From the NCBI GenBank assembly GCA_016187725.1, contig JACPJE010000241.1, forward strand, positions 8,992 through 48,627: a DNA stretch of 39,636 nt. The letters run 5' to 3'. Of this stretch, positions 1-39,636 are shown piece after piece. The stretch's first letter is position 1. The number at the start of each line of letters is the position of its first letter. Source of the DNA: Candidatus Latescibacterota bacterium. Lineage in GTDB: Bacteria; Latescibacterota; UBA2968; UBA8231. The notes under the pieces were generated by a model. That model worked only from the letters and a program-made list of their open reading frames with translations. It did no database searches and had not been told where the DNA came from. A program made the position numbers and the translations under genes.

Positions 1-1784
1 AGGTCTCCCTGATCGAGGAGGTTCTTGATCTTGGGCTCGATGGTTTTTAGCCCCGGCGGCATGGAGGCCTGCGGGGTGAGTGCGGCTTCTATCTGCAGGC
101 CGGTGCGGTGCTGGTCGAGGAGCTGGAGGGTCAGCGGGGTGGGGGTGTTGAGCGCTTCCGCAGTCAGATCGAGCTGCACCGTGCCCAGGTGCCTGACCAG
201 CCAGAAGAGGGCCAGGGCCCCTGCCAGGGCGAGGCCGGGGCGCAGGGCCGCTCGCGGCGTCGGGATCGACCAGCACCGCCCGCTGCCGCGATAGCGACGC
301 AGGCCCAGCACCAGTAGGACCAGGGGCAGGGCCAAGATTACCCAGGCGCGCCAGAAGAGTCGGGCGGCATCGCCCAGGGGAGGTACGGGCTGGGGCTGAG
401 GCCGCTCCACCCGGATGCGCACCAGCCGCTCTGGGGCGGCCAGGGTGCGGGCCAGGTCGCGCAACAGGACCTGGTGGCCGTATCCTGGTTGGTCGATGAA
501 GGGGTCCTGGAAGGGGCTGGCACTGGCCAGCACTACCATCTGACCCGCCCAGGGGTCCTCGGGTTTGAGGAGGACCATCAGATTCTGCTTGCCCACCTGT
601 AGGGGCGAGTCATGACTCGCCCCTAGCGCGATTTCGTCCTGGGTGAATACCTCTTGCGGCAGCGGCTGCACCCAGGCGTTTTCGGTGGTGGTGGCTACCA
701 CTTCGGCTTGAAAGCCGGCTGCCGCGACCTTGGCGAGGTCCAACTCCAGGGCGCTGGCGCCGACAAAGCCCAGGGCCCCGCGCGCCTGGGCGGCAAAACT
801 TCTCCCATCGCGGAAAGCCGGGGTGCAGCGCAGCTGAAAGGGGGCCTCCACCTGAACGAGGCCATCGCCGGATGCCACCGACACCGGACCGGCGGCCCGG
901 TCCAGCAACAGGTCGGGCTGGGGCCGCAGGCCCCAGGGCCGCAGCAATTCCTCCCAGGCGGTGGATTGGGGGACGGTGCGGTAGCGGAACTGGCCGCCGC
1001 CGGCCGGCAGGTATTCCACGGCATAGGCACTGCCGGCCAGCACGGCCGAACGCCCCGAGTCGAGGAAACGCCGCAGCTGGCGCAAGTGGGCCGGGGAGAT
1101 GGCCGAGGGCTGGACCCAGAAGAGCACGTCCGCGTCGATGGGCGCGCCGGGATCGCGGTCCAGATCCACCTCCATCACCGGGCCGTACTGGCTCAGGTAG
1201 CGGGGCAGCAGCTGGCAGGTGCCGGGAGGGGCGGCCACGGCAAAGGTGGGCTGCAGCGGCTGCGTCAGGATCTGCAGATGGGCGACGATCAGCTCTTCGA
1301 GCAGGTCGCTGCCTTCGATACTCTGGATCAGGATCTCGGGGGCGCCTTCGGGGGCCAGCACCAGGGAGGACCAGATCTCCTGCTGCTGGTGCTCATCCCC
1401 GAGGATGCGGCGCACCTTGAAAGGCGAGACCTTCTTGGCCGCGGCATAGGCGATGCCCGGCGCCCCGCTCAGTTCGGGGTCGATGACGCGGAATTCGAGC
1501 CGGCCGTACGCGCGCGTCTGCATGGCCTCCAGCACCTGCCGCACCTCGGCTTCGAGGTTCTTGAGGTGCGAGGGCATGCGTTCCGGGTCGGTGGCGAAGT
1601 AGGTGAGGGCCACCTTGCGGTCCAACTGGCGGAGGAAGGAGAGGGTCTGCGGGGAGAGGGTGGCGGGCGAGGCCCCGCCCAGGTCGAGTTCCCAGTGGTT
1701 GCGCCGCGCCAGCCGGCCCGCCTGCAGGGCGATCAGCAGCAGCAGGACCAAAGAGAGCGCAGCGTGCAGCAGGGAGCGCTTCAA
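1..1784 (-). CDS. GldG-like ABC-transporter auxiliary protein (3' end beyond window)
   Basis: The frame is open from a TTG at 1784 to the left edge (about 594 codons), so the C-terminus is missing. The TTG overlaps the stop of the upstream permease gene and has GGAG six bases before it. The N-terminus is one hydrophobic segment (LLHAALSLVLLLLIALQAG), followed by a long extracytoplasmic region and a second hydrophobic segment (about WVILALPLVLLVLGLRRY). After that, a second similar module appears to begin (a further TM, then LDLTAEALNTPTPLTLQLLD). The 'L-Q-L-S/T...T...L..L' opening followed by a DUF4350/GATase-like middle is typical of GldG / ABC_transp_aux proteins that follow GldF permeases. 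I infer that it works with the ATPase and permease upstream. The substrate is unknown. A 26-bp palindrome is embedded in frame at 600-625. Confidence 0.75.
   Translation of the reverse strand, partial: MKRSLLHAALSLVLLLLIALQAGRLARRNHWELDLGGASPATLSPQTLSFLRQLDRKVALTYFATDPERMPSHLKNLEAEVRQVLEAMQTRAYGRLEFRVIDPELSGAPGIAYAAAKKVSPFKVRRILGDEHQQQEIWSSLVLAPEGAPEILIQSIEGSDLLEELIVAHLQILTQPLQPTFAVAAPPGTCQLLPRYLSQYGPVMEVDLDRDPGAPIDADVLFWVQPSAISPAHLRQLRRFLDSGRSAVLAGSAYAVEYLPAGGGQFRYRTVPQSTAWEELLRPWGLRPQPDLLLDRAAGPVSVASGDGLVQVEAPFQLRCTPAFRDGRSFAAQARGALGFVGASALELDLAKVAAAGFQAEVVATTTENAWVQPLPQEVFTQDEIALGASHDSPLQVGKQNLMVLLKPEDPWAGQMVVLASASPFQDPFIDQPGYGHQVLLRDLARTLAAPERLVRIRVERPQPQPVPPLGDAARLFWRAWVILALPLVLLVLGLRRYRGSGRCWSIPTPRAALRPGLALAGALALFWLVRHLGTVQLDLTAEALNTPTPLTLQLLDQHRTGLQIEAALTPQASMPPGLKTIEPKIKNLLDQGD
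600..625. repeat. Perfect 26-bp palindrome inside the gldG-like gene
   Basis: Each arm reads TAGGGGCGAGTCA, and the sequence is its own reverse complement over 26 bases. It shares the outer TAGGGGCG...CGCCCCTA with the copy at 19988-20015. On the minus strand it is read as A-L-G-A-S-H-D-S-P-L-Q, using the frame in which the embedded TAG is avoided. This is probably a member of a dispersed palindromic repeat family. Confidence 0.85.
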
Positions 1785-2542
1785 AGCTTGCTCCGGCTCA
1801 GGACCAGGTCGTTGGCCCAGAGGAAGAAGCCGCTCAGCAGCAGGAAGTAGAGCACATCGGCCAGGGCCACCACGCCCCGGCCAAAGGCCTGGTAGTGGGG
1901 CATGACCGAGACCGATTCGCGCAGCCAGGTCCCCGCCTGCCAGGACGGACTCAGGCCGTCGAGCACCTCGACCACCTGCTCGTAGCCGCTGAAGACGAAG
2001 AAGAAGCCGAGGAGGGCGGCCAGCACAAAGGCCACGATCTGGTTGCGGGTCAGGCAGGAGACCAGGACGCCAAAGGCGAGGAAGAAGGCGCCCAGGGCGC
2101 CGGCCCCCAGGTAGTTGGCCAGGATCAGCCCCAGGTCGGGATCGCCCAGCCAGCAGAGCATGGCGGCGATGGGCAGGCTGCCGGCCAGCACCACCAGGTA
2201 GAAGCCCAGGGCTGCCAGGTACTTGCCCAGCACCAGCTGGGAGGAGCGCAGCGGCAGGGTCAGCAGCAGCTCAAAGGTGTGCTGGGCCCGCTCCTCGGCC
2301 CAGGTGCGCATGGCCAGGGCGGGGATGAAGGGGATGAGCAGGAAGGGCAGCACCTCGAAATAGGGGGACATGTCCACCACCCCGTCGAGGAAGAAGGTAT
2401 TCATGAAGGTGGTGCCCGAGAGCACCAGAAAGGCCGTGGCGCAGATATAGGCGATGGGCGAGTCGAAGTAGGCGCCCAGTTCCCGGACGCAGATCACCAG
2501 GACTCCTTCGGCGTACACTCTGGGGGCGCGCAGCTCAGGCAT
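1781..2542 (-). CDS. ABC-2 type permease (GldF-like)
   Basis: This 253-residue integral membrane protein has about six hydrophobic segments, for example IAYICATAFLVLSG, VLPFLLIPFIPALAM, LGFYLVVLAGSLPIAAML and IVAFVLAALLGFFFVF. The PALAMRTWAEERAQHTFELLLTLP stretch after the second segment (MR.WAEE...T.ELL..LP) is the hallmark of ABC-2/GldF permeases. The ATG at 2542 overlaps the end of the ATPase gene by 8 bp, and its stop overlaps the TTG of the gldG-like gene, so the three genes are translationally coupled. It should form the membrane channel of the exporter. In Bacteroidetes GldAFG is linked to gliding, but related systems are widespread and motility cannot be inferred here. Confidence 0.88.
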   Translation of the reverse strand: MPELRAPRVYAEGVLVICVRELGAYFDSPIAYICATAFLVLSGTTFMNTFFLDGVVDMSPYFEVLPFLLIPFIPALAMRTWAEERAQHTFELLLTLPLRSSQLVLGKYLAALGFYLVVLAGSLPIAAMLCWLGDPDLGLILANYLGAGALGAFFLAFGVLVSCLTRNQIVAFVLAALLGFFFVFSGYEQVVEVLDGLSPSWQAGTWLRESVSVMPHYQAFGRGVVALADVLYFLLLSGFFLWANDLVLSRSKL

Positions 2543-3281
2543 GGGCGGATTCCGTGCTGGTCTGGACCAAGTGGGCGAAGAGGGCTTCGAGTCCGGCCCC
2601 AGGTCTGCCGCTGGCGGCAGCCAGGTCGGAAAGGCGGCCCTGAGCCAGGAGGCGGCCCTGGTGGATGATCAGCACCCGGTCGCTGGCTGCCTCCACATCG
2701 GCGATGATGTGGGTGCTGAAGAGCACGGCCCGATCCCGGCTCAGCTGGCGCAGCAATTGGCGAAAGGCCATCACCTGCAGGGGGTCGAAGCCGTGGGTGG
2801 GCTCGTCCAGGAGCAGGATGGGGGGATCGTGGATGAGGGCCGAGGCCAGGCCGATGCGCTGGCGAAAACCAGTGGAGCACTGGCCCACCCGCTGCATCAG
2901 TACTCCCTGGAGTCCACAGATTTGCACCGTGCGCTCGAAGTGGCCGGCCAATTCCGCCCCGCGCAGGCCGCGGGCCCGGCCCACGAAGAGCAGGAACTTG
3001 TCCACCCGCATGTCCCGGTAGAGCGGGGTGTCACCCGAGAGATAGCCGATGCGCCGGCGCACTTCCAGGGGTTGTTCGGCAGTGTCGAGGCCGTCGACCA
3101 GGATGCGGCCAGAGGTGGGGAGCAGGAAGGTGGAGAGCATCTTGAGCACCGTGCTCTTGCCAGCCCCGTTGGGGCCCACAAAGCCGACGATCTCGCCGCG
3201 CTCCACCCCGAAGCTGATCTGGTCTACTGCCTTGAGGGCGCCGTAGTAGCGCGTGACGGATTTCACCGCAATCATGGTCAT
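2535..3281 (-). CDS. ABC transporter ATP-binding protein (GldA-like)
   Basis: This 248-residue nucleotide-binding subunit has Walker A GPNGAGKST at 36-44, Walker B ILLLDEPTHGFDP near 155-167 and the switch histidine in STHI at 189-192. The signature region reads STGFRQR, in the style of GldA/CcmA/Nod-type exporters (S.G..QR) rather than classical LSGGQ. I chose the ATG at 3281 because the domain starts directly there (IAVKSVTRYYGALKAVD). Upstream sequence in the same frame is only out-of-frame reading of the VWA gene. It lies 50 bp after the VWA gene and overlaps the permease by 8 bp, so it should power the GldF/GldG-like partners downstream. Confidence 0.92.
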   Translation of the reverse strand: MTMIAVKSVTRYYGALKAVDQISFGVERGEIVGFVGPNGAGKSTVLKMLSTFLLPTSGRILVDGLDTAEQPLEVRRRIGYLSGDTPLYRDMRVDKFLLFVGRARGLRGAELAGHFERTVQICGLQGVLMQRVGQCSTGFRQRIGLASALIHDPPILLLDEPTHGFDPLQVMAFRQLLRQLSRDRAVLFSTHIIADVEAASDRVLIIHQGRLLAQGRLSDLAAASGRPGAGLEALFAHLVQTSTESAHA

Positions 3282-3331
3282 AAATAGATGGAATTGATCC
3301 GGGCAGTCAACCAGAAGCGCGGGCCGCGATC

Positions 3332-5425
3332 TCAAGCGGGGACGGCCTGGGAGCGGCGTTGCGGGGCGCGGGCCAGCCACAACTCCAAGAGCAGCAGCAG
3401 CAGGGCCAGGGCCAGGCACTCGCGCCACAGTTCGCGGCCGTAGCGCTTGCCCAGCACCAGGGAACGCAACTCGTCCTGGGGCTGGAAGAAGCGGGTGCGC
3501 CCAGGGCCGAAGAGCTGTTCTAGGCGCTGGCGGGGCACCGGGCTGAGATCGGCCTCGCGGGGATCGGGGTTGACGGCGAAGAGATCGACCAGTTGGCCCT
3601 CCCTCCACAGGCGCCACAGTCCCGCTTCTCCGGCGCGCGGGATCTGCCACCAGCAGCGGCCTGCCTGCGGTGCGGCCGAGATCCACAGCTTGCGGCCCGA
3701 GGGGGTTTCTGCCTGGAGGCGGTCGGCGGCGCTGGTGCCGGGCAGATAGCGCCGCAGGGTCTGGCCCACCAGGTAGGGCTGTTCCGGGTCGGCGGGCAGG
3801 CTCAGGTAGCGCACCAGGCGGTGCATCAGCGGGGCGAAGAGCCCCTTGAGGGGCAAGTCGTTCCACTCCAGGGAGAGGGGAGCGGCGAAGAGGACCACCC
3901 GGCCCTCTTCCTTCCAGCAGAGGATGGCGGCGGGCTGGCCGTCGGCAAAGTGGACGAGCGGAGCGCTTTCCTGGTCGCCCATGGCGGCGGATGCCAGGGA
4001 AAAGAAGGCGCCGAAGTGCGGCTGGTCCTCGGCCACCTGGGTGAAGAGTCCCTCGAAGAGCGGGTGGTAGGGCAGCTGCGAGTTCAGGCCCTGTCCGGTG
4101 CTCCGGCTCCCCGGCTGGCCGATGACCTGGGCCAGTCTCGCCGGTGTCAGGCCGGGCAGCAGGTGGCGGTTGAAGAAGTTCAGGTCGGCCTGGGGGGAGG
4201 GAAAGAGGACCAGCGCGCCCCCGCCGGCCACAAAATTCTGCACCAGGGCCGTCTGTTCCGGGGACAGATAATTCAGGTTACACAGCAGCAGCACCTGGAT
4301 CTGCTGCAGCAGGGCAGGCTCCAGGTCGGCGACTAGCCCGAAGCGCAGCGCCAGAGCCGGATCAGCCGCGGCGCTGGCGGCCAGGGCGCGCCGCGGATAA
4401 TAGGTGTCCTCGGGCTGATGCCCCAGGACCAGCACCTGAAAGGAGTCGGGCACGCAGAGGGTGAAGTAGCGGCGGTTGTCCAGGGGCAGGGCGTCGTCCT
4501 GGACCTCCACGTAGCCGCCGAGCAGGCCGGTTCGGCGCGGGGTCAGGGCAAAGTCGAACTGGAACTCTTCGCCTGGCCGCAGGTCTGCCTCCTGGTGGCG
4601 CACCCGCTCGCCGTCGAGGTACACATCCACCGCGGTCTGCGGCGCTGGCTGGGAGGCGGTGTTGGCCCCCCGGGCCCGGGCGCTCAGTTTCTTGCCCGGC
4701 GCCGCCAGCCACGAAGAGAAGCGGACTTCATCCACGTGGACATTGCCCCGTTCGCCCGTCCCCAGGTCGGCGATGTAGACCTGCGCCTGAGGCAGCCATT
4801 CGGCCTTGGGCGGGATCTGCTCCCAGTTGTGGCGGGCCAGATCGCTGAATATATAGATCTCCTGGCGCAGCTCTGGGTGGGCGGCGCAGAAGTCGGCGGC
4901 GGCCCGCAGGGCCGGTTCCAGGTCCGTGGCTTCCTGGGTGGGCGCCAGTTCCCCCAGCTGCACGGCCAGTTGGTCGCGCCCGGCGGGATCTCCTCCCAGG
5001 GGCCGGCTGGCAAAGGGGATGAACACCACCTCGTCGCGCCGGGAGAAAATCTCCAGCAGTTCCTGGGCCTGGCGGCGCAGCTGATCGAAGAGCGGGCCGC
5101 CTCGCTGGCGGTAGCCGGTGCTGTAGGAGCAGTCGAGCAGCACGGCGGCAACCACCGGCGCGGTGCTGCCCCCCCAGCCGGCTCCGGCCTGGTGGGCCGG
5201 CCGCGCAAAGGCCAGGGCGATCAGGGCGATGATCAGGGTGCGCAGCAGCAGGACCAGCCACTGGCGCAGGCGCAGGCGGCGCAGGCGGCTGTGGTGCAGG
5301 CGGCGCAGGAAGTCGAGGTTGCTGAAAGGCTGGGGCTGGGACTGGCCCCGGTGCAGCAGGTGGATGGCCAGCGGGATGAGCGCGGTGGCCAGGCCGATCA
5401 GCGCGATGGGGTTGAGGAATTGCAA
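3332..5425 (-). CDS. BatA/VWA-domain membrane protein
   Basis: This 697-residue protein begins with the BatA (aerotolerance) N-terminal signature: LNPIALIGLATALIPLAIHLLHR, then PFSNLDFLRR and a second TM (VLLLRTLIIALIALAFARP). A von Willebrand A fold follows, with the partial MIDAS D98-x-S100-x-S102 (LLDCSYS). Around residues 355-400 there is a GATase1-like segment (VLLLCNLNYLSPEQTALVQNFVAGGGALVLFP), and a C-terminal TM (ALALLLLLLELWLA) is present. The start is a TTG at 5425, only 6 bp after the EIIA stop, with GAGG just upstream. Such proteins commonly neighbour MoxR/DUF58 or Gld-type ABC genes. They are thought to have envelope or stress-related scaffold roles, but the molecular function is not established. 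Confidence 0.85.
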   Translation of the reverse strand: MQFLNPIALIGLATALIPLAIHLLHRGQSQPQPFSNLDFLRRLHHSRLRRLRLRQWLVLLLRTLIIALIALAFARPAHQAGAGWGGSTAPVVAAVLLDCSYSTGYRQRGGPLFDQLRRQAQELLEIFSRRDEVVFIPFASRPLGGDPAGRDQLAVQLGELAPTQEATDLEPALRAAADFCAAHPELRQEIYIFSDLARHNWEQIPPKAEWLPQAQVYIADLGTGERGNVHVDEVRFSSWLAAPGKKLSARARGANTASQPAPQTAVDVYLDGERVRHQEADLRPGEEFQFDFALTPRRTGLLGGYVEVQDDALPLDNRRYFTLCVPDSFQVLVLGHQPEDTYYPRRALAASAAADPALALRFGLVADLEPALLQQIQVLLLCNLNYLSPEQTALVQNFVAGGGALVLFPSPQADLNFFNRHLLPGLTPARLAQVIGQPGSRSTGQGLNSQLPYHPLFEGLFTQVAEDQPHFGAFFSLASAAMGDQESAPLVHFADGQPAAILCWKEEGRVVLFAAPLSLEWNDLPLKGLFAPLMHRLVRYLSLPADPEQPYLVGQTLRRYLPGTSAADRLQAETPSGRKLWISAAPQAGRCWWQIPRAGEAGLWRLWREGQLVDLFAVNPDPREADLSPVPRQRLEQLFGPGRTRFFQPQDELRSLVLGKRYGRELWRECLALALLLLLLELWLARAPQRRSQAVPA

Positions 5426-5431
5426 TGCGCC

Positions 5432-5905
5432 TCAGGCCGAGGCGGGATGGCGTTTCTCTTCGGTCTCGATGAGGCGCATGATCTCGGCGGTGGCGGCAGC
5501 GGCGATCAATCTCTTCTTGAAGTCCTCGTTCTTGAGCAGGCGAGAGATGCGGGCCAGGGCCTTGATGTGGGGGCCGGAGACATTGGCGGGGGAGACCAGC
5601 AAGAAGAACACGTAGGCCGGCTCGCCGTCCAGGGCCTCGAAGTCCACGCCCCGCTTGTGGATGCCCAGGGCCGCGGCCAGGCGGGTGACCGCATCGGACT
5701 TGCCGTGGGGAATGGCGATGCCGTCCCCGATGCCGGTGCTCATGATCTTCTCGCGTTCGACCACGGCCTGGAGCACTTTTTCTCTGTCGGTGACCACCGC
5801 CCCCGACTCCAGAGAATCGACCAACTCCTCGATGATCTCTTCCTTGGTCTCGCCCTGGAGGCCGACGAGCACGGAGCGGGGAGAGAGGATGTCCAGTAGG
5901 GTCAT
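5432..5905 (-). CDS. PTS EIIA type-2 domain protein (PtsN/EIIA-Ntr-like)
   Basis: This 157-residue stand-alone EIIA domain of the fructose/mannitol (Ntr) type has the phosphorylatable histidine H67 in GIGDGIAIPHGKS and the later ALARISRLLKNEDFKKRL helix. I chose the ATG at 5905 (MTLLDIL), which has GGAG eight bases upstream; the frame extends further but upstream codons overlap the promoter. It heads the minus-strand operon with the BatA/VWA and ABC genes. No EI, HPr, EIIB or EIIC gene is visible nearby, so a regulatory rather than sugar-transport role is likely. I infer that it might regulate the exporter or VWA protein in response to phosphorylation state. Confidence 0.88.
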   Translation of the reverse strand: MTLLDILSPRSVLVGLQGETKEEIIEELVDSLESGAVVTDREKVLQAVVEREKIMSTGIGDGIAIPHGKSDAVTRLAAALGIHKRGVDFEALDGEPAYVFFLLVSPANVSGPHIKALARISRLLKNEDFKKRLIAAAATAEIMRLIETEEKRHPASA

Positions 5906-5973
5906 CTGCGCTTCTCCAGCAGGAGTTGCTTGTAGCCACCCGAGAGCGGCAGGCAAATACTCTGAATTAGCCA

Positions 5974-6002
5974 AAGATATGGCTGCAAAAATCATAAGTC
6001 AA
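5974..6002 (-). promoter_or_regulatory. Sigma70-type promoter for the EIIA-VWA-ABC operon
   Basis: On the minus strand, TTGACT (6002-5997) and TATCTT (5979-5974) are separated by exactly 17 bases. Transcription would begin near 5967, giving a leader of about 60 bases before the EIIA ATG at 5905. This rests on consensus match only. Confidence 0.55.
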
Positions 6003-6018
6003 CAGCATCCCGCCGCCC

Positions 6019-6048
6019 TTGACCACAGAGGGGCAAGACCTACATATT
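6019..6048 (+). promoter_or_regulatory. Possible promoter of the polysaccharide cluster
   Basis: TTGACC (6019-6024) is followed after 16-18 bases by the T/A-rich TACATATT (6041-6048). If used, transcription would start near 6053, downstream of the TTG at 6047 and just upstream of AGGAGG at 6062-6067. The -10 match is moderate. Confidence 0.35.
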
Positions 6049-7363
6049 GGAGAAATTTTGCAGGAGGGCGAACACGGCAATCCGGCACACCCTGCTCTTC
6101 ATCGCCTACCACTATCCCCCGATCCGTTCGAGCGGCACTGAGCGGGCCCTGCATTTTGCGCGCCGCCTGCCCGAGTTCGGCTACGCCCCTGTAGTCCTGA
6201 CCACCGCGGCCTTTGGCGGAGCCAGCGATACTCAGGTGCAGCGCGCCTGGGAGCCGCTCAAGCTCTACCGTCAGCTGTGGAACCGGGAGGCGAGGGCCGG
6301 CACCGCCCCTTCCGACTGGCGCACCGATCCCGGTCCGCTGAGGGGACTGGTCCGCTTGGCGCGTCGCTGGGCTCTTTTTCCCGACCTGCAGATCACCTGG
6401 GTGCCCTTCGCCCTGCAGCGCGCCCTGCAGGTGGTGGAGCGGGACGCCCCGGCAGCGCTTTACTCCACCTATCCGCCGGCCAGCGCCCACCTGCTGGGGC
6501 TGTTGCTCAAGCGGCGGACCGGGTTGCCCTGGGTGGCGGATTTCCGCGACGCGTGGACCACCGACCCCCTGGAACCGGATTTGCCCGCCTGGCGGCAGGC
6601 CCTGGAGCGGCAGTTGGAGCAGGCGGTGGTCGAGGCGGCGGACGTGGTGGTCGCCGCCACCGAACTGAGCGCCGAATATTTGATAAAGCGTTATGCGCGG
6701 GCCGCCTCCCGGGTCCGGGTCATCACCAATGGGTTCGACCCGGAGGAATTCAGCGGCATCCAGGCGGCGCCGCCCGCCGATGGTCTGCTGCGCCTGGTGC
6801 ACACCGGCTCTTTTTCCTACAGCCATCCCCAGCGCTCCCCCCAACCCCTCTTTATGGCCCTCGAGGCGCTGCTGGCCGAGGACCGCGCCTGGGCCGGGCG
6901 ATTGCGGCTGGTCCTGGCCGGCAGTCTCAGCCCGGCCGAACACCTGGGGGCAGCGGCCCTGGAAGCGGCCGGCATGGTGGAATGCCTGGGGTCCCTGGAG
7001 CGCCGGCAGGCCCTCGAACTGCAGCAGCAGGCCCACCTGCTGCTGCTGGTGGACCACCCCCGCCCCTGGCCGGCCTCCAATGTCCCGGGCAAGTTCTACG
7101 AATACCTGGCGGCCCGCCGTCCCATCCTGGCCCTCTGCGGGCCGGGCATGGTGGCGGAACTGACGCGCCGGCTGGGGATCGGGCTGCACGCCCCGCCCGA
7201 CGATGCGGGAGCCATCCGCCAAGTGCTGGTCGAGGCCTGGGAGCGCTTCGGCCGGGATCAGTTGCACAGCGCGGTAGCAGCGGAGGAATTGACCCGCTTT
7301 CACCGCCGCGAACTGACCGGCCAGCTGGCCCGCTGCTTCGACTCCTTGCTGGCCACCCGGTGA
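6047..7363 (+). CDS. GT4-like family glycosyltransferase
   Basis: This GT-B fold glycosyltransferase of about 430 residues opens with LLFIAYHYPPIRSSGTERALHFARRL, the usual donor-independent first strand and loop of this subfamily. Mid-protein it has WVADFRDAWTTDP, VVVAATELSAEYL and VRVITNGFDPEEF. The C-terminal donor domain is shortened (KFYEYLAARRPILALCGPG). The only conventional start is TTG at 6047, but a strong AGGAGG lies at 6062-6067, inside that extension. An ACG at 6074, six bases after it, would give the natural N-terminus M-A-I-R-H-T-L-L-F. The gene begins the plus-strand polysaccharide cluster, and its stop overlaps the next GTG start. The sugar donor cannot be told from sequence. 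Confidence 0.85.
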   Translation: MEKFCRRANTAIRHTLLFIAYHYPPIRSSGTERALHFARRLPEFGYAPVVLTTAAFGGASDTQVQRAWEPLKLYRQLWNREARAGTAPSDWRTDPGPLRGLVRLARRWALFPDLQITWVPFALQRALQVVERDAPAALYSTYPPASAHLLGLLLKRRTGLPWVADFRDAWTTDPLEPDLPAWRQALERQLEQAVVEAADVVVAATELSAEYLIKRYARAASRVRVITNGFDPEEFSGIQAAPPADGLLRLVHTGSFSYSHPQRSPQPLFMALEALLAEDRAWAGRLRLVLAGSLSPAEHLGAAALEAAGMVECLGSLERRQALELQQQAHLLLLVDHPRPWPASNVPGKFYEYLAARRPILALCGPGMVAELTRRLGIGLHAPPDDAGAIRQVLVEAWERFGRDQLHSAVAAEELTRFHRRELTGQLARCFDSLLATR

Positions 7364-8607
7364 AAGCGCGCCTTCCGCTTTTGCTCTTTGCCCTGGCCCT
7401 GGCCGTACGCCTGGCCTATGTGCTGCAGGAGTACCCGGTGCCGCCCCAGGACACCCCCGATTACGACGAGATCGCCCTCAACCTGCTCAAGGGGGAGGGC
7501 TTTGTGGCCCGAGAGAACTGGTTCGGCTTTGAAATGCGCTCTTGGCGGGCGCCCTTCTATCCCTTCTTTCTGGCCGCGGTGTACGGGGTGTGCGGCCACA
7601 GCCACCTGGCCGTCAAAGCAGTGCAGGCAGTGGTGGGCGCCGGCACCGTGGCGCTGCTCTATGGCCTGGGCCTGCGGATCTGGCCGGCCGCTGCGCTGGG
7701 GGCCGGGCTTTTCGCGGCAGTCTACGGCCCGCTGGTGGTCAGTGCGGGCGAGGTGATGAGCGAGACCTGGTTCACCTTCTGGCTGGTGCTAGCCGCTTAT
7801 CTATTGAACGCTCCAGCTGGCCGCTTGAGAGACTGGCTGGGCGGCGGAGTGGCCATCGGCCTGGCCGCCCTCACCCGGCCCGTGGGCCTGCTCCTCTGGC
7901 CGGCCCTGGCCCTGGTGGCGCTGCTGGGAGAGCGCCGGGAGGGCCTGCGCCGCAGCCTGTGGGTGGGCCTGGCGCTGGGGGCGACCATCCTGCCCTGGAC
8001 CGTGCGCAACTACCTGGTCCACCAGACCTGGGTGCCCATCTCCACCCACGGGGGATTCATCCTGGCCCGCAGCAACGCCGCCCAGCCAGACTGGCGCCGG
8101 GAGCAGGGCTGGGGCATAGCCCGGGAGACCTTCGTGCAGATCCCCTCGGAAGTGGAGCGCGACCGCCACTGGCAGCGCCAGGGCCTCGATTTCATCCGCA
8201 CCCATCCGGGCACCTATCTGCGCTGGTCGGCGGAGCGCTTCCTGCGCTTCTGGTACTTCTTTCAGCCGGGGTACAATTTCTGGTTCGCCCTGCTCCTGCC
8301 CTTCTTGACCGTGGGCCTGTGGCACTACGGGCGCAGGGAGGGATTCCTGCTGCTGAGCGTTTTTTTCGGAATTTCCCTGGCTGCCTTCTGCCTGGTCCTC
8401 TACGGCTCGGTGCGCTTCCGCCTGCCCCTGGAGCCCTTCTTCATCCTCTTTGCCGCCGCTGCCGCAGAGGATCTGGTCCGGCGCCAGGGGCGGCGCGGTT
8501 GGCTCTTGCTGGGGGGGGCGGTGGTGGCGAATCTGATCCTTTACTGGCAGGACGAAGCCCTGCGCGCCCTGGTGCTGGAGTGGCTGCACCGATGGCAGCT
8601 CAAATGA
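7360..8607 (+). CDS. ArnT/PMT-like membrane glycosyltransferase (GT39/GT83 type)
   Basis: This 415-residue polytopic protein begins with a TM segment (LPLLLFALALAVRLAYVL) followed by the first extracytoplasmic loop QDTPDYDEIALNLLKGEGF. That Asp-containing loop matches the catalytic acidic motif of dolichyl/undecaprenyl-phosphate-dependent GT-C enzymes. Further motifs are WRAPFYPFFLAAVYG, ETWFTFWLVLAAYLL and LPWTVRNYLVHQTWVP. The start is GTG at 7360, overlapping the previous stop as GTGA. It should use a lipid-phosphate-linked sugar to modify a glycan, lipid or protein on the outer face of the membrane. The acceptor is unknown. Confidence 0.85.
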   Translation: MKARLPLLLFALALAVRLAYVLQEYPVPPQDTPDYDEIALNLLKGEGFVARENWFGFEMRSWRAPFYPFFLAAVYGVCGHSHLAVKAVQAVVGAGTVALLYGLGLRIWPAAALGAGLFAAVYGPLVVSAGEVMSETWFTFWLVLAAYLLNAPAGRLRDWLGGGVAIGLAALTRPVGLLLWPALALVALLGERREGLRRSLWVGLALGATILPWTVRNYLVHQTWVPISTHGGFILARSNAAQPDWRREQGWGIARETFVQIPSEVERDRHWQRQGLDFIRTHPGTYLRWSAERFLRFWYFFQPGYNFWFALLLPFLTVGLWHYGRREGFLLLSVFFGISLAAFCLVLYGSVRFRLPLEPFFILFAAAAAEDLVRRQGRRGWLLLGGAVVANLILYWQDEALRALVLEWLHRWQLK

Positions 8608-9572
8608 AGCCCCGGCTCTCCGTCGTCATCGTCAACTGGAACACCCGCCAGTTGCTGCGCGACTGCCTGGAGGCCCTCCAGGCCGACCCTGCTTCCAGCC
8701 AGTGGGAGGTGCTGGTGGTGGACAACGCCTCGGCCGACGGCAGCGCGGCCATGGTGCAGACCTGTTTTCCCCAGGTGCAGCTGCTGGTCAGCCCGGAGAA
8801 CCTGGGCTTCAGCCGGGCCAACAACCTGGCCCTGGAAAAGGCGAGGGGAGAGTACCTATTGCTGCTCAACTCGGATACCCGGGTGGAGCGGGGGGCCCTC
8901 GGGGCGCTGGTGGATTTCGTGGAGGGCCACCCCCGGATCGGGGCGGCCGGCCCCATGCTGCTCAATGCGGACGGATCGCTGCAGCTGTCCTGCGGCATCG
9001 TCCCCAGCCTGCGGGCCGAAATTGCGCATAAATTGTTATTGCACAGACTTTTTCCCTTCTTTAAATTAGCCGGCTGGGACCACGGCTCGGCCCGCTCCGT
9101 AGGCTGGGTTTCGGGGGCTTGCCTGTTGATCCGCCGCCAGGCCCTCGAAGAGGTAGGACCCCTTGATCCGGCCATCTACATGTGTTGCGAAGACCTCGAG
9201 TGGTGCCTGAGGTTGAGCAAGGGAGGCTGGCAGATCTTCTACTATCCCTTCAGCCGCGTGATCCATTTGGAAGGCCAGAGCATCCGCAGGAACCTGGAGG
9301 AGATGCTGGTGGTCAGCCAGCAGAGCCTATTCTACCTTTTCCAGAAGCATTTCGGCCCGGGCCAGCTGTTCATCCTCCGCCTGCTGACCCTCATCGAGAT
9401 GGGTTTGCGCAGCGCCCTGTGGAGCGCCCTCTTCGTCTGTTTCCCAGCCCGGCGGGCAGAGGGCCTGCAGCGCCTGCGGGCCTACCGCCAGATCCTGCGC
9501 CGGTCCCTCTTCGACCGCACGTACTGGTCGCCGATGAAAACCCCCGCTGACAAGCGAAGTTCGGAGAACTGA
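8604..9572 (+). CDS. Glycosyltransferase family 2 (rhamnosyltransferase-like)
   Basis: This 322-residue GT-A enzyme starts with LSVVIVNWNTRQLLRDCLEAL, then the nucleotide-binding VVDNASADGS, NLGFSRANNLAL and the metal-binding LLNSDTRV. CGIVPSL and the acceptor-side CEDLEWCLRLSKGGW follow. This motif set is typical of WbbL/rhamnosyl-type GT2 proteins, though donor prediction from motifs is unreliable. The ATG at 8604 makes an ATGA overlap with the preceding stop. A second in-frame ATG at 8592 is possible. A C-terminal hydrophobic segment may hold it to the inner membrane. Confidence 0.88.
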   Translation: MKPRLSVVIVNWNTRQLLRDCLEALQADPASSQWEVLVVDNASADGSAAMVQTCFPQVQLLVSPENLGFSRANNLALEKARGEYLLLLNSDTRVERGALGALVDFVEGHPRIGAAGPMLLNADGSLQLSCGIVPSLRAEIAHKLLLHRLFPFFKLAGWDHGSARSVGWVSGACLLIRRQALEEVGPLDPAIYMCCEDLEWCLRLSKGGWQIFYYPFSRVIHLEGQSIRRNLEEMLVVSQQSLFYLFQKHFGPGQLFILRLLTLIEMGLRSALWSALFVCFPARRAEGLQRLRAYRQILRRSLFDRTYWSPMKTPADKRSSEN

Positions 9573-9573
9573 G

Positions 9574-10737
9574 ATGACAGGTCGTATCCAAATGTTCAAA
9601 CCCTGGTTCGAAGCAGCGGAGCACGAGGCCCTCCGCCAGCCGCTGGAGACCGGCTGGGTGGGCCCCGGACCCAAGGTGAAGGAGTTCGAGCAGCGCTTCG
9701 CCCAGTACGTTGGGGCCCAACACGCCGTCGCCCTGAATTCGGCCACCGCCGCCCTCCATCTGGCCATGCTGGTGAGCGAGGTGAAGGACCGGGAGGTCCT
9801 GACCACCCCCATGACCTTTGTGTCCACCAACCACGCCATCCTCTACGCCGGCGGCCGGCCGGTGTTCTGCGACGTGGAGGCCGACACCCTCAACATCGAC
9901 CCGCGCGAAGTGGAGCGCCGCATCACCCCGCAGACCCGGGCCCTGGTGGTGGTCCACTACGCGGGGCACCCCTGTGCCATGGACGAGCTGGTGGGGATCG
10001 CCCGCCGGCACCGGCTGACCCTCATCGAAGACGCCGCCCAGGCCTGCGGCGGCACCTACGGCGGCCGCAAACTGGGCAGCATCGGGGACATCGGCTGCTT
10101 CAGTTTCGAGTCCAAGAAGAACCTCTCCACCGGTGACGGGGGGATGTTCACCACCGACGACGACCGCGTGGCCGAGCGGGTGCGCAAGCTGCGCTGGATG
10201 GGTATTTCGAGCGGCACCTGGGATCGCTTCAACAACGGCCATCCGGGCCGGGCCTGGGAATACGAGGTGGAGGAGGTGGGCTTCAAATACGGCATGAACG
10301 ACCTGGCCGCGGCCCTGGGGCTGGTGCAACTGGGCAAGCTGGGCCGGGCCAATGCCCTGCGGCGGCGCGTGGTGGAGCGCTACCGGGAGGCGCTGGAGGG
10401 AGTGGAGGGCATCGAGCTGCTCGACCAGCGCGCCTACGGCCAGAGCGCGCACTACGCCATGATCATCAAGGCCGACGAGCGCGACGCCCTCTCCGACTAC
10501 CTAGCGGCGCACGAGATCGAGTCGGCCGTCCATTTCTATCCCAACCACCTGCTGCCCATCTACCAGCCCTACGCCGCCCGCCTGCCGGTGGTCGAGGCGG
10601 AGTGGAAGCGCATCCTGACCATCCCCCTCTACCCGCACCTGGCCGCCGAGGCCCAGGAGCGGGTGATCGCCTGTATCCAGAGCTTTGCAGCGGAACGCGC
10701 CGCCGGCCGCGCGGTACCCCAGGCTGCCGGTCTTTGA
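9574..10737 (+). CDS. DegT/DnrJ/EryC1-type PLP-dependent sugar aminotransferase
   Basis: This 387-residue enzyme has the family's full motif set. NSATAALHLA binds PLP phosphate, TTPMTFVSTNHAILYAGG follows, IEDAAQACGG contains the Asp that contacts the pyridine nitrogen, and FSFESKKNLSTGDGGM carries the Schiff-base lysine (K182). It transfers an amino group, usually from glutamate, to a keto-sugar nucleotide, giving an amino-deoxy sugar for the polysaccharide. The ATG at 9574 follows the previous stop by one base. No matching dehydratase/ketoreductase pair lies beside it, so the keto-sugar substrate must be made by genes elsewhere. Confidence 0.93.
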   Translation: MTGRIQMFKPWFEAAEHEALRQPLETGWVGPGPKVKEFEQRFAQYVGAQHAVALNSATAALHLAMLVSEVKDREVLTTPMTFVSTNHAILYAGGRPVFCDVEADTLNIDPREVERRITPQTRALVVVHYAGHPCAMDELVGIARRHRLTLIEDAAQACGGTYGGRKLGSIGDIGCFSFESKKNLSTGDGGMFTTDDDRVAERVRKLRWMGISSGTWDRFNNGHPGRAWEYEVEEVGFKYGMNDLAAALGLVQLGKLGRANALRRRVVERYREALEGVEGIELLDQRAYGQSAHYAMIIKADERDALSDYLAAHEIESAVHFYPNHLLPIYQPYAARLPVVEAEWKRILTIPLYPHLAAEAQERVIACIQSFAAERAAGRAVPQAAGL

Positions 10738-10775
10738 GGCGGATTCACGGCCCGCAGCAGGAGACAAGTGCGGTC

Positions 10776-11879
10776 TTGAAGGTGCTCTTTGTCACCCAGT
10801 ACGGCATGCTGGCCGCCAGCAGCCGGACGCGGGTTTTTCAGTACCTGCCCTACCTTCAGGCCCAGGGCATCCAGGCCCGGGTCATCACCGTGCTTCCCGA
10901 CCGGGGCCTGGGCGGCTCGCAGCTCCAGGTGACCCGCAGCCCCTGGAGCAAGCTGGCTTACTATCTGTGGGCGGCCTGGCGCACCTTCGGCTGCGGCCTG
11001 CAGGTCTGGTGGGTGGCCCGGGACGCCGAGGTGCTGTTCATCCAGAAGGTCATCTTTCCGGCCCCGGTGCGCTGGCTCTTGCGCTGGCGCCGGCCCCCGG
11101 TGGTCTACGACTTCGACGACGCCATCTTCACCACCGAGGTGCGCCGCCGGCACTGGCTGGCCGCCTGGAAGCAACGGCGCAACGCCGCCGGCCTGCCGGC
11201 CATGCTCCGGCTGGCCGACCACGCCCTGGTCGAAAACGAGTACACCGCTGCCTTTGCCGCCAGCTGCTGCTCCCGGGTCTCGACTATCACCGGCCCCATC
11301 GACACCCAGCGCTACGGGGCTGGCAGCCCTCCTCCCGCAGGCCGGGACGAGGTGGTGCTGGGTTGGATAGGCAGCGCCACCACCCTGCCCTATCTGGAGT
11401 TGATCCGCGCCCCGCTGGCGCGCTTGGGCCGGCGCTTTCCCCACGTGCGCCTGCGGGTGATCGGGGCGGCATCCGTGGAACTGGAGGGCCTGCCGGTGGA
11501 GGCCCGGCCCTGGTCGCTGGAAGGAGAGGTGGAGGAACTGCGCAGCTTCGACATCGGCCTGATGCCAGTGCCCGACGATCCCTGGACGCGTGGCAAGGGC
11601 GGGTACAAACTGCTCCAGTACATGGCCTCGGGTTTGCCGGTGGTCACCAGCCCGGTGGGGATCAACTGCCAGATCGTCCGCGACGGCGAGACCGGTTTCT
11701 GGGCGCGCACCTCCGAGGAGTGGGAAGAGCGCCTGGCGCGCCTGATCGCCGACCCGGCGCTGCGCCGGGGGATGGGGCAGCGGGGGCGGGCGGCGATGGA
11801 GGCAGGCTATGCCTTGGAGTTGAGCAGCCGGCGCCTGGGGGAAATCCTGAGACAAGTGGCCGGGAAAGAGGTCGTATGA
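10776..11879 (+). CDS. GT4-like glycosyltransferase
   Basis: This GT-B protein of about 367 residues starts KVLFVTQYGMLAASSRTRVFQYLPYLQ. The acceptor domain contains PPVVYDFDDAIF, the DFDDA motif of a recognisable glycosyltransferase subgroup. The donor domain has LGWIGSATTLPYLELI, FDIGLMPVPDDPWTRGKGGYKLLQYMASGLPVV and DGETGFWARTSEEW. I took the TTG at 10776 as start because the fold begins there; GGAG lies about 12 bases upstream, which is rather far. Its 3' end (AAAGAGG then ATGA) looks built to couple into another gene, but only a 17-codon frame follows. Confidence 0.88.
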   Translation: MKVLFVTQYGMLAASSRTRVFQYLPYLQAQGIQARVITVLPDRGLGGSQLQVTRSPWSKLAYYLWAAWRTFGCGLQVWWVARDAEVLFIQKVIFPAPVRWLLRWRRPPVVYDFDDAIFTTEVRRRHWLAAWKQRRNAAGLPAMLRLADHALVENEYTAAFAASCCSRVSTITGPIDTQRYGAGSPPPAGRDEVVLGWIGSATTLPYLELIRAPLARLGRRFPHVRLRVIGAASVELEGLPVEARPWSLEGEVEELRSFDIGLMPVPDDPWTRGKGGYKLLQYMASGLPVVTSPVGINCQIVRDGETGFWARTSEEWEERLARLIADPALRRGMGQRGRAAMEAGYALELSSRRLGEILRQVAGKEVV

Positions 11880-11929
11880 AGCCCGGCGCAGCCGGCCTTT
11901 CTGGGGAGGGGGTGCTTGATTGCGGTTAA
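11876..11929 (+). pseudogene. 17-codon frame with a coupled start; possible gene remnant
   Basis: An ATG at 11876 overlaps the upstream stop as ATGA and has AAAGAGG four bases before it, exactly like functional junctions in this operon. The frame ends after 17 codons (MKPGAAGLSGEGVLDCG). It could be the head of a deleted gene or a short leader; no function can be assigned. Confidence 0.3.
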
Positions 11930-12135
11930 TTTCTTATACTTTTACCAGTACAGCCCGAACCGCCGGCGGCCGGCGATTTTGTCGCCTTGGGTGATACTGG
12001 TCACTTCGCCAGCCGGCCGGCGGCCGGAACTTATGAGTATCATGCCTCTCTGGGCCTGCTGTTGAACGGGTGTTGTTCTGGTCCGGGGGCCGGCGCCGTG
12101 GGTTGCTGCGCGCTGTAACTACTGGGATAGGGCGT
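11930..12135 (+). other. Intergenic region with GC-rich direct repeats and an inverted repeat
   Basis: This gap sits inside an otherwise tightly packed cluster. GCCGGCGGCCGG occurs at 11962-11973 and again at 12016-12027. TGATACT (11992-11998) pairs with AGTATCA (12036-12042) around a GC-rich centre. TATACT at 11935-11940 could be a -10 element, but no convincing -35 is seen. The region may carry a promoter or attenuator for the epimerase gene. Confidence 0.4.
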
Positions 12136-13101
12136 ATGAAAGTTCTGATCACCGGAGGAGCAGGTTTCATCGGATCCCACCTGGCCGAGCGCCACTTGGC
12201 GATGGGAGATCAGGTGGCCATCATCGACAACCTCTCCACGGGCAGCATCACCAACGTCCAGCACCTCGAAGGGAACCCTCACTTTTCCTGCATCATCGGC
12301 GACATCCTTGCCATCGAGGTGATGCGCGAGCTGGTGGCCGAGTGCGATTTGATCTACCACCTGGCCGCGGCCGTGGGCGTGGACTTCATCATCGAGAACC
12401 CCCTCCTGTCGCTGACCACCAACATCCGCGGCACCGAGATTCTGCTCGAACTGGCCACCGACAAGAAGAAGAAGGTGGTACTGGCCTCCACCTCCGAGAT
12501 CTACGGCAAGCGCAACGGCCATGTCCCCTTCAAGGAAGACGCCGACCGCATCCTGGGATCGACCACGGTGATCCGCTGGACTTACTCCACCTCCAAGGCC
12601 GTCGATGAACTGCTGGCCCTGGCCTACTGGCACGAAAAACGCCTGCCCTGCGTCATCGTCCGGCCCTTCAACGTGATCGGCCCCAGGCAGACCGGGCACT
12701 ACGGCATGGTGGTCCCGCGCTTCATCAAGCAGGCCATGCTGGGCCACCCGATCACCGTGTACGGCGACGGGGAGCAGCGTCGCTGCCTGACCTATGTCGA
12801 TGATGCCCTCGATGGCCTGATCGCCCTGGCTCTCAGCGACAAGACGGTGGGAGAGATCTTCAACATCGGCTCCCACTTCGAGATCAGCATCAAGGATCTG
12901 GCGCACAAGATCAGGGAACTGACCAAGAGCGAATCCGAGATCAAGTTCATCTCCTATGAGCAGGCCTGGCCCAAGGGCGTGTACGAAGACCTGGTCTACC
13001 GTGCCCCGGATCTAGAAAAAATCCGCAAGTACATCAATTACAACCCCCGGATCGATCTGGACGAGGCCCTCACCCGGATCATCGCCCATTCCGAGCGCTG
13101 A
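12136..13101 (+). CDS. NAD-dependent nucleotide-sugar epimerase/dehydratase (extended SDR)
   Basis: This 321-residue extended short-chain dehydrogenase/reductase carries GGAGFIG at 7-13, DNLSTGSITNV as the NAD ribose-binding loop, the STSEIYG serine/threonine segment and the catalytic Y150-x-x-x-K154 (TYSTSKAVDE). RPFNVIGPRQ and CLTYVDDALDGL complete the family pattern. It is closest in style to UDP-glucose 4-epimerase, UDP-glucuronate decarboxylase and WbpP-like enzymes; the exact reaction cannot be fixed. It supplies a nucleotide sugar to the surrounding glycosyltransferases. The ATG at 12136 is preceded by a weak GGGATAGGG site, and its stop touches that of the convergent sixA gene. Confidence 0.9.
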   Translation: MKVLITGGAGFIGSHLAERHLAMGDQVAIIDNLSTGSITNVQHLEGNPHFSCIIGDILAIEVMRELVAECDLIYHLAAAVGVDFIIENPLLSLTTNIRGTEILLELATDKKKKVVLASTSEIYGKRNGHVPFKEDADRILGSTTVIRWTYSTSKAVDELLALAYWHEKRLPCVIVRPFNVIGPRQTGHYGMVVPRFIKQAMLGHPITVYGDGEQRRCLTYVDDALDGLIALALSDKTVGEIFNIGSHFEISIKDLAHKIRELTKSESEIKFISYEQAWPKGVYEDLVYRAPDLEKIRKYINYNPRIDLDEALTRIIAHSER

Positions 13102-13596
13102 TCAGCGGCTCAGGCCCTCGGCCAGGCGGGGGATGAAGAGCCACTGGAGCCGGCCCAGGCCGGGCCTCACCTCCGACCAGCGCTCCGCCTCCAGTTCGAG
13201 GGCGGCCAGGCCGGCGGTGGTCAGGCGCAGAGAACCGCCGCACAGCAGGGACAGCCACTCTTCCAGGCCCGGATTGTGGCCGATCACCAGCAGCGGATCG
13301 CAGCGGTCATCCTGTTCGCCCAGCACCACGCCGAGCACCTGGGGGGGAGCCAGATAGAGCCGCTGGTCAAAAACCAGGACACCGGAGTCCAGCACCGTGC
13401 CCAGGCCCTCGGCGGTTTCCCTGGCCCGGGCTGCGGGCGAGGACAGGATCAGCCGGGGCCCTTCCTCCAGGGTGCCCAGCAGGCGGGCCAACTGGGGCAC
13501 ATCCCGCCGACCCCGCTTGTTGAGGGGGCGGTCGAAGTCGGCCTGGGCGGCGGACCAGTCGGACTTGGCGTGGCGCATGACCAGCAGGGTTTTCAC
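13102..13596 (-). CDS. sixA: SixA-type phosphohistidine phosphatase
   Basis: This 164-residue member of the histidine phosphatase superfamily begins MKTLLVMRHAKSDW, with catalytic R8-H9 in the RHxK variant typical of SixA. DFDRPLNKRG follows, then LILSSPAARARETAEGL and the second histidine in LLVIGHNPGLEEWL. SixA removes phosphate from phosphohistidine on signalling proteins; in E. coli it acts on PTS-Ntr NPr. A PtsN-like EIIA is encoded about 7 kb away, which makes a functional link possible but unproven. The gene is convergent with the epimerase, with no gap between stops, and divergent from the YjbQ-like gene. Confidence 0.9.
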   Translation of the reverse strand: MKTLLVMRHAKSDWSAAQADFDRPLNKRGRRDVPQLARLLGTLEEGPRLILSSPAARARETAEGLGTVLDSGVLVFDQRLYLAPPQVLGVVLGEQDDRCDPLLVIGHNPGLEEWLSLLCGGSLRLTTAGLAALELEAERWSEVRPGLGRLQWLFIPRLAEGLSR

Positions 13597-13621
13597 GGTG
13601 CGCGGTGCTCCGGTAAATTAG

Positions 13622-13657
13622 TTGCGCCCCGGATGCAGGGGCGGTATTTTGTAAAAT
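13622..13657 (+). promoter_or_regulatory. Hairpin plus promoter-like elements between divergent genes
   Basis: CGCCCC (13625-13630) and GGGGCG (13638-13643) can form a six-pair stem. It overlaps TTGCGC (13622-13627), which lies 17 bases before TATTTT (13645-13650), a possible promoter for the downstream plus-strand gene. TATTTT and AAAATA (13653-13658) also form a short inverted repeat. Consensus matches are modest. Confidence 0.35.
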
Positions 13658-13690
13658 ATACCCTCCCCGGACTCAACCTTCCACCCAGGG

Positions 13691-14770
13691 ATGCCGCGGA
13701 TGTCTGCCAGCCCCCTCGAGATCGAACTGGACATCAAGCCCGCTTCGCGCTTTGAGTTGATCGACATCAGCGCCAGGATCGCCCAGGAAAAGGGCGACGT
13801 GCTGGCCGGGTTCCGCAAAGCCCTCTACTGCTCCTTCCACACCACCGCCGGTTACCTCGAACAGGGATTCTGTGAGCGGCTGGGCCACAGCCGCAAGCAG
13901 CTCGACCCCATCTTCAGGGCCATCCAGCGGATCTTTCCCCCCGATGCGGGCTACTTCCACGACCGCATGCAACTGCGCGACGAATTGAGCGAGAGCGAGA
14001 AGGAACGCGAGCCGGTCAATGCCGACTCCCACCTGACCTTTATCAGCGCCGGTCTGAAGAACTGCGTCACCTATCTCAACCGTCCGGGCCAGCCGGTCTA
14101 CTTCGTCGAACTGGACGGGATCTACAAAAACTACCGGCGGCAGCGCCGCACTGCAGTGCTGGGCTACCACGACGAGGAGATCGTCTTTCGCGGGCGCCTG
14201 TCCATCCCGGTGCAGTCGGCGCACCAGATCGACTCCTTCAACCTCAAGGACCCGCGCTACGGGCTCTTTGCCCAGCTCGAGGAGTGGATCGCCTCGTACG
14301 GCGTCGAGAAGGGGCGCATCGACCTGCGCCTGGACCCCAGGGAGCAGCACGTGGGCTTGACGGTGAACGAGTACGAGACCCTGCTGATGCGCAATGATCT
14401 GCCCCAGGTCCTGGGCGATCCGCTGCGCTACATGGTGCAGCACGGCAAGAAGCTCTTGCGCCACCCGGGCACCATCCCCGGCAAGACCCGCGACTACGCC
14501 ACCTACGATCTGATCCACCTCTACAACGAACTGCTCGACAGCGTGCCTGTAGGGCGCTCCGTGATCGACAAGATCTTCTCGGTGCTGTCCACCCCGGCCT
14601 CGCGCATCCTGCGCCTCAAGCGCCACATCAGCCTGCTGGTCTCCGACCGCCAAGAGGCCGGTCAGGGGCGCATCGTGCAGGGCACCTACCAGAGCCCAAT
14701 CTTGTTACAACACCAGCCGGCTGCCGAGGGAGCCCGCTACCTGGACATCACCCTCAGGCGCTTCAAATAG
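13691..14770 (+). CDS. Uncharacterised protein with YjbQ/UPF0047-like N-terminal domain
   Basis: I do not recognise the 359-residue protein as a whole. Residues about 20-170 carry the UPF0047/YjbQ pattern: FRKALYCSFHTTAGYLEQ (H50-T-T-A-G), then DAGYFHDR, VNADSHLTFISAGLKN (H114) and a later VELDG/YRRQRRTAVLGYHDEE region that replaces the usual LGTWQ...E.DGPR ending. YjbQ proteins are about 130-140 residues, and some have weak thiamine-phosphate synthase-like activity. Residues about 175-359 are unfamiliar and mixed alpha/beta in appearance, with no TM segment. The start could be 13691 or the second ATG at 13700. It lies 14 bp upstream of the phosphomannomutase gene, so it may be co-transcribed with sugar-activation genes. 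Confidence 0.6.
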   Translation: MPRMSASPLEIELDIKPASRFELIDISARIAQEKGDVLAGFRKALYCSFHTTAGYLEQGFCERLGHSRKQLDPIFRAIQRIFPPDAGYFHDRMQLRDELSESEKEREPVNADSHLTFISAGLKNCVTYLNRPGQPVYFVELDGIYKNYRRQRRTAVLGYHDEEIVFRGRLSIPVQSAHQIDSFNLKDPRYGLFAQLEEWIASYGVEKGRIDLRLDPREQHVGLTVNEYETLLMRNDLPQVLGDPLRYMVQHGKKLLRHPGTIPGKTRDYATYDLIHLYNELLDSVPVGRSVIDKIFSVLSTPASRILRLKRHISLLVSDRQEAGQGRIVQGTYQSPILLQHQPAAEGARYLDITLRRFK

Positions 14771-14784
14771 GGAAGAGCCAGGCC

Positions 14785-16125
14785 GTGCGGGTAGAGCCCT
14801 CCATCTTCAAAGCCTACGACATCCGGGGCACCTATCCCGACCAGCTCGACGAGCAGGTGGCCCGGGCCATCGGCCGCGCTTTTGCCACCTTTTTGCAGGC
14901 CGAAGAGGTGGTGGTGGGACGCGACATGCGCCTCTCCAGCCCGGCCATCTTCGCCGCGGTGGTGGGCGGGCTCACCGCCCAGGGGGCCGGGGTGACCGAC
15001 ATCGGCATGGTCAGCACCGACCAGTACTACTTCGCCTGCGCCGAGTTGGGGCATCCCGGCATGATGGTGACCGCCTCCCACAATCCCCCCCAGTACAACG
15101 GCTTCAAGATGGTGCGGCGCATGCCCTATCTGCTCAGCGGCGACGAGGGCATCCAGGATCTGCGCCGCCTGGTCGAGGCAGATGCCTTTGCCCCTGCCAA
15201 GGCCAAGGGCCAGGTGCGCGCCCTGGACCTGAGCCAGGGATTCGTCGACAAGGTGCTGGACCTCATCGATGTGCAGGGGCTCAAGCCGCTCAAGGTCATC
15301 GCCGATACCGGCAACGGCATGGTGGGGCCCATCCTGAAAAGGGTCTATGAGCGCCTGCCGGTGCAGTTGGTCGGCCTGTACCTGGACCCGGACGGCCGGC
15401 TGCCCAACCACGGCCTCGACCCCATGCAGCCGGAGAACCGGGCCGAATTGCAGCGCCGGGTGCGCGAGGAGGGGGCGGACGTGGGTTTTGCCTTCGACGG
15501 GGACGGGGACCGCTTCTTCGCCATCGATGACCGGGGGGAATTCGTCTCCGGGGATTTTCTCACTGCCCTGCTGGGCTGCTACCTGCTGGAGCGACATCCG
15601 GGCTCGCGGATCATCCACGACGTGCGCGCCTCCTGGGCGGTGCCCGAATTGATCGGGCAGGCCGGCGGCACTGCCCTGATGGAGCGGGTGGGCCACGCCT
15701 TCATGAAGGCGCGGTTGTACCGGGAGGGGGCGGTGTTCGGCGGCGAGGTGACCGGGCATTACTATTTCCGCGACTTCTTCGGGGCCGATTCCGGGATCGT
15801 GCCTTCGCTGATCGTGCTGGAATTGCTCTCCCGCAAGGGGAAAAAGCTCTCCGAACTGCTGGCCCCGCTCGAAGCCAAGTACTTCATCTCCGGCGAGATC
15901 AACTCCAAGGTCGCCGACCCCCAGGGCCGGCTCCAGGCCCTGGCCAGCCGCTATGCGGACGCCCGCATCGAGCGCCTGGACGGCGTCTCCATCACCTATC
16001 CGGACTGGCACTTCAACGTGCGGGCCTCGAACACCGAGCCGCTGCTGCGCCTGAATCTGGAAACCCGGAGCCGGGCGCAGCTGGAGGCGAAGCGGGACGA
16101 GGTGCTCGCTTTGATCCGTTCCTGA
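14785..16125 (+). CDS. Phosphomannomutase/phosphoglucomutase
   Basis: This 446-residue alpha-D-phosphohexomutase has all four signature sites: FKAYDIRGTYP at the N-terminus, the phosphoserine loop VTASHNP (S98), the metal loop DGDGD (238-242), the sugar-recognition GGEVTGHYYF and the C-terminal phosphate-binding RASNTEPLLRLNLE. It interconverts 6- and 1-phosphates of mannose and/or glucose, feeding GDP-mannose or UDP-glucose type donors. The GTG start at 14785 has AGG upstream. The order YjbQ-like gene, mutase, then Wzx suggests one operon supplying precursors to the polysaccharide. Confidence 0.93.
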   Translation: MRVEPSIFKAYDIRGTYPDQLDEQVARAIGRAFATFLQAEEVVVGRDMRLSSPAIFAAVVGGLTAQGAGVTDIGMVSTDQYYFACAELGHPGMMVTASHNPPQYNGFKMVRRMPYLLSGDEGIQDLRRLVEADAFAPAKAKGQVRALDLSQGFVDKVLDLIDVQGLKPLKVIADTGNGMVGPILKRVYERLPVQLVGLYLDPDGRLPNHGLDPMQPENRAELQRRVREEGADVGFAFDGDGDRFFAIDDRGEFVSGDFLTALLGCYLLERHPGSRIIHDVRASWAVPELIGQAGGTALMERVGHAFMKARLYREGAVFGGEVTGHYYFRDFFGADSGIVPSLIVLELLSRKGKKLSELLAPLEAKYFISGEINSKVADPQGRLQALASRYADARIERLDGVSITYPDWHFNVRASNTEPLLRLNLETRSRAQLEAKRDEVLALIRS

Positions 16126-16159
16126 TTTCCGCCGTTTTATCCCCCTTGTTTCCCGATCC

Positions 16160-17410
16160 ATGAATTTCCTGCGCGGGTTTTCGCTCAATGCCCTGTGCAC
16201 TGGCCTGGTCTTTGGCCTGGGGTTGTTGAATCAGTCCCTGTTGGGCAATGCCCTCAGCGAGGAGGACTTTGGCCGGTTGAGGTGGTGGGGTACCACGGCA
16301 ATGCTGGGAGCCCTGATCTTTGGCGAGTGGCTCAACAAAGGGAACGCCTACGCGGCGGGCAAGGGCGCAGCGCGGGGGAAGCTGGCCGGGAACACCCTGG
16401 TCTATGCGCTGATCCTGGGGATCGCGCTGATAGGAGGTGTGCTGACAGCGGGGGCGGGGGCTTATTTCCCCCCTGCTCAAGCCCAGTACTGGCTCCTATT
16501 GGCCGGTTTGATCGCCCTGCTGGTGCTGCAGAAAGCCTTTGACTCCATCTTCCTGGGGCAGGACCAGCTTAAACCTTATTCGCTATTGCCGGTGCTCTTC
16601 ATCTGCTGCTATCTGGGCGGAAATCTGGTAGTGCTCAAAGGATGGGAGGGGGGATTGGACGAGGTGCTGGCCGTGTGGGTCGCCAGCGCCGGCCTGGCGA
16701 CCCTGGCCGGGGCGGGGTTGCTGCGGCGCGGCCAGCGGCTGGGCGTGGACCGGCAGCTGTGGCGGCAGCTGAGGGAAGTGGGCGGCCGGGGCGGGATGTC
16801 GGTGATCCTGATCTTCTTGCTTTTCCGCAGCAACCAGTACCTGATCGAGCATATGCTGGGCGCCGCGTCCCTGGGGGTGTACAGTGTGGCGGTGATTTTT
16901 GCAGAGATGATGCAGCGCCTGCCCAATGTGGCCGGCGCCGTGCTCCTGCCCAAGGTGATCCAGGGGCAGGAGGGGGAGGGCGGTCTCAGCCTGCGGGTGG
17001 CCCGCAATGTGCTTTTCTTCTCACTGCTATGCGCGATCGGACTGGTCGCCGCCGGCAAACTCCTCCTCATCTTCTTCTTCCCCAAATATCCAGAGGCGTA
17101 CGGACTCCTGGTGTGGATGCTGCCGGGCCTGGTAGTCGCCGGCTTCGGCTCGGTGTTCAACACCCGGCTGGCCGGCCAGGGGTATCCGGCCATCACCCTG
17201 TGGGCGCCGGCCCTGACTCTGGCCCTCAACGTCGCGCTAAACCTGGCGCTGATTCCGGCCATGGGGCTGACTGGGGCGGCCCTGTCCACTTCGCTGGCCT
17301 ACGGTTTGTGGGGCCTGCTGGTCTCCGGGCGCTGCCTGCGGCAGCTGGGTTGTGGCTGGGGCGCCTTCTTGCGCGGCAAGGCCTCCCCCCCTAGTATTGA
17401 AAAGCCATGA
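16160..17410 (+). CDS. Wzx-like polysaccharide flippase (MOP superfamily)
   Basis: This 416-residue polytopic protein has 12 or so hydrophobic segments, beginning with FSLNALCTGLVFGLGLLNQSLLG and the EEDFGRLRWWGTTAMLG loop typical of polysaccharide_synt proteins. SNQYLIEHMLGAASLGVYSVAVIFAEMMQRLPN is the conserved central region, and a repeated MATE-like half follows. It should move lipid-linked repeat units across the inner membrane. The ATG at 16160 has no strong ribosome-binding site, and its TGA overlaps the ATG of the next gene. Pairing with a Wzy-like gene directly downstream supports a Wzx/Wzy-dependent pathway. Confidence 0.88.
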   Translation: MNFLRGFSLNALCTGLVFGLGLLNQSLLGNALSEEDFGRLRWWGTTAMLGALIFGEWLNKGNAYAAGKGAARGKLAGNTLVYALILGIALIGGVLTAGAGAYFPPAQAQYWLLLAGLIALLVLQKAFDSIFLGQDQLKPYSLLPVLFICCYLGGNLVVLKGWEGGLDEVLAVWVASAGLATLAGAGLLRRGQRLGVDRQLWRQLREVGGRGGMSVILIFLLFRSNQYLIEHMLGAASLGVYSVAVIFAEMMQRLPNVAGAVLLPKVIQGQEGEGGLSLRVARNVLFFSLLCAIGLVAAGKLLLIFFFPKYPEAYGLLVWMLPGLVVAGFGSVFNTRLAGQGYPAITLWAPALTLALNVALNLALIPAMGLTGAALSTSLAYGLWGLLVSGRCLRQLGCGWGAFLRGKASPPSIEKP

Positions 17411-18837
17411 CTGCGCTTCTCCAGACCGGTGAACTGCGGCTGGACCGCCGCTGGTTCGCCCTCTTTCTGGGCCTGCTGGCCGCCCTCCTGCTGGCGGTGC
17501 TGCTGGTGCCCAACCGCCTGCTGCTGATCGCCTGCGGCGGTCTGGCCGGCGGGGTCTTTCTCGCCTTCCTGCTGGTCTACCCCTGGATCATCGTGCCGGC
17601 TCTGGTGGCCACCACGGTCCTGGACATCACCGGGCAGCTCCTCAAGGAGACGGCCCTGGGCATCCCGCTCACCGGTTTCCACCTGGCCCTGGGCCTGACC
17701 TTTCTCGCCCTGCTGGGCAACACCTGCCTGCGGCGGCGCACCCTCTTTCCGGAATTCGAACTCAAGGGCCCCCTCTTCCTGCTCCTGGGGGTGATGGCCC
17801 TGTCGCTGACCTATTCCCCCAACCAGCCCGAGGCCACCATCGGCTTCATGCGCACCCTGGTGCTGGTGCTCTTCCTCTACAGCGCCCAGGTGCTGATCGA
17901 GTCCAGGGGCGCGGTGCATACCGTGGTGATCTCCATGGCCCTGTCGCTGATCGGCGGGTCCATCCTGGCGGTGGTCCAGATCGCCACCGAGCAGTTCTTC
18001 CTGCCGGCCAGCTTCGTGATCGCCGTGGGGGCCAATGCCCCGCGCGCCACCGGGACCTTTCACAACCCCAATACCTTCGGCACCTTTCTGATGTGCGGAG
18101 TGGTCTTTCTCTCGGCGCTCATGTTGAACTATCGCATGTCCTTCTGGCGGACCACGCTGCTGCTGGTTTCGCTGGCTTTTGGCCTGGCCGGGCTGATCGC
18201 CACCTTCAGTCGCTCCAACTGGCTGGCCGCCCTGGTGGGGCTGATGGTGCCCCTGTACCTGGCCCGCAAGCTGCGCTACCTCTTCATCACCCTGGCCCTG
18301 GGCGGCCTGCTCATCCTGGCGATCAAGGAATTCGTGCCCTTTGCCGAACACATCTTCCTGCGCTTCCTCTCCATCTTCACCTTTGTCGAGGAATTCGGCC
18401 AGGCCGGCAGGGAATCGGGGTCGGCGCGCATCTATTTCCTGATCGCCGGGCTGGAGATGTTTCTCGACCACCCCCTGCTCGGGGTGGGCTGGCGCGCCTT
18501 CCCGGTGCTCTTCGAGCAGTACAAGCCGATGGACTTCCCCAACTGGGTGCCCACCCGGGAGTCTCACACCCTCTTCGCCAACATGCTGGCCGAACTGGGG
18601 CTGGTGGGCTTCCTCGCTTCGGCCTGGATCGTCTGGCGCACCCTGAGCCGGGGCTTTGCGGGGCTCAAGGAGATGCGCGATCTGTACCTGCGCGCCGTGC
18701 TCATCGGGCTGCTCTCGATGTTCATCGCCTTCCAGGTGAGCCTCTCCTTCACCGCTGATTTCAGCAACAACTTCCTGTGGTTCTTCACCGGCATGGTCTT
18801 CGCCGTGCTGCGGCTCGGGGAGCCCCGGCGCGCGTGA
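17407..18837 (+). CDS. O-antigen polymerase/ligase family protein (Wzy_C)
   Basis: This 476-residue membrane protein has about 12 TM segments. The conserved periplasmic part shows GTFHNPNTFGTFLM, FSRSNWLAALVGL and, later, RIYFLIAGLEMFLDHPLLGVGWRAFPVLF and ESHTLFANMLAELGLVGF. This is the Wzy_C pattern shared by WaaL ligases and Wzy polymerases. The two activities cannot be told apart by sequence; next to Wzx and a polyprenyl-phosphate initiating transferase, polymerase is the more likely role. It starts with an ATGA overlap at 17407 and ends with GTGA coupling to the next glycosyltransferase. Confidence 0.88.
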   Translation: MTALLQTGELRLDRRWFALFLGLLAALLLAVLLVPNRLLLIACGGLAGGVFLAFLLVYPWIIVPALVATTVLDITGQLLKETALGIPLTGFHLALGLTFLALLGNTCLRRRTLFPEFELKGPLFLLLGVMALSLTYSPNQPEATIGFMRTLVLVLFLYSAQVLIESRGAVHTVVISMALSLIGGSILAVVQIATEQFFLPASFVIAVGANAPRATGTFHNPNTFGTFLMCGVVFLSALMLNYRMSFWRTTLLLVSLAFGLAGLIATFSRSNWLAALVGLMVPLYLARKLRYLFITLALGGLLILAIKEFVPFAEHIFLRFLSIFTFVEEFGQAGRESGSARIYFLIAGLEMFLDHPLLGVGWRAFPVLFEQYKPMDFPNWVPTRESHTLFANMLAELGLVGFLASAWIVWRTLSRGFAGLKEMRDLYLRAVLIGLLSMFIAFQVSLSFTADFSNNFLWFFTGMVFAVLRLGEPRRA

Positions 18838-19991
18838 ACCTGCTGGTAGCCTCCCACCTCTACCCCAGCACCCTCTCGCGCACGGCCGGCAGTTTTGTCC
18901 ACAACCAGGCGCGCTTCCTGGCCGCCCTCGCCCAGGTGCGGGTGGTCTCACCCACCCCCTGGTTTCCGCCCCTGCCCGGCTTTGGCCGCTGGAGCGCGTA
19001 CGCCGCCCTGCCCCGCCGCGAGGAACTGGAAGGGGTGGAGGTGGAAAGGCCCCCCTATCTGACCTTTCCCCGCCGGGTGCTGCTCTCGCAGGTGTGGCGC
19101 TTCTACCTGCGCGCCCTGGCCCGGGGCCAGCGGGCCAGGCCCCTGCCCGACCTGATCCACGCCCACTGCGCCTATCCAGACGGCCTGGCCGCGGTGGAAT
19201 ACGGCCGGCGCCTGGGCCGGCCCGTGGTCATCACCGTGCACGGCCACGACCTCAAGGACCTGCCGCGCAATCCGCGCTGGCGGGCGCTGGTGGCGCGGGC
19301 GCTGCAGAACGCCCAGGCCGTGATCGCGGTGAGCCAGGAACTGGGCCGCCTCGCAGAAGGGCTGGGCGCCCGGCGGCTGCGGGTGATTCCCAACGGGGTG
19401 GATTGCCAGCTCTTCAAACCCGGGACGCGCAGCCCCGGAGCGGGCGGCTGGCGCCTGCTCTACGTGGGGCGCTTCGACGTGGCCAAGGGGCTGGGGGTGC
19501 TGCTGGAGGCCCTGGCCCGGCTGCGCCAGCACCGCCGGGATCTCTCCCTGAAGCTGGTGGGGGGCAATGCCGCCACCGGGACCGAGGCGCCCTTCCGCGC
19601 CCAGGTGGCCAGGCTGGGACTGGGCGAGTGCGTGGAGTTCGCCGCCGAGGTGCCCTGGCAGGAGGTGCCCCGCCACATGGGAGAAGCCGATGTATTCGTA
19701 CTGCCCAGTTTTTCCGAGGGGCTGCCCCTGGTGCTGGTGGAGGCCCTGGCCTGCGGCCTGCCCCTGGTGGCCACCCGTTGCGGCGGGCCGGAGGAATTGG
19801 TGCGGGCGGGCGTGGGACAACTGGTGGAGGTAGGCGAGGTAGAGGGACTGGCGCACGGCATCGAGGTGGTGCTGGACCACTACGCCGGCTACGACCGGCA
19901 GGCCATCCGCCGGCGCGCCGAGGAGGAGTACGACTACCGCTGCATCGCCGCGCGTCTCTTCGAGGTGTACGAGGAGGTATTGAAATCGTAG
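18834..19991 (+). CDS. Glycosyltransferase family 4
   Basis: This 385-residue GT-B enzyme has LIHAHCAYPDGLAAVEYGRRLGRPVVITVHGHD in the acceptor domain. The GT4 donor domain has VIPNGVDCQLFKP, LLYVGRFDVAKGLGVLLEA, ADVFVLPSFSEGLPLVLVEALACGLPLVATRCGGPEEL and the E-x7-E motif within that stretch. The start is GTG at 18834, overlapping the Wzy-like stop as GTGA. The frame in-phase upstream of this is only antisense or offset reading of that gene. Its TAG stop codon is formed by the first bases of the 28-bp palindrome at 19988-20015. Confidence 0.92.
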   Translation: MNLLVASHLYPSTLSRTAGSFVHNQARFLAALAQVRVVSPTPWFPPLPGFGRWSAYAALPRREELEGVEVERPPYLTFPRRVLLSQVWRFYLRALARGQRARPLPDLIHAHCAYPDGLAAVEYGRRLGRPVVITVHGHDLKDLPRNPRWRALVARALQNAQAVIAVSQELGRLAEGLGARRLRVIPNGVDCQLFKPGTRSPGAGGWRLLYVGRFDVAKGLGVLLEALARLRQHRRDLSLKLVGGNAATGTEAPFRAQVARLGLGECVEFAAEVPWQEVPRHMGEADVFVLPSFSEGLPLVLVEALACGLPLVATRCGGPEELVRAGVGQLVEVGEVEGLAHGIEVVLDHYAGYDRQAIRRRAEEEYDYRCIAARLFEVYEEVLKS

Positions 19992-20015
19992 GGGCGCACG
20001 GCCGTGCGCCCCTAC
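19988..20015. terminator. 28-bp perfect palindrome between convergent genes
   Basis: Arms of GTAGGGGCGCACGG are perfectly self-complementary over 28 bases. The plus-strand TAG (19989-19991) ends the left glycosyltransferase, and the mirrored TAG on the minus strand (20014-20012) ends the right one. The RNA would form a long stem from either direction, so it may act as a bidirectional terminator or mRNA-stabilising element, although there is no U-tract. It shares its outer eight bases with the repeat at 600-625. Confidence 0.7.
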
Positions 20016-21142
20016 CCTAGCAGTGCCTGGTAGAATTCCACCAGGCGCTCGCCTTCTTTTTCCCAGTTGTATTTCTCCAGCACCGCGGCCCGGCCCCGGC
20101 GGCCCATCTCCTGGCGCAGGTCCGCATCGCCCAACAGCCGGCGCAGAGCCTGTTCCACGGCGTCCAGGTCCAGCGGGTCCAGGGCGTACCCGCAGCCGGC
20201 CTGGGCGACGATCTGTGTCCACATGGGGAAATTGGAGACCACCACCGGCCGGCCCATCATCATGTACTCGAACATCTTGGTGGGCAGGGAATTCACGTAG
20301 TTGGGATCGGGGTGCAAAAGGGCCAGGCCCACGTCGGCGTCGAGGATCTGGCGGTGCACCTCCAGGTGCGAGACCAGCCCGGTGAAATCGACGTGGCCGC
20401 CCAGGTTGTGGCGGGCGATCAACTCGTCGGCCCGGGCCCTTTCGGCCGCCGAGCCCACCGACCCCACCAGGCGCAGGAGGATATCCGGGTATGCCGGGCG
20501 CAGGCGCCGCACCAGTTCGATCATCTCGTAGAGCCCGCGCAGGGCAGTGATGCTGCCGGCGTAGACCAGGGTGGCCCGGCCGCCGGGGGGGCGCTCCTGG
20601 TAGAGATCGGCATAGGTCATCAGCGGGTAGTTGAGCACGGTCAGGGTGCGGCGGCCCCGGTAGTACTTCTGGTACGCATGGTCGGCCAGGGTCAGGCCGT
20701 CGATGAAGGGCAGGGCCAGGCCTTCGAGTAGCAGGTAGAGGCGGGCGATCAGCGGGCGCAGGAGCCGGGGCAGCCAGGGCTTGTTGCGGATGGAGGCCGG
20801 CACGTCCTCGTGCACGTCGTAGACCAGCCGCCGTCGGGTGAAGAGCTTGAGCAGCAGGGCCACCGGCAGGAGTTCGGGGTCGTGGAAGGCGTAGAGCCCC
20901 ACCTGCTGCGCCCTGGCCAGGTGCAGGACCCGCAGGGTGCGCAGCATGCGCTGGAGGCGGTGGCGCGGCCACGGCTGGGCGAGGATGCGGATCCCCTCGG
21001 TGGGGCTGGGAGTCGGGTCCTCCAGGGCGATGAGGGTCAGGTCGAAGCCGGCCCTGGCCAGGGTGCGGGCCTCGGCCTGGAACATACGCACGTCGAAGCA
21101 CAGATGCACGGTGCTGAGGATGCAGACGCCGGGGGTGTTCAT
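20012..21142 (-). CDS. Glycosyltransferase family 4
   Basis: This 376-residue GT-B enzyme, on the opposite strand to the rest of the cluster, starts MNTPGVCILSTVHLCFDVRMFQAEARTLARAGF, a subgroup hallmark. YAFHDPELLPVALLLK, RLVYDVHEDVPASIRNKPWL, VYAGSITALRGLYEMIEL and VNSLPTKMFEYMMMGRPVVVSNFPMW (the donor-domain E-containing motif) follow. It may add a sugar to the same repeat unit while being transcribed independently. A promoter-like TTGACA-N17-CACAAT lies directly upstream. No good ribosome-binding site precedes the ATG. It is convergent with the preceding GT4 gene, with stops formed by the shared palindrome. Confidence 0.92.
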   Translation of the reverse strand: MNTPGVCILSTVHLCFDVRMFQAEARTLARAGFDLTLIALEDPTPSPTEGIRILAQPWPRHRLQRMLRTLRVLHLARAQQVGLYAFHDPELLPVALLLKLFTRRRLVYDVHEDVPASIRNKPWLPRLLRPLIARLYLLLEGLALPFIDGLTLADHAYQKYYRGRRTLTVLNYPLMTYADLYQERPPGGRATLVYAGSITALRGLYEMIELVRRLRPAYPDILLRLVGSVGSAAERARADELIARHNLGGHVDFTGLVSHLEVHRQILDADVGLALLHPDPNYVNSLPTKMFEYMMMGRPVVVSNFPMWTQIVAQAGCGYALDPLDLDAVEQALRRLLGDADLRQEMGRRGRAAVLEKYNWEKEGERLVEFYQALLG

Positions 21143-21171
21143 CAGGGGGCTGTCTTGTCCAAGTGTGGGTT

Positions 21172-21200
21172 ATTGTGGAAATTTGAGTTGGCCCTGTCAA
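21172..21200 (-). promoter_or_regulatory. Promoter for the minus-strand GT4 gene
   Basis: On the minus strand, TTGACA (21200-21195) and CACAAT (21177-21172) are 17 bases apart. The -35 is perfect and the -10 matches at four of six positions. Transcription would start near 21165, leaving a leader of about 23 bases before the ATG at 21142. Confidence 0.5.
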
Positions 21201-21229
21201 TGGCGGGAAGGTTCTTTCTAAAGATACGC

Positions 21230-22939
21230 ATGGGTGTCTATCTAGGGATATTCGACGGCCACAACGCCGCCGCCGCGCTCTACAGCGAAGGGCGCGTGCA
21301 GCACGTGCTGCAGGAAGAACGGCTGACAGGGACCAAGAACTTCTATGGGCCTCCCGCCCAGGCCGTGGGGCGGATCATGGAAACGGCCGGCCTCTCCGCC
21401 CCGGTGGTGGACCGGATCTGCCTGGCCTCGCGCTACGTGGCTACCCCGCGCCATCCCCATGCGGTCAAGGAGGGTTTCGACCAGCGCTACAGGGGAGGAG
21501 TGCGCCAGGGGGCTGCCAGCCTGCTTGCGACAACCCAGGCGTACCGCGTTTGGCGCACCGGGCAGCGCATGCAGCAGCGCCGGGAGCTGGTGGCCGGCTG
21601 GGGCTTCAGCCCGGAGCACATCGACTTTTTCGACCACCACCAAACCCACGCGGCCACGGCCTATTACGGTTTGCGCCGGGACGAGGGGCCCTACCTGGTG
21701 CTGACCCTCGACGGGGGCGGGGACGGCCTCTCGGGTTCGGTGTGGCGGGGCGAGGGGGGCAGGCTCGAAGGGCTGGCCGCCATTCCCCAGGCCGACAGCC
21801 TGGGCGAGATCTACGCGGTGACCACCCACCTGCTGGGCTTCATGCCCCTGGAGCACGAGTACAAGCTGATGGGCATGGCGCCCTACGCCTCCCAGGAGCG
21901 CGCCGAAAAGGTCACCCAGATCTACCGCCGCTACCTGGATCTGGACCGCACCCTACCCATGGTGTTCCGCCGTCAGGTTCCCGAAGCGCTCTCGCGGCTG
22001 GGCCCGCGCCTGCAGCGGGACCTGGAGCGCCTGCGCTTCGACGAGATCTGCGCCGGTCTGCAGCAGTTCACCGAGGAGCTGATGGCCCGCTGGGTGCGGG
22101 CCTGCGTGGCGCGCACCGGCATCGGCCGGGTGCTGGCCGCCGGCGGGGTCTTCATGAACGTGAAGGCCAACAAGACCATCTCCGAACTGGAAGAGGTGAA
22201 GAGTTTCGAGGCCTTTCCTTCCTGCGGGGACGAATCCCTGCCCTTGGGCGTCTGCTATCTGGCAGCCAGCGCCGCCGGCGAAGACGTGCGATCCCTGGAG
22301 CACTGCTACCTGGGCAACGACCTGTCGGCGGCCGAGTGCCGCCAGGCCCTGCGCGCGGTGGAGGGGGTGGAGGTGGAGGAGCCGGCCGACCTGGCCGGTC
22401 GGGTGGCCCAGTTGCTGGCCGCCGGCGAGGTGGTGGCCAGGGCGGCCGGGCCCATGGAGTTCGGGGCCAGGGCCCTGGGCAACCGCTCCATCCTCGCTGA
22501 CCCTCTCAATCAGGACGTGGTGCGGGTGATCAACCGGATGATCAAGAAACGGGACTTCTGGATGCCTTTCGCCCCGGTGGTCCGCCGGCAGGAGGCGGGG
22601 GACTATTTCCGCAATCCCAAGGACCTGCCCTCGCCCTACATGATGAACACCTTCGATTCCACTGCCCGGCGCACCGAGTTCATGGCCGCTGTCCACAACG
22701 CCGACCTGACTGCCAGGCCCCAACTGCTGGAGCCCGGACAGAACCCCCAGTACGAGGCCATCCTGGACCGTTTCGCCGCCCTCACCGGGCGCAAGGTACT
22801 GCTCAACACCTCCTTCAACCTGCACGGCTACCCCATCGCCTGTTCGGCGGCGGACGCCCTGCGCGTGCTGCTGGACTCGGGGCTCAACCGCCTGGTGCTG
22901 GGGCCCTTTCTGGTCTCCAAACGCGGGTGCGCGGACTAG
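21230..22939 (+). CDS. Carbamoyltransferase (NodU/CmcH family)
   Basis: This 569-residue protein has both halves of the family. The YrdC/Kae1-like N-terminal domain has YLGIFDGHNAAAAL, EERLTGTKNF, FFDHHQTHAATAYY (carbamoyl-adenylate-site histidines), LTLDGGGDGLSGSV and LGEIYAVTTHLLGFMPLEHEYKLMGMAPY. The C-terminal domain has GPMEFGARALGNRSILADP and KVLLNTSFNLHGYPI. It transfers a carbamoyl group from carbamoyl phosphate to a hydroxyl, here presumably a sugar of the polysaccharide. I chose the ATG at 21230 (MGVYLGIFDG) because the fold begins there. An in-frame ATG at 21200 would add ten residues but lies in the divergent promoter. Confidence 0.93.
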   Translation: MGVYLGIFDGHNAAAALYSEGRVQHVLQEERLTGTKNFYGPPAQAVGRIMETAGLSAPVVDRICLASRYVATPRHPHAVKEGFDQRYRGGVRQGAASLLATTQAYRVWRTGQRMQQRRELVAGWGFSPEHIDFFDHHQTHAATAYYGLRRDEGPYLVLTLDGGGDGLSGSVWRGEGGRLEGLAAIPQADSLGEIYAVTTHLLGFMPLEHEYKLMGMAPYASQERAEKVTQIYRRYLDLDRTLPMVFRRQVPEALSRLGPRLQRDLERLRFDEICAGLQQFTEELMARWVRACVARTGIGRVLAAGGVFMNVKANKTISELEEVKSFEAFPSCGDESLPLGVCYLAASAAGEDVRSLEHCYLGNDLSAAECRQALRAVEGVEVEEPADLAGRVAQLLAAGEVVARAAGPMEFGARALGNRSILADPLNQDVVRVINRMIKKRDFWMPFAPVVRRQEAGDYFRNPKDLPSPYMMNTFDSTARRTEFMAAVHNADLTARPQLLEPGQNPQYEAILDRFAALTGRKVLLNTSFNLHGYPIACSAADALRVLLDSGLNRLVLGPFLVSKRGCAD

Positions 22940-22941
22940 GG

Positions 22942-24084
22942 ATGGAGGCGCTGTTCTGGAGTTCGGTGCTGGGGGTGGGCTATACCTACCTGCTCTACCC
23001 GGTGCTCTTGTGGCTGCTGACCTTTTGGCGCCGGCCACCGGTCTACCCCGAACTGGGGGAACTGCCCGCCGTCTCCCTGATCATCAGCGCGTACAACGAG
23101 GCGGCGGTCATCGGCGAGAAGCTCGAAAACTCCCTGGCCCTCGAGTACCCCCCACGCAAGCTGCAGATCATCGTGATCTCGGATGGTTCCCAGGACGGCA
23201 CGGACCTGATCGTCGGGCGGTACAGGGGGCGGGGGGTGCTGCTGCACCGCATGGAGCCCAGGTCGGGCAAGACCGCTGCCCAGAACGCCGGGGTGCGGCT
23301 GGCCAGCGGCGAGGTGCTGGTCTTCACCGACGCCAACAGCCTGTACACGCCCACGGCGCTGGTGGAACTGATGCGCCCTTTCGGCGATCCGGCGGTGGGC
23401 TGCGTGTGCGGCGAGCTGGAGTACCTCAACCCGGGAGGTGAGGGGGCCGGCAAGGGCGAGGGTTTCTACTGGCGCTACGAGCAGTTCCTCAAGAACCGCG
23501 AGAGCCAGTGGTGCTCGCTGGTGGGGGCCAACGGCGCCATCTACGCGCTGCGGCGGGAACTCTTCGACGAACTGGCCCCGGAGATCATCAGCGATTTCGT
23601 CATGCCACTGCGGGTGTGGCGCAAGGGGTTCAAGGTGGTGTACGCACCCCGGGCCCGGGCCCTGGAGCACAGCGGCAAGAGCTTCAGGGAGGAGTTCAGG
23701 CGGCGCACCCGCATCATCGCCCGCAGCCTGCACGGCCTGCGCAGCGAAGCCGGGGTCCTCAACCCCTTCATCCATCCCGGCTTTGCCCTGCAGGTCTTCT
23801 CGCACAAGGTGCTGCGCTGGCTGGTGCCGCTCTTCCTGCTCTGCGCCCTGGTCAGCAGCGGGCTGCTGTGCCAGGAGCAGCCGTACCGCGCCCTGTTCTG
23901 GGGCCAGGCGAGCTTCTACCTGCTGGCCCTGGCCGGCAATCTGGCCCCCCGCTGGCTGGGGCGGGTGGGGCTCTTCTACATCCCGGCGCACTTCTGCGCC
24001 ATCAACCTGGGCGCCCTGGCCGGCGTGGGGCAGTTCCTGGCCGGCAACCGCTACACCGTGTGGCAGCCCATCAAGCGCTCTTGA
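22942..24084 (+). CDS. Membrane-anchored glycosyltransferase family 2
   Basis: This 380-residue protein starts with an N-terminal TM (LFWSSVLGVGYTYLLYPVLLWLLTF), then a GT-A domain: VSLIISAYNEAAVIGEKL, IVISDGSQDGT, SGKTAAQNAGVRLASGEVLVFTDANSLY (the D-A-N acidic motif), VGANGAIYALRREL and a Q/RxxRW-like RRRTRIIARSLHGL. Two or three C-terminal TMs follow. This arrangement is that of processive-like cellulose synthase/hyaluronan synthase relatives, also used for exopolysaccharide side chains. The ATG at 22942 is two bases after the carbamoyltransferase stop, so the genes are coupled. Confidence 0.9.
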   Translation: MEALFWSSVLGVGYTYLLYPVLLWLLTFWRRPPVYPELGELPAVSLIISAYNEAAVIGEKLENSLALEYPPRKLQIIVISDGSQDGTDLIVGRYRGRGVLLHRMEPRSGKTAAQNAGVRLASGEVLVFTDANSLYTPTALVELMRPFGDPAVGCVCGELEYLNPGGEGAGKGEGFYWRYEQFLKNRESQWCSLVGANGAIYALRRELFDELAPEIISDFVMPLRVWRKGFKVVYAPRARALEHSGKSFREEFRRRTRIIARSLHGLRSEAGVLNPFIHPGFALQVFSHKVLRWLVPLFLLCALVSSGLLCQEQPYRALFWGQASFYLLALAGNLAPRWLGRVGLFYIPAHFCAINLGALAGVGQFLAGNRYTVWQPIKRS

Positions 24085-24092
24085 ACTGACCC

Positions 24093-25553
24093 ATGTCGAA
24101 GGTCCAGGAAAAAATCTTGTTGTTGCTCAGCGACGTGGTCGCCATCAACCTGGCCTCGCTGATTTTCCTGTGGATGAAGTCCGTAGGCGGCGGTCTGCCT
24201 GGGGTGGTCGCCTACTGGCTGCGCACCCACCCGGCCAACACCCGGCCCGATTTCTTCTACATCCTCGACTACTACCTCTACGATGCACTGCCGGCCATCT
24301 GCCTGTGCTGGCTGCTGCTCTTCTTCTTCTTCGGTCTGTACCGGGACAGCCAGTCCAACTCCCGCCTCGACGAGGGGATCGAGGTCTTCAAGGTGATCAC
24401 CCTGGGGACTCTGCTCTTCTTCGTGGCTACCTTCGACCTGGAAAAACCCCTGGCCCTCACCCGGGCCCTGCTCTTCTCCTACTGGCTGGCGATGGTCGCC
24501 TTGGTGGGCGGCGGGCGCATCGGCCTGCGCAGCCTGCAGCGGGCCCTGCTGGTGCGGGGTATAGGCCGGCGCCACACCCTGATCGTGGGCAGCGACGCGC
24601 GGGGCCTGCGGCTCTTACAGGAGCTGCGCGCCTCGCCGGCTCAAGGTTACGAGGTGGTCGGCTTTGTGCGCGCCAGCGACGAGGAGAAGCGGAGCGCTGT
24701 GGGCGGGGTGCCGGTGGTGGGCGGAGTGGGCGAGCTGGCCGGGTTGATCGGGGCCCATCACGTGGAGGTGGTGCTCATCGCCCTGCAGTCCAACTCGCAC
24801 CAGGAGGTGCTCCAGATCGTCGAGGGGGCGGCGGGCCAGTCGGTATCTTTTGGCATTACCCCGGACCTGTACGACATCGTCGCCGGGCACGTGCGCACCC
24901 AGCAGATCTACGGCGCCCCGCTGATGGAGCTGCGCTCGGAGCTGATGCCCCCCTGGGAGCAGGGCATCAAGCGGCTGGTGGACGTGGCGGTGGCGATGGG
25001 GTTGTTGGCAGGCCTGGCGCCGCTGTGGATACTGGTGGCCCTGGCCATCAAGCTCGAATCGCGGGGTCCGGTCTTCTTCGGCCAGGAGCGGGTGGGCAAG
25101 GAGGGCAGGATCTTCACCATGTACAAGTTCCGCTCCATGGTGGTGGACGCCGAGGAGGGGACCGGGCCAGTGTGGGTGAAGGGGCGGGATCCGCGGGTGA
25201 CGCGGGTGGGCCGGGTGCTGCGCGCCCTGCACCTGGACGAACTGCCCCAGTGCCTCAACTTTCTCCAGGGCGAGATGAGCCTGGTGGGCCCGCGGCCCGA
25301 AAGGCCTTACTTCGTCGAGCAGTTCAAAAAGCAAATCCCTCTCTACATGCGCCGCTTCAACGTCAAGCCGGGCCTCTTGGGCTGGGCCCAGTCCAAGCAC
25401 GAGTTCGACATAGACGCCAAGGACCTGACGCGCATCGCGCGGGAGCGGCTCGAATACGACCTCTACTACATCGAGAACATGTCGCTGCGGCTGGACTTCA
25501 AGATCATGCTGCAGACCATCTGGTTCGTTCTGACCGGCAAGAGCACCAGGTGA
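24093..25553 (+). CDS. Polyprenyl glycosylphosphotransferase (WcaJ/WbaP-like, initiating sugar transferase)
   Basis: This 486-residue protein has an N-terminal membrane domain of four or five TMs, a central Rossmann-like CoA-binding-type domain (HTLIVGSDARGLRLLQEL, VVGFVRASDEE) and a C-terminal bacterial sugar transferase domain. The last holds KRLVDVAVAMGLLAGLAPLWILVALAIKL, GPVFFGQERVGKEGRIFTMYKFRSM, LDELPQCLNFLQGEMSLVGPRPE and KPGLLGWAQ. It loads the first sugar-1-phosphate onto undecaprenyl phosphate and so starts repeat-unit assembly. The linker contains the usual beta-rich stretch FGITPDLYDIV. It ends the polysaccharide cluster and is followed by the only long non-coding gap. Confidence 0.93.
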   Translation: MSKVQEKILLLLSDVVAINLASLIFLWMKSVGGGLPGVVAYWLRTHPANTRPDFFYILDYYLYDALPAICLCWLLLFFFFGLYRDSQSNSRLDEGIEVFKVITLGTLLFFVATFDLEKPLALTRALLFSYWLAMVALVGGGRIGLRSLQRALLVRGIGRRHTLIVGSDARGLRLLQELRASPAQGYEVVGFVRASDEEKRSAVGGVPVVGGVGELAGLIGAHHVEVVLIALQSNSHQEVLQIVEGAAGQSVSFGITPDLYDIVAGHVRTQQIYGAPLMELRSELMPPWEQGIKRLVDVAVAMGLLAGLAPLWILVALAIKLESRGPVFFGQERVGKEGRIFTMYKFRSMVVDAEEGTGPVWVKGRDPRVTRVGRVLRALHLDELPQCLNFLQGEMSLVGPRPERPYFVEQFKKQIPLYMRRFNVKPGLLGWAQSKHEFDIDAKDLTRIARERLEYDLYYIENMSLRLDFKIMLQTIWFVLTGKSTR

Positions 25554-25945
25554 TTTAGCGCGGACTACCTGCCCCGGGAAACACCTCCAAGGCATCCCCG
25601 TCCCTCCTGGTCATCTTCCCGCCGCTATTCCCCAAGAGGGTCTTGATTTTTCAAAAAAAGTTGAAGTTTTGTTTACGAATAAAAAAGGGAGGCGTAGATT
25701 ACGGGAAAAATAGGGGAGAATATGGATTTATTTGAAGGAACTCGGCAGAGCTATACCCATACCGAAGGGCAGGCTCCTGTACGCGTGAGACCACGCACAG
25801 CTATCATGCGGGCGCGAAGTGAGCGCCGATGAAGTTCACAGATAATCGGGGGATGTTGCTTGAGATCGGGATCGCCGGGTGCCAGTTCCCCAAGGCCACT
25901 CCTGGAAGCGCGCGATAGCCTGGCTGCCGCCAGACTGCTTCTGAC
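25554..25945. other. Intergenic gap with an A/T-rich core
   Basis: About 390 bases without a convincing gene. 25643-25735 is strikingly A/T rich against a GC-rich background, with A-runs and TTGATT/TTGAAG hexamers, but no clean -35/-10 pair. 25811-25827 holds GGCGC...GCGCC, a short hairpin. A 36-codon frame (25722-25832) with GGGGAG upstream is listed separately. The gap marks the boundary between polysaccharide genes and the nuclease block and may be an old insertion point. Confidence 0.5.
25722..25832 (+). CDS. Short frame of 36 codons, doubtful
   Basis: An ATG at 25722 is preceded by AGGGGAG three bases upstream within the A/T-rich core. It opens MDLFEGTRQSYTHTEG and ends RARSERR. I do not recognise it. 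It may be the head of a truncated gene or chance. Confidence 0.2.
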   Translation: MDLFEGTRQSYTHTEGQAPVRVRPRTAIMRARSERR

Positions 25946-26461
25946 ATGAGTGCTTCCATAGATTCCTTTGTGGCCATCGACTTTGAGACTGCCAACGAGA
26001 ATCCCGACAGCGCGTGTGCCCTGGCGCTGGTGCGCGTGGAGAATCAGCGGATCGTCAGAAAAGAGGTCTGCCTGATTCGACCTAGCAGCGCGAGGTTCAC
26101 CTTTTCAGGCATTCACGGTATCTCCTGGACGGACGTCCGAGATGAGCGACCTTTTGCTCAGGTTTGGGAGGATGTTCAAGCGATTCTCGGTGGGGTGAAG
26201 CACTTCGCAGCGCATAATGCCAGCTTCGACAAGCGCGTGTTGACGGCCTGTTGCCAACGAGCGAAGCTCTCCGTCCCACCCATTCCATTTGTCTGCACGG
26301 TGAAGGTCGCACGTGCTGTCTGGAACATCCGCCCCACGAAGCTGCCGGACGTGTGCCGCGCATTATCAATACGGCTCAAACACCACGATCCGGCTTCGGA
26401 CGCCGAAGCGTGCGCCAGAATCGTGATGAAGGCAGGTCAGGCAGGTTGGAGCTATGAATAG
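25946..26461 (+). CDS. DEDDh 3'-5' exonuclease (DnaQ-like)
   Basis: This 171-residue stand-alone exonuclease domain has DEDDh residues D12 and E14 (FVAIDFETA), D95 (FAAHNASFDKRVL) and H147/D152 (HHDPASDAEACARIV). It resembles the short DnaQ/RNase T-like proteins of many genomes that act on DNA or RNA 3' ends, possibly in repair. No polymerase, BRCT or GIY-YIG domain is attached. No clear ribosome-binding site precedes the ATG. Codon usage is less GC-biased than in the polysaccharide genes, consistent with a different history. It faces the convergent RraA-like gene 32 bp away. Confidence 0.85.
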   Translation: MSASIDSFVAIDFETANENPDSACALALVRVENQRIVRKEVCLIRPSSARFTFSGIHGISWTDVRDERPFAQVWEDVQAILGGVKHFAAHNASFDKRVLTACCQRAKLSVPPIPFVCTVKVARAVWNIRPTKLPDVCRALSIRLKHHDPASDAEACARIVMKAGQAGWSYE

Positions 26462-26493
26462 TGCGCAAGAAAGCATAGCTTCGCGAGGTAGCT

Positions 26494-27165
26494 TTAGTCT
26501 CCCCGCTGCTTCCTCATCTTCTCCACACTGAAATCAGCTGCCCGGTAGGAGGCGAAGATGGCTTCCTCCTCGGTGCGGACTTGGTGGGCCAGGCGCAGCA
26601 CCTCGGCGGCGTGTTCGGCAGGGATCTGGACGCAGCCGTCCTGGTCGGCCAGCAGCAGGTCGCCGGGTCGCACGCGCAGCTGGCCCACGGTGAGGGGGTG
26701 GTTGAAGCGGGTCAGGTGGAAGGCGCCGTGGCCGGGCACCGTGCCCCAGGCGAAGACGGGCAGGCCCACCCGGCGGATGCCGGCCAGGTCGCGCACGGTG
26801 CCGTCCACCAGCACGCCGGTCACTCCCAGTCGTTGGTGCACGGTGGCCATGCCGTCGCCGAAGCTGGCGCCCCGTCCCGGGCGCGAATCCACGTCCTTGA
26901 GCACCGCGATCAGCGGCCCCGGAGTCCCTTCGAGGAGGGCGTAGTAGTCGAGCCAGTCGAGGGCCGGGGAATCCGGGTCGTTGGTGGTGATCTCGGCGGT
27001 GATTGCGTAGCCGATCACTGCGCCCAGCTCGGGCAGCAGGCAGCGGATGCTGTGGTCGGTGTAGTTTTCGCCGGGTGCCCCGCGCAGGCGGGTCACTGCG
27101 TTGAAGAGGGTGGGGGAGTCGAATTCCCTCAAGTGGTCCAGGATTTCCTGACTGATGCGCCGCAT
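26494..27165 (-). CDS. RraA-like family protein
   Basis: This 223-residue RraA/MenG-like fold protein has the characteristic GDGMATVHQRLGVTGVLVDGTVRD (residues 103-126, including the R-D pair), AGIRRVGLPVFAWG and VRPGDLLLADQDGCVQIPAEHA. Family members are either class II 4-hydroxy-4-methyl-2-oxoglutarate/oxaloacetate aldolases or RNase E inhibitors; the sequence does not decide. GAAAGGAG six bases upstream fixes the ATG at 27165. It follows addA by 139 bp on the same strand, with no obvious functional link to it. Confidence 0.85.
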   Translation of the reverse strand: MRRISQEILDHLREFDSPTLFNAVTRLRGAPGENYTDHSIRCLLPELGAVIGYAITAEITTNDPDSPALDWLDYYALLEGTPGPLIAVLKDVDSRPGRGASFGDGMATVHQRLGVTGVLVDGTVRDLAGIRRVGLPVFAWGTVPGHGAFHLTRFNHPLTVGQLRVRPGDLLLADQDGCVQIPAEHAAEVLRLAHQVRTEEEAIFASYRAADFSVEKMRKQRGD

Positions 27166-27304
27166 AGGGTGCTCCTTTCTCGTAGCGCAGCCGTGGAGTT
27201 CCGCCAGAGGGCTGTTGAAGCGAGGAGGTATCTCAATTCAACTGCCGGCACGTTGCCCTAAAGCTGGTACAGAGCGATAGCTATTCGCGTTATTCTTGCC
27301 CTCT

Positions 27305-30300
27305 TTACCTGCCACACAAAGCGCGATACCCACACCGGATGCAGTGCAGCACCTCATCGGTCTTGGCAAAAACCTGCGCCCCTAAGGCCTTGTCCCACGA
27401 GGCCAGAACCCCGGACAGATGGGTCTCTGCTGCTGCCACTGCTGGAAGTGTAGGCCGCCACACCACCTCTTCACCGGAGCGCAGGAAGATGAACACCACC
27501 TCCGCCACCTCTCCTCCGGGCAGCCGGCCCGCCGCCAAGCCATAGGCTTCCTGCTGCAGTTTGTAGTTGGTCTCCACCCGGTCAGCGGCAGGGCCCTCGA
27601 CCCGGTCGGTCTTGTAGTCCAGGACATGCCAGCCGCCGGCTGCATCTTGGTAGAGCAGATCGAAACGCCCGACCAGGCACCTCCCATCCCCAAGCTGCAG
27701 CACAAAGGGGACTTCGCTCCGGCGCTCGGCGCTGGTGCGCACCTCCTCCCACCTGGGGGTAGCCAGCCAGCCTTCGAGGAGTTTCACCGCCAGCTGCTCC
27801 AGGTCTGGTCCGATCCGGGCGCCCGCCAAACCCTGCTGGCGCACCGCTGCCTCTACGAGGCCGGCCAGGTCTCCAGGACCAGCGTCCACCGGCAGCAGGT
27901 GCATGACCTGGTGGACGACCTGCCCCACAGAGAGGGCCGGAGTGCTGTCCGTATGCTCCTGGTCTTCCTGCGAGAGTTCTGAAGCGCCCGATTCCTCGGG
28001 CAGCCGGAGCAGGCGGCTCAGCTGGTAGCGCCGCGGGCAAACCGCAAACAGCTCTAAGTCCGTCACCGCAACCCGCCTCGCCGGACTTCCGGGATCAGGG
28101 GGGACCAGCTGATTCTTCCAGCCCTCTGGGGCGGATGTTGCTTCTGTCGCCATCCTCCGGATACTGGCGATCAATTCTGGGTAGGCCAGGCCCCGCTCCG
28201 CAACCAGGGCAGGGGGCATTTCAGGCGGCAACTCGACCCGCACAGCTATTTCCCCGTTGTCCGTGGGGTAGCTGAACTGTGCGCCAATGGGGCAGATCCC
28301 ACCGATCCACTGCAACCAGGATTTTCCGTCGGCGAGCGACGGAGCAAACTTGTCCGGGTTATAGGCGCTGCTCAGGATCAGCCGGTCCCGCGCCCGGGTT
28401 GCGGCGACGTAAAACACCCGCTGCTGCTCGGCCAGCTCCAGGTGAGTCAGCCTTTCCCGCACGCGCTGGTAGTCTGCCCCGGCCTCCATCTTCAACTGCT
28501 CGTCCCGCAGCTTCAGGCCCATGCCGACCGCAGGGTCCCACAACAGGCTGTCGCCACCTGGCAACTGAAACTGCCGGTTCAGATCCGCGACGGCCACCAC
28601 GGGCCATTCGAGCCCCTTGGACTGATGGACACTCATCAGCTTGACAGTATCCCCGGACTCAAGTTCCAGGGTGGCCTCGGCCTCGCGCGGGGTAAAAGCC
28701 AGGCGCTCTTCGAGATGCACCACAAAACTGTGAAGACTAGCGGCCGGCCCACTGTCGAATTGCCGGGCCAGGTCCACCAGCTTGCGCAGGTTGCCCAATG
28801 CCTGCTGTCCATCCGGCCGGGTGGCGAGCACGGCCCGGTACCAGGTCCTCTGGAGCAACTCGGCGATGAGCCCGGCGATGGGGAGTTGATCCCGCCGGGT
28901 GCGCAGGGACTCGAACCAATCCAGAAAAACGTCGAGCCGGCTCCCTTCCTCCGGGTCGATCTTCTGCCTGAACCTGTTCGAATGGAGATCTTCCCAGGCA
29001 TCCTCGGCCGCTAGCCAGAACAACACCGCGTCCGAGCAGCCGACCCAGGGGGCGCGCAGGACCGCGGCCAGCGACAAGCGGTCGTGGGGCTGGAGCAGGA
29101 GCCGGAGGACATTGAGTACATCCAACACCTCCTGTCGCGCAAAGAACCCCGACCCCGCCACGGTATAAAATGGAATCCCGTTGCGGCGCAGGGCTCGCTC
29201 GTAGATCCCCACATCGGTCATCGCCCGAAAGAGGATCGCCAGGTCGCCCGGACAGACGGCACGGTATACCTCAGCATGGTCTTCGAGACGCTTCCCGACC
29301 ACTTGCTCCCCACCCTCGAGCAACTGCCGGAATCGCCGTGCCAGACCATCGGCCTCCTCGGCCCTGGCTTCCATCACGCCGCCCTCATTGGGCACAAAAA
29401 GGCACTCCACTGCCGGCGCCGGCGAATCGTCAGGTCGCACCGATTCCACGGGCGCATAGTGGATCTGCCCGGCCTCAGACAGGCCCGGGACGAACACCTG
29501 CGCGAAGGTGTGGTTAAAAAATCCCACCAGGCGGGCCTGAGAGCGGAAACACCGGGTCAGGCGCAGGCTCAGCCCTTTCCGGCCCCGAATGGTCTGCTCT
29601 ATGCGGACAAACTGGTCCACGGCCGCTCCCCGGAACCGGTAGATACTCTGCTGGGGATCCCCCACGACAAACAGGCGCGGCGGGTGGTCCACCTCGTTCT
29701 GCTCAAATCCGCACAACAGGCGCACCAGCTCGGCCTGCACTCCATCCACATCCTGGAATTCATCGATGTGGAGATAGCGGAACTGCCGCTGGTAGTGGTT
29801 GCGGACCTCAACCCGGTCCCGCAGCAGATCCCGCGCCCGGCCCAGCAGCCCGTCGAAATCCACCCGTCCCTGCGCATCCAGGGTCTCCCGCCACCTGGCC
29901 AGCAGGTGATCCGCTGCCGCCAGCAGGGCCACCCGGGCGGTGGCGTGCTCCGGCGCTTCTTCTGGATCAGCCGCGGCCCGGGCATAGTAGTCGAGCAGGG
30001 CCTGGGCACTCAGGGGCTTGCCGACCAGGTCCAGCAACATCTCGTGGGCATAGCGCAGGTCCACACTGGCCAGGAGCGGGGCCAGCAGTCCCTCCCCCTG
30101 CGGCGCGGCGGTCAGCATCTCATCGATCCACGATTCAAAGAGGCGGCGGGAAAGCGCATCCCGGCCGGGCTCATCCAGGACGCCAAACCCCGGGTCTATC
30201 CCTGCCTCCACCGCGTGTTCCCGCAGCAGGGTACTGCAGAAACTGTGGATGGTCCCGATGTACGCGTCTCCCAGATCGTACTGCCACCGTCCCCTGGGCT

Positions 30301-30526
30301 CGCGCTGCTGGCGCAGGGCCTGGGACAGCCGGGTCTTCAGTTCGGCGGCGGCCTTCTCGGTAAAGGTGATGGCCGCCACTTGGTGCAGCTCGGCATGGCC
30401 TCCAGTCAAGAGGTGGATCAGGCGGCTGATCAGCACCGAGGTCTTGCCGCTGCCGGCGCCGGCGGCGAGGCAGATATCGCGTTCGGTGTCTTCGATGGCG
30501 GCCTTCCGGACCTCCTGGTCAGACAT
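27305..30526 (-). CDS. addA: AddA-like UvrD-family helicase-nuclease
   Basis: This SF1A helicase of about 1,073 residues has Walker A GAGSGKT (23-29), DEFQD, VGDPQQSIYRFRGA, LTRCFRSQARLV, LMSVHQSKGLEWPVV and VFYVAATRARDRLI in order. A PD-(D/E)XK nuclease with HVLDYKTD completes the C-terminus. Four cysteines (FAVCPRR and a terminal C-x2-C-x5-C) resemble the iron-sulfur set of AddB/Cas4 nucleases. I chose the ATG at 30526 (MSDQEV), which has AAGGAG upstream and an 8-bp overlap with addB. The open frame extends further but only reads addB out of phase. With AddB it would resect double-strand breaks for recombination. Confidence 0.92.
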   Translation of the reverse strand: MSDQEVRKAAIEDTERDICLAAGAGSGKTSVLISRLIHLLTGGHAELHQVAAITFTEKAAAELKTRLSQALRQQREPRGRWQYDLGDAYIGTIHSFCSTLLREHAVEAGIDPGFGVLDEPGRDALSRRLFESWIDEMLTAAPQGEGLLAPLLASVDLRYAHEMLLDLVGKPLSAQALLDYYARAAADPEEAPEHATARVALLAAADHLLARWRETLDAQGRVDFDGLLGRARDLLRDRVEVRNHYQRQFRYLHIDEFQDVDGVQAELVRLLCGFEQNEVDHPPRLFVVGDPQQSIYRFRGAAVDQFVRIEQTIRGRKGLSLRLTRCFRSQARLVGFFNHTFAQVFVPGLSEAGQIHYAPVESVRPDDSPAPAVECLFVPNEGGVMEARAEEADGLARRFRQLLEGGEQVVGKRLEDHAEVYRAVCPGDLAILFRAMTDVGIYERALRRNGIPFYTVAGSGFFARQEVLDVLNVLRLLLQPHDRLSLAAVLRAPWVGCSDAVLFWLAAEDAWEDLHSNRFRQKIDPEEGSRLDVFLDWFESLRTRRDQLPIAGLIAELLQRTWYRAVLATRPDGQQALGNLRKLVDLARQFDSGPAASLHSFVVHLEERLAFTPREAEATLELESGDTVKLMSVHQSKGLEWPVVAVADLNRQFQLPGGDSLLWDPAVGMGLKLRDEQLKMEAGADYQRVRERLTHLELAEQQRVFYVAATRARDRLILSSAYNPDKFAPSLADGKSWLQWIGGICPIGAQFSYPTDNGEIAVRVELPPEMPPALVAERGLAYPELIASIRRMATEATSAPEGWKNQLVPPDPGSPARRVAVTDLELFAVCPRRYQLSRLLRLPEESGASELSQEDQEHTDSTPALSVGQVVHQVMHLLPVDAGPGDLAGLVEAAVRQQGLAGARIGPDLEQLAVKLLEGWLATPRWEEVRTSAERRSEVPFVLQLGDGRCLVGRFDLLYQDAAGGWHVLDYKTDRVEGPAADRVETNYKLQQEAYGLAAGRLPGGEVAEVVFIFLRSGEEVVWRPTLPAVAAAETHLSGVLASWDKALGAQVFAKTDEVLHCIRCGYRALCGR

Positions 30527-33500
30527 CGCCCTCTCCTTGGGTCCGGGACCGGGCAAAGCGCTGGCTGTCCTCCTGCCTACCCCCGAGCAGGCGGGTTTCG
30601 TCCTGGCGGCACAGGGCCTGGAAATCGCAATAGCGACAGGGCTCCTTCTGGAGGTCAAAGGAAACTGGGAGCAGGGGAAAGTGGCCGGCGGCGATGTCCG
30701 CTGCGTACGCGGTCAAGAAGCGCAACAGCTGGCTCTTGAGATCTGGCCAGTTGAGCTTCTGCCCTCTGGCTGGTTTCGCTCCACACGCGAGGCCCCCGCT
30801 CTGGGTGAGGCTTCCCTTGGCACCCGGGGCATCGGCGAGCTTCAGATAGAAGCCCGCCTCCGGATGGAGCCCCAACAGCTCCTCGGTGGCGAGCAGATAG
30901 ACAAAGAGTTGAAAGCTGGTGCCTATGGCCACGGCCGAGTAGACCGGCACGGTAGCCCCCGTCTTGTAGTCGATGACCGTGGCCTGACCCTCCGCGGTGG
31001 CGTCCACCCGGTCGATAATACCGCGGGCGCAGATCTCCACTCCTCCGGCAGACAAGACCAGGGGCTCATCCGTCGAAGCCGGGTCATTGCCCCGGCGCTC
31101 GCTCATGCCAAAGGAAAATTCCAGGTGTGCCGGGGCCAGGCCGGGATTCTTCTTGAAGTACTCGATCTCACTGTGGACAAACCACCCCAGCCGGACCATC
31201 AGGCGCTCCTGCTCATAGACCCAGGCACCGGGATGACCCGCGCGTCCCTCGCGCTGCAGGCGCTGGCATTCCTCCTCGGCAATGTGCCTGATAGCAGCGA
31301 GCGCCTCTGCTTCTTCAGTTGCCAGCACTGGGCGGGCTCGCCTGGTCGCACTATCCCACCGCTCGCGGTAAAACCTCTCCAGGATCCTGTGGATCAGCTG
31401 TCCCCGATCCAGGGGCGAAATTTCCACCCGGTCGGTGTCGGGGCCTTCCAATCCCAGAATCTGGCCGGCAAAGAACTGCCAGGGACATTTGGCGTAGCTG
31501 TCCAGTTTAGTCGGGCTGAGCGGGCGTTTCGCCCACGCCTGGAGCAGTCGAGCCACCACCCCTTTCTGATTGCTCAGGTCTCCGTCAAAGGCGCCAAAGC
31601 GGGGATCGTGCCAACGGGTCACTTCTGCGGCCAATCCGTTGGGTTGTCCCCGGTCCAGGAGGCCTGCGAGCAGCGCCGCACCATCCGGGCTCAACACTTT
31701 CTTGTGGTACAGCTGGTCGAGGGTCCACGCGGTGGCCTCTTCGGTATGCCAGAGATCCGCTGCATGGCGCGGCAACACGTCGGCAGGGGTGTATTTGGCA
31801 GCTAGCTGAAGGCCCGGGGCATTTTCGACCAGGGCCTGCGCCTCTGCCACAAAGGGAGACACCACGGTGGGGCGTCCACCCGCGTCCGTCTCCGTATAGA
31901 CCAGGTATACCTGCTCGCGCCCGGCTTCGAGTGCCGACACGAACAACAGCCGCTCCTTGGCCACCCGCTCAGCCCGCGCCTGCAGGCGTGTACCAGGGCC
32001 GGCGGCCATTACCAGGGCCTCCCGCTCTTCTTCCTTGAGGAAAGGCCCGGGGCGGACCGGAGCAGGAAACTCCTTTTCCGCTAGTCCCGCAATCAGCGCG
32101 ATCCGGTAGGATAACCCTCTCACGGCGAGGGGATCGTGGATCGCCACGGCATCGGTGCGCAGCGGCGCGTCCTGAAGCACCTCCTCCTGGAGCAACAGAT
32201 CCAGCAGGGCCAGGAACTCAGCGAAAGACACCTCGGGCTTCCAGGTGCTGCCCAGAACGCCCAGGCAGTTGTCCAACTCTGCCAGGGCCCGCCAATCTCG
32301 GGCCAACCCCTGCGGGTCCGCCAGCAGGGATTTTTCGGTAAATGCAGGGACGTGGACCAGGGCCTGCGCCAGCTCAACTAGGTGGGTTGCATAGACAGAC
32401 AGGGTGGCGCGGCTGGGTAGGTCGGCTACCCGCGCCAACACCCCGACCTCTGTTGCCGCCGCCCGGAGATCCGCGACTCCTTGCCCAAGCACTGCCGGAG
32501 CGTCGGTCTCTTCGGAGGCCTGTTCCATCTTGTGCGTCAGGCCCTCAGCCATCCGGCTGAGGTGGGCCGAAAGGGCCTCGGGCGGGGTGTGGGAGGGCAG
32601 GATTGAGACCAGTCGCTCCAGGGCGGCAGGGCCCACCTGCACCCGGCAATACGCCGACCTGAGGCAGTCCAACAGGGTGTCTTTGGCGAAGCCGTTGGCC
32701 TTCAATTCCACGACACTCCGCAGCAGGGTCAGCACCCGCAACGCTCTCCAGGGGGTGCCGGTGGGCAGATGGAATGGAATGCCGAACTGGGGGAAGATCT
32801 CCTGGATCAGCTGTCGGTACGCGGGCAGCGCGCGGAAAATGACCGCACATTCCCCCCAGCTCAACCCAGGGTCCTGCTGGCGCAGCTGGCGCAGCTGGCG
32901 GGCGATGGCTTCGACCATCTGGGCCGGCCCGGAAGCCGTCAGCACCTGGAGGGAGTCATCAGCAGCGGTCCTGGCCGGTGCAGCGGCAAACACCTGCTTC
33001 CTGATGCCGGACAGGGTCGAGGGGCCGGTTGGCAAAGCCGGCAGGGTCACCGGGGAAGAACCAGTGAGTTCCTGCAAGCACTTCAGGCTCCATTCGGTAG
33101 AGGAAAAGGCCGCGCCGCGCTCCGGGTCAAAGGGGACGACAAACAGGATCTCAGGGTGGGTCTCGACCAAGGCCTGGATCACTTCGAGGCGCGCTGCGGT
33201 AAAGTCGTCGAACCCGTAGAGGATCAGGGGCTGGAGCTTGGGTATGGCCTTCGAGGCCCGGATGGCGTCTGCTGCGGCGTGCATTTCCTGCACCCCGTCT
33301 GTCCATCCGTGGTCGCGCAACATTTGCCCATAGCTGGCGTAGAGGCTGCCCAGTTCCTGCAGTTTCGGGGAGGTCCGGCTCCTGCCGATGGCGGCCAGGG
33401 CTTCCGGGGCAATACCCGCCTCCTGAAGTTCCTGGATCAGGGCATCCGCCGCGGCGACAAACCCCGGAAAATCGCGCACCCTGCCCATGGGCCCATTTTC

Positions 33501-33815
33501 CGGGATCTCCTGCCGAACCAACCGGGCAATCGACCACAGGCGCAGCGCTTCGGGGATGCGGACGGGGCGTTCGTTCGGGGCAGACTCCTCAAGGACCTCC
33601 CGGGTCAGGCCGGACAGGGTAGTGAACACCCGCCCGAAAAAGCCCTCGACCCCCGAGCTGAGCAAGTGGTCCTCCAAATGCCGGACCAAGGTGCCGGCAG
33701 GAACTACCACCCGGGCTTGGGTGAGCGGTGCGTGGCGGATGGGAGCGGTGAGCAGATCCAAGAGCCAGGCCTCGGCTGAGACCCAGTCAGGTGAGAGGAG
33801 GATTTGGTGGGGCAT
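30519..33815 (-). CDS. addB: AddB-like nuclease subunit of the double-strand-break resection complex
   Basis: This protein of about 1,098 residues has an inactivated helicase-like N-terminus (VVVPAGTLVRHLEDHLL, no Walker A) and LYGFDDFTAARLEVIQAL. The C-terminal PD-(D/E)XK nuclease comprises LDSYAKCPWQFFAGQIL, RGQLIHRILERFY, TVIDYKTG and CRYCDFQALC. The cysteines before and after the nuclease (C, then C-x2-C-x5-C) match the AddB iron-sulfur cluster. I preferred the ATG at 33815 (MPHQILL), with GAGGAG nine bases upstream, over the GTG at 33851. It overlaps addA by 8 bp. In B. subtilis addAB is followed by sbcDC; here the sbcDC locus lies upstream in the same direction. Confidence 0.9.
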   Translation of the reverse strand: MPHQILLSPDWVSAEAWLLDLLTAPIRHAPLTQARVVVPAGTLVRHLEDHLLSSGVEGFFGRVFTTLSGLTREVLEESAPNERPVRIPEALRLWSIARLVRQEIPENGPMGRVRDFPGFVAAADALIQELQEAGIAPEALAAIGRSRTSPKLQELGSLYASYGQMLRDHGWTDGVQEMHAAADAIRASKAIPKLQPLILYGFDDFTAARLEVIQALVETHPEILFVVPFDPERGAAFSSTEWSLKCLQELTGSSPVTLPALPTGPSTLSGIRKQVFAAAPARTAADDSLQVLTASGPAQMVEAIARQLRQLRQQDPGLSWGECAVIFRALPAYRQLIQEIFPQFGIPFHLPTGTPWRALRVLTLLRSVVELKANGFAKDTLLDCLRSAYCRVQVGPAALERLVSILPSHTPPEALSAHLSRMAEGLTHKMEQASEETDAPAVLGQGVADLRAAATEVGVLARVADLPSRATLSVYATHLVELAQALVHVPAFTEKSLLADPQGLARDWRALAELDNCLGVLGSTWKPEVSFAEFLALLDLLLQEEVLQDAPLRTDAVAIHDPLAVRGLSYRIALIAGLAEKEFPAPVRPGPFLKEEEREALVMAAGPGTRLQARAERVAKERLLFVSALEAGREQVYLVYTETDAGGRPTVVSPFVAEAQALVENAPGLQLAAKYTPADVLPRHAADLWHTEEATAWTLDQLYHKKVLSPDGAALLAGLLDRGQPNGLAAEVTRWHDPRFGAFDGDLSNQKGVVARLLQAWAKRPLSPTKLDSYAKCPWQFFAGQILGLEGPDTDRVEISPLDRGQLIHRILERFYRERWDSATRRARPVLATEEAEALAAIRHIAEEECQRLQREGRAGHPGAWVYEQERLMVRLGWFVHSEIEYFKKNPGLAPAHLEFSFGMSERRGNDPASTDEPLVLSAGGVEICARGIIDRVDATAEGQATVIDYKTGATVPVYSAVAIGTSFQLFVYLLATEELLGLHPEAGFYLKLADAPGAKGSLTQSGGLACGAKPARGQKLNWPDLKSQLLRFLTAYAADIAAGHFPLLPVSFDLQKEPCRYCDFQALCRQDETRLLGGRQEDSQRFARSRTQGEGDV

Positions 33816-33878
33816 GAGTAGAGACTCCTCAGGCTTCCGGGTGCGGGTCACAGTATACCCGGCCCACTCTGGTGGGTA

Positions 33879-34652
33879 TCACCGCCGGTTGTGCATAACA
33901 GCTTCGAGGTCAAAAAAGCTCGCCCCTTTTAACCCACGGTAACGCTCGGGATGACACGTCAGGACGAGGATCTGAAGCCGCTGGGCGGCCTCAAGCTGCT
34001 GTTCAAGTTGCTGGGCCGTGGCAAGAGGGTCATCCTGATAGGAACGCAATTTACCCTCGATCTCTGCCAGGCGCGCCCTGGCCGCCTCCCACTCCAAGGC
34101 AAGTTGGCGCAATTCCGTTTCGCGGTCCTGAGCCTGCTTGCCGTCGTTCCCGTATTCAGCAAGACTCTCCTCAAGGGTGGCCATGCGGTCGCGGGCATCC
34201 TTGAGTCTCTCGGCAGATGCTTCCTCCTGGCCCCGGGCAGTGGAAAGGGCACTCTGCACCTTATCCCATTCGGCTTCGGTGCCCTCAACTTCGACGATGA
34301 AGGCCCTTTTTACGTCGCCGGCCCTTGATCTCAGCGCCTGCGGATCAGGAGGGGATTCCCTCCACTCGGGGTGGGCTTCAAGGATCTTGCTCAGTGCTCC
34401 CTCGTGGATACTGCGCTCCTGAACGAGGCCTTCCAAGGTCTTGCCCGCCAGAAAAATCTCCAACTGAGTTTCTGCCTCGGCGATAACGGCCTTCAATTCA
34501 GTGGCTTTTTCTGCCAGGGCTTCCAGCTCTTCCTGGTCCTCTGATCCGAACGGCGTCGTCAGCTTTGCCAGCTTTTCCTCGGCCTTGGCCCACGCACTGC
34601 GATGTTCCTCGACTGAACCGGTTGGGCCCGAGGCGCGCAAACGGGCAACACT
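33879..34652 (-). pseudogene. SbcC-like C-terminal remnant (frameshifted from upstream part)
   Basis: This continues the coiled coil of the preceding SbcD/SbcC frame after a one-base shift at 34647-34653. It reads VARLRASGPTGSVEEHRSAW, then long heptad-like E/A/L-rich helices, and ends LQILVLTCHPERYRGLKG, the switch-region end of an SMC/SbcC ATPase. The signature motif, Walker B and D-loop that should lie between the coiled coil and that ending are absent, with an abrupt junction near 33980 (LEAAQ joined to RLQILVL). An open frame reaches 34703, but its first residues are out of phase with the family. Confidence 0.7.
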
Positions 34653-36639
34653 CAGGAATAACCACGACAATTTCGGGTGACCCCTGAACCCTGATCGGCA
34701 CATCCTTCAACGCTGGCTGCGGACCGGCCTCCTCGCCAGCGACGATATCTAACTGGCCATCCTGATCCAGGGTTACCTCCAGAATAATGAGCGATGCCTC
34801 CAGGCGCACCTTTGCCTCATCGCGGGCCTTCAACGCCTTGCGGATTGCGCGCAACGCCTTGGCGTCCGGCGCAACCAGTTTGCTCCGGTCCATCATTTTC
34901 TCCCCCAACAGCTGTTGGGTGGCTTGGATCCGCGCGATGATGGCGTCCAGCTCAACTCGTGCCTTTGTCCCTTCGGCAAACTGCCGCGCCTCCTCAGCCG
35001 AATCCTCAGCCCCTTCCACATCCTTCCGGCCCTTGCGGGCGTCCTCCAAGGCGATCCTTGTCTTCTCGACCTCTTTGGCGCGTTCCTGTACCTCCCGGGC
35101 CTTCAGCGGAACCTCGGCCTCCATCGCTGCCAGGGTATTCTTCGCCTCGGCATATGCCTTCTCCGTTTTCTGGATAAGAGTGATCTGCTGTTTTAGTTGA
35201 TCGTGCTGCGCTTCGGCTGTTTTTGCCCGTTCCGAACGGCGGTCCTTCTCGGCCAGGAGCGTCCGGTACGCCTCAGCGCGCTGACGCGTATCCTCTAATG
35301 CCTTGGTGATCTCCTGGGCATCGAGCCGGGATTGTTCCCGACGGGCTCGCAGGTCCTCTACCCTCCGGGAGGCATCGTCAAAGGCCTGGTAATCGCTTAA
35401 CGCAGCGCGAAATGCCTCGCGTGCCTCTTCGAGTTCCCTTTCAAGGCCAGTCAGGCTCGGCGCGTCCTTTCCAGTCCTTGGTTTCCCCGTGGGAGTGTAG
35501 AACGCCAAATAACGCTCTTCGATCTTCCCTGCAATCGGATCAGTCCCTGAACCGGACACCTGAGGCCCCAGCATCGAACGAATGTTCGCCACCAAATCCT
35601 CTGAGAGCGAAGAGAAGCTGAGGCTCCCCTGAGGAGCCCACAAGACCTGGGCAAAGCCCCAGTTCCGGAACTGGGCAAAACCCTTGCCTGGGGGATTTTG
35701 TGTCAACAGGTCCCGGGCCTTGGTATCGGCGCTTGTGCCTTCAGCCAATGGTCGGTAACGTCCATCCTCCTTCCGCTCCAGCAAGGCGCTCTGATGGACG
35801 AGAAACTGCTTGGTGACGCTGATGGCCGGATCTCCCATGGCTTCGATGTCCTCACGTACACGCACCAGGTCACCGCGCTCCCGCACCTCCTTTTCTATCG
35901 AACTCCATATCAGGCCCCCGGTGCGGACGGGTGTAATTGTCGGTGGGGCGCCAGGGCTGACGAACTCGACAATCAGGGCGTTCCCACTGTCCCTTTCCCC
36001 AAACTTGGTCGTCTCATGCGTGCCGGAATACGCCATGGCCGGTGCGTCGTTTGGGCCGGGGTACATGGCGTACGAATGCCAATGCCCCAACGCGAGGTAG
36101 TCCAGCCCTGACCTTTGGGCAGCATCGCGGGGAATCGGGTAGTCTGGTTCGTCCTGGCGAATTCCCTCCACTGTCCCGTGCGCCAGCCCAATTCTTATGC
36201 CGCCCTGGCGTTCCGGTGGAATCCATGCCGTGGGGTCCGCCCCCGAATGTTTTTCCAGCGCCGGGCAGGGAAACAAGACCGTCCCACTCAGCTGAACCGG
36301 CACCGCCTCACGCAGCACACGGACATTCGCCGAGGACTTCCATACGGGGTGTTCCCAAACAGACCCAGGTGTCAGGGGGTCGTGGTTGCCGGGGATGATA
36401 AAGACCGGTCCGTTGAACCTGCCCAGGATATCGGCCACCTTCTGCACCAACACCCGGTCAACCGCGTTGTCCTCAAACACGTCGCCGGTGACAACAACAA
36501 ATTCCGCGCCATGCTTCCGGGCCGCGTCGACGACCCGTTTGCCCGCGGCGATCCGCTCCTCCCGGACGCGAGCGCCGGCCTCGCCCACTGACTGCGCCTT
36601 CATGCCAATCTGCCAATCCGCGGTGTGAAGGAACTTCAT
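34498..36639 (-). pseudogene. SbcD nuclease joined in frame to an SbcC-like coiled-coil segment lacking Walker A
   Basis: Residues 1 to about 274 are an SbcD/Mre11-type metallophosphoesterase: HTADWQ (D8), GDVFED (D53), GNHD (84-87), AHG (H154) and GHWH (185-188), so the nuclease motifs are intact. At about residue 275 (35815) the sequence changes without a stop into the middle of an SbcC/SMC ATPase. TKQFLVHQSALLER and FAQVLWAPQGSLSFSSL come first, then a long coiled coil. The SbcD C-terminal cap and the whole SbcC N-terminal lobe with Walker A are missing. The frame then leaves the SbcC phase near 34650, and the residues after VVVIPE are out of frame. The ATG at 36639 has GAGAGG and forms ATGA with the upstream stop. 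Either this is a decayed pair or a collapsed assembly. Confidence 0.7.
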
Positions 36640-36827
36640 TGTGACCTCTCTTTGCGTGCATGTGTTCTTCTCGCAAAATCTTCCTGAATCGATCTTGCTA
36701 ATGTCAGCCGGGTGCCGGTGCCCATGCGCTCGGCCAGCAGCGGGTCGCTATGCACGAAGTCACGGACTGCACGCCGCTCCTCCGCGAGTTCCCGTTGCAC
36801 GGAGCTGAGAAAGATGCGCCGCGTCAT
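36636..36827 (-). pseudogene. DUF4062/AlbA-HATPase-type protein reduced to about 63 codons
   Basis: It starts MTRRIFLSSVQRELAEERRA...DPLL, the exact N-terminus of DUF4062 proteins. It then jumps to ERMGTGT, a motif from the far C-terminal HATPase_c_4 region of the DUF4062-AlbA_2 (RecG-like/ATP-binding) family. After that it ends with the tail LTLARSIQEDFARRT. Full-length relatives run to several hundred residues, so most of the protein is gone without a frame break. The ATG at 36827 has GGAGGGCGGG upstream; an in-frame GTG at 36833 forms GTGA with the stop of the overlapping frame. Its stop overlaps the SbcD start. Confidence 0.6.
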
Positions 36828-36829
36828 AA

Positions 36830-36934
36830 TCACCCGCCCTCCTCGAGTACGACGAGCCAGGTCACTACCTCAAAGTCGTGGATGTCGTAGTTGTTATACC
36901 GCTTCCCCACCGTATCCTTGGCCAGACTGCTCAT
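36830..36934 (-). pseudogene. 34-codon overlapping frame; probable C-terminal fragment of a lost gene
   Basis: From an ATG at 36934, in another phase, it overlaps the last 41 bases of the nucleotidyltransferase gene. It continues past that stop as KRYNNYDIHDFEVVTWLVV and ends LEEGG just at the start of the DUF4062 remnant. The composition looks like a genuine protein end. The nucleotidyltransferase tail SGLPNEQSGQGYGGEAV, read from the same bases, looks unnatural. I infer that a deletion joined the nucleotidyltransferase end to the tail of another gene. Confidence 0.35.
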
Positions 36935-37532
36935 TGGGAAGCCCAGAAGAAAGCCCGGCGTCCTCAAGAGCACGTTGGAGAAGGGGAGATAGCTGTAAGG
37001 TCGAGGCCCACTGCTTCATATACTCCTGGTTTAGCGCTGTTGTTTGAACTCTTAGGACACCCAAAACATCATTCCACTGACGTTCGGAGACCTGTCCCCC
37101 CAGCTTATACCAGGACAACTTGTGCAAAATGATATCCTCGGCAGAGGCAAATCTGAACTCTCTCCCCTCATGCTCCAATCCCAAAGTTCTCTCCTGTGCC
37201 CGGGCAAAAGCACCCTGATCATAAGGAGTGGATTTGAGCATGAAAACGTCCAGCTTTATCATCGTATCCAGGTGGATCACATTGAAAGAAGACTGGTGGT
37301 CAACGGCCTCTCGAACCATGTCTGCATCAATATAAAACCCCCCCTGCAACTGTTGCACCAAAGGCTGAATGTGTTCCGCATGCAGATCCGCAACCAAATC
37401 CACATCCAAGGTAGAACGGGGGAGTCCATGAATCGAACTTGCTACTGAACCACCGATGAAATACCCGATTCCCAGCCCTTCGAGCGCTTCCACAAAAGCG
37501 TGAGTGGCGATCAATATATCTGGAGCATTCAT
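36894..37532 (-). CDS. Nucleotidyltransferase (MNT/AbiEii-like fold)
   Basis: This 212-residue protein has the minimal nucleotidyltransferase core: FIGGSVASSIHGLPRSTLDVDLV, that is G28-S29 and the metal-binding pair D43-x-D45. IKLDVFMLKSTPYD supplies a third acidic position, and FASAEDIILHKLSWYKLGG is the usual helical follow-on. I chose the ATG at 37532 (MNAPDIL), with GGAG six bases upstream and an ATGA overlap with the 86-residue gene. Base composition is clearly poorer in GC than the neighbours, suggesting transfer. The last 17 residues look like out-of-phase reading. Relatives include AbiEii-type toxins and proteins of unknown role; no activity is assigned. Confidence 0.8.
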   Translation of the reverse strand: MNAPDILIATHAFVEALEGLGIGYFIGGSVASSIHGLPRSTLDVDLVADLHAEHIQPLVQQLQGGFYIDADMVREAVDHQSSFNVIHLDTMIKLDVFMLKSTPYDQGAFARAQERTLGLEHEGREFRFASAEDIILHKLSWYKLGGQVSERQWNDVLGVLRVQTTALNQEYMKQWASTLQLSPLLQRALEDAGLSSGLPNEQSGQGYGGEAV

Positions 37533-37789
37533 GAGGTTCTCCTGCTTTCCCGGTAAACCCCTACTCGCCGGGCAAGGTCTTCTCCGTAGCAAAGAGCAAC
37601 CAGCCTCAGGGAAAGCTCTTGGGGAGACCAATGAGGGTGGCGGCTCTGCAACCCAGTGCGAGACATTTCGATGGTGGTCTGACTCAACGAGCGTGTCAGC
37701 GCCATGCGTCGGGCTGGACCAGCTTGAAACAAAAGCTGAACGTGAATGCGCTCTACTTCTGGATGGGTATCGATAGAAAGGGGTTTCAT
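37529..37789 (-). CDS. 86-residue partner of the nucleotidyltransferase, uncharacterised
   Basis: It starts MKPLSIDTHPEVERIHVQLL, continues AGPARRMALTRSLSQTTIEM and has RHPHWSPQELSLRLVALCYGEDLARRV near the end. It is all-helical in appearance, without TM or metal motifs. I recall similar small 'DTHPE...R.HP...E...R' proteins beside nucleotidyltransferases in many phyla, but cannot verify this here. It is locked between its neighbours by ATGA overlaps at both ends (heparinase-like stop at 37786, nucleotidyltransferase start at 37532). The tight coupling suggests a two-gene module, possibly toxin-antitoxin-like; that is inference. Confidence 0.65.
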   Translation of the reverse strand: MKPLSIDTHPEVERIHVQLLFQAGPARRMALTRSLSQTTIEMSRTGLQSRHPHWSPQELSLRLVALCYGEDLARRVGVYRESRRTS

Positions 37790-39636
37790 CGGCACAGCGG
37801 CTCGAAGAGCACTTCGTCGCCGACCACGCAATCCACCGCGCCCACCCAGTCTCCCGGCTGCAGGTTTTCCAACGGCCGGGCCAACTCCACCACCGTGTGA
37901 TCCGCGTCGGGATTGCAGGCCTCGGTGATCTGGGCCCAGTCCCCGTCCGTTTCGCGCTGGAGGCGGGTGGCGTGCAGGTTGCCGGTGCGGGTCATGATAT
38001 GGTAGTCCAGCTCGACCCGCCAGCCCTGGACAAGGGCCACCCGCGCCCGTCCGATCAGGGTGGTGACGTCGAGGCGCAGGTGATGGCGGCCGGGCCCTAA
38101 TTCCCGCACTTCCTCGACCAGATAGTTGTGACCCCGCCCCTGAGGGTTGATCCGCACTCTGTCTCCTGTGGAAATCCCCTGCAGTCCTTCCACTTCGACG
38201 GTGCAGGCTCCCCGGTCGATGGCGGTGATCTTGCCCCGCTGCACCGGGGCGACAGCCCTGAGAGTCGGGCCCTGGCTCTGGAAGGAGGTGACACCCACCG
38301 CGCTGATCTTTCCATCGACCACCAGTGCTAGGCTGCCTTGCAGGAGAGTGCCATCGGCAAAGCGCACAGTATTGCCAGACTCCGGGTTCCAGTACAGTTC
38401 CACGGTGCGGCCGCCGGTGCCCACCAGTTCCACGCCGCTGGCCTCCTCGCGGTCGGCGGCGATGGGGCGCGCCGCCTCCAGGGTGGCCGGACCCAGGCGC
38501 GGCTCGAAGACCAGGTCCACGCAGGTGGTCTGCCCTGGCTGGGGGGGGTGTTTCCACAGCAGGGTGCGGAAGAGGTAGGTGGACTCCTCGGGTTTGCCCA
38601 TGGTGGCGGTGGCCCGGGCGCTCATCAGCTGGGTGCCTGGAGTGGCGCGCAGTTGGTGGAGATCGAGCCAGGCGTCGGCCCGGCGGCGGCAGGCCCAGGT
38701 CCCTTTCCAGGTGAGCCGCTCCTCCAGGCGCACCACCTCGTCCATCCAGGCCAGGCCGGCGTGATCGGGATGGGCCAGGCCTTCCTGCTGGCCGCGCTTT
38801 CCCCGGGGGTCAGCCACCGTTCCCCCGACTTGCTCCCCGGCCAGATCGGCGGTGAACTGCTCCGCCTCCAGTCCTCTGCAGACACGCCAGTGCTCGCTGC
38901 CTCCCCGGACCCGGGCCAGGTCCACCAAGGCCACACCTGTCCCGGTGGTTTCCACCAGGGCCAGGAGCCGGCGGAACTTCACGCCCGGGCGGTACCACTT
39001 CTTTCCATCCCAGGCCCAGCGCTCGGCCTCCAGCTCCAGGACCTGTACCCCTTCGATGAAGAGGGTGCGCACCAGCCGGCCCCGGCCGGCGATACGGCCG
39101 GCATTCAATCCGGGCGCCACACCCCACACCGTGTTGTGGGTGGCCCAGTGGGCCTCCCAGTTCTCGATGCTGCCCCAGGACTGGGGATAGCCCAGGTCGC
39201 TGAGGAAGGGCTGGTCAAAGGCAAAGAGCTGGATATCGAGCAGATCCATGTGCCGGTGGCCAGTGGCGTCGCCGTAGGCAATGCCCGCGGCGGCCCGCTC
39301 CGGGGTCTCGCCGGTGCGCAGGATGGCGATACCACCCCCGTCGTGGATGGTGCTGCCCAACTGCAGCGGCTGCCGCTGGGCGGCGGCGTCCCTGATCCGG
39401 ACCACCACCGGGTCGGCGGTGAAGGCAGCGGCCTGCTCCAGGGTCTCGGGGGGCAGGGGATGGTGGTAGGCGTCGGCCCGCAGGGGCTCCTGCACGGGTG
39501 AGCTGCCGTCGCCGAACTGGAAGGGCACCTTGCCCAGCAGGGTGACTTCGTACGGGGCGCGGACCACCCGGGCAGCGCGCGGATCGGCCACCAGGGAGGG
39601 AAAGCGGGATTCGGGATACGCCTGCGGATGGAGCTG
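37786..39636 (-). CDS. Heparinase II/III-like protein (5' end beyond window)
   Basis: The frame is open through the right edge, so the N-terminus (normally an alpha-toroid domain) is missing and 616 codons remain. The catalytic beta-sandwich start is recognisable: STIHDGGGIAILR, YGDATGHRHMDLLDIQLFAFDQPFLSDLGYP and WATHNTVWGV. This is the heparinase II/III pattern of G.H.H.D...L...G...L.D.G and H.T. Such enzymes are polysaccharide lyases acting on uronic-acid glycans. A role in degrading or remodelling an acidic polysaccharide is likely, but the substrate is unknown. A GTG at 39591 is an internal possible start only. Its stop overlaps the 86-residue gene. Confidence 0.75.
   Translation of the reverse strand, partial: QLHPQAYPESRFPSLVADPRAARVVRAPYEVTLLGKVPFQFGDGSSPVQEPLRADAYHHPLPPETLEQAAAFTADPVVVRIRDAAAQRQPLQLGSTIHDGGGIAILRTGETPERAAAGIAYGDATGHRHMDLLDIQLFAFDQPFLSDLGYPQSWGSIENWEAHWATHNTVWGVAPGLNAGRIAGRGRLVRTLFIEGVQVLELEAERWAWDGKKWYRPGVKFRRLLALVETTGTGVALVDLARVRGGSEHWRVCRGLEAEQFTADLAGEQVGGTVADPRGKRGQQEGLAHPDHAGLAWMDEVVRLEERLTWKGTWACRRRADAWLDLHQLRATPGTQLMSARATATMGKPEESTYLFRTLLWKHPPQPGQTTCVDLVFEPRLGPATLEAARPIAADREEASGVELVGTGGRTVELYWNPESGNTVRFADGTLLQGSLALVVDGKISAVGVTSFQSQGPTLRAVAPVQRGKITAIDRGACTVEVEGLQGISTGDRVRINPQGRGHNYLVEEVRELGPGRHHLRLDVTTLIGRARVALVQGWRVELDYHIMTRTGNLHATRLQRETDGDWAQITEACNPDADHTVVELARPLENLQPGDWVGAVDCVVGDEVLFEPLCR

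Follow-up and report, generated by a model that had tools for sequence, protein, structure and literature searches.

The window, that is, the whole stretch of 39,636 nucleotides that was analysed (G000:C103:8992-48627), belongs to a draft genome that totals 5.56 Mb over 292 contigs, with 89.2% completeness and 5.4% contamination. Read along the minus strand, the locus holds an 86-aa ORF, a nucleotidyltransferase, a gene tail, a DUF4062 stub, an SbcD part fused to SbcC, the rest of SbcC, AddB and AddA. Five junctions (J1 to J5) and one frameshift were mapped among the following features.

27,166-37,790, no strand assigned: genomic island of ~10.6 kb, missing at the same site in three congeners
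37,529-37,789, minus strand: 86-aa partner ORF of the nucleotidyltransferase, overlapping its start
36,951-37,532, minus strand: nucleotidyltransferase core, about 194 residues, 37-51% identical to class or phylum relatives
36,945-36,962, minus strand: junction J1, where nucleotidyltransferase homologues stop (query residues 188-197)
36,828-36,950, minus strand: C-terminal tail of a lost gene (...KRYNNYDIHDFEVVTWLVVLEEGG), an open frame with its stop just before the DUF4062 start
36,735-36,827, minus strand: DUF4062 N-terminus, 31 residues (Pfam PF13271 positions 1-29, E 2e-4, under the cut-off)
~36,729-36,737, minus strand: junction J2, an in-frame join of DUF4062 residue 31 to ERMGTGT, a C-terminal motif of the family
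36,711-36,731, minus strand: DUF4062 C-terminal shard (ERMGTGT) of 21 nt between J2 and J3, an exact match to the DUF4062 proteins of loci L125-L128
~36,705-36,713, minus strand: junction J3, from the 21-nt shard to the 45% GC leader of sbcD
36,640-36,708, minus strand: probable original non-coding sbcD leader, 45% GC
35,827-36,639, minus strand: SbcD phosphoesterase domain, residues 1-271 (Pfam Metallophos, 8e-12; 72% identity to locus L029)
35,815-35,832, minus strand: junction J4, an in-frame SbcD-SbcC fusion lacking the SbcD C-terminus and the SbcC N-terminus (Walker A)
34,654-35,817, minus strand: SbcC middle part, 398 residues gap-free against L029
34,645-34,660, minus strand: +1 frameshift, with one extra base at ~34,653, no residues lost, not in a homopolymer
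33,993-34,652, minus strand: SbcC coiled-coil part past the frameshift, gap-free by blastp to L029 ORF residues 508-743
33,981-33,992, minus strand: junction J5, an in-frame loss of 519 bp
33,879-33,992, minus strand: last ~38 codons of SbcC (LTCHPERYRGL...), with tail residues 238-269 matching L029 SbcC-ORF 913-944 at 87.5%
30,519-33,815, minus strand: AddB, intact, ATG at 33,815 (Pfam ADDB_N and PDDEXK_1)
27,305-30,658, minus strand: AddA, intact (Pfam UvrD-helicase, UvrD_C and PDDEXK_1); these are ORF limits, and the true start possibly lies inside

Since homologues of window positions 37,793-39,636 and 26,487-27,128 adjoin in three congeners (G004, G003 and G002), with a spacer of less than 100 bp, this empty-site comparison identified the 27.17-37.79 kb segment as an island absent at that site. 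No integrase was noticed among its ORFs. The island may be composite, because the nucleotidyltransferase pair has a GC content of 50-55% versus 65-70% in its surroundings. With their overlapping start and stop, the two ORFs of this pair (36,951-37,789) are possibly toxin-antitoxin-like; the 86-aa ORF had no Pfam or NCBIfam match. Contamination of the contig was ruled out, as both flanks are collinear with congeners: about 32 kb aligned to G004 at 86% identity with no gap larger than 17 bp, and addBA aligned to G003 over 6.5 kb with no gap larger than 6 bp. Erosion is limited to the ~3 kb between the nucleotidyltransferase and addB (33.98-36.96 kb). On the other side of an RraA-like gene (26,494-27,165), positions 25,552-26,486 also differ from G004, which appears to hold a MazF-like toxin-antitoxin pair at the corresponding spot (L120, ~3,838-4,396); the RraA-like gene thus seems placed between two variable spots.

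Past J1, the nucleotidyltransferase frame continues into foreign sequence, and the tail that follows had no relative in the loci, the plasmids or 195 genomes; J1 is a join of two different genes, an assignment resting on this gene tail without a recognised relative. The DUF4062 stub is 57-64% identical to intact DUF4062 proteins, in which the ERMGTGT motif sits ~330 residues further along. In the SbcD part, the phosphoesterase domain is complete (PF00149 positions 1-191 of 191). Motif I of SbcD/Mre11 proteins usually has a His; in this SbcD branch (36,600-36,639) it has a Gln (ADWQIGM), which is no decay mutation, since the closest relatives, such as L029, have Gln too. At J4, SbcD stops at residue ~271 and SbcC resumes roughly 90 residues into the protein, with 533-590 bp gone in comparison with 15 intact relatives. 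About 220 SbcC residues then run gap-free between the frameshift and J5, where the gap was exactly 519 bp in all 13 intact relatives measured, corresponding to 173 SbcC codons that include the signature and Walker B motifs. The blastp matches flanking J5 share only 4 codons, an overlap of at most 12 nt. Direct repeats were considered as the origin of J5; the joint may contain a short overlap around GAGGC, but no enrichment of such a repeat was seen in relatives. All three ATPase motifs of SbcC (Walker A, signature and Walker B) are missing in the window, and the remnant does not qualify as a functional SbcCD.

In a scan of the named genomes, the SbcD part had relatives at 66 loci, of which L029 (Syntrophaceae; 72% identical) was the best. 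Nearly all loci with room for it carry a full-length SbcC with Walker A, many of them with the TCHPERY C-terminal motif, and the Bryobacterales locus L061 shows full-length frames in the matching order sbcD-sbcC-addB-addA; the window therefore departs from the family norm. The missing pieces of SbcD, SbcC and DUF4062 are all held by intact relatives. These relatives share the SbcD phosphoesterase domain and the SbcC/Rad50-like ATPase (L029, for example) with known SbcCD and Mre11-Rad50, but they score under the NCBIfam cut-offs, which marks the window-type SbcCD as a divergent branch; in the window itself, the ATPase motifs are deleted. The SbcC remnant was not found in 60 relatives, nor was any relative of the remnant present in plasmid DNA or viral contigs, and G003 has addBA without an sbcDC pair of the island type. 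The absence of the SbcC part from the 60 relatives and from beside the G003 addBA indicates that the island SbcC is dispensable. Moreover, another contig of the same genome (C127) carries a second, canonical SbcD (a 434-aa frame above the NCBI cut-off) beside an AAA_23 SbcC-like ORF, so that the island sbcDC pair is probably redundant.

AddA has its helicase and nuclease domains and AddB its nuclease domain, complete as in known AddAB, with scores under the NCBIfam equivalog cut-offs. Compared with G003, AddA shows 77.5% amino acid identity (dN 0.135, dS 0.64) and AddB 74% (dN 0.168, dS 0.77), and the resulting dN/dS of about 0.21 for both indicates purifying selection. The addB start lies about 64 nt past the stop of the remnant and has its own plausible ribosome site. 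Unlike known AddAB, the genes here are on a variable island, and the G003 copy lies on a different contig in another context, beside divergent helicase-like ORFs (L117, 1-1,180), which suggests that addBA changes loci within the genus.

Reading frame could be judged at three joins only, as J1 joins different genes and J3 enters non-coding DNA. All three within-unit joins (J2, J4 and J5) are in frame, for which the probability by chance is 1/27. This frame-keeping may be chance or may come from selection against polar effects on addBA; taken at face value, the three joins hint at selection for ongoing translation ahead of addBA. In the surviving parts, 58 of 59 and 24 of 25 invariant panel residues are kept (82 of 84 in total), similar to intact members, and none of the ~900 codons is a nonsense codon, which, as a rough estimate, caps neutral divergence at about 3% per site. 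Together, the kept invariant residues and the absence of nonsense codons indicate that the decay is young. Five deletions without a nonsense codon represent a high deletion-to-substitution ratio, which would fit young pseudogenes that are removed mainly by deletion, but also one burst of deletions or an artefact. The preliminary description of this locus, which had reported at least five deletion junctions and a frameshift within about 3 kb between intact flanking cores, thus agrees with the comparison with intact relatives: five junctions and one single-base change were found, the AddA and AddB domains are complete and the nucleotidyltransferase core extends as far as in its relatives. Its wording of mostly in-frame joins holds for the three that can be judged and does not extend to J1 and J3, while the serial, collinear, mostly frame-keeping erosion that it depicted is what the locus displays.

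We consider it probable that these remnants reflect a real and recent pseudogenisation, driven by deletions, of dispensable island cargo. An operon-like block (the lost gene, DUF4062, sbcD, sbcC, addB and addA) would have arrived beside the nucleotidyltransferase pair; addBA would have been kept by selection, while the sbcDC-type pair, like the genes upstream of it, would have been dispensable owing to the other canonical SbcCD. Their internal pieces would then have been lost in several illegitimate deletions, independent of one another and relying on very short homology or none, and one single-base insertion would have been added to the deletions. We infer that the junctions are present in the organism, that the pieces were lost after the block had been acquired, that each deletion was an event of its own and that selection had been relaxed by redundancy. 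Against this reading, a near relative with an intact copy is missing and junction homology is not directly readable, and relatives show no enrichment of the J5 repeats.

The second-ranked explanation, which we regard as unlikely, is an assembly artefact, in which the true genome would have full-length genes and the contig would have been pieced together from fragments where coverage was poor; a stitched consensus had also been envisaged in the preliminary description. The assembly is indeed a draft (292 contigs, 89% complete, 5.4% contamination), several junctions are crowded in one small region, and the remnants are free of invariant-residue erosion and nonsense codons. De Bruijn stitching, however, requires that every join carry a repeat k-1 bases long, and repeats of this length were absent at J5 and at J2/J3, with bounds taken from protein alignments rather than parent DNA; the overlaps at J1 and J4 are bounded less tightly than that at J5. 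As the ~21-nt shard between J2 and J3 is below the usual final k-mers and the J5 overlap does not exceed ~12 nt, k-mer stitching is improbable at these joins. Stitching is further disfavoured by the frameshift, which lies outside a homopolymer, by the collinearity and single orientation of all pieces and by the clean state of addBA and of 32 kb of flank; in addition, no second copy of the island-type SbcC middle or SbcD exists elsewhere in the assembly.

It is very doubtful that the remnant still works as a truncated SbcD nuclease joined to the SbcC coiled coil, with its frame under selection. The in-frame state of every testable join and the complete phosphoesterase domain with its 58 of 59 invariant residues would agree with such a product, but both halves of the SbcC ATPase are gone (Walker A on one side, signature and Walker B on the other), the coiled coil is broken by the frameshift, a probability of 1/27 is weak, and recent decay explains the residue conservation equally well. 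We attach a similarly small probability to repeated frame-preserving deletion in which selection would have favoured a shortened SbcD-SbcC fusion, or the act of translating through it, in support of the downstream addBA; if true, the operon would have been trimmed stepwise while remaining readable. A dedicated or locus-specific deletion process is the least credible explanation, for although five junctions fall in ~3 kb and no gap larger than 17 bp occurs elsewhere in the alignable ~40 kb, the junctions lack a repeat family, inverted repeat or mobile element, no Ku was found in the draft genome, and relaxed selection on redundant cargo yields the same clustering, which for this reason was rejected as proof of a special process by itself.

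The specific deletion process raised in the preliminary description accordingly finds no support, the affected genes being redundant island cargo in an otherwise clean contig, and neither does its suggested link to the DNA-end functions of SbcCD and AddAB, as the genome has an intact AddAB and another canonical SbcCD. Two further candidates were set aside: end joining by Ku, for which the search of a draft genome found no Ku, with a control positive in only 1 of 14 genomes, and an anti-phage role, for which PADLOC gave no specific match, AddA and SbcC matching generic helicase and ATPase models only.

Deletion-led gene decay has precedents. Young pseudogenes of Salmonella are described as disappearing mainly through deletions, at a rate above the neutral expectation (Kuo and Ochman, PMC2916853), and they share recent inactivation and deletion-led loss with the present remnants; unlike them, the window shows several deletions side by side in an operon-like block, the three testable ones in frame. 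In symbionts of vesicomyid clams, remnants of uvrB, uvrC and uvrD accumulated several internal deletions after pseudogenisation (PMC5310779), likewise serial small deletions in DNA-repair genes, but in reduced genomes and with stop codons in the remnants, whereas here they lie on an island of a GC-rich 5.6 Mb genome. The pattern suggests gene decay of an ordinary kind and recent date, with an unusual abundance of deletions, rather than a new deletion machine. On this reading of recent decay, the locus would offer a snapshot of the pruning of an imported repair operon, with the helicase-nuclease kept and the redundant partner nuclease deleted before point mutations build up. Apparent misassemblies may also be judged without reads with the help of relatives, of an empty site in congeners and of a shard below k-mer length. 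Among the relatives, locus L059 (11,113-13,831) carries an SbcC relative split over overlapping frames of 514 and 424 aa, possibly a second decaying copy.
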